Positions 1-64,000 of a stretch of DNA of 64,000 bases are shown one piece after another. The notes beneath the pieces are model-generated. The model worked only from the letters and a program-made list of their open reading frames with translations, had not been told where the DNA came from and made no database searches. The position numbers and the translations under genes were made by a program. Location: positions 1 through 64,000 of the forward strand of contig JAQXBM010000049.1 of NCBI GenBank assembly GCA_029252405.1. The letters run 5' to 3'. Source of the DNA: Crocinitomicaceae bacterium (lineage in GTDB: Bacteria > Bacteroidota > Bacteroidia > Flavobacteriales_D > Crocinitomicaceae). Every line of letters starts with the position of its first letter. The stretch's first letter is position 1.

Positions 1-21
1 ACAACGTTTAAATAACACTCT

Positions 22-1545
22 ATGAAACTCACATTTAAGGTGATTGCAATTCAATTGTTTTCGCTTCTACTTATTTCTAATTTGAATGCTCAATCGTTTA
101 ACGGTTATGCGCTTTACAACCTCCAAAATCAGAATACGACGTACTTAATTGATAAAGACGGGAACATCGCTCACTCATGGTCGTGCGCGGATGCATGTAA
201 TTATACAGTGAAGTTGAAACCAAATGGAAACATCGTTCGTGGAATTAAGAATTCTGGAAACCAATTGAATGGTGCTGCCGTTGGTGGTGCGGTTCAAGAA
301 TTGGATGAAAACGCGAATATTGTTTGGGAATATACCTACTCAACTTCTGACCACGTTTCTCACCACGATTTAGAAGTCCTTCCAAACGGAAATGTGATTT
401 TAATTGCTTGGGAAGTCAAATCCACGGCGGAACTGACGCAAGCGGGACGCACAAGCGCAAGCTCAGAATTATGGCCAACTCATTTCATTGAATTGGAACA
501 AAGTGGTTCAACAGCTACTATCGTTTGGGAATGGCACATTTGGGATCATCTGATTCAAGATGCAGACCCAACAAAAGACAATTACGGAGTAGTAGCCGAT
601 CACCCTGAGTTGATGGACATCAATGCCGTTTCTGGCGGCGGAGGTGGAGGCCCAGGTGGTGGAGGCGGAGATTGGTTCCATACGAATGGAGTTGGATACA
701 ATGAAACATTGGACCAACTAGTATTTACTTCAAGATTCGCGAGTGAACTCTTTATTATTGATCACTCAACGACAACTGCAGAAGCCGCATCAAACGCAGG
801 TGGAAACTCAGGAATGGGTGGAGACTTTTTATACAGATGGGGAAATCCATCAAATTATGGAGCTTCAGGATCTCAGATTTTCACTGATGCTGTCCACGAT
901 CCACGTTGGATTGAAGACGACGGTCGCCCAAACGCTGGTATGATTCAAGTGTTTAATAATTCAGGAGGGTCTGGAAATTCATCTGTTATTGATGCGATTG
1001 CAGCACCAGCTTCAGGATTCACCTATTCATACACAGCGGGAACATCTTACGCCCCTTCAACTTATGATTGGAGACACGAGTGCTTGGCGTCATACTCTGG
1101 ACAAGGTTCAAGTAAAACAATGTCGAACGGAAATGTTTTTGTGAATGTATCTCAAAACTACATGTACGAAGTTGATCAATCAGGGACAGTCGTTTGGCAG
1201 TATAATGCAAGTCCAACAAAGGCCTTCCGTTACGAATGCGATGATCCAGGAATTATCGCACTTTTAGGATCGGATCCTTGTGGAATCGCTTCTATTTCTG
1301 AAGAAACAATTTCTCAAGTAGAATTGTACCCTAATCCTTCGACGGGAGTATTTAAAATCGACGGTTTCTCTTTAGGGCAAAATGATTTGAAAATGACAGT
1401 TGTTGACATGTTCGGGAAAGTGATCAAGGAAGTGGAGAATACCTTGGAACTAGATCTAACAGAATTTCCTGAAGGAGTTTACTTTGTGAAATTGAACTTC
1501 AACAACGAAAAAGTCATCACGAAGAAACTCACAACGATTCGATAG
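22..1545 (+). CDS. Secreted arylsulfotransferase-like protein with T9SS sorting domain
   Basis: The protein has 507 residues and an N-terminal signal peptide ending near NLNAQ. The body resembles the arylsulfotransferase (ASST) beta-propeller family: HDLEVLPNGNVILIAWE, and DWFHTNGVGYNETLDQ followed by a TSRFASE segment. A glycine-rich insert (about residues 203-216) sits just before DWFHTN. The last 80 or so residues form a type A T9SS C-terminal domain (YPNPSTG, then GVYFVKL and a basic end), so the protein should be exported and attached to or released from the surface. Sulfotransfer is inferred from the family, and the substrate is unknown. It is the first of three cargo genes with 3-nt spacers. 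Only 21 bases upstream are visible, so earlier operon members cannot be excluded. Confidence 0.8.
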   Translation: MKLTFKVIAIQLFSLLLISNLNAQSFNGYALYNLQNQNTTYLIDKDGNIAHSWSCADACNYTVKLKPNGNIVRGIKNSGNQLNGAAVGGAVQELDENANIVWEYTYSTSDHVSHHDLEVLPNGNVILIAWEVKSTAELTQAGRTSASSELWPTHFIELEQSGSTATIVWEWHIWDHLIQDADPTKDNYGVVADHPELMDINAVSGGGGGGPGGGGGDWFHTNGVGYNETLDQLVFTSRFASELFIIDHSTTTAEAASNAGGNSGMGGDFLYRWGNPSNYGASGSQIFTDAVHDPRWIEDDGRPNAGMIQVFNNSGGSGNSSVIDAIAAPASGFTYSYTAGTSYAPSTYDWRHECLASYSGQGSSKTMSNGNVFVNVSQNYMYEVDQSGTVVWQYNASPTKAFRYECDDPGIIALLGSDPCGIASISEETISQVELYPNPSTGVFKIDGFSLGQNDLKMTVVDMFGKVIKEVENTLELDLTEFPEGVYFVKLNFNNEKVITKKLTTIR

Positions 1546-1548
1546 CCA

Positions 1549-3837
1549 TTGAAAAATAACATTCAACTCATATTATTGACCATCGTCCTATTTGGTGGGT
1601 GTAAAAATCTGACTGCACAGTCGGATTTTTACGCTGTTGATAGTGTGCAAGAAATTCGAATTTATTTCGACGATCCAAATTGGGATGAAATCTTGGATAG
1701 TCTTTACGTTGTTGGTGAAAATGGACGGTTGTTGGGAGATGTTTCCGTGAATGGAACTTTCTTTTCTGATGCTGGAATTCGATACAAAGGATTTAGCTCT
1801 TACAGCTCAAGCAGGGTGAAGAACCCATTCAATATTTCTCTGGATTACACACATTCCAATCAAGAATACGAAGGGTTCAATAAAATTAAGTTGAGCAACG
1901 TTATTCAAGATCCATCATTTGTTCGAGAAACCTTGTCGTATGAAATCGCGCGGAAATACATGCCGTCTTCTCGTTCGAATTATGCCAATGTTTATGTCAA
2001 CGATACCTTGATTGGATTGTACACAAATGTCGAAGCAGTCAACAAAGATTTCCTTGACACTCACTACGGTTCTAGGATCACGACTTTCTTCAAATGCAAT
2101 CCGGAAAGCTTGGATTTAAACGGTGAGAATTCTAATCTGAGTAATTCACCAGGAAGTTCAATTTCGGACTATTTTCCTTTGTATAAATTAAAGTCTGATG
2201 AAGAAGAAGGTTGGTATGACCTGCTGAACTTCATTGATTCCTTGAACGATAATCCGGCGACAATAGAAAATCAATTGAATGTTGATCGCACGCTTTGGAT
2301 GCACGCATTCAATTACGCGGTAATCAACTTTGATAGTTACATCGGCTACGCGCAGAATTACTATTTGGTAAAAGATGTCGCAGGCAAATTCAACCCAATT
2401 CTTTGGGACATGAATATGTCGTTTGGGAGTTATCGCTTATCAGATGCTTCGGTTAACTGGGATGGATTCACCATCAACGAAGCAAAAACAATCGATCCTT
2501 TACAGCATGTAAATAGTGTTTCTGTTCAACCAAGATCGTTGATCCGACTTCTGCTGACAAATGCAACGCAGCAGCGAATGTATCTTGCTCATATGCGAAC
2601 AATCGTTGAAGAGAATTTTAGCAATAATGATTACTTAACTCGGGCTCAAACGATGCAAAACGTGATTCAAAGCCATGTGATTGCAGACACCAATAAATTC
2701 TATTCAAATACTGATTTCACAGATAATTTGACGTCAACAGTTTCCGATTTAGTGGATTATCCTGGGATTACGGAACTTATGGATGACCGTGCGACTTATT
2801 TAATGGGTCTGCCTGGTTTTTCTGGAGCACCGACGATTTCAAATTTGGCTTCAGTTCCGGCCGCAACAACTGCTGGAGATAATATTTGGATCACAGCCGA
2901 AGTTGCTGATGCTAATCTGAATGTTTTGATGGCGTACCGTTTTTCAGAAAGTGAAAGTTTTCAAACTGTAGTTATGTATGACGACGGAAACCACTCAGAC
3001 GGAAGTGCTAGTGATAATGTTTATGGTGCGCAAATTACAGACATTGCGAATGTAGTTCAATACTACATCTACGCAGAAAATGATTCAGCAGGAAGATTCT
3101 CTCCTGAGAGAGCAGCGTACGAATTTCACGAAATTATTTCGCCAATTGGCTACCAAGATTTGGTGATCAATGAAGTAATGGCGAAAAATGAATTCACGCG
3201 AGCCGATGCAAATGATCAGTACGATGATTGGATTGAACTGTTTAATTCAACGAATTACAAAATTTCAACTTCGGGCTTGTTTCTATCAGATGAGGCATCA
3301 AACCCTACGAAATGGGAACTGCCAGATGCTGTAATCGAACCAGGAAATTACATGATAGTCTGGGCAGATGAAGATACGACGCAAGCTGGGTACCATGCGA
3401 ACTTCAAATTGGACGCCGAGGGAGATTCGCTTTGGTTGTATTATTCGGGAGGAACTGTTATCGACTCGGTGAGTTTTGATAAGCAATATTCGGTCGTGAG
3501 TTATGGCCGATATCCAAATGGAGTAGGTGAGTTTCAGGAATTGTATCCAACATTCAATGATAAGAACACCCTATCAAATGAATCGGTGGTGTCAGAAGAA
3601 ATTTTCCTCTTTCCAAACCCAGCGAAAGATGTAGTCAACATAAAATTGAATTCAAATGAATCTGCAGAGATTCGAATTTACAGCATGGATGGACGAACTG
3701 TTGAAGCGCCCTTCCAAACCAATAATGAAGGAATGATTGTATTTGACACCAGCGATTTCTCGAGTGGGGTGTATCACATTCATGCAACCTTCTCAGATAA
3801 AGAAATCACGAAAAAATTAATTATAGCAAATAAGTAA
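1549..3837 (+). CDS. CotH kinase-like protein with lamin-tail and T9SS domains
   Basis: This 762-residue secreted protein starts at TTG: the in-frame codons before it are CCA and the TAG of the previous gene, and the signal peptide begins directly at MKNNIQLILL. Residues about 30-400 match the CotH spore-coat kinase-like domain, including a WDMNMSFG motif at about residue 286. Most CotH proteins I recall have a second Asp in that motif, where Asn occurs here. Residues about 535-660 resemble a lamin-tail (LTD) domain (LVINEVMAKN, DDWIELFN). The end is a T9SS sorting domain (FPNPAKDV to ITKKLIIANK). It probably binds or modifies surface proteins or polymers. It is coupled to the genes on both sides. 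Confidence 0.82.
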   Translation: MKNNIQLILLTIVLFGGCKNLTAQSDFYAVDSVQEIRIYFDDPNWDEILDSLYVVGENGRLLGDVSVNGTFFSDAGIRYKGFSSYSSSRVKNPFNISLDYTHSNQEYEGFNKIKLSNVIQDPSFVRETLSYEIARKYMPSSRSNYANVYVNDTLIGLYTNVEAVNKDFLDTHYGSRITTFFKCNPESLDLNGENSNLSNSPGSSISDYFPLYKLKSDEEEGWYDLLNFIDSLNDNPATIENQLNVDRTLWMHAFNYAVINFDSYIGYAQNYYLVKDVAGKFNPILWDMNMSFGSYRLSDASVNWDGFTINEAKTIDPLQHVNSVSVQPRSLIRLLLTNATQQRMYLAHMRTIVEENFSNNDYLTRAQTMQNVIQSHVIADTNKFYSNTDFTDNLTSTVSDLVDYPGITELMDDRATYLMGLPGFSGAPTISNLASVPAATTAGDNIWITAEVADANLNVLMAYRFSESESFQTVVMYDDGNHSDGSASDNVYGAQITDIANVVQYYIYAENDSAGRFSPERAAYEFHEIISPIGYQDLVINEVMAKNEFTRADANDQYDDWIELFNSTNYKISTSGLFLSDEASNPTKWELPDAVIEPGNYMIVWADEDTTQAGYHANFKLDAEGDSLWLYYSGGTVIDSVSFDKQYSVVSYGRYPNGVGEFQELYPTFNDKNTLSNESVVSEEIFLFPNPAKDVVNIKLNSNESAEIRIYSMDGRTVEAPFQTNNEGMIVFDTSDFSSGVYHIHATFSDKEITKKLIIANK

Positions 3838-3840
3838 CAT

Positions 3841-5061
3841 ATGAAAAATCACATTCTAACAGCTTGCGCGGTTCTCCTGGCAGGGCTGATTCAGGCGCAG
3901 ACAATTACGAATTATACATCGGCAGACGGATTACTTGCTGACAATGTGAACTGCGTGGATGTTGACGCGAGTGACAATATTTGGTTTGGGACGCAAAACG
4001 GTGTGTCCGTATTTGATGGCGCCACATGGACAGATCATACTACGACAACTGACCCCGGACTGGTCGACAATACCATTCAAGCGATTTACGTTTCCGAATC
4101 TGGTGATGTTTGGGTGGGAACCGATTTCGGAGTGAGCGTATATGACGGAACATCATGGACTGGCTATACGACAGCTGACGGTTTAGGCAACAATCAAATC
4201 AAATGCATTTCAGAAGATGCTGGAGAAATCTGGTTTGGAACAAACAATGGAGCTTCCGTTTATGACGGAGGGACATGGACAAATTTCGGAACAGCGGAAG
4301 GACTTCCGTTTGGAGGTGTCAACGAAATCGATGTAATGTCCAACGGAGATATCTGGATGGGAACTGGATTGAGTGGAGTGTACGTTTATTCTGGAGGAAC
4401 GATTGGTGCGAACATCATCGATGACGCTGACGGCTTAATTGATAATCGAATTCGTGCTGTTGTGAATGATGCTTCAGGAAACAACTGGATTGGAACCTCT
4501 GAAGGAATTTCTGTGTTTGATGGCGGAGATAATTTCATCACGCATCACACCACAATGTTTTCGCTTCCTGCACCGGATACATTGAATCCTATTGAAGATA
4601 TCGAAATGGATTCTCAAGGAATTATTTGGGCAGGAGTTTACGTAGATTACTTGGTCACAGAAGGTGGAGTTTGCGCTTACAACGGAGTAGGCTGGATTGA
4701 ATACAAAGTGGCAGATGGACTTGTTGGTCCTGTTATTCGAGCATTAGCAATTGATGGGAATGATGATGTTTGGGTGGCTACGAGCACAGGAGTAAGTAAG
4801 ATTTCTGATCCTACGGTTGGAATTACCGATCCTGAAATAGGCAACTTCCAGATTTATCCAAATCCTTCTTCTGGAGACGTGAAAATGACGTTTGAGGAAG
4901 GTTATATTGATTCAGAAGTGTTGATCTACGATGTGAACATGAAATTGGTGTATCAAGCACAATTGGAAACAACCCATGCCGAATTGGACCTGAATCACTT
5001 GAAAAGTGGAGTTTACTTTGTAAATACCGGAAACTCAGTAGAGCGATTGGTGATTCAGTAG
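3841..5061 (+). CDS. Secreted beta-propeller protein with T9SS sorting domain
   Basis: This 406-residue protein has a signal peptide (cleavage near LIQAQ) and about seven repeats of the type IWFGTQNGVSVFDG, each ending in aromatic/Gly-rich strands. These are two-component-regulator propeller repeats, as in the periplasmic domains of hybrid sensor kinases, but no kinase follows. The C-terminus is a T9SS sorting domain (YPNPSSGDV, SGVYFVNTG). It is probably a surface ligand-binding propeller; the ligand cannot be read from sequence. The ATG follows the previous stop after a single codon and lies in the same frame. A strong terminator follows. Confidence 0.8.
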   Translation: MKNHILTACAVLLAGLIQAQTITNYTSADGLLADNVNCVDVDASDNIWFGTQNGVSVFDGATWTDHTTTTDPGLVDNTIQAIYVSESGDVWVGTDFGVSVYDGTSWTGYTTADGLGNNQIKCISEDAGEIWFGTNNGASVYDGGTWTNFGTAEGLPFGGVNEIDVMSNGDIWMGTGLSGVYVYSGGTIGANIIDDADGLIDNRIRAVVNDASGNNWIGTSEGISVFDGGDNFITHHTTMFSLPAPDTLNPIEDIEMDSQGIIWAGVYVDYLVTEGGVCAYNGVGWIEYKVADGLVGPVIRALAIDGNDDVWVATSTGVSKISDPTVGITDPEIGNFQIYPNPSSGDVKMTFEEGYIDSEVLIYDVNMKLVYQAQLETTHAELDLNHLKSGVYFVNTGNSVERLVIQ

Positions 5062-5088
5062 AATCGAGAAATTCAAGAAATTTTAGTA

Positions 5089-5121
5089 GCAGGTATGAAG
5101 CATTTTCATACCTGCTTTTTT
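5089..5121 (+). terminator. Rho-independent terminator of the T9SS cargo operon
   Basis: A perfect 11-bp stem (GCAGGTATGAA / TTCATACCTGC) with a 5-nt loop is followed by six T residues. It lies 28 nt after the stop of the propeller gene. Confidence 0.9.
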
Positions 5122-5129
5122 GTTGCTGA

Positions 5130-5321
5130 TTAATTCTTCTCACTTTTGAGAATTCTTTCAAATAAGCCGTCTATTGAATCAGCGATTGCTTTCAACTCCT
5201 GACTGTATTCCTTTTCCCGTTCCATCGAAGCTTCTAGTTCAATTTGCAGTTCGAACAACTGTCGAAATAGTCTAACCTTCTTGCTTAAGTTGTCTTGTTC
5301 TAAGTTCATCATTGTCTTCAT
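5130..5321 (-). CDS. Small coiled-coil protein of unknown function
   Basis: This is a 63-residue protein starting MKTMMNLEQDN. The frame stays open further upstream to 5462, but that part encodes a Cys-rich, atypical sequence, and an AT-rich leader (AAAACAAAAAATT) precedes this ATG, so I prefer the short form. Almost the whole protein is an amphipathic, charged helix (RLFRQLFELQIELEASMERE) and should form a coiled coil. No signal peptide or known family was recognised. It stands alone between the cargo-operon terminator and an interspersed repeat. Confidence 0.45.
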   Translation of the reverse strand: MKTMMNLEQDNLSKKVRLFRQLFELQIELEASMEREKEYSQELKAIADSIDGLFERILKSEKN

Positions 5322-5492
5322 AATTTTTTGTTTTAGGCCAATGACATGGCGTGTTCTGCATCTACGCAAGACCTGCGAAGCAGTACATTTAAGTCTTTCG
5401 GAGGTACAGAGCAAGTCATAAATTGGCAGTAAAAATGAAAAAATAGGAAGACAAAGATTCACGAAGTTAAAGACTAATGTCTTGTTTTTTGT

Positions 5493-5573
5493 GGGCGTTC
5501 GGGCGGGTTATTCTCTTCAAACTCCTTCCGATAGCTATCGGAAAGGAGGTTTTCCATTGCTACCCCTAACGCG
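5493..5573 (+). repeat. Interspersed palindromic repeat, copy A
   Basis: It begins GGGCGTTCGGGCGGGTTATTC, contains a hairpin (CTCCTT-CCGATAG / CTATCGG-AAAGGAG) and ends TGCTACCCCTAACGCG. The same ordered blocks recur at 18191-18344 with a different hairpin. This looks like a REP-type dispersed element. I recall similar sequences from other Flavobacteriia but cannot verify that here. Confidence 0.65.
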
Positions 5574-5600
5574 CTTCGATCAAGATCAAAATAAGGGCAC

Positions 5601-5635
5601 AAAAAAACGCTCATCCAATAGGACGAGCGTTTTTT
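5601..5635 (-). terminator. Terminator of the 5654-6322 gene, possibly bidirectional
   Basis: An AAAAAACGCTC / GAGCGTTTTTT stem has a short inner TCC/GGA extension and a T tract on both strands. It lies 18 nt downstream of the minus-strand barrel gene. Confidence 0.85.
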
Positions 5636-5653
5636 ATTTAAAGTATGTTCTTC

Positions 5654-6322
5654 TTAGTAAGTTGGAAGCTTAACTGAAACTCCAAATTGGATAATCGATC
5701 CACCGAAAAGACCAAGCTCGATGTGAGCACCAATATTATTCGTGAAGTAGATACGAGTTCCTAATGCTAATCTCAATGAGATTGGGAAAATAGCACCGTT
5801 TCCGCCAATCAATCCATCAACATCTTCGTCGTTGTACTCAGGATCCGTTGATTCAGTAACACGATTAATGCTTTTGTAACCAGCACCGAAAGCAGTGTAT
5901 GCATCAACACGCTCGTTTTGAACGAAGTGGTAGTCCAAACGAACCATTGCACGCAATTTCTTTGCTTTGTAATCGTAGTTGTATTTCTGATCTACATACG
6001 TCATTGTCGACTCATCATATACAGAACGAGTATCGTTGTAGTTGAAACCAGAAACTTCGTAGTTCACATCAGCTCCAATTCCGAAATCATCAGACAGTAA
6101 ATACTCGATACGTCCACCGTAGCTAATTTGTCCACCGTTCACTTTGTAATCAGTAACACCTGAATCATCAGTGAAATTGAGGTCATTGTACATAGTACTG
6201 TTTGCCCAGTTAGGAACTCCAATGTACGGATCGATAATAAAGTCTCCTTGCCCAACTTGTGTTTGAGCCATAGCTGTAGAACCTAATGCTACTACACCCA
6301 TAAAAAGTAAAATCTTCTTCAT
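5654..6322 (-). CDS. Outer-membrane beta-barrel protein
   Basis: This 222-residue protein has a clear signal peptide (MKKILLFMGVVALGSTAMAQ). The mature part alternates hydrophobic and polar residues in short strands (GGRIEYLLSDDFGIGADVNY, LRAMVRLDYHFV, ISLRLALGTRIYF, GAHIELGLFGG), as expected of an 8-stranded OmpA/PorT-like barrel. There is no peptidoglycan-binding domain. It is monocistronic, with its own terminator. The function is unknown beyond an outer-membrane location. Confidence 0.75.
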   Translation of the reverse strand: MKKILLFMGVVALGSTAMAQTQVGQGDFIIDPYIGVPNWANSTMYNDLNFTDDSGVTDYKVNGGQISYGGRIEYLLSDDFGIGADVNYEVSGFNYNDTRSVYDESTMTYVDQKYNYDYKAKKLRAMVRLDYHFVQNERVDAYTAFGAGYKSINRVTESTDPEYNDEDVDGLIGGNGAIFPISLRLALGTRIYFTNNIGAHIELGLFGGSIIQFGVSVKLPTY

Positions 6323-6451
6323 AATAATTATTCGTTAGTCAATAAATTGTTTGGTCGTGCTTCTACAAAGCCTATGCCAAAGATGTGAAAAATTGTTAAT
6401 TGAACGATCCCTAAAAGCAATTAATCGAACTTTTAACATTTAATTAACCCT

Positions 6452-7261
6452 CTATACAGCTACGTTGTGCTCTCTTAAAGCTTCGTTCAATGATGTTTTT
6501 AAATCTGTTGATGCTTTTCGCTGTCCGATAATCAATGCACAAGGAACCTGAAATTCTCCCGCTGGGAATTGTTTTGTGTAGGATCCAGGAATCACTACGC
6601 TTCGCTCAGGAACATATCCTCTGATTTCTTTTGGTTCAGATCCAGTAACATCAATGATCTTCGTCGACTTCGTCAAAACAACATTTGCGCCAAGAACAGC
6701 CTCCTTTCCAACGTGAACACCTTCAACCACAATACAGCGTGATCCAATAAATGCTCCATCTTCAATAATAACAGGTGCTGCCTGCAACGGTTCCAAAACA
6801 CCTCCAATTCCGACACCACCGCTAAGGTGAACGTCTTTTCCTATTTGCGCACAAGAGCCAACAGTTGCCCAAGTGTCCACCATTGTTCCGGAATCAACAT
6901 ATGCACCAATATTAATGTACGAAGGCATCATAATTACTCCAGGAGCAACAAAAGCACCGTATCGCGCAATGGCATGAGGAACAACCCGAACACCCAATTC
7001 CTTGTAGTTCGTTTTCAAGGCCATTTTGTCGTGAAATTCAAAGGGACCAACCTCAATCGTTTCCATTTTGCGAATTGGAAAATACATAACCACTGCCTTC
7101 TTAACCCATTCGTTTACCTGCCATTCACCATTGTCCAATGGTTCTGCAACGCGCAAATGTCCTTTATCAATTGATTCAATAACGTGTTCAATCGCCTCAA
7201 TCGTTTCTGGTTTACTCAATAAATCTCGGTTTTCCCAAGCTGCTTCAATTATCGTTCTCAT
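6452..7261 (-). CDS. dapD: 2,3,4,5-tetrahydropyridine-2,6-dicarboxylate N-succinyltransferase
   Basis: The protein has 269 residues, close to the usual 274 of DapD. It makes N-succinyl-2-amino-6-ketopimelate in lysine and meso-diaminopimelate synthesis in the cytoplasm. The C-terminal two thirds form a left-handed beta-helix of hexapeptide repeats (VIMMPSYINIGAYVDSGTMV, VHLSGGVGIGGVLEPLQAAP, FIGSRCIVVEGVHVGKEAVL). The N-terminal helical domain includes LRVAEPLDNGEWQVNEWVKK. The frame is open seven codons further up, but MRTIIEAAWENRD matches family N-termini, so the start is set at 7261. No other dap gene is adjacent. Confidence 0.95.
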   Translation of the reverse strand: MRTIIEAAWENRDLLSKPETIEAIEHVIESIDKGHLRVAEPLDNGEWQVNEWVKKAVVMYFPIRKMETIEVGPFEFHDKMALKTNYKELGVRVVPHAIARYGAFVAPGVIMMPSYINIGAYVDSGTMVDTWATVGSCAQIGKDVHLSGGVGIGGVLEPLQAAPVIIEDGAFIGSRCIVVEGVHVGKEAVLGANVVLTKSTKIIDVTGSEPKEIRGYVPERSVVIPGSYTKQFPAGEFQVPCALIIGQRKASTDLKTSLNEALREHNVAV

Positions 7262-7355
7262 GCTTCTATATTTCTGACACAAAAATAATCATCCTGCTTG
7301 CATCGCGTTTCCAAAAGTGAAGGTTTATTGATTTTTTTCAGCGATCTTTGCGACA

Positions 7356-7763
7356 ATGGGAAAAGCAGTAAGCATTGACTTCGGTTTGAAGCGAACAGGT
7401 TTAGCTATTTCGGACGAAAGTAGAATTTTCGCCTTCGGATTGGACACTGTGGATTCAAAGAACCTGATGAATTTCTTAATCGATCTTCAAAAGAAAGAAC
7501 AATTCACAACGATCGTTCTTGGAATGCCGAAACGCTTGAACAATGAAGATAGTCACGTATCTGAAAATGTGCGCCTGCTCAAAGAAGCGCTTCAGAAACA
7601 GTTCATGGGAGCCGAAGTGGTCTTGTTAGATGAACGATTTACATCTAAAATGGCATCAGCTTCTATGCACAGCGCTGGGGCATCCAAAAAGCAAAAGAAA
7701 CAGAAAGGATTGGTCGACAAGGTGAGTGCAACGATCATTCTTCAATCTTACTTGGGGCAATAA
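7356..7763 (+). CDS. ruvX: YqgF/RuvX-type nuclease, Holliday junction resolvase homologue
   Basis: The protein has 135 residues, typical for the family. Motifs of the RNase H-like fold are present: AVSIDFGLKRTGLAISD at the start (catalytic Asp), TIVLGMPKRLNNEDS, and LLDERFTSKMA. YqgF proteins take part in 16S rRNA 5' end maturation and are proposed resolvases. It lies upstream of def on the same strand, 85 nt away. The def gene has its own -7 box, so the two may be separate units. Confidence 0.9.
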   Translation: MGKAVSIDFGLKRTGLAISDESRIFAFGLDTVDSKNLMNFLIDLQKKEQFTTIVLGMPKRLNNEDSHVSENVRLLKEALQKQFMGAEVVLLDERFTSKMASASMHSAGASKKQKKQKGLVDKVSATIILQSYLGQ

Positions 7764-7822
7764 GAGCTGTATAAAACACCTTTGAAATCGCTCTTTCTGA
7801 TAGGAATTTCATATATATGCAC

Positions 7823-7830
7823 TAATTTTG
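7823..7830 (+). promoter_or_regulatory. Candidate -7 promoter box for def
   Basis: TAATTTTG fits the Bacteroidota -7 consensus TAnnTTTG and lies 18 nt before the def ATG. No convincing TTG -33 element is seen at the normal distance. Confidence 0.4.
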
Positions 7831-7848
7831 TGAAACAATAATTTTAGG

Positions 7849-8445
7849 ATGATATTACCAATTGTAGCATACGGCGATCCAATTCTTAAGCGCGAAGCAG
7901 AGGAAATCGATAGCAAATATGAAGGATTAGATGAATTGATCGAGAACATGTTCGAAAGCATGTACGAAGCATCTGGTGTAGGACTTGCTGCACCACAAAT
8001 TGGGAAATCCATTCGGTTATTCATTGTTGACGGATCACCTTTCGCTGAAGATGCGGAAGAAGAACCAGATCCAAGAGCAGATGGACTCAAAGGCTTCAAA
8101 AAAGTGTTCATCAACCCAATTATTGAGGAAGAATCAGGCGAGGAATGGGCATTTAACGAAGGATGTTTATCAATTCCAGATATTAGAGAAGAAGTTTATC
8201 GTAAAGAGAAAATCCTGATTACGTATTACGATCAAAATTGGGAATTGCAGGAGGAATCATATGAAGGATACGCCGCTCGAATTATTCAGCACGAATACGA
8301 TCACGTTGAAGGAGTCTTGTTTACCGACAGAATCTCTCCATTGAAGAAACGCCTATTGACAAAACGCTTGACAAACATTTCAAAGGGAATCGTGAAAGTA
8401 ACGTATCGCATGAGATTTCCACTGCGCAAAAAACAACGAACTTAA
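7849..8445 (+). CDS. def: Peptide deformylase
   Basis: This 198-residue enzyme removes the formyl group from nascent protein N-termini. All three metal and catalytic motifs are present: GVGLAAPQ (residues 43-50), EGCLSIP (Cys at about 106) and HEYDH (from about 148). An acidic insert (FAEDAEEEPDPRADG) lies between the first two motifs, similar to other Bacteroidota deformylases. A lipoprotein gene starts 10 nt downstream, so the two are probably cotranscribed. Confidence 0.96.
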   Translation: MILPIVAYGDPILKREAEEIDSKYEGLDELIENMFESMYEASGVGLAAPQIGKSIRLFIVDGSPFAEDAEEEPDPRADGLKGFKKVFINPIIEEESGEEWAFNEGCLSIPDIREEVYRKEKILITYYDQNWELQEESYEGYAARIIQHEYDHVEGVLFTDRISPLKKRLLTKRLTNISKGIVKVTYRMRFPLRKKQRT

Positions 8446-8455
8446 TACAGAATAA

Positions 8456-9046
8456 ATGATAAAGTACTTGCTTGGAATAATGACAATTGCCGCTCTCGTT
8501 TTGAGTTGTGGAGGAGAGGACGATGCTAACGCGAATGGAGAGGATGGATTTTACTCCACTGAAGTTCCTGAAGCCGACGTGCTCAGAGTTGGAATCAAGC
8601 AATTGGAAGATTCGCTAACTAAAATCTCTCAAGATAACGGCACCGATAAGAAAGTGACGAACCTCGTTCAACAGGCATGTATCGAGAAATTGAAACTTAT
8701 GTATCGCTCGTATCCAAAAGACAAAGACGCAGCGCTTTCGCTTCATAAAGTATCGATGATGTATTCAGCAATGGGAGTCCCAGACCTTTCTGTGAAATAT
8801 GCAGATTCTCTGATTGAGAACTACCCGAAATATGAACAACGTTGGTTGGTTTTGCAGAGTAACGCAATGTACTACGACATGGAAGTGCAACCCCGTGACA
8901 AGGAGAAAATGCGCTATTATTTAGAGAAATTGATCAACGAATACCCGAATTTGGATCCTGAAATCCTCGATCAATCCAAATCACGACTTGAAACAATTGA
9001 TCTAACATTTGAGGAGCTAATTAAACAACAGAACCAGCCCAGTTAA
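8456..9046 (+). CDS. TPR-like lipoprotein
   Basis: This 196-residue protein has a lipobox (LVLSC, Cys at about residue 18) followed by an Asp/Asn-rich tether, so it is probably membrane-anchored on the periplasmic side. The rest is helical with TPR-like spacing (AALSLHKVSMMYSAMGVPDL, SVKYADSLIENYPKYEQ, MRYYLEKLINEYPNLDPEI). It lies 10 nt after def and was probably recruited into that transcript. The function is unknown; TPR lipoproteins usually act as scaffolds. Confidence 0.75.
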   Translation: MIKYLLGIMTIAALVLSCGGEDDANANGEDGFYSTEVPEADVLRVGIKQLEDSLTKISQDNGTDKKVTNLVQQACIEKLKLMYRSYPKDKDAALSLHKVSMMYSAMGVPDLSVKYADSLIENYPKYEQRWLVLQSNAMYYDMEVQPRDKEKMRYYLEKLINEYPNLDPEILDQSKSRLETIDLTFEELIKQQNQPS

Positions 9047-9095
9047 GGCGCTGTTAACGATGTGTTAAAAATATGTGCACTTAAAAAACTTGCAC

Positions 9096-9103
9096 TATAT
9101 TTG
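9096..9103 (+). promoter_or_regulatory. Promoter -7 box of the DUF1573 cluster
   Basis: TATATTTG is a perfect TAnnTTTG match 39 nt before the first DUF1573 start. The -33 TTG is not clear. Confidence 0.5.
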
Positions 9104-9142
9104 TTTTAAAACAATAGAAAATTAAACAAACACCTATAAAAA

Positions 9143-9589
9143 ATGAAAAAAGTACTATTCTCTTTGATGATGGTTTTCGCGGCAGGTTCGATGTCAGCGG
9201 TTATGGCTCAAGAAGCTGTGCAATTGCAAGAAGGAGCGAAAATTGAATTCGCAAAAGAAACTCACGATTACGGTGAAGTAAAGCACGGAGGTAACGGACA
9301 ATGTACGTTCGATTTTACAAACACTGGTTCTGAGCCGTTGATTATTCAAAATGCAAAAGGATCTTGTGGGTGTACTGTTCCTTCATGGCCAAAAGAGCCA
9401 CTAGCACCAGGAAAAACTGCTTCAATTACTGTAAAGTATGATACGAAGCGTCCAGGAGCAATTAACAAGAGTGTAACAATTACTTCTAACGCAGTGAATA
9501 CTCCAGTTAAAGTAATCCGTATCAAAGGAAATGTTCTTCCTAAACCAACGTCTGGTGCGCCAGTTCAGGTTGGAGGACCAACGAACTAA
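9143..9589 (+). CDS. Exported DUF1573 protein, paralogue 1
   Basis: This 148-residue protein has a signal peptide (cleavage near AVMAQ) and one DUF1573 domain, an immunoglobulin/ASH-like beta-sandwich. Diagnostic segments are THDYGEVKHGG, FTNTGSEPLIIQNAKGSCGC and the strand SVTITSNAVNTPVKVIRIKG. The tail is short and Pro/Gly-rich. The molecular function of DUF1573 is not established, and it is assumed to act in the cell envelope. It is the first of four paralogues within 2.8 kb and is very similar to the third and fourth, pointing to local duplication. Confidence 0.85.
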   Translation: MKKVLFSLMMVFAAGSMSAVMAQEAVQLQEGAKIEFAKETHDYGEVKHGGNGQCTFDFTNTGSEPLIIQNAKGSCGCTVPSWPKEPLAPGKTASITVKYDTKRPGAINKSVTITSNAVNTPVKVIRIKGNVLPKPTSGAPVQVGGPTN

Positions 9590-9602
9590 TCAAAATGATT
9601 AA

Positions 9603-9980
9603 ATGAGGCTATTTTTCGCGATCATAATTATAGCATTGAATTCCGCCCTTGGCTTTTGTCAAGAGGCGGAATTTAGTATAGACAAGTCTGTGCACAAATT
9701 CCCGACGACAAAACAAGGGGAAATGCTCAGTCACGAATACATGATCACGAACGATGGAGATGAGCCCTTAATCATCTCCGATTACAAGGTTGGATGCACC
9801 TGTACAAAAGCAATTCTGCCTGAAAACCCCATTCTACCGGGTGAAACATTCCCGCTTCAGGTAACTTTCGACACGAAAGAAAAATACTACTTCCAAGATC
9901 GCACAATTGTCCTTGTAGCAAATACAAAAAAGAAGTTGCACAAGATTCGATTCAAAGTGAAAGTAGTGCCCAATGAATAA
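9603..9980 (+). CDS. Exported DUF1573 protein, divergent paralogue 2
   Basis: This 125-residue protein has a signal peptide (MRLFFAIIIIALNSALGFCQ) and a divergent DUF1573 domain (VHKFPTTKQGEMLSHEYMIT, GDEPLIISDYKVGCTCTKAI, PILPGETFPLQVTFDTKEK). It lacks the TITSNAVNTPVKVIRIKG strand shared by the other three. It starts 13 nt after paralogue 1 and its 3' end overlaps the next gene by 8 nt, so it is cotranscribed with both. Confidence 0.8.
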   Translation: MRLFFAIIIIALNSALGFCQEAEFSIDKSVHKFPTTKQGEMLSHEYMITNDGDEPLIISDYKVGCTCTKAILPENPILPGETFPLQVTFDTKEKYYFQDRTIVLVANTKKKLHKIRFKVKVVPNE

Positions 9981-10503
9981 ACCGAAACTTGCAATTCTCT
10001 CCGATATTTACGGAAACTCCAAGGAACATTGGATGAAGGAATATGTAAGAATTTTATCCCCTTTTTTTGAAATAACTCAGTTGGACAGTCGTGAATTGGC
10101 GGACATCCATTTACTTCCGCAGAGCCAAGTTCATGGTGGATTCGTGCAGGGCGGAATTGAGCGAGCTGCGCAAAACTTAATTTCAAAAGACATTCAACCA
10201 AAAGTGATCCTTGGATTTAGCGTCGGAGGTACAATAGCATGGAAGTATGCATTGAGCCAGTCACAATCATCTCTTTACTTGATTTCAGCGACGCGTTTGC
10301 GAAATGAAACCTCGAAACCTTCGTCGCCAATAAATTTGTTTTTTGGTGAGTTGGAGAAAAATGGTCCGAGCAGCTCTTGGTTTAAAAAACTTGAGTTGAA
10401 TCCTGAGATAATCAATGACGAAGGGCATGAATGTTGCAAGCATCAAAGTGTCGTTGAGAAAGTCTGCCAGCAAATCTTAGAGGACTTTCAATTCTTAGGA
10501 TGA
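9973..10503 (+). CDS. Small alpha/beta-hydrolase-like protein
   Basis: The protein has 176 residues and no signal peptide, so it is probably cytoplasmic. It shows a nucleophile elbow GFSVGG (Ser at about residue 82), a later EKNGPSSSWF region and a terminal HECCKH that could supply the catalytic His. At under 180 residues it lacks a cap domain. The substrate is unknown. It overlaps the preceding DUF1573 gene by 8 nt, which suggests translational coupling to an exported protein of unknown role. Confidence 0.6.
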   Translation: MNKPKLAILSDIYGNSKEHWMKEYVRILSPFFEITQLDSRELADIHLLPQSQVHGGFVQGGIERAAQNLISKDIQPKVILGFSVGGTIAWKYALSQSQSSLYLISATRLRNETSKPSSPINLFFGELEKNGPSSSWFKKLELNPEIINDEGHECCKHQSVVEKVCQQILEDFQFLG

Positions 10504-10531
10504 GCATCTTTTTCAAAATCATTTCAACTTT

Positions 10532-10565
10532 TTTGCGGAAATTTTAAAAATTGGAATCATCTTTG
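10532..10565 (+). promoter_or_regulatory. Candidate promoter of the third DUF1573 gene
   Basis: TTTG at 10532-10535 and CATCTTTG at 10558-10565 (one mismatch to TAnnTTTG) are separated by 22 nt, inside the 17-23 range usual for Bacteroidota. The start codon is 32 nt downstream. Confidence 0.45.
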
Positions 10566-10597
10566 TAATTCATACTACAAATCAGAATACAAACATT

Positions 10598-11236
10598 ATG
10601 AAAAAGTCAATCTTATCCCTTTTAGTGCTCGCTTTCGCAGCTATGACATCGACGGCAATGGCGCAAGAAGTTCGTCAAGGAGCAGTTATCGAATTTGAAA
10701 AAGATGTTCACGATTACGGTGAAATCGCTCACAAAGGAAACGGAACATACTCTTTCGTATTTTCAAATACAGGTAGTGAACCTTTAATGATTTCCAATGC
10801 AAAAGGATCATGTGGATGTACAGTTCCATCTTGGCCAAAAGAGCCTATCGCACCAGGTGCCTCAGCAAAGATTGACGTTACTTACGACACGAAGCGTGTT
10901 GGAGGAATCAGCAAAAGCGTTACAATCACTTCAAATGCAGTGAACACACCCGTTAAAGTAATTCGCATTAAAGGAACAGTGTTGGCGCCAGCTCCAGAAG
11001 GAGAAGTTGCTCCAGTTGCTGAAGCAGGTCCTGTAGCAGACGCTGTGGAAGAAGTTCCTCCTGTACGTGAAGAAGCGGAGGAAGTAGCACCTTTGACGAA
11101 GAAACAAATCAAAGCGAAAGCAAAAGCTGAAAAGAAACGTTTGAAAAAAGAAGCGAAAGCAAAAAAGAAAGCGGCGAAATTGGCTTTGAAGAAAGAAAAA
11201 GCAGCAATGAAAGCTGAAGCGAAAGCAGCAGCATAA
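10598..11236 (+). CDS. Exported DUF1573 protein with lysine/alanine-rich tail
   Basis: This 212-residue protein has a signal peptide (TSTAMAQ), a DUF1573 domain nearly identical in its core to paralogues 1 and 4, then an extra 80-residue tail. The tail starts acidic (VADAVEEVPPVREEAEEV) and ends in a long Lys/Ala repeat region (KAKAEKKRLKKEAKAKKKAA) that resembles histone H1 or TolA-like helices. It may bind an anionic envelope polymer or nucleic acid; that is inference. The gene has its own promoter and terminator. Confidence 0.82.
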   Translation: MKKSILSLLVLAFAAMTSTAMAQEVRQGAVIEFEKDVHDYGEIAHKGNGTYSFVFSNTGSEPLMISNAKGSCGCTVPSWPKEPIAPGASAKIDVTYDTKRVGGISKSVTITSNAVNTPVKVIRIKGTVLAPAPEGEVAPVAEAGPVADAVEEVPPVREEAEEVAPLTKKQIKAKAKAEKKRLKKEAKAKKKAAKLALKKEKAAMKAEAKAAA

Positions 11237-11268
11237 GTAGCAGTAAATACTAGGTCATTTGACCAGTG

Positions 11269-11312
11269 AATCCACATTGTCCGATACCCTTCGGAATCAA
11301 TGTGGATTTTTT
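11269..11312 (+). terminator. Terminator of the Lys-tailed DUF1573 gene
   Basis: An 11-bp stem AATCCACATTG / CAATGTGGATT, with an inner TCCGA/TCGGA stem, is followed by TTTTTT. Confidence 0.9.
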
Positions 11313-11373
11313 CGTTTCTAGGAAGGGAATTGTCAATGAATTTGCTTGATCTCTTAAATAGTTGTTACAGGCT

Positions 11374-11392
11374 GGTTAAAGCTTTGTTAACC
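11374..11392. promoter_or_regulatory. Inverted repeat upstream of the fourth DUF1573 gene
   Basis: GGTTAA-N7-TTAACC is a perfect dyad about 80 nt before the start at 11471, in a stretch with further GTTAA copies. It could be an operator; no binding protein is known. Confidence 0.3.
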
Positions 11393-11470
11393 CTGTTAAT
11401 GCCTTGTTAAGTAACTTTTCAGTTCTCTTTTCATGATGTAGTTTGGTCCTAAACAATTAAAAAACATCTT

Positions 11471-11920
11471 ATGAAAAAGTTAATTTCTTCTACAGTCGCA
11501 ATGCTTGTAATGCTTGCGTTTTCGTTTAACTCTTCTGCTCAAGACGTGGCAGTTCAAAACGGACCTAAAATCACCTTTACTAAAGAAGTCCACGATTACG
11601 GCGAAGTAAAACATGGTGCCGATGGTCACTGTACCTTTACCTTCAAAAATACTGGAAACGAGCCGCTCGTTTTGGGTAAAGTGAAAGGTTCGTGCAGTTG
11701 CACTGTTCCTGAATGGCCAAAGGATCCAATCGCGCCAGGTGAAACAGGTGAATTGAAAGTGAAATACAATACGAATAATCCCGGAGCGATCAACAAAAGC
11801 GTAACGATCAATTCAAACGCGGTAAATACACCCGTGAAAGTCATCCGCATCAAAGGGAACGTTCTTCCGAAACCGACCTCGGGTGCACCTGTCAATTCTA
11901 CAGGAGCTCCAGTGAAGTAA
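11471..11920 (+). CDS. Exported DUF1573 protein, paralogue 4
   Basis: This 149-residue protein has a signal peptide (FNSSAQ) and one DUF1573 domain. The C-terminal 40 residues, including INKSVTINSNAVNTPVKVIR and VLPKPTSGAP, are almost the same as in paralogue 1, so one probably derives from the other. The central motif is GSCSCTVPEWPKDPIAPG, where the others have SCGCT. It is transcribed alone, between two terminators. Confidence 0.85.
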   Translation: MKKLISSTVAMLVMLAFSFNSSAQDVAVQNGPKITFTKEVHDYGEVKHGADGHCTFTFKNTGNEPLVLGKVKGSCSCTVPEWPKDPIAPGETGELKVKYNTNNPGAINKSVTINSNAVNTPVKVIRIKGNVLPKPTSGAPVNSTGAPVK

Positions 11921-11941
11921 GTTTAATCTATAATTTAGCAC

Positions 11942-11976
11942 AAGCGCGTTCCTCTTTTTAAGGAGGCGCGCTTTTT
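11942..11976 (+). terminator. Terminator of the fourth DUF1573 gene
   Basis: AGCGCG-TT-CCTC pairs with GAGG-CGCGCT and is followed by five T residues, 22 nt after the stop. Confidence 0.85.
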
Positions 11977-12187
11977 GTAGTTGGACCTGGGCTCTGCTCG
12001 GCCCGTACGCTCTAATTTTAATGGAAGAAGCTCGTGGACTTAGCCGATCCAAAGCCCAATCTTTCATTCAGCACTTAGCCTGTCGAATTGCAATCCGTCC
12101 GTTCAAAACATGTTAATATTTCCTTCTCAACCATCACTTTTCGCCCTCGAATTTTGACTATCTTTAATCTCCCGAATTCGACGCGAT

Positions 12188-15100
12188 ATGTACATTATTT
12201 TTGATACCGAAACAACTGGTTTACCGAGGAATTGGAATGCACCAATAACCGATACGGATAACTGGCCACGCGTAATTCAAATGGCTTGGCAGCTGCACGA
12301 TGACATGGGGAAGCTCATCGAGCACAGAGATTTCCTGATCAAACCAGAAGGATTTGATATTCCTTACGATGCGGAGCAAATTCATGGTATTTCCACGGAG
12401 TTGGCTTTGGAACAAGGAATTGATCTTGTTGATGGGTTAAACGAGTTCAACGAAGCCTTAGCAAAAGCGAATTTCGTAGTTGGACAAAATATCAAGTTCG
12501 ATTTAAATGTTTGGGGCTGTGAATTCCATCGAATGGGAATTCAAACAACCATGAATGATTCAGCGATCCTTGATACCTGTACAGAGGATACCGCGAAGCT
12601 TTGTCAAATTCCCGGAGGACGTGGAGGAAAATTCAAACTTCCAACCTTAACGGAGTTACACGATTACTTATTCCAGCAACCTTTTGCTGAGGCTCACAAT
12701 GCCACTGCCGATGTAGAAGCGACAACGCGCTGTTTCTTCGAATTGTTGCGCCGAGGAGTATTTCGTCCAGAGCAACTGCAACAAGAGGAACGATACATTG
12801 CCGATTTTCAAGCCTTCAATCCTGCGCCAATTGGCACGATTGGACTGAAACATCTCAACCTCAAAGAAGAAAGTAAGAAAATTCGAGAGCAGCTTCCAGC
12901 AGAGGAGAGCGCTATTCCGACCGTTGATAAAAGCGAGGCGCAGAAGCGTTTGGATGCTTGTTCATTTGCTCACTTGCACAACCACTCACAGTTTACCATT
13001 CTTCAATCTACGAGTCAAGTGAAGTCGCTTGTGAACAAGTCAGTGGAGCTTGGAATGCGTGCAGTTGCCCTTACAGATACTGGAAACATGATGGCTGCCT
13101 TTCACTTCGAAAAAGCCATTTCAGGTCATAACAAAGATGTTCAAGCGAGAAGAAAGGAAGCGGAAGAGAGTGGAGAAGCATTTGACGAACAAGAATTAAT
13201 TCCAATTATTGGATGTGAATTCAACGTATGTCAAGACCTCACCAACAAATCCCAAAAGGACAATGGTTATCAGGTCGTTTTATTAGCAAAGAACAAAACA
13301 GGTTATCATAATTTGATCAAGCTTGCTTCTATTGCGTACACAGAAGGAATGTACTACGTTCCTAGAATTGACAAAGCCGCAATTGAGAAGCACAAAGAAG
13401 ATATTATCGTCTTGACTGGAAATCTCTATGGAGAAATAGCCAGCAAGATTCTAAACATAGGTGAAAAGCAAGCTGAAGAAGCTTTGGTTTGGTGGAAAGA
13501 GCAATTTGGTGATGATTTGTACATCGAATTGATGCGCCACGGGCAAGACAATGAAGATCGTGTAAACGAAACCCTGATTCGATTCTCACAGGCGCATGAA
13601 GTCAAGTTGGTTGCTACCAACAATACCTTCTACATCGATCGAAATGATTCTTCTGCACACGACGTATTACTCTGTGTGAAGGACAACGAACTCGTTTCAA
13701 CTCCGAAAGGACGAGGGCGTGGGTTTAGATACGGATTGGACAATGAGGAATACTACTTCAAATCGCAAGAAGAGATGAAGGAATTGTTCATGGACATCCC
13801 TGAAGCAATTGAGTCCATTGATGAAATAATTGATAAGTGTGAGCACTATGCGCTTGCACGCGATGTACTTTTGCCTGCTTTTGATATTCCCGAAGAATTT
13901 GTTTTTGCTGAGGATGGTGAAGACGGCGGAAAGCGCGGAGAGAACAAATACCTTAGACACATCACGTATGAAGGTGCAAAAAAGCGTTATGAAGAAATCA
14001 CACCAGAAATTGAAGAACGCTTAGATTTCGAACTTTCGGTTATTGAGAATACGGGGTATCCCGGGTACTTCTTGATTGTTGAGGATTTTATTCGTGCGGC
14101 ACGAGACATGGGTGTGTCAGTTGGTCCAGGTCGTGGATCGGCAGCGGGATCAGCAGTGGCATATTGCCTTTGGATTACCAATCTCGATCCCATCAAGTAC
14201 GATCTGCTTTTTGAGCGTTTCTTGAATCCTGATCGTGTTTCCATGCCCGATATTGATATTGATTTTGATGATGAAGGTCGTGGTGATGTAATCAAGTGGG
14301 TAATTGATAAATACGGCGCAAATCAGGTGGCACAGATCATTACCTACGGTACGATGGCAGCAAAATCGTCGATTCGAGATACTTCCCGTGTGATGGATTT
14401 ACCATTGGGAGATGCCGATCGCCTCGCGAAGTTGATTCCAGATATTTCCTTGAGCAAGTTGTTCGGTCTTTCAGAAAGTGCCCTGCGCGATAAATTGAAG
14501 AACAATACCGAAGACATTAATCGTGCGAACGAATTGAAAAGCATTGCGAAAGGAAGCGATTTAACCGCGCAAGTTTTGAATAAAGCGCGAGAACTTGAAG
14601 GCTCCGTCCGAAATACCGGAATTCATGCCTGTGGTGTAATTATTACGCCTGACGATATTACCAATTATGTTCCAGTTGCATTAGCGAAGGATTCAGATAT
14701 GTACTGTACGCAGTACGATAACTCCGTAGCGGAAGAGGCGGGGCTCCTCAAGATGGATTTCTTGGGGTTGAAAACATTGACCCTGATCAAACACGCTGTG
14801 AATAACGTGCGTGAACGACATGGAGTTGAACTCGATCCTGAAGTGTTTCCTATTGATGATGTTCCAACATACGAGCTCTTCCAGCGTGGAGAAACAGTTG
14901 GAATTTTCCAATATGAATCTGCCGGAATGCAGAAGTACATGAGGGAGTTGAAACCTACGGTATTTGCCGATCTCATTGCAATGAACGCCCTATACCGACC
15001 AGGTCCGTTGGAGTACATTCCATCGTTTATCCGAAGAAAACACGGAGACGAGGACATCATTTATGATTTAGATGCCTGCGAGGAATACCTGGGAGAAACA

Positions 15101-16555
15101 TACGGAATTACTGTCTACCAAGAGCAAGTAATGTTGCTTTCTCAGAAGTTAGCTGGATTTACGAAGGGTGAAGCGGATACCTTGAGAAAGGCAATGGGTA
15201 AGAAGCAGAAGCACGTACTGGATAAAATGAAGCCTGCGTTCATTGAGCGAGGTGGAGAACGAGGACATGATGCCGAACCGCTGGAGAAAATTTGGAAGGA
15301 TTGGGAAGCATTTGCATCGTACGCCTTCAACAAATCGCACTCGACGTGTTACGCTTGGATCGCTTATCAAACGGCTTATCTGAAAGCGAATTACCCTGCT
15401 GAATACATGGCATCCGTGTTGAGTAACAACATGAACGACATCAAGCAAGTGACCTTCTTTATGGAGGAATGTCGCCGAATGGGTGTTCCAGTTCTTGGGC
15501 CTGATGTAAATGAATCGAATTACCATTTCACCGTGAACAAAGAAGGAGCGATTCGCTTTGGATTAGGTGCGATTAAAGGATTAGGATCGGCTCCTGTGAA
15601 TGAAATCATTGAGAAAAGAGCGGAATCTGGGCCTTTTGTATCAGTATTTGACATGGCCAAAAGGGTAAACCTGCGTGTTTGTTCCAAAAAAGCATTTGAA
15701 AGTCTGGTGTACGGAGGAGGATTTGATTCTTTCCCGAATGCGCACAGAGCACAGTATCTCAAGGAAGACGGAAATGGCCGAACGTTTTTGGATAATCTCG
15801 TACGCTTTGGATCTGCTTTCCAAGACAGCGAGAACTCATCACAAGCATCCTTGTTTGGAGGAGATTCTGGTGCGAAATTGCCGGAGCCGACGATTCCAGA
15901 ATCGGAAGAGTGGGGCAACATTTATGCACTCAACAAGGAGAAAGAAGTGATTGGAATTTTCATTTCTGGACATCCGCTAGATGACTTTAGAATGGAAATC
16001 GAAGCATTTTGCTCTGGTAATGTAACCATGCTGAACGATATGAAGGCCAATGCGAACAAGGAAGTCCTCATCGCAGCAATTATTTCTGACGCTGAACATC
16101 GTTTCACTCGGAAAGGTGATCCTTTCGGAACGATTACCCTCGAAGATTACAACGATTCCTACAAGATTTTCCTTTGGAGAGAGAATTATTTGAAATACAA
16201 ACACTTCTTAAATCCAGGGACTTTCGTTTCGGTGAAAGGTAGAATTGAGGTGCCACCGAGAAGATCAGAATTGGAGTTCTCTATTCACTCGATCGATTTG
16301 CTCTCAAACTTGAAAGATGCAAAGGCGAACAGCTTGAATTTGAAAGTATCGATGAAGGCCTTGGATCAAATTATGATTACGGATTTAACGAAAATCTTCG
16401 ACCAGAATACAGGTACAATCCCAGTTCGATTCACCGTTTTTGATCCTTTGGATAACATCGAAGTGCACCTTCCTTCAAAATCTTTAAAGGTTGATTTGAC
16501 GACAGAATTGTTTAATGAATTACAGAAATTTGATCTAGATATCCAGATCAAATAG
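12188..16555 (+). CDS. dnaE: DNA polymerase III alpha subunit with N-terminal proofreading exonuclease
   Basis: This 1455-residue replicative polymerase is longer than E. coli DnaE (1160) because it carries an N-terminal DEDDh exonuclease domain (FDTETTGL at residues 5-12, then ADVEAT near 180). This is a known Bacteroidota arrangement. It is followed by a PHP domain (AHLHNHSQF, about 260), the polymerase palm (GPGRGSAAGSAVAY, and PDIDIDFDD at about 687), the helix-hairpin-helix/fingers region and an OB fold (about 1290-1370). It copies the chromosome as part of the holoenzyme. The 3' end overlaps the convergent next gene by 21 nt. Start ATG gives MYIIFDTETTG directly. Confidence 0.97.
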   Translation: MYIIFDTETTGLPRNWNAPITDTDNWPRVIQMAWQLHDDMGKLIEHRDFLIKPEGFDIPYDAEQIHGISTELALEQGIDLVDGLNEFNEALAKANFVVGQNIKFDLNVWGCEFHRMGIQTTMNDSAILDTCTEDTAKLCQIPGGRGGKFKLPTLTELHDYLFQQPFAEAHNATADVEATTRCFFELLRRGVFRPEQLQQEERYIADFQAFNPAPIGTIGLKHLNLKEESKKIREQLPAEESAIPTVDKSEAQKRLDACSFAHLHNHSQFTILQSTSQVKSLVNKSVELGMRAVALTDTGNMMAAFHFEKAISGHNKDVQARRKEAEESGEAFDEQELIPIIGCEFNVCQDLTNKSQKDNGYQVVLLAKNKTGYHNLIKLASIAYTEGMYYVPRIDKAAIEKHKEDIIVLTGNLYGEIASKILNIGEKQAEEALVWWKEQFGDDLYIELMRHGQDNEDRVNETLIRFSQAHEVKLVATNNTFYIDRNDSSAHDVLLCVKDNELVSTPKGRGRGFRYGLDNEEYYFKSQEEMKELFMDIPEAIESIDEIIDKCEHYALARDVLLPAFDIPEEFVFAEDGEDGGKRGENKYLRHITYEGAKKRYEEITPEIEERLDFELSVIENTGYPGYFLIVEDFIRAARDMGVSVGPGRGSAAGSAVAYCLWITNLDPIKYDLLFERFLNPDRVSMPDIDIDFDDEGRGDVIKWVIDKYGANQVAQIITYGTMAAKSSIRDTSRVMDLPLGDADRLAKLIPDISLSKLFGLSESALRDKLKNNTEDINRANELKSIAKGSDLTAQVLNKARELEGSVRNTGIHACGVIITPDDITNYVPVALAKDSDMYCTQYDNSVAEEAGLLKMDFLGLKTLTLIKHAVNNVRERHGVELDPEVFPIDDVPTYELFQRGETVGIFQYESAGMQKYMRELKPTVFADLIAMNALYRPGPLEYIPSFIRRKHGDEDIIYDLDACEEYLGETYGITVYQEQVMLLSQKLAGFTKGEADTLRKAMGKKQKHVLDKMKPAFIERGGERGHDAEPLEKIWKDWEAFASYAFNKSHSTCYAWIAYQTAYLKANYPAEYMASVLSNNMNDIKQVTFFMEECRRMGVPVLGPDVNESNYHFTVNKEGAIRFGLGAIKGLGSAPVNEIIEKRAESGPFVSVFDMAKRVNLRVCSKKAFESLVYGGGFDSFPNAHRAQYLKEDGNGRTFLDNLVRFGSAFQDSENSSQASLFGGDSGAKLPEPTIPESEEWGNIYALNKEKEVIGIFISGHPLDDFRMEIEAFCSGNVTMLNDMKANANKEVLIAAIISDAEHRFTRKGDPFGTITLEDYNDSYKIFLWRENYLKYKHFLNPGTFVSVKGRIEVPPRRSELEFSIHSIDLLSNLKDAKANSLNLKVSMKALDQIMITDLTKIFDQNTGTIPVRFTVFDPLDNIEVHLPSKSLKVDLTTELFNELQKFDLDIQIK

Positions 16556-17419
16556 ATTGCGGAGTTCAGTGAGTTCGGTCACTTTTTCCTTGTTTCCAAC
16601 TTGCTGAAATGAATTGATCAGGTTCGTCAACATGCGCATGATAATCGAAGAGTTGGAGCACGGTTCGAAATATTCGCGGAGCTCAGGTTTGTTCAATCCT
16701 TTCAAAAATGCACGAATTTCATCTGCATCGAAAATACCTCCCTTTGAAAACGCGTTGATATAAAATAGGTTCCCGTATTTGTTTTCAGGGTCGATCATGG
16801 TAATCATTCCATCTTCATCGAGGTAGGTCAGCACAAAATGATTCGGAAGATTAACACCGTAGATCGGCATATCCAAAGATCGAGCGATAATGGAGTAGAG
16901 CACGCAAAGGCTCAATGGATTCCCTTTTCGGGTTTGAACAACAGTGTTGATGCACGAGTTGAGTGGAGAGTGATAATCTTTCGAATTCCCACTAAATCCA
17001 TGTTTCCCGTAAAACACTTTATTGAAGATTCGCACTTTTTCGTAGGCTGTTTGATCGTCACTAAGCTCTAACCAAATGTCCTTCCGGATTGCTTGAATCT
17101 TTCGGTGAATCTCATTTTCGATGAGGTTAGGATATTGATAGCGAGAGACAATTAATGCCCCCGCTAGCAAATCTTTCGTTGGAGAGGCGATCCACTGCTG
17201 TAGATCTTTTTTGATTTCAGAATATTGAATTTCGTGAATCAGTGACTCGATGCGCGATTGAAAAACCAAGCCGTAGTCTTCCGTTTCCCAAGACGATTCC
17301 AAGATCGGAATCACGCTGCTTCCGCAACTCATCAATTCGTCGCGCACATGACCGAAGACCGTCTCATCCGGATCTTCAATTAAACGTACTAGCGCTTCTA
17401 TTGATTTCGCATCTCTCAC
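16535..17419 (-). CDS. SirB1-type transglutaminase-like protein
   Basis: This 294-residue cytoplasmic protein has the SirB1 N-terminal layout: a HEAT-like start (MRDAKSIEALVRLIEDPDET), a helical middle, then the transglutaminase-like core with RKGNPLSLCVLYSIIARSL and PNHFVLTYLDEDG, which supply candidate Cys and His catalytic residues. The TPR half found in many SirB1 proteins is reduced to a short helical end (LINSFQQVGNKEKVTELTEL). The biochemical role is unknown in the family. It converges on dnaE with a 21-nt overlap and no terminator between them. Confidence 0.8.
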   Translation of the reverse strand: MRDAKSIEALVRLIEDPDETVFGHVRDELMSCGSSVIPILESSWETEDYGLVFQSRIESLIHEIQYSEIKKDLQQWIASPTKDLLAGALIVSRYQYPNLIENEIHRKIQAIRKDIWLELSDDQTAYEKVRIFNKVFYGKHGFSGNSKDYHSPLNSCINTVVQTRKGNPLSLCVLYSIIARSLDMPIYGVNLPNHFVLTYLDEDGMITMIDPENKYGNLFYINAFSKGGIFDADEIRAFLKGLNKPELREYFEPCSNSSIIMRMLTNLINSFQQVGNKEKVTELTELRNLFDLDI

Positions 17420-17588
17420 GTACCAAAATTACACTGAAAGTCAGCACTTTTCGAGTCGGATGAAAATACTTTTGAATGTTGAATTGTTAATTCTCGATCG
17501 AACCTAGAAAAAAAAGTGAAACCTTTTGGCATGATTATCGTTTATATATGCACGGATCAATTATTAACACTTACAGGTTAAAACGAAG

Positions 17589-17616
17589 AGGTCTCGACGC
17601 AAGTCGGGACCTTTTT
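17589..17616 (+). terminator. Orphan Rho-independent terminator, possible small RNA end
   Basis: AGGTCTCGAC-GCAA-GTCGGGACCT has 10 bp with one G-T wobble and a GNRA-like tetraloop, followed by TTTTT. The closest plus-strand gene end is more than 1 kb upstream (dnaE), so it must end either a short local transcript or a long read-through antisense to the SirB1-like gene. Confidence 0.8.
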
Positions 17617-17702
17617 GGTTAAAATAAGTTTTGATTCGTATTTCGGAGCGACTATTTGCCATATTACTAAATAGATGCTATCACCAATTTATTTAAACAT
17701 CC

Positions 17703-17770
17703 AATCGGAAAATCGGAAAATCGGAAAATCAGAACATCGGACAATCAGACAATCAGACAATCAATCGGAA
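17703..17770 (+). repeat. 8-bp tandem repeat array 1
   Basis: About eight copies of AATCGGAA and variants (AATCAGAA, CATCGGAC, AATCAGAC) run head to tail, broken once by a 4-bp AATC. The same unit forms a second array at 18428-18467. The period is not a multiple of three and no gene covers it. Confidence 0.9.
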
Positions 17771-17837
17771 ACCGCGGATGTTACAGCGAAGCTAATTCTC
17801 CTTATTTTATATCTTTACTTCACCATTAACCAACTCC

Positions 17838-18161
17838 ATGAAAGATCCAAAACTTGAACGATACGATGAGCTAGTTGCAAAGTGCAGCGGTTTCGAACGA
17901 AAAGGAAAAACTGTTCCATACACATCTGCGAACGGGCACATGTTTTCTTTTTTCAATAAAGCTGGAGAATTTGGGATTCGTTTTTCCAAGGAGGTTCAGG
18001 AAAAGTACATTGAGGAATTCGATTCGAGCTTATTCCACTCGCACAATTCAGTGATGAAAGGATAAGTGCTCATCCCCGAAAGCGTTTTTGCGGATGATAA
18101 CCTTATGCTCAAATTGTTGAATGAAAGTTACCAGTACGTGATGAGTCTTCCAGCAAAGTAA
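17838..18161 (+). pseudogene. TfoX N-terminal-like gene interrupted by an in-frame TAA
   Basis: The frame reads MKDPKLERYDELVAKCSG to SVMKG, meets TAA at 18063-18065, then continues in the same frame for 31 more codons (VLIPESVFADDNLML to VMSLPAK) to a second TAA. The two parts together match the length and layout of small TfoX N-terminal-domain proteins (about 107 residues), which typically have an aromatic residue followed by a VLVPE-like segment and end in SLP-K. The stop replaces that aromatic residue, most simply Tyr by one base change. It is either a recent nonsense mutation or a sequencing error. The two 8-bp arrays flank it. Confidence 0.7.
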
Positions 18162-18190
18162 GTTGAGAGAGGAATCAATTCTTTTTTTTC

Positions 18191-18344
18191 TTGGGCGTTT
18201 CCCTCACATCCTCGCTCTCAAACTCGAACTCACTCTTCAACAAATCAACACACTCTCAAACTCGCCCTCACACTACTAATTCCGGGTCGGGCTATTCGTT
18301 CCTTTCTTTTTGAAAAAAGGAAATCCTCTGCTATCCCTAACACG
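18191..18344 (+). repeat. Interspersed palindromic repeat, copy B
   Basis: It shares with copy A (5493-5573) the blocks TTGGGCGTTT, CCGGGTCGGGCTATTCG, a central hairpin (TTCCTTTCTT / AAAAAGGAA) and TGCTATCCCTAACACG, in the same order. An extra 80 bases rich in CTCTCAAACTCG copies separate the first two blocks. Confidence 0.65.
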
Positions 18345-18427
18345 AACAATCGTTTTGGATTATTAGATTTTTGGAGAGCTTCACTTGGATCCTACTTTGG
18401 TTTCACCTTTATCATTAATCCTCGGGC

Positions 18428-18467
18428 AATCGGACAATCGGACAATCAGAAAATCAGAAAATCGACA
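18428..18467 (+). repeat. 8-bp tandem repeat array 2
   Basis: Five units are present: AATCGGAC twice, AATCAGAA twice, AATCGACA once. The array ends 49 nt before the next start codon, close to the 67-nt distance of array 1 from its downstream gene. Confidence 0.9.
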
Positions 18468-18516
18468 CTTGGCACGATATTCGTTATTCAACTATCAACA
18501 AAGAAATTCAACCAAT

Positions 18517-18936
18517 ATGAAAAGTTTAGTACTCGGAATAATGTTAGCATCGGTTTCCATGTCATTCGCGCAAAGCGATGGTGAATCGACTCATCAATTG
18601 AAGCAGCGCCTAAAGGCTAAGCAAATGATGAAAGTACAGCCAGCGTCAATTGAAGTTAATGACAAGGCTGAACCAATAACAGTGAAGTCGAGAAAAGAAG
18701 TTAAATCGTCCGTTGCGTCGGGAGTTATTCGCGTAAAAAACGGAACGCCATTCATCGACATTAAAACGGAGAATGTACATCGCAGAATGATGCCAGTAGA
18801 TTTTCCGAAAGCCATGGCGGTTGATGGACAAGAAATTCAATTCAGATACACAGTCTCTGATTTACCGCTTCCAAAACATGGAAAGTGTTCAATGGTGATC
18901 GATGTTTACGATATCGCCCTTGTGAAGAAAAGATAA
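18517..18936 (+). CDS. Small secreted protein of unknown function
   Basis: This is a 139-residue protein. ATG 18517 is chosen because a signal peptide starts there (MKSLVLGIMLASVSMSFAQ). The mature part has a Lys-rich helix (LKQRLKAKQMMKVQ) and then predicted beta-strands (GVIRVKNGTPFIDIKTE, GQEIQFRYTVSDLPLPKHGK, CSMVIDVYDIALVKKR). No family was recognised. It stands alone with a terminator about 100 nt downstream. Confidence 0.65.
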   Translation: MKSLVLGIMLASVSMSFAQSDGESTHQLKQRLKAKQMMKVQPASIEVNDKAEPITVKSRKEVKSSVASGVIRVKNGTPFIDIKTENVHRRMMPVDFPKAMAVDGQEIQFRYTVSDLPLPKHGKCSMVIDVYDIALVKKR

Positions 18937-19037
18937 TACCTAGATCGGAATAATGTGAAAGTAATGTAACACCCTATTTCGATCGAAACTACTAAAACAC
19001 ATGAGCTAATCGAACTCTGGTTTTAAAAGTTACAGTG

Positions 19038-19092
19038 AGCGTTTCAAGTTTTCAAAAGCAGCAATGCTAAGAGAATTCTGAAACGCTTTTTT
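19038..19092 (+). terminator. Terminator downstream of the small secreted protein gene
   Basis: AGCGTTTCA pairs with TGAAACGCT around a 32-nt loop that contains an AGCA/TGCT mini-hairpin, followed by TTTTTT. It may also slow minus-strand transcripts from the operon that ends at 19105, but there is no T tract on that strand. Confidence 0.65.
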
Positions 19093-19104
19093 GGTGGATT
19101 CAAC

Positions 19105-20163
19105 TCAGAAGCTTTCGCCGAAACTCACGTAGAAACCGCTCTGTCCATCGCGACCAATTGCGTAGTCGAAACGTAAATTCGTTCGGTCCTTTTTATCGAC
19201 TAAGAAGCGCAGTCCAACGCCAACATTTGGTTTAACACTTTGAGAGCTCAGTGGACCAGTTCCGTAAACCAAGGATGTTCCACCGAAGGCTGCTAGCCCC
19301 AATCGCCAAAGGTATGGAGAGCGATATTCCGCTTGAATGGTGCTTAAATGAAGATCACGAAATCGCCCGTAAAAATAACCCCGCGCGATCCTATCACCAC
19401 CAAGAATTGCCAAATCATAGAATGGAGCGTTACCGATTGTAGAGGTTTGAAGAAAGCGCGCCGCAAAAAGGTTGTTCTTTTTCTTACCGAAAGAAAAGTA
19501 CTTTCTAGCATCTGCTAACAGGTGCAAATAAAAGTCGTTCGCGTAATTAATTCCAGCGGTTAATTTGTAAAATGAACCTGTGGTTGGTGTCAAAATCCGA
19601 TTTCGGTCATCTTTGAAAAAGTCCGCCTTTATCTCAATATCAGAGAAATTAGTTAACTCACTTTGCAAAGAAGTAGAATCCGAGAGCGAAATTATGTTGC
19701 TGTAGTTGAAATAGCGAATCCCACCGCCTAAGAATGTCTTTGGAAGAACTTTCTTGCTGAGTTCTACGTCGAGCTTTAGACGATTGCTCTGGAACAAAAC
19801 GCCGTCTGAATCGAGTGTCTCAGCTCCAATTCCAAAGTATTGATCAGGATATTTGGAGTAGTGGATGTTACTTCCCAAAAACCATTTTTCTTCCTTAAAG
19901 AAATAATCAATTTCTCCCTCCAGAATTATTTGTCGATTCCACGTATAGTTGAACTCAACCTTCGCAGTGGAAGTTCGCGTTAAGCCATCTTGGTAAGGAT
20001 TCATGGTAAACAAACAAACCGCCCCAACATAATAGCGCGTTTCAGGCGAGTACCCAAAAGCTGGCACTGGTAGCACTTTCAATTTTCGGACTTTGCTTGA
20101 ATCTTGGGCGTTGAGATTTGCCGTTACCAAGAGAGCAAAAATAATCGAGTAAAGTTTATTCAT
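19105..20163 (-). CDS. BamA/TamA-family outer-membrane barrel
   Basis: This 352-residue protein has a signal peptide (VTANLNAQ) and no POTRA repeats. It resembles the C-terminal surface-antigen (D15) barrel: PAFGYSPETRYYVGAV, paired strands such as KVEFNYTWNRQIILEGEID, a GGDRIARGYFYGRFRD segment matching the conserved RGY-x-R motif of BamA lumens, and a final aromatic residue. Short POTRA-less members occur next to varied genes and may export or insert specific partners. It is the last gene of the four-gene operon and overlaps the VTT gene by 8 nt. Confidence 0.8.
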   Translation of the reverse strand: MNKLYSIIFALLVTANLNAQDSSKVRKLKVLPVPAFGYSPETRYYVGAVCLFTMNPYQDGLTRTSTAKVEFNYTWNRQIILEGEIDYFFKEEKWFLGSNIHYSKYPDQYFGIGAETLDSDGVLFQSNRLKLDVELSKKVLPKTFLGGGIRYFNYSNIISLSDSTSLQSELTNFSDIEIKADFFKDDRNRILTPTTGSFYKLTAGINYANDFYLHLLADARKYFSFGKKKNNLFAARFLQTSTIGNAPFYDLAILGGDRIARGYFYGRFRDLHLSTIQAEYRSPYLWRLGLAAFGGTSLVYGTGPLSSQSVKPNVGVGLRFLVDKKDRTNLRFDYAIGRDGQSGFYVSFGESF

Positions 20164-20770
20164 TAAATACTAGGTTTCTCTTCACCAAAACAACGAGGAT
20201 TAGTGAGATCAAAAGTGAAGCTGCGAAGCAATACAGGAATATGTTTAAATCACTGCCCAAACTTCCAAAATAGGCGTAGAGAAGAGTGATAGGCAAATAA
20301 CCGATGACATTCAAAAGGAAGAAGGTTCTGAACTTCATTCGCATGTAGCCAGCAGTGTAGGATATGCTTTCAGACAGTATTGGAACACCGCGCGAAATGA
20401 TGATTGCCATAATTCCATATTTGTTCAGAATATTACTAGCTTCCTCTCGCTTTTCAGAGCCCAGGGTTTTCGCTGATAGCAGTCCGAGGACATATCCAAT
20501 ACACGAAGAAATCAAGGCGCAAACTAAGGAAAGGAGCGTTCCCCAAAGTGTTCCGAGAACAAGTCCATTCGCATACATGATGATGCTTGACGGCACGGGA
20601 AGCAGAATATCGGAGGAGAGAAAGAGTCCGCTAATCCAGATATAGTCCGACTTATTGGTTTGTGAAACCGTGATCATTTCTTCGATGTAAACTTCTACAT
20701 CTTCAAAAAACACGAATACGAGAATAACCAAAACCGTACTGGCGAGAAAAGGTCTAAGAAACTGACGCAT
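20156..20770 (-). CDS. DedA/TVP38-type VTT-domain membrane protein
   Basis: This 204-residue inner-membrane protein has about five hydrophobic segments and the VTT-domain pattern: a re-entrant SSIIMYANGLVLGTLWGTLL stretch, then SRGVPILSESISYTAGYMRM and FFLLNVIGYLPITLLYAYFG. Relatives act in lipid scrambling or flipping and membrane homeostasis. The gene begins 4 nt after the ferritin-like gene and overlaps the barrel gene, so it belongs to the VioB-like operon and may support envelope transport for it; that is inference. Confidence 0.8.
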   Translation of the reverse strand: MRQFLRPFLASTVLVILVFVFFEDVEVYIEEMITVSQTNKSDYIWISGLFLSSDILLPVPSSIIMYANGLVLGTLWGTLLSLVCALISSCIGYVLGLLSAKTLGSEKREEASNILNKYGIMAIIISRGVPILSESISYTAGYMRMKFRTFFLLNVIGYLPITLLYAYFGSLGSDLNIFLYCFAASLLISLILVVLVKRNLVFNE

Positions 20771-20774
20771 AAGC

Positions 20775-21818
20775 TTAGTCTACAAATTCAAATGTTGGTC
20801 CGATGTTGAATCCAGACTTTTTTGGGAAAGGAGTTCCACACAGTTTTTCTGCGAGCAACTTAATATCGAACATGAGACCTATCGTCTGACTCAGATGATT
20901 CGGTTCACCATTAAACGTGCGGTGTAATCCGTTCAAAAGAGAGTAATACGCTCTATTAAATTCGTCCACTCTCCTGCGCTCCTCAGTTCCCACATCAAGC
21001 ATTGATGCTTTAGTATTAGGGAATATTGGAAAAACTTCGTCTGGATCAAACGGAATTTCCTCTCCAGAGAATGAATAACCGTCTGGAGCAGTTGGGTCTT
21101 TCTTCAGTGCTTTTCCAAGGTAAATTTCTTCGAAACGATAGTAGTGAGCGATTTCACCTTCAAAATCAATTGGAGACGTGCTCGTTCCTTCTCCTTGTTC
21201 TACGATTATTTCTATCGCTTTTGAGATGTCTTCTTTTGTCAGAATAGGGAAAAGAACATCGTCAGAGAAAAAAGGCGAAGTAACTTGATTCTTAGGGTCG
21301 CCTGGAAGATCATCTGGTGCAATTTCTTGAATTTTTTTATCTAGATATTCGTAGAATTCACCAATAGTATGAAAATCAGGAACGGTAGTGTCAGCAGATT
21401 CTAAAGTACGAACAGGAATATCCAATGGATGCTCTGGTTCCTCAATTTCCATGAAGGTGTTTTTCACGACATCCTTGCTCAACTTTTCAAGATTCACAAC
21501 TAGATCTCCACCAATTCCCATAGGAAGTCCTCCCGGATATTCAGGAACGAATTTAGCGTTATCAATTGCTGGTTTTCCGCCAAGGGCATTCATAATGTTC
21601 GACGAAATCGTCATGTGCAACATTTCTTCAATCACAATTGAGTGAATAATGTTCCAGATATCCTGCATTTTGCCAGGTTTAATTGAAAACATGGCTGTCA
21701 AGTATGGAGGAATGGTCGCATGCTCTAACTCAATTGCGTTTTGGACTAATGGGTATAAGTCTTGAAGCGTTTCTGCTTTTTGGATGGCTTCTATATGGTG
21801 TGCGGCTATTTTTAGCAT
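20775..21818 (-). CDS. Ferritin-like protein similar to the C-terminal half of VioB/RebD
   Basis: This 347-residue protein has a ferritin-like four-helix domain with candidate metal ligands E30/E32 (IELEHATIPPYL), E64, E65 and H68 (IEEMLHM), and a second helix pair GEIAHYYRFEEI (E222, H225, E230/E231), preceded by the VEQGEG turn seen in this family. This is the iminophenylpyruvate/indole-pyruvate-imine dimer synthase type of ferritin-like domain, which forms the C-terminal half of VioB and RebD. Here it is a separate protein encoded 5 nt after its N-terminal-like partner. The activity is inferred as metal-dependent oxidation; the substrate is unknown. Confidence 0.75.
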   Translation of the reverse strand: MLKIAAHHIEAIQKAETLQDLYPLVQNAIELEHATIPPYLTAMFSIKPGKMQDIWNIIHSIVIEEMLHMTISSNIMNALGGKPAIDNAKFVPEYPGGLPMGIGGDLVVNLEKLSKDVVKNTFMEIEEPEHPLDIPVRTLESADTTVPDFHTIGEFYEYLDKKIQEIAPDDLPGDPKNQVTSPFFSDDVLFPILTKEDISKAIEIIVEQGEGTSTSPIDFEGEIAHYYRFEEIYLGKALKKDPTAPDGYSFSGEEIPFDPDEVFPIFPNTKASMLDVGTEERRRVDEFNRAYYSLLNGLHRTFNGEPNHLSQTIGLMFDIKLLAEKLCGTPFPKKSGFNIGPTFEFVD

Positions 21819-21823
21819 GATGA

Positions 21824-23776
21824 TTAGAGTTTAGATGTGTCTTTTACTGCTTCAAATGAAACTCCTTGAGCCATTTTTAAGCGCATAGCGTTAATGATTT
21901 CTTTGTGAAAATTTGTTGGTTCATCGGCTAAAACCGCTTCTGATTCTCTCATTGCTCCAACCGATTTTCCTGCCGATTTCATTGCGCCAGCAGCTTCTCC
22001 TTCTGCAACAGCGAAGGACTCCGTTTGTTCGTTCGCGCCAGCACTTTTAAGCCATTTCATAATTGTTAATCGTTTTCCTTCCGATAGGTCACGCGTAACT
22101 GGCATATACATTGGACTATTGATGTCTTGACTGAATGCAAATAAGAGAATCTTTCTCTTCGAAAGAACCGCTTCACGACTTGCTAGATCAACCAAGTACT
22201 TACTCATGATCGGGTAGAGGTTGCTAAATTGCTGCATGGTATCCGAAATGTCGGACCATGTTGGACGGTCAGGTACTGGGAAATAGTCGCGAAGGTGTAT
22301 GGAAATTTGATCACCAGCCATTCCTGTATTTGCCGGGTCTGCAGAGGTGCCTTCCAAGGAGTATCCTAAGAAATAGATCTGTCCATCCAGGTACTTGCGA
22401 GGATTGTTAATTCTTCCACCAGTAATTTTCAATTGAGTTTGTCCATTTTGTCCAAGCTCCAAAGCAGTTGAATTAAACGATAGGCCGCTGGCCGGGAAAT
22501 TATTGCCAGGTGTAGGACAAATTGGTCCAGGTACCGTCTTATTTGGTGGAGTACGTTGAATTGAAATAGTTCCGCTGTCCACAGGTTTCCCCCATTTTCG
22601 CGCGTAAAAATCAACATTTGACTCATCATCAGCATCGATTCGTTGAACCATTTGGTCCGCACGGAAGTTAAGTCCGTCTATCGATTCTCTTGCTACTAGC
22701 GTGTAGGAACTGCCAGTTTTTCGAATGAGCAACAACTGATTTTCCTTGAGTTTATCGATAGCATCTTGAGGTACTTTAATATCGATAATCCCTCCAGTTT
22801 TCATCAACCAATCACCTTGAGAGTATTCGAGGTCTCCAATAGCTGTGAATTCACTCGTTGTCAAATCAACTGCCGTTGAACTAGGGCTGTTGCTGAATGC
22901 GCTGTTTGCTACGCCTAGCATATAATGGTTTTTTATAGCTACGTTTCCAAGTGAATTTGATATTGGGAAAGAATTCCCGAAGTCGATTGAAAGCAAGCTC
23001 GAGTCTTCATCAAATCGGAAATTTGAAAAGTTGAAGTACGTTGAAGAACCAGTTCGTTTCGTTCCATAAAGCCTTCTTTCAGCAGTAAATGTATGCGGCT
23101 CACCTTCGAACCAAGGTCCGATAGAACCGATCACTTTACCTAAAGAGAAACGACCATCTGCAGCATGGGCATAATAGTACCCAAAGCCATTTAAGTTCAC
23201 GGCCAATCGATTGTCATTGGTCAGCGCTTTTAGCTCCTTCAGGATTCGATAATTTTCCGCCTTTTCGCCCCAAACAATGTTCTCCAATACTGTTGTCCAA
23301 GATGCACCAAGTGGCTGACCATTAACTTTACCGCCATCTGTTTGGCGCATTTGCAAATCTCTAAATGCTGTTGGAAAAATATCACCAGCAAGGACTTCTT
23401 CTCCTGATTTGGTAACGATTCTTAGACGAAGTGCCCATAATTCAGATACTCCTTGTTGCTGAGGATCCAGGTCGACCATCTTTCCAGCTGATCTTCCCTC
23501 TGCACCTTGCACGAATTCACCAACTAGATCGTCGATACTTGAATCGTTCGCTGATGTTCCATCAGAATAACAGACTTTCTTGATTAAGCAATCTTGAAAA
23601 GCGAAAGTCGCTCCTCCCTCTGGATTCCACCAACCATTGTCGCTTCCCTGTCCAAATTCTTGAAATGAAGGTATAAATGTGGCGTTGTTATAATGAGCAA
23701 CATCATTATTAACTGTTGATACGTCTGAGATAAAATCTCCAGAAAATATTATTCGTGGCTTGTGCAGATATGACAT
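21824..23776 (-). CDS. Protein similar to the N-terminal half of VioB/RebD
   Basis: This 650-residue protein has no signal peptide. The start KPRIIFSGDF corresponds to the FPRIHFRG start of VioB. Near residues 525-590, NLYPIMSKYLVDLASR and INSPMYMPVTRDLSEGKRL line up with VioB YPFMSDKVFSLADR and KSYYMPSTREL, which lie just before the VioB ferritin domain. The last 60 residues form an Ala/Glu/Met-rich linker where VioB would continue into the ferritin-like half. These alignments are from memory. It is the first gene of the operon, with a 183-nt divergent promoter region. Confidence 0.7.
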   Translation of the reverse strand: MSYLHKPRIIFSGDFISDVSTVNNDVAHYNNATFIPSFQEFGQGSDNGWWNPEGGATFAFQDCLIKKVCYSDGTSANDSSIDDLVGEFVQGAEGRSAGKMVDLDPQQQGVSELWALRLRIVTKSGEEVLAGDIFPTAFRDLQMRQTDGGKVNGQPLGASWTTVLENIVWGEKAENYRILKELKALTNDNRLAVNLNGFGYYYAHAADGRFSLGKVIGSIGPWFEGEPHTFTAERRLYGTKRTGSSTYFNFSNFRFDEDSSLLSIDFGNSFPISNSLGNVAIKNHYMLGVANSAFSNSPSSTAVDLTTSEFTAIGDLEYSQGDWLMKTGGIIDIKVPQDAIDKLKENQLLLIRKTGSSYTLVARESIDGLNFRADQMVQRIDADDESNVDFYARKWGKPVDSGTISIQRTPPNKTVPGPICPTPGNNFPASGLSFNSTALELGQNGQTQLKITGGRINNPRKYLDGQIYFLGYSLEGTSADPANTGMAGDQISIHLRDYFPVPDRPTWSDISDTMQQFSNLYPIMSKYLVDLASREAVLSKRKILLFAFSQDINSPMYMPVTRDLSEGKRLTIMKWLKSAGANEQTESFAVAEGEAAGAMKSAGKSVGAMRESEAVLADEPTNFHKEIINAMRLKMAQGVSFEAVKDTSKL

Positions 23777-23959
23777 AGTGGTTACGTTTTGCTAGTAAAT
23801 ATAACGAATATGAAAGTGCAAAAAACGTAGCGGAAGTGTTTTGTGAGACAAACAGGTATTTCTACGTGATTTGAAAAAAATGAATTGGAGTATATCAGAA
23901 CTCAACGAATAATTCATTAATTCTGTAATTCACTTAATCTTAATCTAAATCTATTCAGA

Positions 23960-24406
23960 ATGAGCAAGACCACTAATCGATCATCAGATTCTCCAATTGT
24001 AAGCGAAATGAAAACTTTTGCTGCAGTCTGGAATGAATTATACGAGGCGCAAGAATTCGATAACATGAAGTTTTTGGCGACTGAAACTGTTCAAATTGCA
24101 AATGCGACATCAACCGATCCTAGTCCGAATGCTGCTGGAATGATTGTAGGGAGAGATGCCTATTTTAAGGGTATTTACGATACTTTTTACGGAGGCCCAA
24201 AAGGGCATGAGAGTAATCTCCTGGTAATGGATTATGAAAATTGGGAGTACGTTTCTGTGGGTAATGATGAAAAGAGTTACTACACCATTGGAAAGTACTT
24301 TATTTACTGGAGCGATCAATCGAAGCAAACAACTGTAGGAGTTAACTGTTGGTTGATGAAAAAAGTAGATGGAGAGTGGTTGATCGATAAAGTGATTAAC
24401 AACTAA
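23960..24406 (+). CDS. SnoaL/NTF2-like protein
   Basis: This 148-residue cytoplasmic protein has the layout of a SnoaL/DUF4440-like cone fold: an N-terminal helix (TFAAVWNELYEAQEFDNMKF), then strands (GRDAYFKGIYDTFYGG) and a C-terminal sheet (GVNCWLMKKVDGEWLIDKV). Members include polyketide cyclases and isomerases as well as non-enzymatic proteins. It is transcribed away from the VioB-like operon from a shared 183-nt region, so a linked role is possible but unproven. Confidence 0.6.
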   Translation: MSKTTNRSSDSPIVSEMKTFAAVWNELYEAQEFDNMKFLATETVQIANATSTDPSPNAAGMIVGRDAYFKGIYDTFYGGPKGHESNLLVMDYENWEYVSVGNDEKSYYTIGKYFIYWSDQSKQTTVGVNCWLMKKVDGEWLIDKVINN

Positions 24407-24430
24407 AAGCGTTTCTTTTTACTGATTCGA

Positions 24431-26668
24431 TTAGAGCAAACGCTTCAGTTTTTCAAAGGCCTTTTTATTGAGAGAGCTCTGGAAGGCATTTTTGATTTTC
24501 TTTTTTTCGTCCTTGGTTAAATGCCACGACAACGAAATCCGATCTTCTTTCTTTTCGCGAAGATTAAAGGTGATGTGATCAATCGGAAAACCATGCGATT
24601 GTGCAGCAACGCGCATTAATTCTTCTTGGTTATAATCTTGAACTCTCGGAAAGTTCTTGTACATATTTCCGAAAGGCATTGTGAGTTTATCCATGAAGGA
24701 GAAGTGGTGGTACGTTGTGTTATCCAAGATCTTTTTCGTGTCACGAATCTGAAGTATGATCACGCCAGAAGTGTTTTCCTTGATCCAATCACTCATGACG
24801 TGAAGAAACTGGATAGTTGTTTTTCCTCCGTAATTGTCGCGAATCCCAGCATCCATCAACTGGATTTGAGGTTCGGTAGGCATCGTTACCATTGGCATCA
24901 CCATCGGGAAAGTCGCGCTGGCGCGAAGTACACTTGAAAAGCGAATATCCTCTGCGTTCTGATGACTGAAAAAGCTAAGGAAATCTATGTTTTCATTTGC
25001 CAAATCGATTGTTGGGTCTGCTTCGTAATGTCCAGTCAAGAAATTCAGAGGTTGAGAAGACATCAATAACCTTCTTCCATCATTGATAATAGTGGGTGAG
25101 AAGATCATCGTTGGGATGGCTCCACTTTCTTCGTATTCGCGGTAGTAACCCAAGGTGTGATCCATGGCGTAATTCGTATTCTCGTGTAGCTGGGCTTCAA
25201 AGGCAAACCCTCTGTCCTTGGTGTAGGTATGACCGTTAAATTGGCACTTTTGATAGCGAATAAAGATGTCGTTCGTTGTCGCCATAAACGACAACTTGTT
25301 CAGCATGTCTTTGGCGATATTGTGTTGATATCGGTCATCAGAAAGTGAAGCAATTTGACCTTTTTGCTGGCGAAGAAGCAGCTCACGATAGTACGCGGCT
25401 CCCACCATTCCTCCAGACGCTCCCGTCATCATTTGCAGGTGCTGATTCAATTTTCCGTCTAATTGTTCGTCGCAATTTGCAAGCACGGTCATGGTCCAAA
25501 GTGCGCTTCTTGAGCCCCCGCCAGATGAATTCAGGATGACCAGCTTCGGTTTCGCTTCGCCCGTGCGTTTTTTCCAGTTTTCGAGTGTTTGGATGTATTG
25601 ATTTCGAGAATGATCGTTGATTGAGTCATTGCTAGAAACATCAAGAATATTGGCGATAGTGTAGGGTTCAGCCTTGGATTTATCGTAATCCATGCCGTAA
25701 GCGTAATTGCGATAATTGAAAGCATCAGTATGACCGCTAAGGAAATCCATCGAGACAATGATGACCAACAAAACGGGAATCGCCCAGTTATTCAGCCATG
25801 ATTTCAAGGCACTGTAGAGCATCAGGGTAATGGTGATTAATAGAACGATGCTCATCCCAGCAGGAACTTCCATGAAATCGTGACTGTTCAATAGTCCCAG
25901 CAGGAAAAATGCGCAAATCGTAATAATTTCAAACACGGACGCACTGATTCTGTTCTTTGCGAAAGTTCTTAAAATAACTCCGCGATTAAAATGTTTGATG
26001 CTCCTGCTTCTGTGAAACACAAATCTTTTTCCAATGTAGATATAGCGTCTATCGCGTTGCATGGTATATTGTCGGTACCAAGATTCTTCCTTGTGTGTTA
26101 GCGAAGTGATCAACTCTTTCTCGTTCAGTCGTTTCTTTTCTTGACGTCGTGTTACCGGGAAGAAATAGAAAAAGGAAACAACGAAAAACCCAAAGATACC
26201 GCCCACAAACGCCAAATTGTACCCAATAATATCCAGGGCGCCGGCTAATTCGTCTCCAGATTGAAAGACGGACATCTTATAAATATAGAATAGCACAAAA
26301 AGGATAGGGAGTATCGAGTTGTTGAAGCAGAATTTCAAAAAGGGCTTCGATAAGGTCATTAAAAACGGAAATTTCGGCCCCAGTTTAATGTATGAATAGG
26401 TATTAAAGGCCATAATGAATCCACCAAAAGCAAATCCAAGGAACAAAAATGACATGGCTGAAACGTTTCCTAAATATTCAGGTGACAAAAAAAGGTAGGG
26501 AACACCAAAGGCTGATCCGATGCTATCGTTTACGAATAAAAATAGAAGAGCCCAGAAAAGTAGGGCGAACATGTTGTGTTTCAGATGGGCAACAATGAGG
26601 TGAAATGGAAAGAAACTCAGGAGGAATTCCTTGATAGTCCATTTTTGATCAGTGTTAGTCATATTCAT
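24431..26668 (-). CDS. Membrane-anchored patatin-like phospholipase
   Basis: The protein has 745 residues. The first 330 contain about seven membrane segments (for example LLFWALLFLFV at 37-47, IGYNLAFVGGIFGFFVVSFF near 148-167, and three between 245 and 310). The C-terminal half is a patatin domain with the oxyanion GGG-x-R (383-387), the nucleophile motif G416-A-S418-G-G and the DAG dyad Asp at 607, so the Ser-Asp pair is intact. It should hydrolyse acyl lipids at the inner membrane. It follows the arginase-family gene by 48 nt and converges on the SnoaL-like gene. Confidence 0.8.
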   Translation of the reverse strand: MNMTNTDQKWTIKEFLLSFFPFHLIVAHLKHNMFALLFWALLFLFVNDSIGSAFGVPYLFLSPEYLGNVSAMSFLFLGFAFGGFIMAFNTYSYIKLGPKFPFLMTLSKPFLKFCFNNSILPILFVLFYIYKMSVFQSGDELAGALDIIGYNLAFVGGIFGFFVVSFFYFFPVTRRQEKKRLNEKELITSLTHKEESWYRQYTMQRDRRYIYIGKRFVFHRSRSIKHFNRGVILRTFAKNRISASVFEIITICAFFLLGLLNSHDFMEVPAGMSIVLLITITLMLYSALKSWLNNWAIPVLLVIIVSMDFLSGHTDAFNYRNYAYGMDYDKSKAEPYTIANILDVSSNDSINDHSRNQYIQTLENWKKRTGEAKPKLVILNSSGGGSRSALWTMTVLANCDEQLDGKLNQHLQMMTGASGGMVGAAYYRELLLRQQKGQIASLSDDRYQHNIAKDMLNKLSFMATTNDIFIRYQKCQFNGHTYTKDRGFAFEAQLHENTNYAMDHTLGYYREYEESGAIPTMIFSPTIINDGRRLLMSSQPLNFLTGHYEADPTIDLANENIDFLSFFSHQNAEDIRFSSVLRASATFPMVMPMVTMPTEPQIQLMDAGIRDNYGGKTTIQFLHVMSDWIKENTSGVIILQIRDTKKILDNTTYHHFSFMDKLTMPFGNMYKNFPRVQDYNQEELMRVAAQSHGFPIDHITFNLREKKEDRISLSWHLTKDEKKKIKNAFQSSLNKKAFEKLKRLL

Positions 26669-26716
26669 CTATAGTATAGAACGAAAGATAACTAAAAACG
26701 TGAGTTGTAAGAGCAA

Positions 26717-27670
26717 TTATTTGGAAGACTTTACAAAATCTGTTGTGAGATACGCCAATGCCTTTCCGACGATGGTTTTTTCCTCTGGGTTTTTTGGTGC
26801 CCCCTCCGGTAAATGAAGGTAAATCGGCTTGCTTTTAGCGAGTTGTCGAACTGCTTGTCTGATTTCATTTAAGCTGAATCCGCTTGGTGTAAATGCTGAT
26901 GTCGGCATGTTTTCGATGCAGTCCAGATCGATTTCTACCCCGAAACTATTTCCTTTTGAGGCAAGGTAGTTCTTAAGGTCATCAGATAACGATCTTCCGT
27001 CGAGGTAATTTTCAAAAAATGTCGTTTCGCAATTGTGTTCTTTTAGAAAATCTAAAATCGCTGTACTATTATATTGTTCGTGTAGTCCAAAAACGGTGTA
27101 AGACGAAATGATTTCCTCGAGAATTGCTGTAGAAAATGGATTTCCACTGTGTCTGCCTTCGAGCGGTCGACAATCGGCGTGAGGGTCAATGTTCAAAATG
27201 TGCAAAGAATCATGTTGCGCGCTCAAAGCCTTCATGATGGGGTAGGCGTTATTGTGACCGCCACCGATTACGATCAATTGTGTGTTGATGAAATCAATTT
27301 TGGAGAGCGTTCCGATGACTAAACTATCTAACTCCGCTACTTTTTCACGCAGTGCGCTTACTTCATTAGAGTTGGAACTTGCGTGAATGGTACCGATAAC
27401 TGCAACATCTTCTCCTGAAAGAAATTCATTGGATTGCATGTTCAGAAACTTCGAAAGAAAAGCGTTAAAAGCATTTGCGGCTCCACCATTTCCATTGTTC
27501 GCTCGTGGACCGATATCTTCTGAAATACCAAGAATCACGAACTTTGTTGTGTTAGAAACGTCAAACTGAATGCGTTCCCCCAATTTTACTTCACCCGCGC
27601 GAAGCGAAAGAAATGAATTCAACTGTTCTTGATTAAACGGAACGAAGTCTAAGGATTTATTTTTGTTCAT
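26717..27670 (-). CDS. Arginase/formimidoylglutamase-family ureohydrolase
   Basis: This is a 317-residue protein. The start is set at 27670 (MNKNKSLDFVPF) because the earlier in-frame part is Arg/Leu-rich and lies inside the thioesterase gene. All six manganese ligands of the fold are visible: H139 (GGGHN), D162, H164 and D166 (DPHADCR), D248 and D250 (EIDLD). The GGGH form is closer to HutG-type formimidoylglutamases than to arginases (GGDH). The reaction is hydrolysis of a guanidino or formimino group; the exact substrate is uncertain. It overlaps the thioesterase gene by 14 nt. Confidence 0.8.
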   Translation of the reverse strand: MNKNKSLDFVPFNQEQLNSFLSLRAGEVKLGERIQFDVSNTTKFVILGISEDIGPRANNGNGGAANAFNAFLSKFLNMQSNEFLSGEDVAVIGTIHASSNSNEVSALREKVAELDSLVIGTLSKIDFINTQLIVIGGGHNNAYPIMKALSAQHDSLHILNIDPHADCRPLEGRHSGNPFSTAILEEIISSYTVFGLHEQYNSTAILDFLKEHNCETTFFENYLDGRSLSDDLKNYLASKGNSFGVEIDLDCIENMPTSAFTPSGFSLNEIRQAVRQLAKSKPIYLHLPEGAPKNPEEKTIVGKALAYLTTDFVKSSK

Positions 27671-28076
27671 GAGGCTCAATAATAGTAACAAATGATTCTG
27701 GAGGGGAGATCGGACGCATCGTCTCCTTCGCCACAAAAACTAATGTCGTGTGGGCTGTGGCGATGAGTTGATCAGTTTCATTTATTATAATGTAGTCAAA
27801 TGCGAGTCGCGCCCCTTTTAATTCTGAGATATGCGTGGTAATTCTTAGTGCATCATCGTATTTCGCTGGATGCTTATACTTCACCGAAAATTCTGAGACA
27901 GGAAGCATTACCCCTTGCTCTTCGAGTTGTTTGTAGCTCATTCCTAATTTTCTCATGGCTTCAACTCGGCCCACTTCAAAATATTGGGCATAATTTCCAT
28001 AGTAGCAATATCCCATTTGGTCGGTTTCACCATAGCGAACTCGTAGGGTAGTTTCGTGCTTAAAGTCAATTTTCAT
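27657..28076 (-). CDS. Acyl-CoA thioesterase, hotdog fold (YbgC/4HBT type)
   Basis: This 139-residue cytoplasmic protein carries the hotdog signature VRYGETDQMGYCYYGNYAQY, with the conserved Asp and Tyr positions, and the core strand DYIIINETDQLIATAHTTLV. It hydrolyses acyl-CoA thioesters; the chain preference is not predictable. It is the first gene of a minus-strand run with the ureohydrolase and patatin genes, and its 5' end faces dnaA across 345 nt. Confidence 0.85.
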   Translation of the reverse strand: MKIDFKHETTLRVRYGETDQMGYCYYGNYAQYFEVGRVEAMRKLGMSYKQLEEQGVMLPVSEFSVKYKHPAKYDDALRITTHISELKGARLAFDYIIINETDQLIATAHTTLVFVAKETMRPISPPESFVTIIEPHEQK

Positions 28077-28421
28077 TGTTGATAAGTATCGATGTCAAAA
28101 AAGTTTCTTCCTTTCGTTCGAAAGTTACATATAAATGTGTACTTTCATGTCATATCAAGAAGTACCAAAGTCTGACTAGTTCTAACTACCTTGTTTACTA
28201 ATTCTTTACGCATGTTGTGTTGTTGGAGTGCTTGAATTATAGGAGTTAGTGTTAAATTTTCAAGAAGCAAAACTTTTTTAAAAATCAACCCCTAAACGAC
28301 TTTTTTTTAAACTTTTTTATGTGAATATTTGTCATCGGCTGAAACGGACGACCAAGCTGTTCTGAACAGTTCCAATTTTTTGCCGACAAACAACAATACG
28401 AAACGAATAATTACAAATAAC
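28077..28421. other. 345-base AT-rich leader between thioesterase and dnaA
   Basis: It contains long T and A runs (28266-28320) that could melt easily and one near-match to a DnaA box (TGTTGATAA at 28077-28085, the complement of TTATCAACA). No cluster of consensus boxes is visible, so I do not call an origin. dnaA promoters must lie here, but no clean TTG/TAnnTTTG pair was found. Confidence 0.5.
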
Positions 28422-29852
28422 ATGAGTAGAAATCACGAAAGTGTCTGGGGATCGTGTCTCAAGGTAATCAAGGATAATGTTTCATTACAAGCATATAAGA
28501 CTTGGTTCGTGCCGATCGTTCCCGTGAAACTTGAAGATGATGTCTTAACTATTCAGGTTCCTTCCCACTTCTTTTATGAGTGGTTGGAGGAAAACTACAT
28601 TACCCTACTACGAAAGGTCATTAAAAAAGAACTTAGTGCAGAAGGTCGCTTGGAGTACAGTATCATCATGGAAAACAACATGACGAACTCTACACCTTAT
28701 ACAGTGAAACTTCCTGCATTGAACAAAAAGGCTTTGAAGAACTCTCCCGTTTCCATGCCATTGAACATTAATGAGAAGCAAATTCGAAACCCATTCATCA
28801 TTCCTGGACTCAAGAAAGTGAATGTCGATTCTAATTTGAATCCTTCTTATTCATTTGACAACTTCGTAGAAGGAGATTGCAATCGTTTGGCTCGTGCCTC
28901 AGGATATGCAGTTGCTAACAAACCTGGCGGAACTGCCTTCAACCCACTATTGATTTATGGTGGAGTAGGGCTTGGAAAAACTCACCTTGCACATGCAATC
29001 GGTATTTCCATTAAAGATCAGTTTCCGAACAAAACAGTTTTGTACGTAGGTTCTGAAAAATTTGCACATCAGTTCATTGATGCGATTAAAAATCAAACAA
29101 CCAACGACTTTATTCACTTCTATCAAATGATAGATGTGTTAATCATTGATGATGTACAATTTTTCTCTGGTAAAGAGAAAACACAAGACGTATTCTTCCA
29201 CGTATTCAATCACTTGCACCAAAATGGCAAGCAAATCATTTTAACGAGTGATAAACCGCCAGTGGAAATGCAAGGAATGGAGCAACGCTTACTTTCTCGT
29301 TTCAAATGGGGATTGTCTGCGGATCTTGGAGCGCCTGACTTGGAAACAAGAATGGCCATCTTGGAGAAGAAGATGTACGGAAATGGCATCGACCTTCCGA
29401 AAGACGTTGTGGAATATTTGGCTTATTCAATCAACACGAATGTTCGTGAGATGGAAGGTGCACTCAATACATTGTTAGCGCAAGCTTCATTGAACAAGAA
29501 AGCGATCACGCTCGAATTGGCGAAGCAAATGGTGGACAAGTTTGTGAAGAACACGGCGCGCGAAGTATCAATCGAGTACATCCAAAAGGTAGTCTGCGAT
29601 TATTTCGATCTTCCATTGGAAATCTTGAAATCTAAAACACGTAAGCGTGAAGTGGTTCAGGCCCGTCAGATTTCAATGTATTTCTCTAAGAAAATGACCA
29701 AATCTTCTTTGGCGAACATTGGAGCGCACTGCGGAGGAAAAGATCACGCAACGGTTTTGCACGCTTGTAGAACAGTAACGAATCTTTCTGAAACGGATAA
29801 GCAATTCAGAGCTTACCTCGAAGATCTAGAAAAGAAATTGACAATACAATAG
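28422..29852 (+). CDS. dnaA: Chromosomal replication initiator DnaA
   Basis: This is a 476-residue protein. ATG 28422 is chosen because MSRNHESVWGSCLKVIKDN matches Bacteroidota DnaA N-termini; the upstream in-frame extension is low-complexity leader. Domain I is at 1-90. The AAA+ domain has Walker A GGVGLGKTH (about 180) and Walker B VLIIDDVQFF (about 238). The C-terminal box-binding helix-turn-helix contains AHCGGKDHATVLHA (about 434). It binds origin boxes and opens DNA for replication. It is followed by its own terminator. Confidence 0.97.
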   Translation: MSRNHESVWGSCLKVIKDNVSLQAYKTWFVPIVPVKLEDDVLTIQVPSHFFYEWLEENYITLLRKVIKKELSAEGRLEYSIIMENNMTNSTPYTVKLPALNKKALKNSPVSMPLNINEKQIRNPFIIPGLKKVNVDSNLNPSYSFDNFVEGDCNRLARASGYAVANKPGGTAFNPLLIYGGVGLGKTHLAHAIGISIKDQFPNKTVLYVGSEKFAHQFIDAIKNQTTNDFIHFYQMIDVLIIDDVQFFSGKEKTQDVFFHVFNHLHQNGKQIILTSDKPPVEMQGMEQRLLSRFKWGLSADLGAPDLETRMAILEKKMYGNGIDLPKDVVEYLAYSINTNVREMEGALNTLLAQASLNKKAITLELAKQMVDKFVKNTAREVSIEYIQKVVCDYFDLPLEILKSKTRKREVVQARQISMYFSKKMTKSSLANIGAHCGGKDHATVLHACRTVTNLSETDKQFRAYLEDLEKKLTIQ

Positions 29853-29872
29853 TATTTTACTACTAATAGCAG

Positions 29873-29907
29873 AATCCCATCCCGAGTTAATCAGGATGGG
29901 ATTTTTT
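29873..29907 (+). terminator. dnaA terminator
   Basis: AATCCCATCC / GGATGGGATT is a 10-bp stem with an 11-nt loop and TTTTTT, 20 nt after the dnaA stop. Confidence 0.92.
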
Positions 29908-29937
29908 ATTCAGGATAAGTAGGTGATTTTTGTGTAC

Positions 29938-29976
29938 AAAAAAATCGCTCTATTCCGACAGTTATCGGAACGAGCG
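29938..29976 (-). terminator. Terminator of the 29997-30596 barrel gene
   Basis: On the minus strand CGCTC-G-TTCCGA pairs with TCGGAA-TA-GAGCG, followed by a T-rich tract (seven consecutive A residues on the plus strand). Confidence 0.85.
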
Positions 29977-29996
29977 GATTCTTTCAATCTATTATC

Positions 29997-30596
29997 TTAA
30001 AATCTCGGTCTGCCACTAAAGTTAAGCAGTAAAGAGATGTTGTGGAATTTCAAATCGCTAATCTGCGATGATTCTGTAATATTCATCAATCCAATTGAGT
30101 AACGCAATTCTGGAGAAATGCGAATTTTCTTTCCAAGTGGAACATCCAATCCGATTCCTAAATCTAGTGCGACATCCTGTCGAGTAGGAAGGGTCAATGC
30201 GTCATTTCTTCCCAAAGGAATCTTTACGTTAGGACCAGCTATGGCGTATAAACTTAAGCCTCGTTTCTTCCGTTTTACCTTCAAGTGCGTCATGAATTCA
30301 AGATCTACCGGGTTGATGGCGAACTCTTGCGTTCCATCCCAAAAAGTCGATGTGTTGAATGAAAGCTCTGCTTTCGGGTCAATTGAAAATCGTTGTCCAA
30401 GGGCAAGGCTACTAACCAGTCCCATTCGGAAACCAAGTCCATTCTCAATACTTCCATTCGAATTATCCTGAAGTAGAACATTCGCATGGTTCACTCCAAG
30501 GTTAAAGCCTGTTGTGAAGCGTTTTTTATCTGAATCCTGTGCGCTCGCAATTCCTGAGATCAGGAAAGCTGCAATTATCAAACTAACTCTTTTCAT
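29997..30596 (-). CDS. PorT-like outer-membrane barrel protein
   Basis: This 199-residue protein has a signal peptide (LISGIASAQ). The mature part reads as an 8-stranded barrel with the PorT-family opening TTGFNLGVNHANVLLQDN and strands LGFRMGLVSSLALGQRFSID, LSLYAIAGPNVKIPLG, IRISPELRYSIGLMNIT and a terminal FHNISLLLNFSGRPRF. The family sits in the outer membrane; PorT itself is a T9SS component, but this small paralogue-like protein need not share that role. It is monocistronic. Confidence 0.75.
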   Translation of the reverse strand: MKRVSLIIAAFLISGIASAQDSDKKRFTTGFNLGVNHANVLLQDNSNGSIENGLGFRMGLVSSLALGQRFSIDPKAELSFNTSTFWDGTQEFAINPVDLEFMTHLKVKRKKRGLSLYAIAGPNVKIPLGRNDALTLPTRQDVALDLGIGLDVPLGKKIRISPELRYSIGLMNITESSQISDLKFHNISLLLNFSGRPRF

Positions 30597-30715
30597 ATTG
30601 ATCGATTTAAGGGTTGAGTATTGTTGTTTACATATCGCGTTTTTGTTTAAACGTTACTTGTTGATGTTCTATTGCAAGCAAGAGTTGTTCCAAAAAGCGC
30701 AGCTCAATCGAATAA

Positions 30716-31384
30716 TTATGGAATCAATCTAATTTCATCGTTCTCAAATTTGATGTTGTAGGCGGTCTCTCCCTGAGAAAAATCCAATTCAAAACTTGAT
30801 GAAAAGGCTTCATCATCAATCGGAAACCACTTCTTAACGTGCTTATTTATACAGATAAACAATCCTGTCTCATCACCAAAAGCGAGCATGCGATTAAGAT
30901 CTCCGCTGTACTTCTGGACGTTTGAAAGTTCATTCAAGGTCTGGAATTTGGATTCAATATCGAGTGTAGGCATTCCAATCTCAGAAATACAGAGCAGTTG
31001 ATTTACATCAAAAGCTATTTCTCGTTCAATATTCAGGTTCTTGCGAGCAATGAATTCAACAATATTCATGTCCGGATCATAAAAGTACATGGCCTTCGCG
31101 TTCCAAAAATCGAAATCATGCAATTCAGTTCCATTTTCCGTGAGGATCGTTACCCGGTCTTTCAACCAGTTTAGCACTTCATTTTCTTTGTTAGATGGAA
31201 TGTTGATGGCAAAATGATAAGGAGTTGCATTCTTTTTTGATTCAATGGTTAGAAGGGAACTTCCGATTTGAAATGTCGCCTTCTCCTCTGATTGAAAGAT
31301 GCAAGCTATCCCAAGAACTTCTGAATAGAACTTTCGTTGTTCGGCCAATTGACTGCTGTATATTTTCAGTTCATTGATTTTCAT
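30716..31384 (-). CDS. VOC-superfamily (glyoxalase/bleomycin resistance-like) protein
   Basis: This 222-residue protein has an N-terminal VOC module (INELKIYSSQLAEQRKFYSE, then AMYFYDPDMNIVEFIARKN with a candidate metal-binding Glu) and a second, poorly conserved half, so it may be a two-module VOC protein with one degenerate unit. It is likely a metal-dependent dioxygenase, lyase or binding protein; the substrate is unknown. It lies 11 nt after another VOC gene, so the pair is cotranscribed. Confidence 0.75.
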   Translation of the reverse strand: MKINELKIYSSQLAEQRKFYSEVLGIACIFQSEEKATFQIGSSLLTIESKKNATPYHFAINIPSNKENEVLNWLKDRVTILTENGTELHDFDFWNAKAMYFYDPDMNIVEFIARKNLNIEREIAFDVNQLLCISEIGMPTLDIESKFQTLNELSNVQKYSGDLNRMLAFGDETGLFICINKHVKKWFPIDDEAFSSSFELDFSQGETAYNIKFENDEIRLIP

Positions 31385-31395
31385 AGCTCGAGGTT

Positions 31396-31818
31396 TTAGG
31401 CATCATAAAAATTGCGTTCATTGATTGCATTTGAAAGGTATTGAACAAATTCATATTCGTTACCGTCTGCATCGGCAAAATACTCGCGTGTTCGGAAATT
31501 CTCTTCCTGTCTTGGATAATCACGCTTGTATCCCGCGGAAAGTAATCGCTCAGCAATAATATCAACATCTTCTACAACAAATCCCAAATGATTGATGCCT
31601 GGTTTCGTATAATTCTTCTCGTTCATCTTCTTTTCAAGGGCTTCGTTCAGAGCAATGTAAGTGACGTCATTTCCTAAGTGTATCCAACTGCGTCCGTTTA
31701 CATCGCCACCGCCTCGAATCTGAAAATCGGGAAAAGCTGCCTGAAAGAAATCTACGGCAGAGTCTAAATTGTTTACGGTGATATTCGCGTGCTCGAGGTA
31801 TATATTTTGTGTCTTCAT
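31396..31818 (-). CDS. VOC-superfamily protein
   Basis: This is a 140-residue single-module VOC protein. Start 31818 (MKTQNIYLEHANITVNNLD) is chosen over an in-frame codon 20 residues earlier because the strand with HANITV begins the fold. Metal-ligand candidates are the His in EHANITV, the His in NHLGFVVEDVD and the Glu in NEYEFVQYL. It resembles glyoxalase I/extradiol-type proteins, but no specific enzyme can be named. First gene of a two-gene VOC unit. Confidence 0.8.
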   Translation of the reverse strand: MKTQNIYLEHANITVNNLDSAVDFFQAAFPDFQIRGGGDVNGRSWIHLGNDVTYIALNEALEKKMNEKNYTKPGINHLGFVVEDVDIIAERLLSAGYKRDYPRQEENFRTREYFADADGNEYEFVQYLSNAINERNFYDA

Positions 31819-31982
31819 AGTATTTGTTCTTTGTTTATTCAAAGATGGACTAATTCTTAAATAGTTAAAATCGATCATTGTTATTTATTAATAGAAATAA
31901 TCTATAATTATTTCGAAGCTTTCTCCGTTCAGCGATAATTAGAATGAGTACTTTAATAGAAACAAACTAAAAACTGAAATAG

Positions 31983-32930
31983 ATGGATTTGGATGAAACA
32001 ACAGTTATACCGATAGTACCCATAATACTTGGTGTAATCGCGCTAATATTAATTTTCAAGGCTGTAATTATGGTTACAGAGCAAACCGCGTACATTATCG
32101 AACGGTTCGGTAAATTTCAACGTGTGGCCCATTCCGGACTTGGCTTTATTGTTCCATTTGTGGATCGAAAGGCGGCGGTCATGAATCTGAGGGTACAACA
32201 ATTAGACGTAACAATCGAGACCAAAACAAAAGATGATGTATTCGTTAACCTGCAAGTCTCCGTTCAGTATTCGGTCGCCCGAGTAATGGTGAAAGAGGCG
32301 TACTATTCAATGGACAATGCAAAGAATCAAATTGCTTCGTACGTCTTTGATGATGTTCGTGCTGAGGTTCCAAAATTGGAGCTCGATGATGTCTTTGCGA
32401 AGAAAGATGATATCGCCATTGCTGTTCAGAAGAACATTGCAGCGAGTATGGAAAAGTATGGATACATAATTATTCGAGCATTGATCACAGATATTGATCC
32501 AGATCACAAAGTGAAGGAATCAATGAACAGAATTAATGCAGCTAAGCGTGAGCGTGAAGCCGCATTGGAGGAAGCAGAAGCGAAAAAGATCCGTATTGTA
32601 AAAGAAGCGGAGGCTGAAGCAGAATCAAAGCGTTTGTCTGGGGAAGGTATTGCACAGCAACGTTTGGAAATTGTTCGTGGTTTCAAGGAGTCAGTTCAAG
32701 ATTTCAAGGAATCGATGGACAATGTTACCCATGAAGAAATCATGCAGTTCGTATTGATGACGCAGTATTTTGATACGATTAAAGATATCGGAGCAAGCTC
32801 GAAAAATTCTTCAATCTTAATGCCTCACTCTCCAGGTGGAATGAGAGATATCCAAGATCAAATAATTAAAGGGACTTACGTTGGTCAGCAAATGGATAAC
32901 GATGTGAACGGACCTGATAGTAATGTATAG
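31983..32930 (+). CDS. SPFH/stomatin-family membrane protein (QmcA/slipin type)
   Basis: This 315-residue protein has one N-terminal membrane segment (IPIVPIILGVIALILIF), an SPFH/band 7 domain (YIIERFGKFQRVAHSGLGFI, VNLRVQQLDVTIETKTKDDV-type strands) and a long charged coiled coil rich in Glu/Ala/Arg (about 185-260). Members form large cage-like oligomers on the membrane that guard proteases or define microdomains. The usual NfeD-type partner gene is not adjacent. It is monocistronic and ends at a strong terminator. Confidence 0.87.
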   Translation: MDLDETTVIPIVPIILGVIALILIFKAVIMVTEQTAYIIERFGKFQRVAHSGLGFIVPFVDRKAAVMNLRVQQLDVTIETKTKDDVFVNLQVSVQYSVARVMVKEAYYSMDNAKNQIASYVFDDVRAEVPKLELDDVFAKKDDIAIAVQKNIAASMEKYGYIIIRALITDIDPDHKVKESMNRINAAKREREAALEEAEAKKIRIVKEAEAEAESKRLSGEGIAQQRLEIVRGFKESVQDFKESMDNVTHEEIMQFVLMTQYFDTIKDIGASSKNSSILMPHSPGGMRDIQDQIIKGTYVGQQMDNDVNGPDSNV

Positions 32931-32957
32931 TAAAGAGTAGAACTTTAAAGAATTGAG

Positions 32958-32989
32958 AAGAGAGCTTATGAAAATAGGTTCTCTTTTTT
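32958..32989 (+). terminator. Terminator of the SPFH gene
   Basis: A 12-bp stem AAGAGAGCTTAT / ATAGGTTCTCTT (two wobble pairs) with a GAAA loop runs into a tract of Ts. Confidence 0.88.
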
Positions 32990-33047
32990 GTTGGGATGAA
33001 AAGCTAAGACATGCCAGTATGCACTTTATTTTTTCTTTAACAGCTGC

Positions 33048-33461
33048 TTAATTCTTTTTGTTCAAGCTCTGAAAGGTGATTCTTACGATGCTAATAATCG
33101 ACACGATAGAAGGCCATACGAAAATGAACCATTCGTCAATTTCTTCCATGGTTAAAACCCATTTCCAAGCTTCCTTTCCAGAAATCGAAATGAAAATGAT
33201 GAAGGATGCTATCCCTAAAGTCAAACAGAAAATGATGAACCACTTTTTTATCCTGTCTTCAAGAAGAAGTAAAATTAGCCCGATATAACCGAGGATTCCC
33301 ATTAAACTCATAGCAAGGTGCGTAAAGGATTCTAAATCGGTAATACCTTTCGAAAAGAGATTTCCAATCAGCAGGAAACAAAAAACGAGCAAAATAGTCT
33401 CAGGCACTATGCCAGATATAATAAGAATGAAATTGAGTCGGTCCTTCATTGAGATTTTCAA
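33048..33461 (-). CDS. Small four-helix integral membrane protein, unknown function
   Basis: This 137-residue protein has four clear membrane segments (ILIISGIVPETILLVFCFLL, MSLMGILGYIGLILLLL, WFIIFCLTLGIASFIIFISI, FVWPSIVSIISIVRITF) joined by short charged loops. No family motif was recognised. It starts 11 nt after the phosphodiesterase-like gene and is probably cotranscribed with it. Confidence 0.6.
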   Translation of the reverse strand: MKISMKDRLNFILIISGIVPETILLVFCFLLIGNLFSKGITDLESFTHLAMSLMGILGYIGLILLLLEDRIKKWFIIFCLTLGIASFIIFISISGKEAWKWVLTMEEIDEWFIFVWPSIVSIISIVRITFQSLNKKN

Positions 33462-33472
33462 TACATGAAAGT

Positions 33473-34423
33473 CTAATCGAACAATGGAGTGATCACCTTT
33501 CCCTTCGATGTCGGCATACTAAAGTTCATCAGCTTCGCAATGGTCACTGACAGATCGATTTGCTCGCATGCTTCACTCACAACTTGCCCTTCTTTAAAGT
33601 CAGGTCCCATGGCTAGCATATACATGCGTCGACAACCTTCGCAACCGTCTCCATGTTCTTTGAATCCATCTTTGTGTCCATCCAAATGTCGACCGTGATC
33701 GTTGGTGATGATGAGCGTCGTATTGTCCTTGTAGTATTCGTTGTTTTGAAGGTACTCCCATAAACGAAATGCGTAATCATCAGTTCGCTTGATCGCTTCC
33801 AAGTAGTTCGGCCAGTCATTTGAGTGTCCACGTGTGTCTACTTCAAGCAGGTTGATCAACATCATGCTTGGTTTGTCGACTTCCAACTTCTCGAGTACCA
33901 CGTTCCATGTGCGCTCGTCGGCAGAATATTCGTTTCCGTTTCCATTCGGTCCGCAATAGTCTGAAGGCATGAATGAATTGAACCATCCCTTTTTTCGAGC
34001 ATTAGCAAGGATATTCAACTTTCCCTTGCTCGCTACAATCCAGGCTTTCTCCTTTGGATACTTCTTCTCCTTTAGAAAGTATTGAAAGATGGAAGGATAC
34101 TTAGGGAGCTCGGTTCCGTTGTTCTTGATGTTTTGATAAACACCTGTGGTAATCGCTGCGTGCCCTGAATTCGTATTCGTTTTTCCGTTATTTCTGAAAT
34201 TGGTAAACAACACGCCTTGAGGAGCTAAGTCGTTCGCTAAATGTGGAATGTACTGATAGCTTGTATCACCAAATGTTTCTGAATAGCGCGGTCCGTCAAT
34301 GACCAATACGATGACATTTTTCGTCAAGTATGTCTTTTCAGGAAGTCGAATTTCTGAATCGGTGGAAATTACTCCAGAGGAAGATAATAAGGTGATTAAT
34401 CCGAGTAGCGCGAGTAATTTCAT
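33473..34423 (-). CDS. Alkaline-phosphatase-fold phosphodiesterase/sulfatase-like protein
   Basis: This 316-residue exported protein has a short signal peptide. It shows the metal sites of the superfamily: VIVLVIDGPRYSETF (first Asp), TNTNSGHAAITTG with the nucleophile Ser/Thr candidate, EVDTRGHSNDW, IITNDHGRHLDG, and a His pair near KEHGDGCEGCRR. This matches type I phosphodiesterase/nucleotide pyrophosphatase or phosphoglycerate mutase-like hydrolases; the substrate is not clear. Two Cys in GCEGCRR could form a disulfide. It lies 7 nt after menB. Confidence 0.75.
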   Translation of the reverse strand: MKLLALLGLITLLSSSGVISTDSEIRLPEKTYLTKNVIVLVIDGPRYSETFGDTSYQYIPHLANDLAPQGVLFTNFRNNGKTNTNSGHAAITTGVYQNIKNNGTELPKYPSIFQYFLKEKKYPKEKAWIVASKGKLNILANARKKGWFNSFMPSDYCGPNGNGNEYSADERTWNVVLEKLEVDKPSMMLINLLEVDTRGHSNDWPNYLEAIKRTDDYAFRLWEYLQNNEYYKDNTTLIITNDHGRHLDGHKDGFKEHGDGCEGCRRMYMLAMGPDFKEGQVVSEACEQIDLSVTIAKLMNFSMPTSKGKVITPLFD

Positions 34424-34430
34424 TCGTCAA

Positions 34431-35273
34431 TTATGGGAATTTCGGGAACTTACCAAAATTCGGTTTTCTTTTCTCAAGGAAGGCATCTCGACCTTCTTCG
34501 GCTTCATCGGTGGCGTATGCCAATCGTGTTGCCTCACCAGCGTATACTTGCTGTCCGACCAAACCGTCATCAATGAGGTTGAATCCGAATTTAAGCATTT
34601 TAATTGCAGTTGGACTTTTACTCATGATGCGTTGTCCCCAGTCGTAGCCCGTCTGATCCAATTGATCGTGCGGAACCACCTTATTGACCATTCCCATTTC
34701 GTAAGCTTCCTGAGCAGAATATTCCATCTCTAAAAAGAACACTTCTCGTGCTCGCTTTTGACCAACTTGTCTTGCCAAATACGCTGATCCAAATCCACCG
34801 TCAAAACTGGCAACGTTAGCATCGGATTGCATGAAAATCGCGTGTTCTTTACTTGCGATGGTCAAATCGCACACAACGTGTAAACTGTGTCCGCCACCAA
34901 CAGCCCAGCCTGGAACAAGAGCGATAACAACTTTATTCATAAAACGAATTTGTCGTTGAACATCGAGGATGTTGAACTTATTAACGCCGTCAGCATAAGC
35001 ATAACCACGCTTTGCACGCACGCGTTGATCTCCACCTGAACAAAATGCCCAGCCACCATCTTTTGGAGAAGGGCCTTCACCAGTGATCAACACCACACCA
35101 ATTTCTTGACTTTCGTGACAAATAATTAGTGCTTCTAATAATTCATCCACTGTTTTTGGGCGAAAAGCATTTCGAACTTCTGGGCGATTAAATGCAATGC
35201 GTGCCACGCCATCAGCATGTTTGAAAGTAATGTCTTCGTATTCCTTAACCGTTTGCCAATTGGGTGTGCTCAT
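34431..35273 (-). CDS. menB: 1,4-dihydroxy-2-naphthoyl-CoA synthase
   Basis: This 280-residue crotonase-fold enzyme closes the second ring of menaquinone. MenB-specific features are SGGDQRVRAKRGY, the oxyanion segment VPGWAVGGGHSLHVVCDLTI, SDANVASFDGGFGSAYLARQ, and the C-terminal TDEAEEGRDAFLEKRKP. Length and sequence are typical. Menaquinone is the main respiratory quinone of Bacteroidota. It is first in a minus-strand run with the phosphodiesterase-like and small membrane protein genes, and no other men gene is in the window. Confidence 0.96.
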   Translation of the reverse strand: MSTPNWQTVKEYEDITFKHADGVARIAFNRPEVRNAFRPKTVDELLEALIICHESQEIGVVLITGEGPSPKDGGWAFCSGGDQRVRAKRGYAYADGVNKFNILDVQRQIRFMNKVVIALVPGWAVGGGHSLHVVCDLTIASKEHAIFMQSDANVASFDGGFGSAYLARQVGQKRAREVFFLEMEYSAQEAYEMGMVNKVVPHDQLDQTGYDWGQRIMSKSPTAIKMLKFGFNLIDDGLVGQQVYAGEATRLAYATDEAEEGRDAFLEKRKPNFGKFPKFP

Positions 35274-35368
35274 CTCATCGTATTTTGATGATCAAAAATA
35301 CGAGTAATTTTCCTTTGATCAACATGAGAAAGGTGTTCGGATAAAGTCAAGTGAAGTGCGGCGACAAG

Positions 35369-35776
35369 TTACTTCAGGAAGTAATCAACTCCCAAATCAT
35401 AAGAAACTAGTCCAAATCCAAAAATGCAGCCAGCTACAACTGGTGAAAGGAGGGAAGTATGACGAAATTCTTCCCTATCCGAAATATTCGAAATATGGAC
35501 TTCCACCACTGGAACTTTGATCGCTTTCACACAATCACGCAACGCCACACTTGTATGAGTGTAACCACCAGCGTTAAAAATGATGCCGTCATGATCAGAA
35601 TTCTGCAATGCATTGATCAATTCTCCCTCAACATTTGATTGGAAATAAGACAATTCAGCACTGGAACGCGATTTTAAGCCATCGAAATAGTCCTCAAAGG
35701 ATTGATTCCCGTATATTTCGTTCTCGCGTTGACCAATTAAATTTAAATTTGGTCCATTAATTATCAATAATCGCAT
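35369..35776 (-). CDS. aroQ: Type II 3-dehydroquinate dehydratase
   Basis: This 135-residue enzyme performs step three of the shikimate pathway. The start LLIINGPNLNLIGQRENEIYG carries the catalytic Tyr of the flexible lid, followed by NAGGYTHTSVALRDCV with the active-site Asn/His region and VPVVEVHISNISDREEFR, which holds the catalytic His. Its start codon lies one base from the start of xerD on the other strand, so its promoter must lie inside xerD. Confidence 0.95.
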   Translation of the reverse strand: MRLLIINGPNLNLIGQRENEIYGNQSFEDYFDGLKSRSSAELSYFQSNVEGELINALQNSDHDGIIFNAGGYTHTSVALRDCVKAIKVPVVEVHISNISDREEFRHTSLLSPVVAGCIFGFGLVSYDLGVDYFLK

Positions 35777-35777
35777 A

Positions 35778-36683
35778 GTGCAGTCTTGGAACCGCTATAT
35801 TAAGGATTTTGTTTCATTCTTGAAAATAGAACGAGGGCTTGCTGAGAATTCCATCTTTGCCTATCAGAATGATGTCAAGAAATTGATGGACTATTGCGCA
35901 GCGCTTAATGTATCCCCAAAAGATGTCACAGCTAATCATCTGAAGAAGTTTGTGACCGAACTTTACGATTTAGGGTTGAGCGCCAGAACACAATCACGCA
36001 TCATTAGTGGAATCAAGCAGTTTTACTATTTCTTGGTCCTTGAAGGAGAAATTAAGGATGATCCTAGCGAACTCATCGAGACTCCTAGGGTTGGGCGGAA
36101 ATTGCCAGAAGTTCTTTCTATTGAGGAGGTTGACGCGCTGATTGCTGCAATTGATTTGAGTACGGATCAAGGTCATCGTAACAAAGCCATTTTGGAAACG
36201 CTGTACAGCTGTGGATTGCGTGTCTCTGAGTTGGTGAATTTAGAATTCGAGCAATTGTTTTTTGACGAAGGATTCATTCGCGTGATTGGAAAAGGGAACA
36301 AACAGCGATTGGTTCCAGTGAGTCCGAGTGTGAAGAAGGAGATTGAGATTTACACTAAATCTGTTCGGAATCATCAAAAAATCAAACCAGGAAATGAAAG
36401 CTACGTTTTCCTAAATCGAAGAGGAGCGAAGCTCACTAGGGTGATGATTTTCACTATCATTAAAAATCTAGTAGAGAAAATTGGACTTCAAAAAAACGTC
36501 TCTCCCCATACTTTTCGTCATTCTTTTGCTACACATTTATTGGAGGGGGGAGCCAATTTGCGGGCAATCCAAGAGATGTTGGGACACGAGTCCATCACCA
36601 CGACTGAAATTTACACGCATCTCGATCAGCAGTTCTTAAAAGAAGCCATCATTTCCTTTCATCCACGCAACAAACGCAGTTAA
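35778..36683 (+). CDS. xerD: Tyrosine recombinase XerD
   Basis: This 301-residue enzyme resolves chromosome dimers at dif with a partner Xer protein. The N-terminal SAM-like domain (FLKIERGLAENSIFAYQNDV) is followed by the catalytic core with Arg (SCGLRVSEL), Lys (GKGNKQRLVP), HxxR (PHTFRHSFATHLLEGG), His (LGHESITTT) and the Tyr of IYTHL. It starts at GTG, the only start codon that keeps the full N-terminal domain. Its promoter must overlap aroQ coding sequence. Confidence 0.92.
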   Translation: MQSWNRYIKDFVSFLKIERGLAENSIFAYQNDVKKLMDYCAALNVSPKDVTANHLKKFVTELYDLGLSARTQSRIISGIKQFYYFLVLEGEIKDDPSELIETPRVGRKLPEVLSIEEVDALIAAIDLSTDQGHRNKAILETLYSCGLRVSELVNLEFEQLFFDEGFIRVIGKGNKQRLVPVSPSVKKEIEIYTKSVRNHQKIKPGNESYVFLNRRGAKLTRVMIFTIIKNLVEKIGLQKNVSPHTFRHSFATHLLEGGANLRAIQEMLGHESITTTEIYTHLDQQFLKEAIISFHPRNKRS

Positions 36684-36731
36684 CGGTTTAGCTTTCCTAG
36701 AATGATCGAATCTCGCGATTAATTTCTTAAA

Positions 36732-36759
36732 TTTGGTTCGCATTCCCTCAGTATCTTTG
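36732..36759 (+). promoter_or_regulatory. Promoter of the class V aminotransferase gene
   Basis: TTTG at 36732-36735 and a perfect -7 box TATCTTTG at 36752-36759 have a 16-nt spacer (slightly short). The start codon is 52 nt downstream. Confidence 0.6.
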
Positions 36760-36811
36760 CAGCAGGACAATTAGTGGAGTTATCACTTATATTTCTCGAA
36801 AACTAACATTT

Positions 36812-38293
36812 ATGGAGCACTATTTCGCCAACTTTGGTAAGCATATCATTGGTAATAATGATACTATGAAAACGCCTTATCATGATTCCATTCGAATCGT
36901 TTATGCTGATTGGACTGCCAGCGGACGCATGTACCAACCCATTGAAGATAGGGTGCTGAAGAAGGTTTTACCTTATGTAGCGAACACTCATACTGACACC
37001 AATTATACAGGATCAAAAACGACCTATGCGTATAGTAAGGCGAGACAAATTATCAAGGATCATGTTGGTGCTAATGAGAAAGATGTACTTGTTTCTGGCT
37101 GTTCGGGAATGACGGGTGTGGTCAATAAATTTCAGCGAATTTTAGGTTTGAAAATTCAAGAGTCCTTTCGAGATATGATTCATATTGATGAAAACGATAA
37201 ACCGATTGTGTTTGTTACTCACATGGAGCATCATTCGAATCAAACCTCCTGGTTGGAAACAATTGCTGATGTGGTCGTGGTGAATCCTGATAGCGAGGGA
37301 TTGGTTTGCCTTTCTAATTTTGAGAAGGCCTTCGAACAATATGCCAATCGATCTAGAAAAATTGCAGCGATTACTTCTTGTTCAAATGTGACGGGAATCG
37401 TAACTCCGTATATGGATGTTGCGGAAATCGCACACAAACATGGAGGTCTTTGCTTTGTTGATTTTGCATGCTCCGCACCTTACATTGGAATCAATATGCA
37501 CGAAGATGATGAAAGCGGTCGTTTCTTAGATGCGATTTACTTTTCTCCTCACAAATTTTTAGGAGGACCTGGAACCTCGGGCATTTTAGTTTTTAATCGT
37601 GCGCTTTACACGAATGAAATTCCAGATAATCCTGGTGGGGGAACTGTTGATTGGACAAACCCATGGGGAGGACACAAATACACTGACGATATTGAAGCTC
37701 GAGAAGACGGTGGAACTCCTGCATTTATCCAAACCATTCGTGCCGCAATGTGCATGCAGTTAAAGGATCAAATGGGGGTTGAGAACATTGCTAAACGAGA
37801 AGAGGAGATCATTGATATTCTTTGGGATCGTTTCGATCAACTTGATAACGTTCATTTGTTGGCAGGCGAGCACAAGAATCGTTTGGGCGTAATCTCTTTC
37901 TATATTGATGATTTACACTTTAATTTGGGTGTGAAGATACTCAACGATCGATATGGGGTTCAAACACGCGGAGGTTGCTCATGTGCTGGAACCTATGGAC
38001 ACTTTTTGTTTGATTTGTCCCAAGAGCGCTCCAATGCTATTATGCATGAAGTTGCTAGTGGCGTCTGTACTCAAAAACCTGGTTGGATTCGTATGTCTAT
38101 CCATCCAACAATGAGTAACGAAGAGGTGAACTATATTATGGATTCAATTGAAGGCTTGGCTAAGAATCATATAGAATGGTCGAAGGATTACACGGTGCAT
38201 CCTATTAGTAGCGCTGTTCAATTCAAAGACGAAAAGTTCGCAATGGACGTAAAACAAGAAGTTGATGATTGTTTTGAACTAGCATTTGCTTAA
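36812..38293 (+). CDS. Class V PLP-dependent aminotransferase (cysteine-desulfurase-like)
   Basis: This 493-residue cytoplasmic enzyme has the fold-type I PLP site YFSPHKFLGGPGTSG, in which the Lys binds the cofactor, a THMEHHSNQTSW segment and the Asp in GLCFVDFACSAPY. A Cys-rich TRGGCSCAGTYGH region near residue 390 lies where desulfurases carry their active Cys. At 493 residues it is longer than IscS/SufS (about 400), with extra residues near both ends. It could be a desulfurase, a kynureninase-like enzyme or another lyase; no Fe-S assembly genes are nearby. Confidence 0.75.
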   Translation: MEHYFANFGKHIIGNNDTMKTPYHDSIRIVYADWTASGRMYQPIEDRVLKKVLPYVANTHTDTNYTGSKTTYAYSKARQIIKDHVGANEKDVLVSGCSGMTGVVNKFQRILGLKIQESFRDMIHIDENDKPIVFVTHMEHHSNQTSWLETIADVVVVNPDSEGLVCLSNFEKAFEQYANRSRKIAAITSCSNVTGIVTPYMDVAEIAHKHGGLCFVDFACSAPYIGINMHEDDESGRFLDAIYFSPHKFLGGPGTSGILVFNRALYTNEIPDNPGGGTVDWTNPWGGHKYTDDIEAREDGGTPAFIQTIRAAMCMQLKDQMGVENIAKREEEIIDILWDRFDQLDNVHLLAGEHKNRLGVISFYIDDLHFNLGVKILNDRYGVQTRGGCSCAGTYGHFLFDLSQERSNAIMHEVASGVCTQKPGWIRMSIHPTMSNEEVNYIMDSIEGLAKNHIEWSKDYTVHPISSAVQFKDEKFAMDVKQEVDDCFELAFA

Positions 38294-38572
38294 ATACGTT
38301 CGAATTCAACCGTTTGAATCTCGAAATACCTTACGTGTAATCGTGTGTTCCAACCCAAATTCAGGAGCATTTCACAAGAAATTCAGTTTTGAAGTAATTG
38401 GACGAGAGCCCACTTTGATAAAAAATCGCTTTCTTCCGATTCTCCAAAAGAAACTTAATTAGAATACTTGAATCCCTTACTTCTAAGGAGTTTCAGCCTT
38501 TTCTCAATCTCTATTTTTTAATGCTTTGGATCATTTTTTCGCATATACCTAAGAAAATTATGCATTAATTTC

Positions 38573-38602
38573 TTGTATACATTAGAAACTTATGTATCTT
38601 TG
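38573..38602 (+). promoter_or_regulatory. Promoter of padR
   Basis: TTG at 38573-38575, a 19-nt spacer and TATCTTTG at 38595-38602 form a textbook Bacteroidota promoter. The ATG follows only 4 nt after the -7 box, so the mRNA should be leaderless or nearly so. Confidence 0.8.
38577..38597. promoter_or_regulatory. Candidate PadR operator
   Basis: ATACAT-N9-ATGTAT is a perfect 6-bp dyad that lies between -33 and -7 and covers part of the -7 box. PadR proteins commonly bind ATGT/ACAT-type dyads and repress their own gene, so autoregulation is likely. Confidence 0.6.
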
Positions 38603-38606
38603 ACTT

Positions 38607-38951
38607 ATGTATTCATCAGAACTAATAAAAGGAACCCTAAAAACAATCGTCATGAACATGTTGAAAGAACATGGTCGAATGTACGGTTATGAGATTACTC
38701 AAAAGGTAAAAGAACTAACAGACGGAAAAATTCAGATTACTGAAGGCGCGTTGTACCCAACTCTGCATTCGCTAGAAAAAAGTGGCGAATTGGAAGTAGA
38801 GAAGGAGTATTTCGGTAAGCGGCTGAGGAAATATTACAAGCTCACGCCGCAAGGTCAAACCACGGTAGCCCAGAAAGTGGATGAGTTTTCCGACTTCATA
38901 GTGACCATGAAGGTACTGTTAGATCTTGGACCAAAATTGAGCAATGGTTAG
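38607..38951 (+). CDS. PadR-family transcriptional regulator
   Basis: This 114-residue protein has a winged helix-turn-helix: KTIVMNMLKEHGRMYGYEIT, then GALYPTLHSLEKSGELE (recognition helix) and the wing KRLRKYYKLTPQG, followed by a C-terminal dimerisation helix. This is the short PadR-s2 type. It probably represses its own two-gene operon, and its stop overlaps the next gene by 8 nt. The inducer is unknown; such pairs often sense envelope-active compounds. Confidence 0.92.
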   Translation: MYSSELIKGTLKTIVMNMLKEHGRMYGYEITQKVKELTDGKIQITEGALYPTLHSLEKSGELEVEKEYFGKRLRKYYKLTPQGQTTVAQKVDEFSDFIVTMKVLLDLGPKLSNG

Positions 38952-40131
38952 TGTTTCCGCGAAACAAATAGACTTCATTCTTGACGACATTGGAGCACAC
39001 GGTATTGAGTCAGAAGATTTGAAAGATAATCTGCTGGATCATATCTGCTGCATAGTTGAGAATGAGATGAATACAGAGGATGACTTTTATGAGTTCTATG
39101 AACGCATATTGCCTAGATTTTTCACTGATGAACTTAGAGAAATCCAGGAAGAGACAGACAAATTATTAACATTTAAAGATTATTACGCCATGAAAAATAC
39201 ACTCGTAAAATCAGGATTAATTTCTTCTGGGCTAACACTGCTCGGAATTCTATTCAAAATTATGCATTGGCCAGGGGCGTCAATGATGTTAGTACTAGGG
39301 GTAGCAATATTCGGCTTACTATTCATTCCATTAATGATAGTGTTGAAATTCAAAGATGAAGCAAAACCAATCGATAAGTGGGTTTTATCCGCTGGATTGA
39401 TTCTAGGAATGACAACATCCGTAGGAGTGTTATTCAAAGTAATGCACTGGCCGTTTGCAAGTATTTTGATTCTCTCGAGTCTTGCTGCATTTATTTTACT
39501 CTTCGTTCCAACCTATTTTATCACCAGAGTGAGGAGAGCAGACCTGAAATTTAATACAACGGTTAACTCTGTATTGATGATGGCTTGTGCATGCTTGTTG
39601 TTCGCACTGTTTAGAACGAGCTCCAGTGAAAAATACTTGACTCGTACGACAGCAACGCAAGAATACTTAATTGAACAAGTGAATAAAGTGAACAAAGCGA
39701 ATGAAGAGATTGTCATGGAAGTAAAGGATTTTAAAGAATTCGATGAGCTTCATACTACTTCCCGCGCTATGTTTGAAAAAATTAATAATATCAAAGTGAA
39801 TTTGATTGCTAAGGCAGAGAATATTTCGGTTGGAAAAGCAAAGGATGTGGCGCCGATAGAATTAGCTCATCCTGACGATTTTTTAGTAGTACTTGATGGA
39901 TTCGTTCATTCGAAAAGTGAACTGGGGATGGAAGCTTTGTTGGATGATGTCGAGAATTACAACGAGGTCGTTTCAGAGAACTACCCGGATCGAGAGGAGA
40001 AAATTCTAGATATGGATAAGTTGCAATTGGAGAACTGCTCGATTTCTATCATTCTGTCGGAATTGTCTCAAATTCAATTACAGATTGCGACAAACGAAAA
40101 TGCTTATTTGAATTTACTAGCCGCTAACTAA
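38944..40131 (+). CDS. PadR-linked membrane protein with two GldL-like motifs
   Basis: This is a 395-residue protein. Residues 1-75 form a helical domain with DNLLDHICCIVENEMN, as in other PadR-associated membrane proteins. Four membrane segments follow (about 88-215), containing LFKIMHWPGASMMLVLG and, 60 residues on, LFKVMHWPFASILILSS. These repeat the K-hydrophobic-HWP signature I associate with the first helix of GldL, the T9SS motor component. A periplasmic or cytoplasmic helical region (about 235-390) ends the protein. Function unknown; coupled to padR by overlap. Confidence 0.7.
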   Translation: MVSVSAKQIDFILDDIGAHGIESEDLKDNLLDHICCIVENEMNTEDDFYEFYERILPRFFTDELREIQEETDKLLTFKDYYAMKNTLVKSGLISSGLTLLGILFKIMHWPGASMMLVLGVAIFGLLFIPLMIVLKFKDEAKPIDKWVLSAGLILGMTTSVGVLFKVMHWPFASILILSSLAAFILLFVPTYFITRVRRADLKFNTTVNSVLMMACACLLFALFRTSSSEKYLTRTTATQEYLIEQVNKVNKANEEIVMEVKDFKEFDELHTTSRAMFEKINNIKVNLIAKAENISVGKAKDVAPIELAHPDDFLVVLDGFVHSKSELGMEALLDDVENYNEVVSENYPDREEKILDMDKLQLENCSISIILSELSQIQLQIATNENAYLNLLAAN

Positions 40132-40137
40132 TTTAAG

Positions 40138-40166
40138 AAAGGGTAGGTGAGAGCTTACCCTTTTTT
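40138..40166 (+). terminator. Terminator of the padR operon
   Basis: AAGGGTAGG / CTTACCCTT (one wobble) with a 6-nt loop is followed by TTTTTT, just after the stop. Confidence 0.87.
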
Positions 40167-40173
40167 ACTTTGA

Positions 40174-42504
40174 TTACAAGTTGTACCTCACCTGAACCAT
40201 AAACTGACGCGGTGGTTGAACATCCGCTGGTCGACTCGAATACTCAGTATTCAATAGATTATTTACGATGAACGCAAATGTATATTGTTCTTTCAGTTCA
40301 TAGCTGATTCGTGAATCAAATACCAAGCTCCCACTTTGATCGTTTGCTCTGTATTCTTGAAGTCCTGGAAGAATCTCAGTTCCGACAATATTTTCTTCAA
40401 AGATTTGATCAATGTTTTTCATAAAACTGTTGTAGCGCGAAGAAAATCCTAATTTGAAGTTCTTGTATCCAGCTTCTATATCTACTCGAGCGAGATGATT
40501 GAATCGGTATTTCAACATTCCACTTACCGTATCCGAGAAGGTGAGCAAGTAGTCGGGATCGCTATTCAACGAAACTGGATTCATGTAGGTATAACCAATC
40601 AAACTACGTAGTTCGACTTCTTTAATTTTCCCTTCCGAACTAAACGAGAATTCTAATCCAGTGATTTGGGCTTCTTCCGCATTTTTTGCTTTGAAACCAA
40701 TCCATTTGTAGAGATACCCTGGTGAGTTAGGGTCGAGGTTTAGTGCTATTGAATCTGGATTGTAGATCCCGAAGGTAAACTCGATCATGTCATCGTAATG
40801 GTTTACGAATGCGGCAACATCAAGAATTCCTTTCCACTTACCCATCTTTACAACTTGCTTGGCACCAACTTCGGCAGACCAACCGCGCTCAGGCGTCAAT
40901 TCTGGATTTGGAAAGATGTAAATTGCTCCGTTTGATGTGTTGGAATAACGTTCACTCACACTTGGGAAACGAATTCCCTGTCCAATCGAAGCGCGTAAAA
41001 AGGTTGATTTAGTCGCTTTATAGTGCGCAGCCGCTCTCAAAATTGGGTATACAGGTATTGAGTTTCCGTTTTTGCCAATGGTGAATTCAGAATCTGGCGC
41101 TCGGTCGTCCATCTGAAAGTATTCCGTACGAATTCCGGCTGTAAATCCAAATCGTTTCTTTTTGAAATCGTATTGAGCGTAGGTCGCAAAATTCTTTGAG
41201 GTGTGATTTCCAAATACATCACTGACAACTGAATTGTATGAGTTTGTAAGGCCCGTTGTCAAATGGTGTGCATTGTTCCATGTCTTTTGATAAGAATAAT
41301 CAGCGTAGTACATTTGAGCCAAGCTGGCTTCATAAAATGAAGACCCACCGCCAATCGTAACCAAATAGTAGCGCGTCTTAAGCTGGTGAATCCCATTGTT
41401 TTGATCGACATATTTAATGGACGGATCAACGTTCAATCTAACGGATTTCTGAAAGGTCAGCGTGTTGTCGCTTGGATTACTCGATAATCCACCAGATGGC
41501 GTATATGCGAATTCAGCGCTTTCCCAAATGATGAAGCTGTGAACCCATTCCGCCTGTCCAGAATAGTCAAGATTAATTTTGAGTCGAGGGGTTTTCTTCG
41601 GTCGGAAAACAAATGATCCCGTCAATCGTGTGCGTTGTTCTTGCTCGCCTTCCTTGTAGCCTTCAGTTTTGAATCCGTTCACAGCAACCGTATAACCCCA
41701 AGTATCGAACATTTTACCATTATATACGGAAAGATCGAGGTTCGCTGGGTTCTTACTCCACCATTTAAGGGTTTCTCGTTTGGGGTTGTCGAATATTCCT
41801 GATTGGATCTTTGCACTAAATTCGCCTTCTTTCGTCGGTTCCTTGCTCGTGACAGAGATTGTACCGTTCAGTGCGCTACTTCCATATAACACTGAAGATG
41901 CACCTTTGGTGATTTCAATTTGTGACATCGATTCCATGGAGATTGAGTTCCATTTGGCGTCACCAAGATCAGGAGAAATAAGTGGAATTCCGTTCGTTAG
42001 AACCAGTACACGGCTGCCAACTCCGTAAGAATAACCGCCACCTCCGCGTATACTGACTTGACCGTCCATGGCATAAACCCCTGGACTTTGATCGACAGCT
42101 TGCTCAAGATTCACAAAACCTTTCGCTTCGATTAGTTCGGGTTTTAGCACTTCCATTGAAATGGAAACTTCTTCAATTTTTTCATCTCGTTTACTAGCTG
42201 AAACGACGACTGTACCAACTTCTTGGAAGAGAGGGGGCAATGCGATAGTTATAAAAGATGTTTCCGAATCTAATTGAATTGTATCGGGCTTGTGTTCTAT
42301 AGATTGAAGATAGAGTTTAACCGGGTAGGCATCAATGCGAATTTGAAATGACCCATCAGTTTCTGTTATAGAGCGTTGACCTTCAGATGATTGTATTTTA
42401 ACACCAAAAACACCTTCTGCACTTACGGAGTCAGTTATTTTACCCTTCACTTGAGCGTTGGAGAATGCGGGTAGTAGAAGAAGCGCGATTAGCAGGTAGC
42501 GCAT
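40174..42504 (-). CDS. TonB-dependent outer-membrane receptor
   Basis: This 776-residue protein has a signal peptide (PAFSNAQ), an N-terminal carboxypeptidase-like regulatory domain (VKGKITDSVSAEGVFGVKIQ), a plug domain (VSISMEVLKPELIEAKGFVN, QVSIRGGGGYSYGVGSRVLV, SSVLYGSSALNGTISVTSKE) and a 22-strand barrel ending in a typical C-terminal strand (PRQFMVQVRYNL). It imports a scarce nutrient such as a metal chelate or vitamin, using TonB energy. No SusD partner or transporter is adjacent, so the substrate is unknown. Confidence 0.9.
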   Translation of the reverse strand: MRYLLIALLLLPAFSNAQVKGKITDSVSAEGVFGVKIQSSEGQRSITETDGSFQIRIDAYPVKLYLQSIEHKPDTIQLDSETSFITIALPPLFQEVGTVVVSASKRDEKIEEVSISMEVLKPELIEAKGFVNLEQAVDQSPGVYAMDGQVSIRGGGGYSYGVGSRVLVLTNGIPLISPDLGDAKWNSISMESMSQIEITKGASSVLYGSSALNGTISVTSKEPTKEGEFSAKIQSGIFDNPKRETLKWWSKNPANLDLSVYNGKMFDTWGYTVAVNGFKTEGYKEGEQEQRTRLTGSFVFRPKKTPRLKINLDYSGQAEWVHSFIIWESAEFAYTPSGGLSSNPSDNTLTFQKSVRLNVDPSIKYVDQNNGIHQLKTRYYLVTIGGGSSFYEASLAQMYYADYSYQKTWNNAHHLTTGLTNSYNSVVSDVFGNHTSKNFATYAQYDFKKKRFGFTAGIRTEYFQMDDRAPDSEFTIGKNGNSIPVYPILRAAAHYKATKSTFLRASIGQGIRFPSVSERYSNTSNGAIYIFPNPELTPERGWSAEVGAKQVVKMGKWKGILDVAAFVNHYDDMIEFTFGIYNPDSIALNLDPNSPGYLYKWIGFKAKNAEEAQITGLEFSFSSEGKIKEVELRSLIGYTYMNPVSLNSDPDYLLTFSDTVSGMLKYRFNHLARVDIEAGYKNFKLGFSSRYNSFMKNIDQIFEENIVGTEILPGLQEYRANDQSGSLVFDSRISYELKEQYTFAFIVNNLLNTEYSSRPADVQPPRQFMVQVRYNL

Positions 42505-42558
42505 GCAGTCAATGGTTTATAGTTTCGTGTTTGAAGATACAACTTTATCTCTACCTAA

Positions 42559-43374
42559 TCAGATAGAATTGTCATAATCAATTCGGTGATGAAATTTAGA
42601 ATTACCATCATTGCCAGCTATTTCAACTGGTTTATTTTGGTCGTTGAATCGCACTTTTTCGAAGCGCATCAGGCGTCCAGTCATGTCTAGTTTTTCATAA
42701 ACTGTGCGGTTCCCATTTTCATCAAAGGTGAAGATTTCCTCATAACTGAGGTGAGGTTGTGAGAAGTTTTCAAAGATTGTTTTTGTTCGCTTCTTTTCTT
42801 CGTATTCCTGTTTGAATGACGATACATGATGATCTTCTCCGACATATTCAGAGCTTTCGATGAGATTTCCATCGTCGTCCAAAATTTGTACTTCTAAATA
42901 GAATTGTTCTGTTCCCGGGATTTCTGATTTGGTCGTAATCTTATTGCCTTCCTTGATCACTGTATTCACCTGCGCGAGCTCACCAAAATCATAAAAGCGA
43001 TACGTTTTTACGTCTCCATCCGCTTCCATTTCGACCCGCTGCGATTCCTCGCCATCCTGAATAGTTGTTCGTTTTTCAGTGTTGTCTGTTTTCTCAACTG
43101 TCGTTTTTTCGTAAAGATCTCCGTTGATATTATGGCGCTGCTGAAGCAATTTTCCATTATCGTCATAATCCAGTTCTAGTGAATCACCGACACGACCCTC
43201 AACCAAGGATTCTTCGCGAATCAATAGTCCTTTCTCATTGTAAACGAATTTCTTCTCTTCTTCGGGCCGAAGTGAATAGTCGATACTGTGCACAAGGTTG
43301 TTTTGATCGTCAAAAATTTTCTCGTTAATGAGTACTTCGCGATCTTCTAAAATAGAATAGGTCGATTGTTTCAT
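42559..43374 (-). CDS. YD-repeat-like acidic protein of unknown function
   Basis: This 271-residue cytoplasmic protein has no signal peptide. It contains about six spaced repeats of the type FVYNEKGLLIREES, LDYDDNGKLLQQRH, ILDDDGNLIESSEY and FTFDENGNRTVYEK, similar to the YD/RHS or MORN-like beta repeats. It is strongly acidic and lacks the long RHS shell or any toxin domain. It may be a small beta-solenoid. It lies upstream of nothing obvious and is probably transcribed alone. Confidence 0.6.
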   Translation of the reverse strand: MKQSTYSILEDREVLINEKIFDDQNNLVHSIDYSLRPEEEKKFVYNEKGLLIREESLVEGRVGDSLELDYDDNGKLLQQRHNINGDLYEKTTVEKTDNTEKRTTIQDGEESQRVEMEADGDVKTYRFYDFGELAQVNTVIKEGNKITTKSEIPGTEQFYLEVQILDDDGNLIESSEYVGEDHHVSSFKQEYEEKKRTKTIFENFSQPHLSYEEIFTFDENGNRTVYEKLDMTGRLMRFEKVRFNDQNKPVEIAGNDGNSKFHHRIDYDNSI

Positions 43375-43421
43375 TGTGTGAAAATATCAAATTATTAGAA
43401 CGAAAGATAATTTGAAGAAAT

Positions 43422-43459
43422 CTATCTCAACATCCAATCATCCAATCGAATTGAGATAG
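43422..43459 (-). terminator. Hairpin between rimO and the YD-repeat gene
   Basis: CTATCTCAA / TTGAGATAG is a perfect 9-bp stem whose loop holds two copies of ATCCAATC. On the minus strand it is followed by ATTTCTTC, a weak T tract, so it may terminate rimO. Confidence 0.5.
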
Positions 43460-43472
43460 GTTAAGCAGCGCG

Positions 43473-44789
43473 CTAATTAACGACCTCTCCATATAAGTCG
43501 TAGTGGTCGGCATTCGTAATTTTTACATCTGCGTAATCACCAATTCGTACGTAATTCTCATCTGTTTTCAAGACTAGAACTTCATTGTCCACTTCTGGAG
43601 AATCAAACTCACTTCTACCAATGAAGTAGTCCCCTTCAATTCGATCAAAGAGAACTTTGTACGTATTTCCAATTTTCTCTTGATTAAGTTCATAACTTAT
43701 TCCAGCTTGCAACTCCATGATTTTATCAGCGCGCTCTCGTTTCACTTCTTCAGGAACGTCATCTTCGAAATTATGTGCATGCGTGTTTTCTTCATGTGAG
43801 TAGGTGAAGATCCCCAATCGATCAAAACGCGATTGTTCAACGAAATCGTACATCTCTTGGAAATCTTCCTCAGTTTCACCTGGGTAGCCTGCAATCAAAG
43901 TTGTTCGAATTGCGATTCCAGGAACTGTTTCACGAATATTTTTGATCAATTCTTCTGTTTTCTCACGGGTGATTCCACGACGCATCGCTTTTAACATGTT
44001 CGTCGATCCGTGTTGAAGAGGAATGTCTAAGTAGTTACAAATGTTGTCGCGTTCTCGCATCACTTCCAGGGCATCCATTGGGAAACCACTCGGGTAGGCG
44101 TAGTGCAACCTGATCCATTCGATCCCTTCTACATCGGCCAAGGCATTCAACAAATCAGCAAGAGCGCGTTTTTTGTAAATGTCCAATCCGTAGTACGTCA
44201 AATCTTGAGCGATCAACATCAGTTCTTTCACTCCTTGAGCAGCCAAACTTTTCGCTTGTTTAACCAAGTCCTCCATTGGTGTCGATACGTGTTTACCTCT
44301 CATCAAAGGAATGGCACAGAATGAACAAGGACGATCGCATCCTTCAGCAATTTTGAAATAAGCGAAATGCGATGGAGTCGTTAATAAACGTTCTCCAACC
44401 AGCTCTTGCTTGTAATCGGCCTTCAAGGTTTTCATTAAGCGTGGAAGTTCGCGCGTTCCAAAAAACGCATCTACCTCAGGAATTTCTTTGACCAAATCTT
44501 CCTTGTAGCGCTCAGAAAGACAACCAGTGACGTAAACTTTTGAAACCAGTCCTTCATTTTTCGCATCTGCGTAACGCAAAATTGTATCAATGGATTCTTG
44601 CTTCGCATTATCGATAAAACCGCACGTGTTGATGATCACGATTTCCGAGTCATCTTGTTGCGCTTCGTGTTCAACCTCAAACTTATTTGCCTGAAGCTGC
44701 GCCATCATCACTTCTGAATCAAAAATGTTTTTCGAGCAACCTAGGGTTACTACGTTCACTTTGTTTTTCTTGAGCGTCTTTGTTTTCAT
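43473..44789 (-). CDS. rimO: Ribosomal protein S12 methylthiotransferase
   Basis: This 438-residue radical-SAM enzyme methylthiolates Asp of ribosomal protein S12. It has an N-terminal MTTase domain with Fe-S cysteines C18, C56 and C90 (VVTLGCSKN, INTCGFID, VTGCLSER), the radical-SAM CxxxCxxC at 151-158 (CDRPCSFC) and a C-terminal TRAM domain (DRIEGDYFIGRSEFDSPEVD). RimO is favoured over MiaB because of TLGCSKN and the ending. It is monocistronic. Confidence 0.95.
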   Translation of the reverse strand: MKTKTLKKNKVNVVTLGCSKNIFDSEVMMAQLQANKFEVEHEAQQDDSEIVIINTCGFIDNAKQESIDTILRYADAKNEGLVSKVYVTGCLSERYKEDLVKEIPEVDAFFGTRELPRLMKTLKADYKQELVGERLLTTPSHFAYFKIAEGCDRPCSFCAIPLMRGKHVSTPMEDLVKQAKSLAAQGVKELMLIAQDLTYYGLDIYKKRALADLLNALADVEGIEWIRLHYAYPSGFPMDALEVMRERDNICNYLDIPLQHGSTNMLKAMRRGITREKTEELIKNIRETVPGIAIRTTLIAGYPGETEEDFQEMYDFVEQSRFDRLGIFTYSHEENTHAHNFEDDVPEEVKRERADKIMELQAGISYELNQEKIGNTYKVLFDRIEGDYFIGRSEFDSPEVDNEVLVLKTDENYVRIGDYADVKITNADHYDLYGEVVN

Positions 44790-44856
44790 GCTGCAAAGTT
44801 ACGGAATGCATCAAGTATTATTTCACGTTTGGTGGGATTTATTCCAATGTTGGTAT

Positions 44857-44864
44857 TATATTTG
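44857..44864 (+). promoter_or_regulatory. Promoter -7 box for the lipoprotein-elbB unit
   Basis: TATATTTG matches TAnnTTTG exactly, 33 nt before the start codon. A TTTG lies 25 nt upstream, longer than usual. Confidence 0.5.
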
Positions 44865-44897
44865 GAACGAGACCAATAAATCAGAAAAACTAGAACA

Positions 44898-45326
44898 ATG
44901 AAATTATTATCAATCCTCGCAGTTTCAGCTTTGTTATTTGCGTGCAACAATACAAGAGAAGTGTTAGATGTAGACCCAATCAACGTGAAAAAAGCTCTAA
45001 TCGGAGACGTAACACAGTTGTCAGATCAAACGACAATTACAGGGGTTAGTTTGGAAGGAAACATTCTTTCTTTGGATATTGAATATTCAGGAGGATGTCA
45101 AGATCATTCATTTGAATTTGTGGGTAGCGCAGCTATTATGAAATCATTACCTCCAAAGCGCGTTGTCAAATTAGTTCATATCGCAAATAGTGATACTTGT
45201 CGCGAGTTGATCTCAGAGACAATTAAGTTTGATATTCGTGCTCTTGCAGTTACAGAGACAACAGGAAGCGAAATCACTCTGATGTTGGATGGTGTGAAAG
45301 AACCAATCTCTTACGTTTATCCATAA
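44898..45326 (+). CDS. Small lipoprotein of unknown function
   Basis: This 142-residue protein has a lipobox (ALLFACNN, Cys at about 16). The mature part is a beta-rich domain (TTITGVSLEGNILSLDIEYS, GGCQDHSFEFVGSAA) with two further Cys (GGCQ and SDTCRE) that could form a disulfide. No family could be named. It is 18 nt upstream of elbB on the same strand and probably cotranscribed. Confidence 0.65.
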   Translation: MKLLSILAVSALLFACNNTREVLDVDPINVKKALIGDVTQLSDQTTITGVSLEGNILSLDIEYSGGCQDHSFEFVGSAAIMKSLPPKRVVKLVHIANSDTCRELISETIKFDIRALAVTETTGSEITLMLDGVKEPISYVYP

Positions 45327-45344
45327 TCAAAATACGTTCGAGCA

Positions 45345-46025
45345 ATGACAATTGGAGTTTTACTATCAGGATGCGGAGTGTATGATGGAGCGGAAATCCA
45401 AGAGGCCGTTCTTGCACTTTTAGCCATTGAGGAAATTGATGCGAAAGCATTGTGCATTTCAGTTGATGCGCCGCAGCATCACGTTGTGAATCATATCACA
45501 GGAGAGGAAATGCCTGAGTCGAGAAACATGTTGATCGAAGCGGCGCGTATTGCCCGTGGTGATATCAAAAACATCAATGATGTGTCTCCTGCGGATTTGG
45601 ATGGTTTGGTGATCCCAGGTGGATTTGGAAGTGCAAAAAGCTTCACGAAATGGGCATTTGATGGTCCTGATGGGGACATTCTTCCAGAAGTGAAGCTACT
45701 GCTCGTAAACATGATGAACGTCGGGAAACCGATCGCGGCGTTGTGCGTGAGTCCAGTTGTTTTAGCCAAAGCGTTGGAAGGATCTAGCTATTCTCCAACC
45801 ATGACGATTGGAAGCGATGCTGAGCCAACTCCATACGATATTGATGGCTTCATGGCAGGTTTGGAAAAAACGGGAACAGCAACTGAGAAAAAGACAATTC
45901 GCGAAATCAACGTTGATACAGAAAATAGAATTGTTTCAGCTCCCTGTTACATGCAGGAAGCGTCAATTTTAGAAGTACGCAAGAATATTCGGTCTGCGGT
46001 TGAAGCGCTAAGAGATTTGATCTAA
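45345..46025 (+). CDS. elbB: Isoprenoid biosynthesis glyoxalase ElbB
   Basis: This 226-residue DJ-1/PfpI-superfamily protein has the ElbB features IGVLLSGCGVYDGAEIQEA, VDAPQHHVVNHITGEEM and the nucleophile elbow AALCVSPVVLAK, with Cys as the likely catalytic residue. E. coli ElbB has weak glyoxalase activity; its link to isoprenoid synthesis is indirect. It is second in a unit with a small lipoprotein. Confidence 0.92.
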   Translation: MTIGVLLSGCGVYDGAEIQEAVLALLAIEEIDAKALCISVDAPQHHVVNHITGEEMPESRNMLIEAARIARGDIKNINDVSPADLDGLVIPGGFGSAKSFTKWAFDGPDGDILPEVKLLLVNMMNVGKPIAALCVSPVVLAKALEGSSYSPTMTIGSDAEPTPYDIDGFMAGLEKTGTATEKKTIREINVDTENRIVSAPCYMQEASILEVRKNIRSAVEALRDLI

Positions 46026-46063
46026 ATCCTTCAGTTTATTAAAGGGAAGTTGAGTTCCTCGGA

Positions 46064-46822
46064 TTACATGAAACGGTAGCCGACTCCAAACTCTATGCGA
46101 TTGTCCATGGCTTTGAATCCGTTCAGCTTATTCACGTGTGAAGTAAGTCCGCGGTAGCAAGCGATATGCAAGGCAAATCCATTCCAAAGTTCGTAATCTG
46201 CACCAATGGCAATTCCAACACCAACAGATGAATTGTAATCAGATGGAGCAGTAATGTCATTTTCTACTGAAAGACTAATTTCATCGTACACGTTGGTCGT
46301 TGAAGCGCGTGACAGTGTTCTGTTTGATGACGGAGTTAACAACAATCGTGGTCCCATAAATAGCCCAAGTTGCGTTTTGCTTTTCCAGTTTCCGTTATTG
46401 AGATGATCAAAACCCCAATGAAATTTGAGGTAAACGGGAATTTCAAATCCGAAAGTAGAATAGCTTGAAACTTCTTCAACATTTAGGAACCGCGCAGTAT
46501 CGAGATCGAATTCTCTATAACTCGTCGTAAAGCCTCTGCGGTAGGTAAGATTTACTTCTGTTTGAAGCCCAACGTGTTCGGTAAACATGAAGTGACCGTA
46601 CGCTCCAACTCCGAAGCCAGGTCTTTCTCTTTTATCCTCGCTAGCTTGATCTGATCCATCAGCAATGGCTGTATGCTTGGCGAAGTAAAAATTTATATTG
46701 GTCTTCACACCAAGTTCAATATTGTCAGGGATTGAACTATTCAAACCGGTATAATTCACTCTCTCTTGACTGAAACAAGAAAGAGAGATAGAAATCGCTA
46801 AAAGGGCAAATAAATTCTTCAT
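46064..46822 (-). CDS. Outer-membrane beta-barrel protein (PorT-like)
   Basis: This 252-residue protein has a signal peptide (ISLSCFSQ). Strands such as PGFGVGAYGHFMFTEHVGLQ, EVNLTYRRGFTTSYREFDLD, GFEIPVYLKFHWGFDHLN and DNRIEFGVGYRFM form a typical barrel ending in an aromatic residue. It is the third gene of a minus-strand unit with two lipoproteins, starting 3 nt after the second, which suggests a shared surface complex. Confidence 0.78.
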   Translation of the reverse strand: MKNLFALLAISISLSCFSQERVNYTGLNSSIPDNIELGVKTNINFYFAKHTAIADGSDQASEDKRERPGFGVGAYGHFMFTEHVGLQTEVNLTYRRGFTTSYREFDLDTARFLNVEEVSSYSTFGFEIPVYLKFHWGFDHLNNGNWKSKTQLGLFMGPRLLLTPSSNRTLSRASTTNVYDEISLSVENDITAPSDYNSSVGVGIAIGADYELWNGFALHIACYRGLTSHVNKLNGFKAMDNRIEFGVGYRFM

Positions 46823-46825
46823 GTC

Positions 46826-47647
46826 TTAGTTGTTGGTGTGAGCATTTACGAAAACAAGGTTGCCTGCCGAATTCCTCTTCGTTAGAATGAGGGCAACAGA
46901 TATTTGATCAGGATCTGTCCATTCTGCTCGGCGGTCAACTACGAATGATCGATTGAATTGGTAACCCGCGTTAATATCACCTGAAGCCACTTCGTATCCT
47001 AGGTAACGCACTGGAAAATTGATGATTCGTCCAACATCAACCGCTACTTTGCGATGATTTGTCGAGGCTCCGTCAGGATGCCCCGTTTGATTCGCCACAA
47101 TACTATCGACTAAGACGTACGGTGTCAAAAAGAATGTTTCTCCTGTAGTTTCTTGGAAGAATTTAGTCGTTGTTTTTATGTTGATTTTCGTGTCGGTAAT
47201 GTCCAATTCGTAGTTCGCGTTGACAATTGTCTGTCCGTTCCTGTGAGCACTTAATTTCGGAGCTACAGTGCCTGTAGTGAAATTCGTATAAAAGGTTGAA
47301 GTGGTCAACACGTTAAAAGCTGCAGCGTTCGCTGAAAAAACGGTGTCATTTTCACCTCCACCGATATTTCCTTCTGTTAGTGTTAGAAGTACATCTGTCG
47401 AATCGAAATCAGCCAAGTAATTGGAGAATTCCGTATATCCTGCTCCGCCGCTATTGGCACTTGTGGTGGATGAATAATGGAAAAGAACGCTGCTATTTTT
47501 TTCTTCAACTTCGAGAAAATCCGATTGAGCGCCTTCATCGTATTCATACTTTTTGCATTGAACAAAAAGAAGTCCGCAAGCGATAATCAATGAAACACCG
47601 AAGGCAGGGAAGAATCGTTTCAAAATGGGTTGTTTTAATTTGTTCAT
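46826..47647 (-). CDS. Lipoprotein with possible Omp28-like C-terminal domain
   Basis: This 273-residue protein has a membrane-type signal and lipobox (GLLFVQCKK, Cys at about 31). The C-terminal part (THN-type STNHRKVAVDVGRI, NAGYQFNRSFVVDRRAEWTD, ISVALILTKRNSAGNLVFVN) weakly resembles the beta-sandwich end of Omp28-related proteins. The assignment is tentative. It lies 27 nt after the first lipoprotein gene and 3 nt before the barrel gene. Confidence 0.6.
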   Translation of the reverse strand: MNKLKQPILKRFFPAFGVSLIIACGLLFVQCKKYEYDEGAQSDFLEVEEKNSSVLFHYSSTTSANSGGAGYTEFSNYLADFDSTDVLLTLTEGNIGGGENDTVFSANAAAFNVLTTSTFYTNFTTGTVAPKLSAHRNGQTIVNANYELDITDTKINIKTTTKFFQETTGETFFLTPYVLVDSIVANQTGHPDGASTNHRKVAVDVGRIINFPVRYLGYEVASGDINAGYQFNRSFVVDRRAEWTDPDQISVALILTKRNSAGNLVFVNAHTNN

Positions 47648-47674
47648 CAGAATGGTTTGAAAGGGCTCAGAAAT

Positions 47675-48187
47675 CTAGTAAGTGATTAGAAAGTTTCCAG
47701 ACCAAACATCAACATTGGGAATTCCAGGGTTGGTAGAAGTGACCTCCGCTGTGAAAAAGAATTTACCTCTGATTAAATTGGATTCTGTGAAATGCGTTGT
47801 GATTGCGAATATCCCAGTTGAGTCAATCGCCACGTACTTTTGATCTGGCAACGGACCTAACTCTAGGAATGCTTGGTTAACGCTTTGCGGCCCACCTAGT
47901 CCAAAAGTTCCTCCAGTAATATCGCTTGGAAACTTAAGAGTAACTCGAGGGTAGCCATTTTCGCCATTTGCGAAGGCCGAAATTGTGAGTATTCCTGCGT
48001 CCTCCTGCGACCATAAAACGGTGTCTTTAAATTCATCTGGACCGATATAAGCGCTAAACGAATTTTCAGGAATATCATTTACGGGACTTGGAGTCAATCC
48101 GATGACCTTTTTTTCACATGAAGAGGCAATAACAAATCCAAGAATGAGAAGAGGTGTTGCAATGAATAAAAAACGAGTGAATCGCAT
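47675..48187 (-). CDS. DUF6252-like lipoprotein
   Basis: This 170-residue protein has a lipobox (VIASSCEKK, Cys at about 24). The mature part starts SFSAYIGPDEFKD and continues as an antiparallel sandwich (VTLKFPSDITGGTFGLGG, VAIDSTGIFAITTHFTES, NLIRGKFFFTAEVTST), the layout of small Bacteroidota lipoproteins such as DUF6252. It is the first gene of the three-gene lipoprotein/barrel unit. Function unknown. Confidence 0.65.
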   Translation of the reverse strand: MRFTRFLFIATPLLILGFVIASSCEKKVIGLTPSPVNDIPENSFSAYIGPDEFKDTVLWSQEDAGILTISAFANGENGYPRVTLKFPSDITGGTFGLGGPQSVNQAFLELGPLPDQKYVAIDSTGIFAITTHFTESNLIRGKFFFTAEVTSTNPGIPNVDVWSGNFLITY

Positions 48188-48625
48188 AAGGAGTGAATGA
48201 ATAAATTATGTGTGCTCAATAAACGGAAAAGTAGAAGACATATTTCGCGCAGGGAAAATTAATCTTGATTTACTCTTGAAGTCTCACGGTTAAAAAAAGC
48301 TCTGTGCCCTGCACAAGTAGAAAAACGAGAAATGCGTTGTTCAGACTTTTCATGATGGACTTGTTCGGATCAATATTAATAATTTCACACGAATCTAAGG
48401 GCAACATGCTTTTTGGTAATCAAACTCACTCGATTTTTACGCATCGCTGACCCATTGCGGGAGCCGTAAGTTAAGGTCAAAAATACACTATCTTCCTCTC
48501 GATAAAATGTTAACAATCTTTTCGCTCAATTGTGGGAAACTCGTCCTCAAATATTTCGAATCGTTGTAATAATGCCGTAGTTTTGTTGTTCTAAATAAAA
48601 GCATTTTAGCTTAAAAAAAATATTT
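48188..48625. other. 438-base divergent intergenic region before pckA
   Basis: The region holds the promoters of the lipoprotein unit and of pckA. A dyad-containing segment (TGACC at about 48454 pairing with GGTCA about 30 nt on, enclosing GCGGGAGCCG) could fold, but it matches no riboswitch I can recognise. No open frame is convincing. Confidence 0.5.
48578..48585 (+). promoter_or_regulatory. Promoter -7 box of pckA
   Basis: TAGTTTTG fits TAnnTTTG exactly and lies 40 nt before the ATG. A TTTC at 48554-48557, 20 nt upstream, may serve as an imperfect -33 element. Confidence 0.6.
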
Positions 48626-50239
48626 ATGGACTTATTTGGTAAGAGAGGAAAGAATGCCAATCTAAGCGAATCAATCGGTTTAGGAAATCTCGGAAATCAA
48701 TTTTGGAACCTTTCTCCTTCTGAATTAATGGAAGATGCAATCATCAACGGTCAAGGAGTTTTGACTGACACAGGTGCAATTGCAATTGAAACGGGTGAAT
48801 TTACAGGACGATCTCCTAAAGATCGTTTCATCGTTCGCGATGAGAAAACTGAGGAAGCCGTTTGGTGGGGAGACATCAATCTCGAATTTACTTCTGAGAA
48901 GTTTGATGCTCTTTACAATCGAATGAAATCATATTTAACAGATCGCGATGTTTACGTTCGTGATGCGTATGCATGTGCAGACGATGAATTCAGATTGAAC
49001 CTTCGTGTTGTAACTGAACTTCCTTGGTCGAACCAATTCGCATACAACATGTTCCTTCGTCCAACGGATGAAGAAATTCAAAACTTCGATCCAGAGTGGC
49101 ACGTAGTATGTGCTCCAGGTTTCAAAGCTGATCCTGAAATTGATGGGACACGACAAGCAAACTTTGCAGTTGTGAATTTCACACGAAAGATGATCATCAT
49201 TGGAGGTACTGGATACACTGGTGAAATCAAAAAAGGAATCTTCTCTGTATTGAACTTCATCCTTCCACATGAGAAGAATGTACTTTCAATGCACTGTTCT
49301 GCGAATGTTGGACAAGATGGTGATACTGCTATCTTCTTCGGATTGTCTGGAACGGGGAAAACGACATTGTCTTCTGATCCAGATCGTAAATTGATCGGTG
49401 ATGACGAGCACGGTTGGTCAAATGACTCTGTATTCAACTTTGAAGGTGGATGTTACGCGAAGACTATCGACTTGTCAAGAGAAAAAGAGCCGCAAATTTA
49501 CGATGCCATTAAATACGGTGCGATCTTGGAAAACATTGGGTTCAAAGAAGGAACTTCAACTCCAGATTACCACGATTCGAAGATCACGCAAAATACACGT
49601 GTTTCTTACCCAATTCACCACATTGATAACGTGATGAAGCCATCAGCTGGACCTGCTCCGAAGAACATTTTCTTCTTAACAGCAGACGCATTTGGTGTGT
49701 TACCTCCGATCTCAAAATTGACGAATGCGCAAGCGATGTACCACTTCATGTCAGGTTATACAGCGAAAGTTGCGGGAACTGAAATGGGAGTTACTGAGCC
49801 ACAGGTGACGTTCTCTGCAGGATTTGGAGCTGCGTTCTTACCACTGCACCCAGCGAAATACGCTGAATTGCTTGGAAACAAGTTGCAAGGTTCGGATGTA
49901 AACGTTTGGTTGATCAATACAGGATGGTCAGGCGGATCTTACGGAGTTGGAAGCAGAATGAAATTGTCGTATACACGTGCAATGATTACTGCAGCTATGA
50001 ACGGAAAATTGGATGACGTTGAGTTTAACACACTTCCAATCTTCGATTTGGCGGTGCCAACATCATGTGAAGGCGTTCCAACAGAAGTGTTGAACCCACG
50101 TGATACTTGGGCTGATAAAACAGCTTACGACAATACAGCGAACGATCTAGCTTCTCAATTCGTAAAGAACTTCGAGCAATTCGAATCTGAGTCAAGTGAA
50201 GCAATTAAATCTGCAGCTCCGAAAGTAGAAGTAGCGTAG
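48626..50239 (+). CDS. pckA: ATP-dependent phosphoenolpyruvate carboxykinase
   Basis: This 537-residue cytoplasmic enzyme converts oxaloacetate to phosphoenolpyruvate with ATP, the entry to gluconeogenesis. Motifs: TGRSPKDRFIV near the start, the kinase P-loop FFGLSGTGKTTLSSDP (about 238-250), GDDEHGWSN (metal-binding Asp) and NTRVSYPIHHIDN. Length is typical. Codon choice is clean and it has its own promoter and terminator, so it is probably well expressed. Confidence 0.97.
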   Translation: MDLFGKRGKNANLSESIGLGNLGNQFWNLSPSELMEDAIINGQGVLTDTGAIAIETGEFTGRSPKDRFIVRDEKTEEAVWWGDINLEFTSEKFDALYNRMKSYLTDRDVYVRDAYACADDEFRLNLRVVTELPWSNQFAYNMFLRPTDEEIQNFDPEWHVVCAPGFKADPEIDGTRQANFAVVNFTRKMIIIGGTGYTGEIKKGIFSVLNFILPHEKNVLSMHCSANVGQDGDTAIFFGLSGTGKTTLSSDPDRKLIGDDEHGWSNDSVFNFEGGCYAKTIDLSREKEPQIYDAIKYGAILENIGFKEGTSTPDYHDSKITQNTRVSYPIHHIDNVMKPSAGPAPKNIFFLTADAFGVLPPISKLTNAQAMYHFMSGYTAKVAGTEMGVTEPQVTFSAGFGAAFLPLHPAKYAELLGNKLQGSDVNVWLINTGWSGGSYGVGSRMKLSYTRAMITAAMNGKLDDVEFNTLPIFDLAVPTSCEGVPTEVLNPRDTWADKTAYDNTANDLASQFVKNFEQFESESSEAIKSAAPKVEVA

Positions 50240-50264
50240 ATTTACGCCATATATTAACTGAATG

Positions 50265-50303
50265 ACCGCCGTCTCGATTATTATCGGAACGGCGGTTTTC
50301 TTT
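50265..50303 (+). terminator. pckA terminator
   Basis: ACCGCCGT / ACGGCGGT with an inner CGAT/ATCG stem is followed by TTTTCTTT. Confidence 0.88.
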
Positions 50304-50488
50304 GAGTACTATATTGATTTAAGCCACAATTTTCATGAATGGTATTAGTTGACTAGCTAACTGCCTTGTTGGTTGATTTTAGGTGGAATCGCTGGAATTT
50401 TGCTGTGTATAATTGCGAGTTAGTTTGGTTAATTGGGAAAGAATTAACTGAATTGTTTTACCAAATTTGAAGAAAAAACTTAGACGCT

Positions 50489-52039
50489 ATGATTAAACAC
50501 ATTACCCTTGTCGCTGCAGTTTTGGGTTCATTTCTTTCGAATTCCCAAATAAGTACAGCCTTTCTAGATATTAATAATGCCGAAGCAAGAGTTACCGATG
50601 GTGGCGTTTTCTTCAATGATGCAGCAAATTCATTTCATGGCTACGAAATTCCAAATGGAGCAGGGACAACAGCGTTCTATTCCATGGGATTTTGGTTTGC
50701 AGGCATTGATGCAAATGGTCAACTCAAACTTTCCGCTCAGCGATACATGAATTTAGCCGATCAGTTCCAAGGACCATTGACAACGGATGGGACAGCCCAA
50801 GCGGATGCTACTGGCGCGTGGTTGACTTCCTTGTTTCCTATGTCGCAATCTGAAATTGACCAACATCTCGCGAACTACGCGAACGCTGGATATGTACCTT
50901 CGTTCAACATTGCGAATTGGCCTGCGCATGGAGATATCGCACTCGGATTTGATTATTATTTGGCGCCTTTCGTTGATGTAAACGGCGATGGAAATTACGA
51001 TCCAATGGCTGGTGATTATCCATGTATTCGAGGAGACCAAGCCATTTTCGTCATTATGAATGATAAAGGAGATGTGCACGAATCGGGTGGCGATCCAATT
51101 GGTATTGAGATGCACTATATGTTCTACCAATACACGGGCATTCCTGAAATTGAAAATACGACTTTCATCAACTTAAAATTGATCAATCGAGGAACGCAAA
51201 CACTCAATGATTTCAAGGTGTCTACCTTTTTGGATGGAGATGTTGGCTATTACGGAGATGATTACTTCGGATCTGATGTGAATAGAAACATGATGCTCTT
51301 TTACAACGGAGATAATTTGGATGAAACAGCTGGAGGATCTGTAGGATATGGTCAAGCACCTCCAGCAGTGGGTATCGTTTCATTGGCGAACGACTACGAA
51401 TCCATTGGAATTGTAGATGCTCAAAACATGGCGCCACAATACTGGAGTAATATGAACGCGCGTGATGCCAGCGACATGCCATGGCAAGATCCAATTACTT
51501 TAAGTCCGACGAATTACATGTTTCCAGGTGATCCAGGGAATGTATCAGAAATGAATTCTGAGGTGGCGCTCGTAAATCCTCCAGGAGATCGCCGAGGTGT
51601 TGCAACGATCAATCTAGGAACACTTGTACCTTTTGCTGAACACACATTCGACTATGCGGTAATCTATCATCGAGATAATGTTGATAATGTCGACAATGCT
51701 TCTGGATTGAGAGGTGTGGCGGACATCGTTCAGGACTATTTCGATACAACCTTTGTTGGTGATTGTGTTGCGGACAATACTGTGAGCGTCGATGAAATTT
51801 TGCAAGCCGACTTTTCACTTTTCCCGAATCCATCAAAAGGGAAGTTCACAATTTCTTTAGCAAACGATTTTTCGAATGCCCACGTGGAGATTCATGATAT
51901 TTCAGGTAGAGTTGTATACAATCAATCGGAACTCACATCAAAAGAAACGCACATTCAGTTAAACCAACCTTCAGGTGTTTATCTATTACATTTGATATTC
52001 GACGGGAAAAGAACAACAAAACGAATCATACTAGAGTGA
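50489..52039 (+). CDS. Secreted T9SS cargo protein of unknown function
   Basis: This 516-residue protein has a signal peptide (FLSNSQIS). It contains calcium-loop-like DVNGDGNYDPMAGDYPC and NVDNVDNASG segments and an otherwise unfamiliar beta-rich body. The end is a T9SS sorting domain (LFPNPSKGKFTI, HDISGRVVYNQS, GVYLLHLIFDG). A surface or extracellular location is well supported; the activity is not. It is monocistronic. Confidence 0.78.
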   Translation: MIKHITLVAAVLGSFLSNSQISTAFLDINNAEARVTDGGVFFNDAANSFHGYEIPNGAGTTAFYSMGFWFAGIDANGQLKLSAQRYMNLADQFQGPLTTDGTAQADATGAWLTSLFPMSQSEIDQHLANYANAGYVPSFNIANWPAHGDIALGFDYYLAPFVDVNGDGNYDPMAGDYPCIRGDQAIFVIMNDKGDVHESGGDPIGIEMHYMFYQYTGIPEIENTTFINLKLINRGTQTLNDFKVSTFLDGDVGYYGDDYFGSDVNRNMMLFYNGDNLDETAGGSVGYGQAPPAVGIVSLANDYESIGIVDAQNMAPQYWSNMNARDASDMPWQDPITLSPTNYMFPGDPGNVSEMNSEVALVNPPGDRRGVATINLGTLVPFAEHTFDYAVIYHRDNVDNVDNASGLRGVADIVQDYFDTTFVGDCVADNTVSVDEILQADFSLFPNPSKGKFTISLANDFSNAHVEIHDISGRVVYNQSELTSKETHIQLNQPSGVYLLHLIFDGKRTTKRIILE

Positions 52040-52066
52040 AAAAACTCCCACTTTCACTGATCATAG

Positions 52067-52103
52067 GCTGCTCTCCCGATAGTTCGGGAAGAGTGGCTTT
52101 TTT
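52067..52103 (+). terminator. Terminator of the T9SS cargo gene
   Basis: GCTGCTCT-CCCGA-TAGT-TCGGG-A-AGAGTGGC (two wobble pairs, one bulge) is followed by TTTTTT. Confidence 0.88.
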
Positions 52104-52147
52104 ATGTCAAGAACATCAACTAAACCAAGAAAATGAAGGGAAAAGCC

Positions 52148-53068
52148 CTACAAATGAAGCATCAAATAACGGTATAACTCGACCATACACATAATATCGT
52201 ATTTAAATACCTTCTCATCAGGCGTATGAACATTGTCCTCAGGAGCGCCAATAAAGCACCAGTCCATGGGTAAATCAGAATGTTGCAAGACACCACCATC
52301 GCTTCCACCAGCAGATTCAACCTCCAGTTGGTAATCGACACCAGATTCCTTCGCCAATTCAATAATTCGATTCAAATACGATCTTCTCGGTAATCCTTTA
52401 TCCCGCATCGAAACGGCAACGCCACCACCATGCTTAACCCCGTTGGTCACCCAAGTGATATCAGAAATCAAGTTTTGTGTTAAGTTATATTTCTCGTACA
52501 AGTACGTCGCGCAGAATCCGACTGAATTTCCGCCGTGCTCCTCGTAAGTCGAGAAAACAATCGCACCATTTTCAAGTGTTTCAGCAACTTTTAATGCATT
52601 CCAAACCCCCAAACGGTTATCCAAATAAGGAGATTGAACGTATTGCTCTGTCTCTCTGAAATTCGGTTTAAATGTCAGTAAAGTCCCTCGATCCAACACG
52701 CGATCAGATACATATTGAATACTTCTGTCTTCTTCGGTCTCAATGACAATGAGTTCAGTTTCAATTTCACCTTGACTGTCTGATCCAACCAATTGCATTC
52801 CATCGATTGTTCTCGGTCCACCCACTTTGATGAGGTCTTTGTCGTATCCAACGGAAAATCCAATGCTGTCGATGTGCGCATAAATGGCCGTTCTTGGCTC
52901 ACCGAACACCAAAATTAGGCAATCCTGAAATCCTTCGCCGTAAACCAATTTTGGTTGCGTTTTCCAGTTCGATGAGTTCGATTTGACGTAGTCAATAATG
53001 AAATCTCTCATTGGACCTTCGTCACTCGCTGCAGCTCTAACCTCTGCTAGTTTTTTCAGTAATTCCAT
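52148..53068 (-). CDS. M42-like zinc aminopeptidase
   Basis: This 306-residue cytoplasmic peptidase retains the five-ligand two-metal pattern of the M20/M28/M42 clan: AIYAHIDSIGF (His, Asp), SPYLDNRLGVW (bridging Asp), FSTYEEHGG (catalytic Glu and metal Glu), GSDGGV (Asp) and DNVHTPDE (His). The PDZ-like insert between the first and second motifs (DGMQLVGSDSQGEIETELIV) fits M42. It is shorter than typical M42 enzymes (about 340-360). It is 8 nt downstream of yigZ on the minus strand. Confidence 0.82.
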   Translation of the reverse strand: MELLKKLAEVRAAASDEGPMRDFIIDYVKSNSSNWKTQPKLVYGEGFQDCLILVFGEPRTAIYAHIDSIGFSVGYDKDLIKVGGPRTIDGMQLVGSDSQGEIETELIVIETEEDRSIQYVSDRVLDRGTLLTFKPNFRETEQYVQSPYLDNRLGVWNALKVAETLENGAIVFSTYEEHGGNSVGFCATYLYEKYNLTQNLISDITWVTNGVKHGGGVAVSMRDKGLPRRSYLNRIIELAKESGVDYQLEVESAGGSDGGVLQHSDLPMDWCFIGAPEDNVHTPDEKVFKYDIMCMVELYRYLMLHL

Positions 53069-53076
53069 TAATCAGA

Positions 53077-53691
53077 CTAATAAATTCCTATTACATTGAT
53101 TTCAACCGAATCGAGATGGCTCAATTCTGCCTTTATTTCTTGCGCAAAGGTAACGCTAAGATTCGTTTTGATGCGACAACTGATTTCAAATTCGTGCTCC
53201 ACCATCTCCAATTGGTGTTTTTTGATGAGGTTCATCACAGTTGGCATGTCTGAGTATTCAAAATTGATATTGACCCATTCGTACACTTCACGCTCGACAA
53301 TTTTCCCAGCTAAAATCGCTTCTTTTGCTCCAGTTCGATAAGCATTGATGAGCCCACCAACGCCTAATTTTGTTCCTCCATAGTAGCGCAGAACAATGAT
53401 TAAAACGTTCGTAATTTCAAAGGATTGGAGTTGACCCAAAATTGGTGCTCCAGCAGAGTTTGAGGGTTCACCATCGTCGTTTGCTCGGTATTCATCACCT
53501 TTCAATCCGAAGCGATACGCATAACAGAAATGTCCTGCTTTTGGGTGTTCTTTCCGCGCTGCTTCGAGCAATTTCTTGGCTTCATCTGCCGTAGAACAGG
53601 GGAGGGCAATTCCAATAAATTTGGAGCCCTTTTCCGCGTAGAACCCTTCCGAGCGCTTCAAAAGTGTTAAGTATGTCGATTTCTCAGTCAA
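53077..53691 (-). CDS. yigZ: YigZ/IMPACT-family protein
   Basis: This 204-residue protein has the UPF0029/IMPACT N-terminal domain (KGSKFIGIALPCSTADEAKK, HPKAGHFCYAYRFG, DDGEPSNSAGAPILGQL, VLIIVLRYYGGTKLGVGGLI) and a C-terminal ferredoxin-like DUF1949 domain. The family is linked to translation-stress responses, but its bacterial role is unclear. It is cotranscribed with the M42-type peptidase, a common pairing for protein turnover in my reading; that link is inference. Confidence 0.9.
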   Translation of the reverse strand: MTEKSTYLTLLKRSEGFYAEKGSKFIGIALPCSTADEAKKLLEAARKEHPKAGHFCYAYRFGLKGDEYRANDDGEPSNSAGAPILGQLQSFEITNVLIIVLRYYGGTKLGVGGLINAYRTGAKEAILAGKIVEREVYEWVNINFEYSDMPTVMNLIKKHQLEMVEHEFEISCRIKTNLSVTFAQEIKAELSHLDSVEINVIGIY

Positions 53692-53720
53692 TTTTAGTAC
53701 TTTGATCGAAAGATTTGACC

Positions 53721-54224
53721 ATGCGATATTTCATGATTCTTAGTGCAATGTTACTCATTTTTTCTGCTTGCAAAGAGGATGAGCCAGTTGATCCGTGTAC
53801 GAACGGTTTTTTAGATCCGGGAGAAGATGCAGTAGACTGCGGCGGAGATTGTTCACCATGTGTGAATACACCCGTTACTTTCCTTAATCTCGACGTCAAC
53901 GGAATAAATACGGCAATGCTCAGTTATGAAATGGATTACGACGTTTCATCATGGAGTTTGCAGTTGTCGAATGATTCACTGAATATCCAAATTGGATTTG
54001 GAAACACAGGCGATGTTGGGACTTATCCAATTGATGCAACGGCGAGCTACCTCTACAGAGATGGAGCGCAATACCTCGGGCAAACTGAAGGTGTATATTC
54101 GATTAGTGATCACGATGTCGCAAATGATTTAATGAGCGGGTTTTTCCAGATCAAGTTCTTTAGACCTGGCTTCGTGGACACATTGGAAATTGCCAATGGA
54201 CAGTTTGAGAATTTTGGATACTGA
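53721..54224 (+). CDS. Small Cys-rich-linker lipoprotein
   Basis: This is a 167-residue protein. ATG 53721 is chosen over an upstream in-frame TTG. The lipobox is IFSACKED. It is followed by a CTNGFLDPGEDAVDCGGDC motif, a Cys-rich linker common in secreted Bacteroidota proteins, and then a beta-sandwich (LNLDVNGINTAMLSYEMDYD, LNIQIGFGNTGDVGTYPIDA) similar to DUF6252-like lipoproteins. The function is unknown. Confidence 0.7.
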   Translation: MRYFMILSAMLLIFSACKEDEPVDPCTNGFLDPGEDAVDCGGDCSPCVNTPVTFLNLDVNGINTAMLSYEMDYDVSSWSLQLSNDSLNIQIGFGNTGDVGTYPIDATASYLYRDGAQYLGQTEGVYSISDHDVANDLMSGFFQIKFFRPGFVDTLEIANGQFENFGY

Positions 54225-54261
54225 TCGAGTAGTTAAGTCTGTAATCATTTCATCTTTCAAT

Positions 54262-54289
54262 AAAAAAAGGCGAACCCAAGTCCGCCTTT
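54262..54289 (-). terminator. Terminator of the GyrI-like gene
   Basis: On the minus strand AAAGGCG pairs with CGCCTTT, with inner GT/AC pairing, followed by a run of seven Ts. It lies between convergent genes and may serve both. Confidence 0.82.
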
Positions 54290-54318
54290 CAATTGTTTAA
54301 TCTTTTATTTCAATCCAA

Positions 54319-55242
54319 TTACTTCAACGGGAAATGCACCCTCGTAATTAGTTCAGTTGCTTCTACCTCATTCGGATTATTGTGATACGTCTCGAACGGA
54401 TGAATCTTCTTATTCACAGGAATTTCTTTGCTTCTTTGCATGTTGTACAAAGCAGACCAAGCATTTCCAAGATGTTGATACGGTCCAACGTGCTCCAAAG
54501 TATAAACTGGCGTTGAAGGAATTTTCCCACTCGTGAGTCCTTCAGGAAGATCAGAAGGAATAGCACTAACAGGGATTCCTGAAACGTACTCCACACGATT
54601 GTTTTTCAAATCCCATTCGCTGTACTGCGTAAATGGAGCACCCGCTGATTCAGTACCAGTTTTATTCATGAAATCCATTATGCGCGGCATGTCCTCAGAC
54701 ATTTTCTTGCCCATCGTTTCGATGGAGCACGAAGTGTAAATTCCAACGTACTCTTGCTCTGAAATTGTTTCTTTCCCGGTGAAATTAAGTTTAGAATGAA
54801 CTTTTCCATCTTCCACGAAATCTTTGAGCATTCGCAGCCCACGATCGTAATCCATGCCGATGTACATTTCCATCATTTTCTTCATCCAAAACATGAAGAA
54901 CGGCAAAGAGCTATCCATTACCCACGTCGCTTCCGTTTGATTGCCTTTCGTCTGCAATTGGAAATGAATTTTCGCTTTCGATTTCCAAGGTTTCAAGAAT
55001 TGAAGATCAATCTCAATGGATTTATTCTCGTCTTCCTTTACAATTTGCATGTTCCCAGAACCCGAACGAGGTCCTTCCCATTCATACGATTTCTTGTCAT
55101 CAGCAACGTTCACTTTTGCTTCTGGATCTGCAATCAACCATGGAGACCATTTGGTCCAAGTTGAGAAATCATTCACGGTATTGAATACCTTTTCGATGGG
55201 TGCGCTAATTAAAACGCTTCGGCTAACGGCTATTTTTGACAT
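54319..55242 (-). CDS. SRPBCC-domain protein fused to a GyrI-like effector-binding domain
   Basis: This is a 307-residue protein. The start is set at 55242 (MSKIAVSRSVLISAPIEKVF), where the SRPBCC/START-like fold begins, rather than 16 codons upstream. The first 150 residues form the ligand-pocket domain. The rest (from EQEYVGIYTSCSIETMG through YTLEHVGPYQHLGNAWSALY) is the GyrI/AraC effector-binding domain. It has no DNA-binding region, so it is more likely a small-molecule binder or hydrolase than a regulator. It is 16 nt downstream of the hydroxybutyryl-CoA dehydrogenase gene. Confidence 0.82.
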   Translation of the reverse strand: MSKIAVSRSVLISAPIEKVFNTVNDFSTWTKWSPWLIADPEAKVNVADDKKSYEWEGPRSGSGNMQIVKEDENKSIEIDLQFLKPWKSKAKIHFQLQTKGNQTEATWVMDSSLPFFMFWMKKMMEMYIGMDYDRGLRMLKDFVEDGKVHSKLNFTGKETISEQEYVGIYTSCSIETMGKKMSEDMPRIMDFMNKTGTESAGAPFTQYSEWDLKNNRVEYVSGIPVSAIPSDLPEGLTSGKIPSTPVYTLEHVGPYQHLGNAWSALYNMQRSKEIPVNKKIHPFETYHNNPNEVEATELITRVHFPLK

Positions 55243-55258
55243 CGTGGTTGGTGTTAAG

Positions 55259-56146
55259 TTATTTCTTGAAATTGTCGGCAACAACCACATTCTTGCGGTC
55301 TGCCCAAGAGTAGAAACCTTCTCCAGATTTCGCTCCTTTTTTTCCTGCTGCGACCATGTTCACTAACAATGGGCACGGCGCATACTTTGAGTTCCCTAGA
55401 CCTTCGTGTAATACTTCCATAATGGCTAAACAAACGTCCAATCCGATGAAATCAGCTAATTTCAATGGTCCCATTGGGTGAGCCATTCCTAGCATCATCA
55501 CAGTATCAATTTCTTCAACGCCAGCAACACCCTCGTTCAAAGTGATAATCGCTTCGTTGATCATTGGCATCAAGATTCTATTCGCAACAAATCCAGGGTA
55601 ATCGTTTACTTCAACTGGAACTTTGTTCAATTTACGTGAAGTTTCCATGATCAACTCTGTCACCTCGTTAGAAGTAGAGTATCCGCGGATAATTTCTACC
55701 AATTTCATCACTGGAACTGGATTCATGAAGTGCATTCCAATTACTTTGTCTGGACGTGATGTTGCCGCAGCGATTTTTGTAATAGAAATGGATGAAGTAT
55801 TCGTCGCAAGGATAGCGTGATCTTCCGTCATCTGATCCATGTCCTTGAAAATCTTCAATTTTAAATCAACATTCTCCGTAGCAGCTTCAACCACTAAATC
55901 AACATCCTTCAATCCATCTTTCATTGAAGTGTACGTTGTAATATTGTGCAATGTGGCAGTTTTATCGGCCTCAGTGATTTTCTCTTTGGCCAATTGACGA
56001 TCCAAGTTTTTTGTAATCGTTGCAAGACCTTTGTCAAGACTCGCCTGCGCGATATCAATTAACGATACTCTATATCCAAATTGTGCAAATGTATGGGCGA
56101 TTCCATTCCCCATTGTTCCTGCTCCAATAACTGCTACGTTTTTCAT
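55259..56146 (-). CDS. hbd: 3-hydroxybutyryl-CoA dehydrogenase
   Basis: This 295-residue cytoplasmic enzyme oxidises 3-hydroxyacyl-CoA with NAD. It has the Rossmann motif VIGAGTMGNGIAHTFAQFGY, the catalytic-dyad regions MHFMNPVPVMKLVEII (His) and the matching Glu of that motif, VNDYPGFVANRI, and the C-terminal AHPMGPLKLADFIGLDV domain. It is the single-function type, not the large FadB. It leads a two-gene unit with the GyrI-like protein. Confidence 0.94.
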   Translation of the reverse strand: MKNVAVIGAGTMGNGIAHTFAQFGYRVSLIDIAQASLDKGLATITKNLDRQLAKEKITEADKTATLHNITTYTSMKDGLKDVDLVVEAATENVDLKLKIFKDMDQMTEDHAILATNTSSISITKIAAATSRPDKVIGMHFMNPVPVMKLVEIIRGYSTSNEVTELIMETSRKLNKVPVEVNDYPGFVANRILMPMINEAIITLNEGVAGVEEIDTVMMLGMAHPMGPLKLADFIGLDVCLAIMEVLHEGLGNSKYAPCPLLVNMVAAGKKGAKSGEGFYSWADRKNVVVADNFKK

Positions 56147-56314
56147 TCTTATGTGTTTTTGCTAGCAAAGATAATAAAGAAATTAGCGCAAACCCCACCT
56201 GTCAATTATTGGCTTGAATCAGCTTTGCGTCAGCTCTCAATAGAAGTTGCTGGCGAGATTGAATTTCTATTTTTTTGACAAATTCCTTTCTGAATTAACC
56301 GTAACTTCGTGGTG

Positions 56315-56719
56315 ATGGATTCGAAAGAGAACAATTATGTGCTTTACGACGGAGATTGTGGTTTCTGCAATCGCTCTGTTGCCTTCATTTTGAAGCACGA
56401 GAGTTCTTCAGCCATTCATTTTGCGCCCATACAATCAACTTATACGAAAGAGTTGTTCAAAAAGAATAATTGGGAAGAACCCAACTTGAGTACTTTCTAT
56501 TTTATTCAGGATGGAAAAAAGTTAGAGCGATCTGCGGCAGCATTCGAAGTGCTTAAGTACCTGAAATCTCCAGTTCGTTGGTTGCGTATATTTCGATTCA
56601 TTCCGAGAAAAATTACTGATTGGATCTACGATCAAGTGGCAAAAAGACGGCAACGAATATCAAAAGGATTTTGTGTGATGCCCACGCCAGATCAGCGCAC
56701 GCGTTTTGTTTTGGTCTAA
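56315..56719 (+). CDS. DCC-family (DUF393) thiol-disulfide oxidoreductase-like protein
   Basis: This is a 134-residue protein. ATG 56315 is preferred to two GTG codons directly before it. It carries the family motif YDGDCGFCNRSVAFILKHE, with the DxxCxxC thiol pair, and a C-terminal RIFRFIPRKITDWIYDQVAK segment. The proposed role is thiol-disulfide exchange; no partner is known. It is transcribed alone and converges on the next gene with an 8-nt gap. Confidence 0.87.
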   Translation: MDSKENNYVLYDGDCGFCNRSVAFILKHESSSAIHFAPIQSTYTKELFKKNNWEEPNLSTFYFIQDGKKLERSAAAFEVLKYLKSPVRWLRIFRFIPRKITDWIYDQVAKRRQRISKGFCVMPTPDQRTRFVLV

Positions 56720-56727
56720 AAATGAGA

Positions 56728-57759
56728 TTAAAAGAACGTTACGCCAATCTGTAACTCTAAATGCAGCGTAAGGATTTGTCCCATTGTCGTTAGTTCGAGA
56801 AAACGAGAATTCTTATGGAACACGCTGAGTTCAGTTGCAAGCTTCTCGACATTTTCTTTCGTCGAAAGGTGCTCATTTTTCATTCTACGAAGCAAGCTTT
56901 TCGTTTTTTGCTTGGTCGCTAAGTACCGCTTTCTCATGGCTACGCGCTCTTGCCGTTTGTATTGTTCAGCCGTGGAGGCACTCATTAGTTCTTGAGCCAA
57001 TTCAACCATGGAGCGGTTGTCGGAATAATACTGAGGGAGGTAAATGTTCTTTCTCCCTTCGTAGGATTGTTGATCGAAGTCCATGGCCCGTAATCGATAT
57101 TGAATGTTGTCGAAGTCTTGCGTGATTTCAACCACAAAATTGTAAGCGCGCATATCACCCAAAAGTCGCGTAAAGCAGCGCTCGTTGAACTTAACGAATT
57201 CCTTGGCAAAACGCATTCGATTCTCAATTTTTTCATTCTCATGCTTGGAGAGGAATTCATCGCACGGAACACCCACAATGTGATCTTCAACCAATGTGTC
57301 TTTGTCGACTAAGAAGGAAATCTTATCGGGCGAAAAAATATCTTCCAATTCCAAACCATACACACGAGAGGCGTCCGCTCGCTTGATGTAGTAGAAGTCG
57401 TAGTTATCGTTAAGTTCATTTACTACTTTGATTCTGAAAGGCTTCGAGTTACCGAAGGTACAGAAATCGATGTTTTCAATTTTAAGGAATGGGATCTTAT
57501 CGCCGTCAGCTACAAGCATTTCGTAAATACCGATTAACTGATCGTTTAACCCTTCGCGATCCGCAGAATCGTAAATTGCCCCTCTCCAAAGCGTATCATT
57601 GTCGTTTTTATCTAAGATCGGAATGAGATCGCGATAACGCGTCAAGTCTTCATAAGAAATTGGGAGCTGTACAAGTCGAGAATACTTACTCAAATGCTCC
57701 TTCAGAGCACCTTTGATTTTGTAGAAAGGTTTTCGATACTCGATGTGATTGTACTCCAT
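56728..57759 (-). CDS. Conserved Bacteroidota protein of unknown function
   Basis: This is a 343-residue cytoplasmic protein. The start is set at 57759 (MEYNHIEYRKPFYKIKGAL), 12 codons below the upper limit. The N-terminal part is helical and charged. The middle has FCTFGNSKPFRIKVVNELND and DFYYIKRADASRVYGLELED. A later LRAMDFDQQSYEGRKNIYLP segment, with a preceding LLGDMRAYNFVVE, is vaguely like the catalytic and DFG-like loops of kinase folds, but this is weak. A basic helix (RQERVAMRKRYLATKQKTKS) follows. It lies 59 nt after the DNA methyltransferase gene. Confidence 0.6.
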   Translation of the reverse strand: MEYNHIEYRKPFYKIKGALKEHLSKYSRLVQLPISYEDLTRYRDLIPILDKNDNDTLWRGAIYDSADREGLNDQLIGIYEMLVADGDKIPFLKIENIDFCTFGNSKPFRIKVVNELNDNYDFYYIKRADASRVYGLELEDIFSPDKISFLVDKDTLVEDHIVGVPCDEFLSKHENEKIENRMRFAKEFVKFNERCFTRLLGDMRAYNFVVEITQDFDNIQYRLRAMDFDQQSYEGRKNIYLPQYYSDNRSMVELAQELMSASTAEQYKRQERVAMRKRYLATKQKTKSLLRRMKNEHLSTKENVEKLATELSVFHKNSRFLELTTMGQILTLHLELQIGVTFF

Positions 57760-57818
57760 GATTTTCGTCTGATTGTCGACAACAAAGAACAGCATTCTCC
57801 CTGAAAGATCATAATGAG

Positions 57819-59315
57819 TTAATCACTGAAAATAAAAAGCTTACGAATTTTCCCTGGTTGCGCCCAGTTCATGGTTCCATCCATTTTTAGCGAGTGTAAA
57901 TAATGCTCAATTGCCGGATTCTTTAAAGCCGATAAAACACGTTGTGCTTCTTTCTTATTGCTCATAGGAATATATGCCTGGAGCGATTGATTTGCTTGCC
58001 ATCGACCTGAAAATAGTTGAGGTTGAAAGGTCTTGCGACCATACGCTTCCCATACTACTTTATGTTTAGTGAAATTGTACTTCCCAACGCCGAGAAGCGC
58101 CCACCAATATCCGCGTTCTCTCCAGGTTTGAATCATTTGACCTTTTCTATTACTGAGTGCAGACTTATTCAATTCTAGGTAGTTCCATAAGAGGGCGTGC
58201 GATTGTATCACTTCGAGTTCAAGTGGTTTACCATCGAGGGAGTAGGGAAGCAATACCCATCTTCGCGCGTGACCGTTGTTCGGTTTGAAGTTATCGGCAA
58301 TCAACAGCGGAAAAACGAAAATCTTGGGTAAGAGTATTTCATCATTCAAAAGGCAATTGTGTTCATCGATTTCTTCGTAAGAGCTGAAAAAGAAAATGCG
58401 ATTGGCACCCGAGGTATTGATTCCTTGTCGCGGTTTCGAATCCTTATTTAACGGAATTGACTTGAAATCAAATAGGGGAGAAGGTGCATCTTTATCGAAG
58501 ATGCTCAGTGGTCCCGTAATCGTGAGAATGGGAGCGGCGCGTTTTTCCAACCATTCATTCTTGATGTTTCGATAATATTGGATTGGAAAACGAGCGTGTT
58601 TATCTTTTTGATAATGGACGAGCCCATGTCGTGTGGATACATCTTCAAAAACCTTTATTTCATTGAAATCGTAGACTTCTTCTAGCGAAAAGTCCGTGCC
58701 TTTGACATTGTAACGACGGAAAGAATCATGCGCACCATCATTCAGGAGTAGTGATAGAGGTTGAAAGAAATAAGCATTTCCATTTGGCGCGAGGAAATCA
58801 GCAATGGACTTTTGAATGACAAGTGCAGCAATATCAACACGTGATCCTCCGAGTAGCATTTTCTTGGTGTCCTGAACGAGATCGTATTCAATAAATAAAG
58901 GCTTCAATTTCGTTTTGTATTCGGCAGGAAGATCGGTAAAGTTCATCCAAGGTGGATTACCAAAAATGATATCGTACTCTTTTGTTTCCAGTTCGAAAAA
59001 ATCTGAATTGGAGAAGTTCGCGCTCATATCTAGACCGTATTCTTTTTTGAATCGGGCCAAAGCTTCTGTGTAAAAGTAGTCGTTTAATTCATTTCCATAC
59101 AGCCGATTGGTGGGCAACTCATTTATTTTGAGTCCATTTGATAGTCCAATCTTGATTAGCGCTTCGAGTAGATTTCCGAGTCCCATTGTGGGGTCAAAAA
59201 CAGTCGATCCGTTGATCCATGAATTATAAATTCCAAATTGGTTGCTAGCAAAAATTGCCCAATCATAGGGGGTGAATTTCACGCCGATACGGTAAGATGT
59301 GGTATCCGTTGTCAT
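57819..59315 (-). CDS. Solitary adenine-N6 DNA methyltransferase (TaqI/Eco57I type)
   Basis: This is a 498-residue protein. Start 59315 (MTTDTTSYRIGVKFTPYDWA) is chosen. Motif I is TVFDPTMGLGNLLEALI, the acidic motif II is LYGNELND, and the catalytic motif IV is YDIIFGNPPWMNF, the NPPW type of N6-adenine enzymes. The C-terminal part (WWALLGVGKYNFTKHKVVWE, GRKTFQPQLFSGRWQANQSL) matches TaqI-like target-recognition domains. No restriction endonuclease lies in the window, so it is an orphan methylase or a type IIG remnant without a nuclease domain. Confidence 0.82.
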   Translation of the reverse strand: MTTDTTSYRIGVKFTPYDWAIFASNQFGIYNSWINGSTVFDPTMGLGNLLEALIKIGLSNGLKINELPTNRLYGNELNDYFYTEALARFKKEYGLDMSANFSNSDFFELETKEYDIIFGNPPWMNFTDLPAEYKTKLKPLFIEYDLVQDTKKMLLGGSRVDIAALVIQKSIADFLAPNGNAYFFQPLSLLLNDGAHDSFRRYNVKGTDFSLEEVYDFNEIKVFEDVSTRHGLVHYQKDKHARFPIQYYRNIKNEWLEKRAAPILTITGPLSIFDKDAPSPLFDFKSIPLNKDSKPRQGINTSGANRIFFFSSYEEIDEHNCLLNDEILLPKIFVFPLLIADNFKPNNGHARRWVLLPYSLDGKPLELEVIQSHALLWNYLELNKSALSNRKGQMIQTWRERGYWWALLGVGKYNFTKHKVVWEAYGRKTFQPQLFSGRWQANQSLQAYIPMSNKKEAQRVLSALKNPAIEHYLHSLKMDGTMNWAQPGKIRKLFIFSD

Positions 59316-59349
59316 CGTGTAGCAGAATCTGATGTATCTCAAGATACGA

Positions 59350-60051
59350 TTAATTCTCCGCTTCCAGCTCTTTCATAACGGTTATAATCTCTTCTGGAGA
59401 ATAGTAGACGGCTCTTTTGTACGCTTTGTACTTCACTTTTGCATCGGACTTATTCAGAACATAGTCTTCCCAGTCGTAGAGTTGCCACCCCAATCCTTTC
59501 TCGACTGTCATGCGGTCAATCTCTCCTTCGTACTCACGTTTTCCCTTCTTATTGGTGTAGTTGAAAAGTCGTCCTAGAATCCCGAAAAAACCTCGATTGG
59601 AGTAGTCTACTATATGGTTTAATTCGTGCCCTAGAACACCGACAGCCCCGTTAAATCCAACTTGTTCCAAAGTAGCAACGCTATCACCAGTATTGGGCTT
59701 AATACGAATAACGTATTTCCTTTTGGAACGTCTACGAAATAGAATTGATCCTATCGTAGGACGTGCGTTTAACGAAGCCTTGATTTTGGCTTCTTTGAAT
59801 ACGATTTTCGTGCTGTCTAGTTCAGGATAGTAAGATAAAGCAGATAGGATTTCAGTCTCAAATTGAGGAATCAGCGTTTTGTTGTAAGAACAGGCTTTGC
59901 GCATTGAGTCTATATTGGAAGCGAACTTCGTGCTATCCAAATGCCTAACTTGCTTTACTTGAGAGTGACAGTTAACTCCCAAAAGGAGGAACCCGATAAA
60001 TAATTGATATTTGAGAAAGGTTCTAATTGTGGTAAGTGGTAAAAATTTCAA
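59350..60051 (-). CDS. Exported HExxH metallopeptidase-like protein
   Basis: This 233-residue protein has a signal peptide or lipobox (LLLGVNCHSQ; cleavage at Ser or lipidation at Cys are both possible). It contains a zinc motif GVLGHELNHIVDY (about 144-156) and a later REYEGEIDRMTVEKGLGW helix that could supply the third ligand. It resembles small zincin-like proteins of Bacteroidota but lacks a named family. Its start overlaps the TerB-like gene by 29 nt. Confidence 0.65.
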   Translation of the reverse strand: MKFLPLTTIRTFLKYQLFIGFLLLGVNCHSQVKQVRHLDSTKFASNIDSMRKACSYNKTLIPQFETEILSALSYYPELDSTKIVFKEAKIKASLNARPTIGSILFRRRSKRKYVIRIKPNTGDSVATLEQVGFNGAVGVLGHELNHIVDYSNRGFFGILGRLFNYTNKKGKREYEGEIDRMTVEKGLGWQLYDWEDYVLNKSDAKVKYKAYKRAVYYSPEEIITVMKELEAEN

Positions 60052-60424
60052 TCAATCGAGCCGGAGGAACAATCTTATTTTCATAATCATGCATCTCTCT
60101 CAAAACCGTATTTGTCGCACTTGGATGCAGCCCCATTCGAATTCCAAGGTCCTTGATGTATTCCATTTCTCTTTCGTCAATTTCCAAATCGACATTCATC
60201 AATAAGATCAACCGCTGAAATTGTACAATTCGTTCAGATTCCAGCTTTGGTGCTCGAAATTCGATGTTTTCTTCGAACAATCGTTTGAATTCATCCTTTG
60301 TGACTCCCATTTGCGCAGCAAGAGAAAGTAGAAATTGAAATTCTACATCGCGAATTTTGTCGTCTGACTGCGCCATTTTCACAAGCTGAGCCAGTAATCC
60401 TAATTTTTCATTTTCTTCTGACAT
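60023..60424 (-). CDS. TerB-like helical protein
   Basis: This 133-residue cytoplasmic protein is entirely helical, with the TerB-domain pattern KLGLLAQLVKMAQSDDKIRD, VEFQFLLSLAAQMGVTKDEF, and a second paired repeat VDLEIDEREMEYIKDLGIRM. TerB-like modules are linked to tellurite resistance and phage defence, but no ter genes are present here, so no function is assigned. It lies 9 nt after the hydrolase gene and overlaps the HExxH gene. Confidence 0.78.
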   Translation of the reverse strand: MSEENEKLGLLAQLVKMAQSDDKIRDVEFQFLLSLAAQMGVTKDEFKRLFEENIEFRAPKLESERIVQFQRLILLMNVDLEIDEREMEYIKDLGIRMGLHPSATNTVLREMHDYENKIVPPARLIEIFTTYHN

Positions 60425-60433
60425 GTGAATATC

Positions 60434-61258
60434 TTAGTGTTGGAAGAATGCAAGTAGATGCTCGCATACTTTTTCTAATCCCAAAGGTAACTGTTTTTCT
60501 GTCCAAGGTTGTTTCGCTCCAAAAGTGTGCTGTTCGTTGGGGATCCTGATAAGTTCAACACCCACCCAGTTAGCGATTGCCTCGCCTTCTTCCACTTTGA
60601 CAGCCGGGTCATCTTCTCCATGGATCACGCAGATTGGAACTTGCGCATTTTTTGAAAAGTATTCGATATTCAAACGATTTTGGTTCTTTAAGAAATCCTC
60701 ATACTGCGAATACTCCAACGGCATCTCTTGCTTCGTTCGTCCATTGGTTTCGAAACGAATTTCCTTTGATTTCCAATTTTCCAATACTTCTCCAGAAGGA
60801 AAACGACTACCGATATCAGAAATGGGAGCAAGCGCAGCGATTTTGGAAATGGATGAATGCTGAGATTGAAGTAAAACCATTCCGCCAGCTCTAGAATGGC
60901 CTAGAAGGAAAATGTGTTCGGCGTCCTGTACTTTTTCTTGAGCGAGTGAAATAATGATTTCCATGTCGCTCAATTCATTCGAATAGCAATTTTTGGAAAA
61001 GGCTTCTAAATCCGGGAAGTCTATTCCATTTTCAACCGTTCCGCCATTGTGACTCACGTTGTATTTCAGAAACCCAAATCCCCTTTGAACGAAATAATCT
61101 TCCATCAAATTCCAGGCTCCCCAATCCTTGTAGCCCTTGTATCCATGACTGAAAATAATCAGGCGTTTGTTCCAGTTTTCAGGGATTATCATATCGTACA
61201 AACTCAATCTATTTTGGGCACCACGGTATTGAGCGTTCTTTTCGGAAATTCTATGCAT
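60434..61258 (-). CDS. Alpha/beta-hydrolase
   Basis: This 274-residue cytoplasmic hydrolase has an oxyanion segment IIFSHGYKGYKDWGAW, the nucleophile elbow LLGHSRAGG (Ser at about 121), an acid in VCVIHGEDDPAVKVEEGEAI-like sequence (VPICVIHGEDDPAVKVEE) and the catalytic His in IPNEQHTFGAKQ. This is a complete triad of the dienelactone hydrolase/BAAT-like type. The substrate is unknown. It is the first gene of a unit with the TerB-like and HExxH genes. Confidence 0.85.
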   Translation of the reverse strand: MHRISEKNAQYRGAQNRLSLYDMIIPENWNKRLIIFSHGYKGYKDWGAWNLMEDYFVQRGFGFLKYNVSHNGGTVENGIDFPDLEAFSKNCYSNELSDMEIIISLAQEKVQDAEHIFLLGHSRAGGMVLLQSQHSSISKIAALAPISDIGSRFPSGEVLENWKSKEIRFETNGRTKQEMPLEYSQYEDFLKNQNRLNIEYFSKNAQVPICVIHGEDDPAVKVEEGEAIANWVGVELIRIPNEQHTFGAKQPWTEKQLPLGLEKVCEHLLAFFQH

Positions 61259-61327
61259 GATGGAAAGTTAATAAATGCTTTATTCAGAGCAAAGTTAGAG
61301 CGATAGATTTGCTTATCTTCGCCGTTC

Positions 61328-61720
61328 ATGATTAGAGTTTTATTTCTTCTTAGCTTTTCATTACTAGTGTTACTGGCAAGTTGTAATTCTGATAAGCGGA
61401 ATAAATTTGTTGGGGGCAAGCTGACGGTTTACTATTTTGATGAATCTGAAGCGGATGTTGCCAAGGATGTTGCTTTTTTCTGGAAGGAAAATGACCTTTT
61501 ATCAGGGAATAAGCAGGATTTGCAAGTTCGCAAAGACGACGGTCGCTATACTGTATCGATGATTGCAGCATCTCCCAAAGAAGTGACCGAGATGCCAATT
61601 GATGAAGTTCAATTGTTGGCTAAACTCAAAAAGAAACTCTACGTTGAAGTGTTCAACGAAAAAGCATTCACACTTGAAATTTGTAACGATCGATTTGAAT
61701 CGATTTATACAGTAGAATAA
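61328..61720 (+). CDS. Small lipoprotein at the head of the DAHP synthase operon
   Basis: This 130-residue protein has a lipobox (LVLLASCNSDK, Cys at about 18). The mature domain is small and beta-rich (GGKLTVYYFDESEADVAKDV, DDGRYTVSMIAASPKEVTEM). No family could be named. Its stop overlaps the next start by one base (TAATG), so translation is coupled to the epimerase-CBS gene, although the functional link is not obvious. Confidence 0.68.
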   Translation: MIRVLFLLSFSLLVLLASCNSDKRNKFVGGKLTVYYFDESEADVAKDVAFFWKENDLLSGNKQDLQVRKDDGRYTVSMIAASPKEVTEMPIDEVQLLAKLKKKLYVEVFNEKAFTLEICNDRFESIYTVE

Positions 61721-62724
61721 TGAAGATATCAGCATCCATATACAGTGATAAAAAACGTCCCTTGGACGAAGTGATTAACGATTTGGTCGAGCACCAAGTT
61801 GATCTTTTGCACGTCGATTGCAACGATGATCTTTCCGTTTTTGATGACATCAAACAGATTCGAACGCTTTGTTCAATTCCGATTGATTTGCACATCATCA
61901 CCGAGAAACCTTCCAAGTATTACGATCTATTGATCGAAAATCCAGTGGAATATGTGACATTCCAGTACGAAGATTTGAAAGAGCCGTTGGCAATTCCTTC
62001 CGAAGTGACTGGAAAAAAAGGGATCGCAGTAATTACACCAACGCCAGTTGCCATTTTTGAAGAATACCCTGATTTCGATTTCATCTTAATCATGGCGACA
62101 ATCCCAGGGCAGAGTGGTGGTAAATTCGATACCATCAACTTTGGGAAAATCCGAAAATTCAGAAATTTGTACCCGCAGAAATCCATTCACGTGGATGGCG
62201 GAGTAAATGCTGAAGTTTCCTTCATTCTGAGAAATATGGGGGCAACGAGTGCAGTTTCTGGGTCTTACTTGTTCAACGCTTCGAGTATTGGACATGCGCT
62301 GATGAATTTGACGCAGCGTGAGGTCGAATCTCATTATCAGGTTTCAGATTTCATGATTCCATTGGATGAAAGTCCAGTTGTTCGAGCCTCTGAGGTTTCC
62401 TTGGAAAAAGTATTGAAAACGATCGATGCTGGAAGACTTGGATTTACACTGATTGTAGATGAAAGTCAAAAGCTAAACGGATTGATTTCGAACGCAGATG
62501 TTCGCAAAGGAATTTTGCGCCACTTGGACGATTTAACTTCGATTGAAATTCAATCGTTCTTAAACGAAAATCCAACGTGTATCGACGAATCGGCATCCGT
62601 GCTAGATATGCTGAGACTCATCAAACAAAGCCCGTTCCCAATTATGTATTTACCCGTGGTCAACAGCCAAGGACATGCCAAAGGAATTGTTACTTTTGTG
62701 AACTTAATCAAAGGAGAATTATGA
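61720..62724 (+). CDS. Ribulose-phosphate epimerase-like domain fused to a CBS pair
   Basis: This is a 334-residue protein. Residues 1-205 form a TIM barrel like D-ribulose-5-phosphate 3-epimerase, with Ser 6, H31 and D33 (LLHVDCND), H58 (PIDLHIITEKP), the phosphate loop MATIPGQSGGKFD and D159 (HVDGGV) all in place; the usual MDGxFVPN loop is replaced. Residues 207-334 form two CBS domains (GFTLIVDESQKLNGLISNAD and PIMYLPVVNSQGHAKGIVT) resembling those of the arabinose-5-phosphate isomerase KdsD/KpsF. The likely substrate is a pentulose phosphate. It overlaps the DAHP synthase gene by 4 nt. Confidence 0.78.
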   Translation: MKISASIYSDKKRPLDEVINDLVEHQVDLLHVDCNDDLSVFDDIKQIRTLCSIPIDLHIITEKPSKYYDLLIENPVEYVTFQYEDLKEPLAIPSEVTGKKGIAVITPTPVAIFEEYPDFDFILIMATIPGQSGGKFDTINFGKIRKFRNLYPQKSIHVDGGVNAEVSFILRNMGATSAVSGSYLFNASSIGHALMNLTQREVESHYQVSDFMIPLDESPVVRASEVSLEKVLKTIDAGRLGFTLIVDESQKLNGLISNADVRKGILRHLDDLTSIEIQSFLNENPTCIDESASVLDMLRLIKQSPFPIMYLPVVNSQGHAKGIVTFVNLIKGEL

Positions 62725-63719
62725 TTTTACACCTTAACCCTTCTGTTACTGAGGCTAGAGCAGCGGAAATAGCAACGGGAATGAACGCGTTTTCTATTAA
62801 GAAAAACGATATACATGTTCTTATAACAGGCGCTTCGATGAAGAATGTGCCGTCGGAATATGAGAACGAGGTGAGCGAAAGTTGGGCATTCGATAACGAT
62901 ATTCAACTCGCATCAAAGAAATACCAAAGCGCAAAGCGTGAGGTGAAAATTGGTGACGTTACAATTGGAGGTGATACGAACAATACCATTTTGATTGGAG
63001 GTCCATGCTCAGTGGAATCGGAAGAACAAATTCGCCAATCAGCGGAATTGCTGAAAGAAATGGGTTTGACTTCTCTCCGTGGAGGTTGTTATAAACCAAG
63101 AACGAGTCCTTATTCATTTCAAGGAATGGGATTAGATGGATTGAAATTACTAGCTAAAATGCGTGAGGAATACGGACTTAGTGTCGTAACTGAAGCGCGA
63201 GATGCTACGCATATTGATCAAATCATTGAATATTCAGATGTTGTTCAAGTTGGAGCGAAAGCGATGTACGATCAAGGGATTTTGCGCGCTTGTGCTAAGT
63301 CAGATCGAACGGTTTTGATCAAAAGAGGATTTGGAACAACGCTGAAAGAATTTGTTCAAGCAGCAGAGTTTGTGCTCTCTGGAGGGAACGATCAAGTGAT
63401 CTTGTGCGAACGTGGATTGAGAACGTTCGAAACGAATACTCGATTTACCTTGGATCTTTGTGGAGTTGCTTGGTTGCAAGAACACGTGAACCTTCCTGTT
63501 ATTTTAGATCCAAGTCACGCAATGGGGTTGGCTTTTGGAGTTACTCCTCTTGCTAAAGCATGCGCGGCAATGGGAATTGATGGTTTATTGATTGAAACGC
63601 ATCCAAACCCGAAAGTCGCGAAATCCGATGCTGCACAGCAATTGGATCATGCACAGTTTAAAGATATGTTGAAACAAGTTAATCCTGTCGCTGCGGCAGT
63701 AGGATATAAGATTGTGTAA
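62721..63719 (+). CDS. aroF: 3-deoxy-7-phosphoheptulonate (DAHP) synthase
   Basis: This 332-residue cytoplasmic enzyme condenses phosphoenolpyruvate with erythrose 4-phosphate in the first shikimate step. Start 62721 has an AAGGAG ribosome site and an ATGA overlap. Residues 1-75 resemble the ferredoxin-like regulatory domain of Thermotoga-type enzymes. The barrel has IGGPCSVES (metal Cys 96), RGGCYKPRTSPYSFQG, KRGFGTT, and LDPSHAMG (His 266), with IETHPNP at the end. It is distinguished from KDO8P synthase by KPRTSPYSFQG. Confidence 0.9.
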   Translation: MILHLNPSVTEARAAEIATGMNAFSIKKNDIHVLITGASMKNVPSEYENEVSESWAFDNDIQLASKKYQSAKREVKIGDVTIGGDTNNTILIGGPCSVESEEQIRQSAELLKEMGLTSLRGGCYKPRTSPYSFQGMGLDGLKLLAKMREEYGLSVVTEARDATHIDQIIEYSDVVQVGAKAMYDQGILRACAKSDRTVLIKRGFGTTLKEFVQAAEFVLSGGNDQVILCERGLRTFETNTRFTLDLCGVAWLQEHVNLPVILDPSHAMGLAFGVTPLAKACAAMGIDGLLIETHPNPKVAKSDAAQQLDHAQFKDMLKQVNPVAAAVGYKIV

Positions 63720-64000
63720 TGAGTCACTTAGAGGCAAATATCAAAGGGTTGTGCGAGAAGTTCGGATTGAGCTTCCTTGACTTCTTGAACGATTTGGATG
63801 CTGAACATGTGAACGAATTAACCCTGTTCGATTTAGAAGCAATAGCTGATGAATACGAGGTTGATCTCGAAGCCTTGTTATTCAAACCATCATTTATCTC
63901 TGAGAAGCTTTCAAAAAAGCTGAAGAAAATCAAAATGCTCATTCTTGATGTGGATGGCGTGATGACCGATGGAGGAATGTACTTCGCTGAAAGTGGAGAG
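63719..64000 (+). CDS. KdsC-like HAD phosphatase, 5' part only
   Basis: The first 94 codons are in the window. Residues 1-73 are an acidic helical extension (FLNDLDAEHVNELTLFDLEA) not present in standard KdsC, then the HAD motif I KMLILDVDGVMTDGGMYFAE begins, as in 3-deoxy-D-manno-octulosonate-8-phosphate phosphatases. The start overlaps the DAHP synthase stop by one base (TAATG). The rest lies outside the window, so the enzyme type is provisional. Confidence 0.75.
   Translation, partial: MSHLEANIKGLCEKFGLSFLDFLNDLDAEHVNELTLFDLEAIADEYEVDLEALLFKPSFISEKLSKKLKKIKMLILDVDGVMTDGGMYFAESGE

Follow-up and report, generated by a model that had tools for sequence, protein, structure and literature searches.

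A TfoX_N-like gene with a single in-frame stop codon, probably a recent nonsense allele, in a Crocinitomicaceae bacterium

The DNA analysed here, referred to as the window, is a stretch of 64,000 nucleotides (contig JAQXBM010000049.1, assembly GCA_029252405.1) from a Crocinitomicaceae bacterium whose genus is at or near Fluviicola. The block of conserved gene order considered in this study starts with a dnaE-type DNA polymerase III alpha gene, recognized by Pfam (12188–16555, forward strand), followed on the reverse strand by a gene for a Transglut_core2 protein (PF13369; 16535–17419) that is open in the relatives compared. Downstream of this transglutaminase-like gene lies the interrupted TfoX-like gene (from 17838, forward strand), and then a gene for a 138-residue protein (18520–18936, forward strand) with a signal-peptide-like start, as read from its sequence, and no Pfam family. 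Two arrays of 8-bp repeats flank the TfoX-like gene, one of the AATCGGAA type upstream (17703–17763) and one of the TCGGACAA type downstream (18422–18464). Between the TfoX-like gene and the next gene, a match to the Flavo-1 RNA (RF01705) was observed on the reverse strand at 18281–18345, with an Rfam score of 44.3 bits for a gathering score of 42. The motif TTGGCAYGATWWTCGTT occurs twice in the genome of the window, on either side of the TfoX-like gene (17526–17615 and 18469–18485), and once or twice per genome in seven of 34 congeneric genomes, that of the window included. The first of these copies stands at the head of a short segment containing a terminator-like hairpin; this segment, conserved upstream of the transglutaminase-like gene in the seven congeners read, is possibly a small transcript.

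The reading frames of the window give an ORF of 75 codons, from the ATG at 17838 to a TAA at 18063–18065, corresponding to the N-terminal part of a TfoX_N-like protein. Beyond this TAA, which stands at codon 76, the unchanged frame reads VLIPESVFADDNLMLKLLNESYQYVMSLPAK up to a second TAA at 18159–18161. This post-stop frame (18066–18161, forward strand) supplies the 31 codons that complete the domain; of its 12 near-invariant residues 11 are retained, as are 36 of 40 in the head of the gene. Its first codon, directly after the stop, is a GTG and is therefore a conceivable restart codon. The first-pass annotation had described a TfoX-like gene broken by one in-frame stop without frameshift, and the alignments bear this out: the whole frame matches full-length relatives unshifted, with 63% identity to the G004 copy over query residues 1–106 (E 8.8e-42, the stop being scored as a mismatch) and 78% identity to the G040 copy over 103 residues. 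No second copy of the gene was found in the genome of the window, the sole other row of the search having an E value of 0.43.

In Pfam, both the read-through protein and its intact relatives match TfoX_N (PF04993) best, and these relatives are single-domain proteins of 107–115 residues. The read-through protein scores 23.7 bits, under the curated cut-off of 30.1, as does the intact G040 copy (24.1 bits), and we therefore call the family TfoX_N-like; G034, an intact and more distant relative, clears the cut-off with 31.5 bits. No Pfam family was found when the two halves of the window frame were searched separately, the NCBIfam search gave nothing but weak matches far under the cut-off, and the PDB search by sequence gave two chance-level rows only. 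A structure was then modelled for L038, the closest intact copy (Fluviicola sp. NORP8 in the named species collection), from 67 sequences and with a mean pLDDT of 91.9. The modelled fold is of the TfoX_N/YjbR type: its top match is 2od0 (VP1028; Z 10.6, rmsd 3.4 over 98 residues), which we take to be of the TfoX type, and it also matches the YjbR/MmcQ-like structures 3h9x (Z 9.6), 2a1v (Z 9.5) and 2fki (Z 7.3). The YjbR/MmcQ-like proteins (PF04237) thus share the fold, but they match less well in sequence than TfoX_N, with scores below the cut-off, and the genome of the window has a separate, open YjbR copy. Hence, the earlier proposal that the frame completes a TfoX N-terminal-like domain is upheld by fold comparison, whereas by sequence the assignment is weak. 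The model ends with a strand (residues 72–80), a short helix (82–85) and a helix (88–104). Residue 77 of the model corresponds to codon 76 of the window, and, in this model, the stop is inside the last strand and removes half a strand together with the C-terminal helix. The 75-residue product would thus be expected to fail to fold or work, leaving the strain null for this gene, and the premature stop is probably a null.

The TfoX-like gene was found in six of the 34 genomes of the genus, the genome of the window included. Orthologues ending at the same stop were looked for, and this was not the case. Three carriers (G004, G040 and G021) are of full length and have TAC or TAT at the position of the stop, and the same codons are found there in G047 and G017, although both are stopped elsewhere. 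In the named species collection, 77 of the best 80 of 338 relatives are stop-free in the matched stretch, the other three (L044, L071 and L093) having stops at other columns. These three were removed before alignment, and ten stop-free copies were omitted for thinning; in each of the 67 remaining rows the stop column holds a tyrosine, in agreement with the aromatic position proposed at first. Since this tyrosine is invariant, the protein does not normally end after 75 residues.

Across the genus, dnaE is commonly followed by the transglutaminase-like gene. Thirty loci around the transglutaminase-like gene were examined, up to 1.5 kb on each side, and the TfoX-like gene adjoins it in three only, i.e., in the window, G047 and G040. 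The small downstream gene is present without the TfoX-like gene in G013 (37% identity), G007 (24%) and G017 (23%). As for the other carriers (G004, G017 and G021), the dnaE/transglutaminase-like order was not found within 18 kb of their TfoX-like copies. In the protein tree, the window copy groups with that of G047 (100/94), and both group with L038 (100/97), which we take to be the same record as the G040 copy. Those of G004, G017 and G021 are placed apart from this group, surrounded mainly by sequences of other Bacteroidota, with some from Chloroflexota, Ignavibacteriota and Balneolota. At least two changes of the Fluviicola label are required by the well-supported branches; this tree has just 107 columns and many forks without resolution, G017 and G021 being long branches. 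The simplest history is a single insertion at the dnaE/transglutaminase-like locus in the ancestor of the three species, together with separate arrivals elsewhere, and the gene is best read as a mobile, horizontally spread accessory gene. The plasmid and phage collections gave no match at E 1e-5 and hence no vehicle for the transfer.

At this one locus, the gene is therefore found in three states in three sister species: open in G040, stopped at codon 76 in the window and stopped at codon 21 in G047. The G017 copy, at another locus, is interrupted at codons 3 and 20 and lacks an ATG at the usual start position. Three of the six copies found in the 34 genomes of the genus are thus broken; among the five carrier species other than that of the window, two are broken, at other codons. 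Over the whole family, six of 47 distinct copies have in-frame stops (G000, which is the genome of the window, G017, G047, G069, G461 and G587), that of G587 having a degraded N-terminal part as well. A TGA is listed for a seventh copy (G134), but the frame changes there. In another family of the order, G069 (L029, reverse strand) has a TAA at the stop column of the window, apparently a parallel nonsense change, and is the only other case of a TAA at this column among the relatives read. Three of the stopped copies have stops at neighbouring codons, i.e., 20 (TAA, L014 of G017), 21 (TGA, L016 of G047) and about 22 (TAG, L157 of G461), just before a conserved GKT motif; this was noticed post hoc and may be due to chance. 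Two MAGs were also observed to have a stopped and an open copy of the family on different contigs, one of Polaribacter (L071 stopped, L062 open) and one of Melioribacteraceae (L093 stopped, L084 open).

These frequencies were compared with those of DUF1801, for which two of 32 matches in the genus carry stops. The share of stopped copies in the genus is higher for the TfoX-like gene (three of six, p 0.02), DUF1801 being less patchy and the numbers small, while the family-wide share (6/47) is not above that of the same control (p 0.46). Among the best matches listed, which yield no rate, one stopped copy was found for YjbR in 395 genomes (G730) and, across 299 genomes of the order, one stopped row for DUF1801 (G216). 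The DUF1801 gene of G017 (L160) has two in-frame stops, and additional interrupted accessory genes, or errors, may therefore be present in this genome.

It had been suggested that the flanking repeat arrays could have promoted change at this site. Overlapping matches to the array pattern number 37 in G000, 11 in G040, one in G047 and zero in the other 31 genomes, and arrays of the AATCGGAA and AATCGGAC types are scattered elsewhere in the genome of the window too. They flank the TfoX-like gene in the window only, being absent from the locus in G040 and G047. The G047 copy is broken without them; arrays are therefore not needed for breakage, and both arrays of the window were rejected as its cause.

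Divergence between the two interrupted sister copies bears on the age of the breaks. For the window and G047, the TfoX-like gene has a pN of 0.087 and a saturated pS of 0.96 over 105 codons, and dnaE and the transglutaminase-like gene have pS values of 0.66 and 0.65, with a pN of 0.025 each; the higher pS of the TfoX-like gene may be small-sample noise. With dnaE as a floor for divergence, the correction gives about 1.6 changes per synonymous site. Even if all replacements had followed the death of the gene, the two copies together would have been dead for no more than about 6% of the time since they separated. Since replacement changes between the broken sisters are few and conserved residues are kept, both breaks look young. 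The ratio of replacement to synonymous changes is 0.19 in the tail and 0.05 in the head (codons 1–75); in open pairs, too, the tail evolves faster, as illustrated by G040 and G004 (0.46 in the tail and 0.28 in the head). Two changes could be assigned to the window lineage, neither of them in the tail, and eight more were unassignable; extra decay of the tail was not seen in these comparisons. The locus thus combines longer orthologues and an open stop column with one in-frame stop, no frameshift and little decay, as in a recent nonsense pseudogene. The very recent nonsense mutation put forward as one possibility in the first-pass annotation is retained as a recent one, at the grade of probable.

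We consider it likely that the TfoX_N-like gene of the window, an accessory gene spread by horizontal transfer, is a recent nonsense null allele. The gene would have been inserted once beside the transglutaminase-like gene in the ancestor of the window organism, G047 and G040. The window and G047 copies would then have evolved under long purifying selection before separate recent nonsense breaks, and loss would have recurred within the genus, either as the death of the gene or through null alleles segregating in populations. Other congeners being broken at different codons, repeated loss is therefore favoured over special translation. A comparison may be drawn with recent bacterial pseudogenes formed by independent nonsense mutation, such as the arginine decarboxylase gene of Chlamydia trachomatis, although the genus of the window organism is one of free-living bacteria, unlike that case. 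Both cases present one in-frame stop in an otherwise intact frame and separate breaks in relatives, as reported for Chlamydia (PMC2720952), whereas the gene described here is strongly constrained between two broken sisters. A further reading, which we regard as rather improbable, is that of a toggle, i.e., a gene strongly constrained while on, which it is sometimes advantageous to lose and which is kept in populations through repeated single-base nulls. On this view, newly arisen nonsense alleles of the gene would be present independently in sister species, with no second wave of decay, the alleles in question being those at codon 76 in the window, at codon 21 in G047 and, in a separate copy, at codon 20 in G017.

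Of the rival explanations, the most probable, although unlikely, is an error of base calling, assembly or strain mixing, the TfoX-like gene being intact in the organism. Many internal stops of public assemblies are reported to be errors, and internal stops are often assembly artefacts (PMC11017572). The undecayed appearance of the tail would fit such an error, and some of the relatives with stops are MAGs; among the named records (best 80 of 338), stopped copies number 3 of 43 under MAG titles and 0 of 37 under others (p 0.24). As a local control, the ORFs of the window between 5 and 32 kb were aligned to about 20 kb of G040 sequence and 17 kb of G047 sequence. The sole mid-gene stop, the real frames being chosen by judgement, was that of the TfoX-like copy of G047, and, in the reverse comparison, the sole mid-gene stop of the window was the TAA of its TfoX-like gene. 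Stop-bearing frames deemed non-coding by position were left out, namely, in G040, the overlong end of an ORF (27 kb ORF, alignment positions 16–17), in G047, an overlong start (18385 ORF, positions 3 and 10), and several G040 and G047 frames that are antisense to, inside or overrunning neighbouring genes. This lack of mid-gene stops in the compared neighbours of the window and G047 argues against error, as do the open YjbR and DUF1801 copies of the genome of the window. Besides, the same gene of 107 codons would have to be hit by an error in each of two sister assemblies. Decay of the whole region was ruled out from the same comparison of neighbours, on the same judgement.

It is very unlikely that the gene still works through reading of the TAA as sense, as had also been proposed, or through renewed initiation at the GTG next to it, so that the protein would be made whole or in two pieces. 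The frame and its conserved residues persist past the stop and the GTG follows it directly, which such translation would explain. However, the sisters do not conserve the stop, G047, G017 and G040 having a Tyr codon there, and the stops of the family differ in place and kind, all of TAA, TGA and TAG being used at various columns; read-through is therefore unlikely. In G069, the TAA at the same column is not followed by a GTG, and a restart at the GTG of the window would, according to the model, begin inside a strand. A conserved programmed stop was ruled out, being absent from G040, G047, G004, G017 and G021. Least probable of all is a functional 75-residue variant favoured in this lineage: it has a normal ATG start and the low ratio of codons 1–75 is near that of the neighbours, but it would lack the C-terminal elements of the modelled fold, and the break of G047 at codon 21 implies that no shared short form was kept.

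The recent null allele that we favour would be ordinary if taken alone, and the mildly surprising part is its recurrence. What is new here is one shared locus in three sister species, open in one and differently stopped in two. Among the papers searched, none contained both Fluviicola and TfoX, and none was on the TfoX-like gene by title or start of abstract. In practice, the 75-residue ORF should not be annotated as a normal protein. The case gains weight from a small and strongly constrained gene that is nevertheless broken at differing codons in half of the congeneric copies found, and it provides a small, testable example of an accessory gene lost repeatedly despite constraint.
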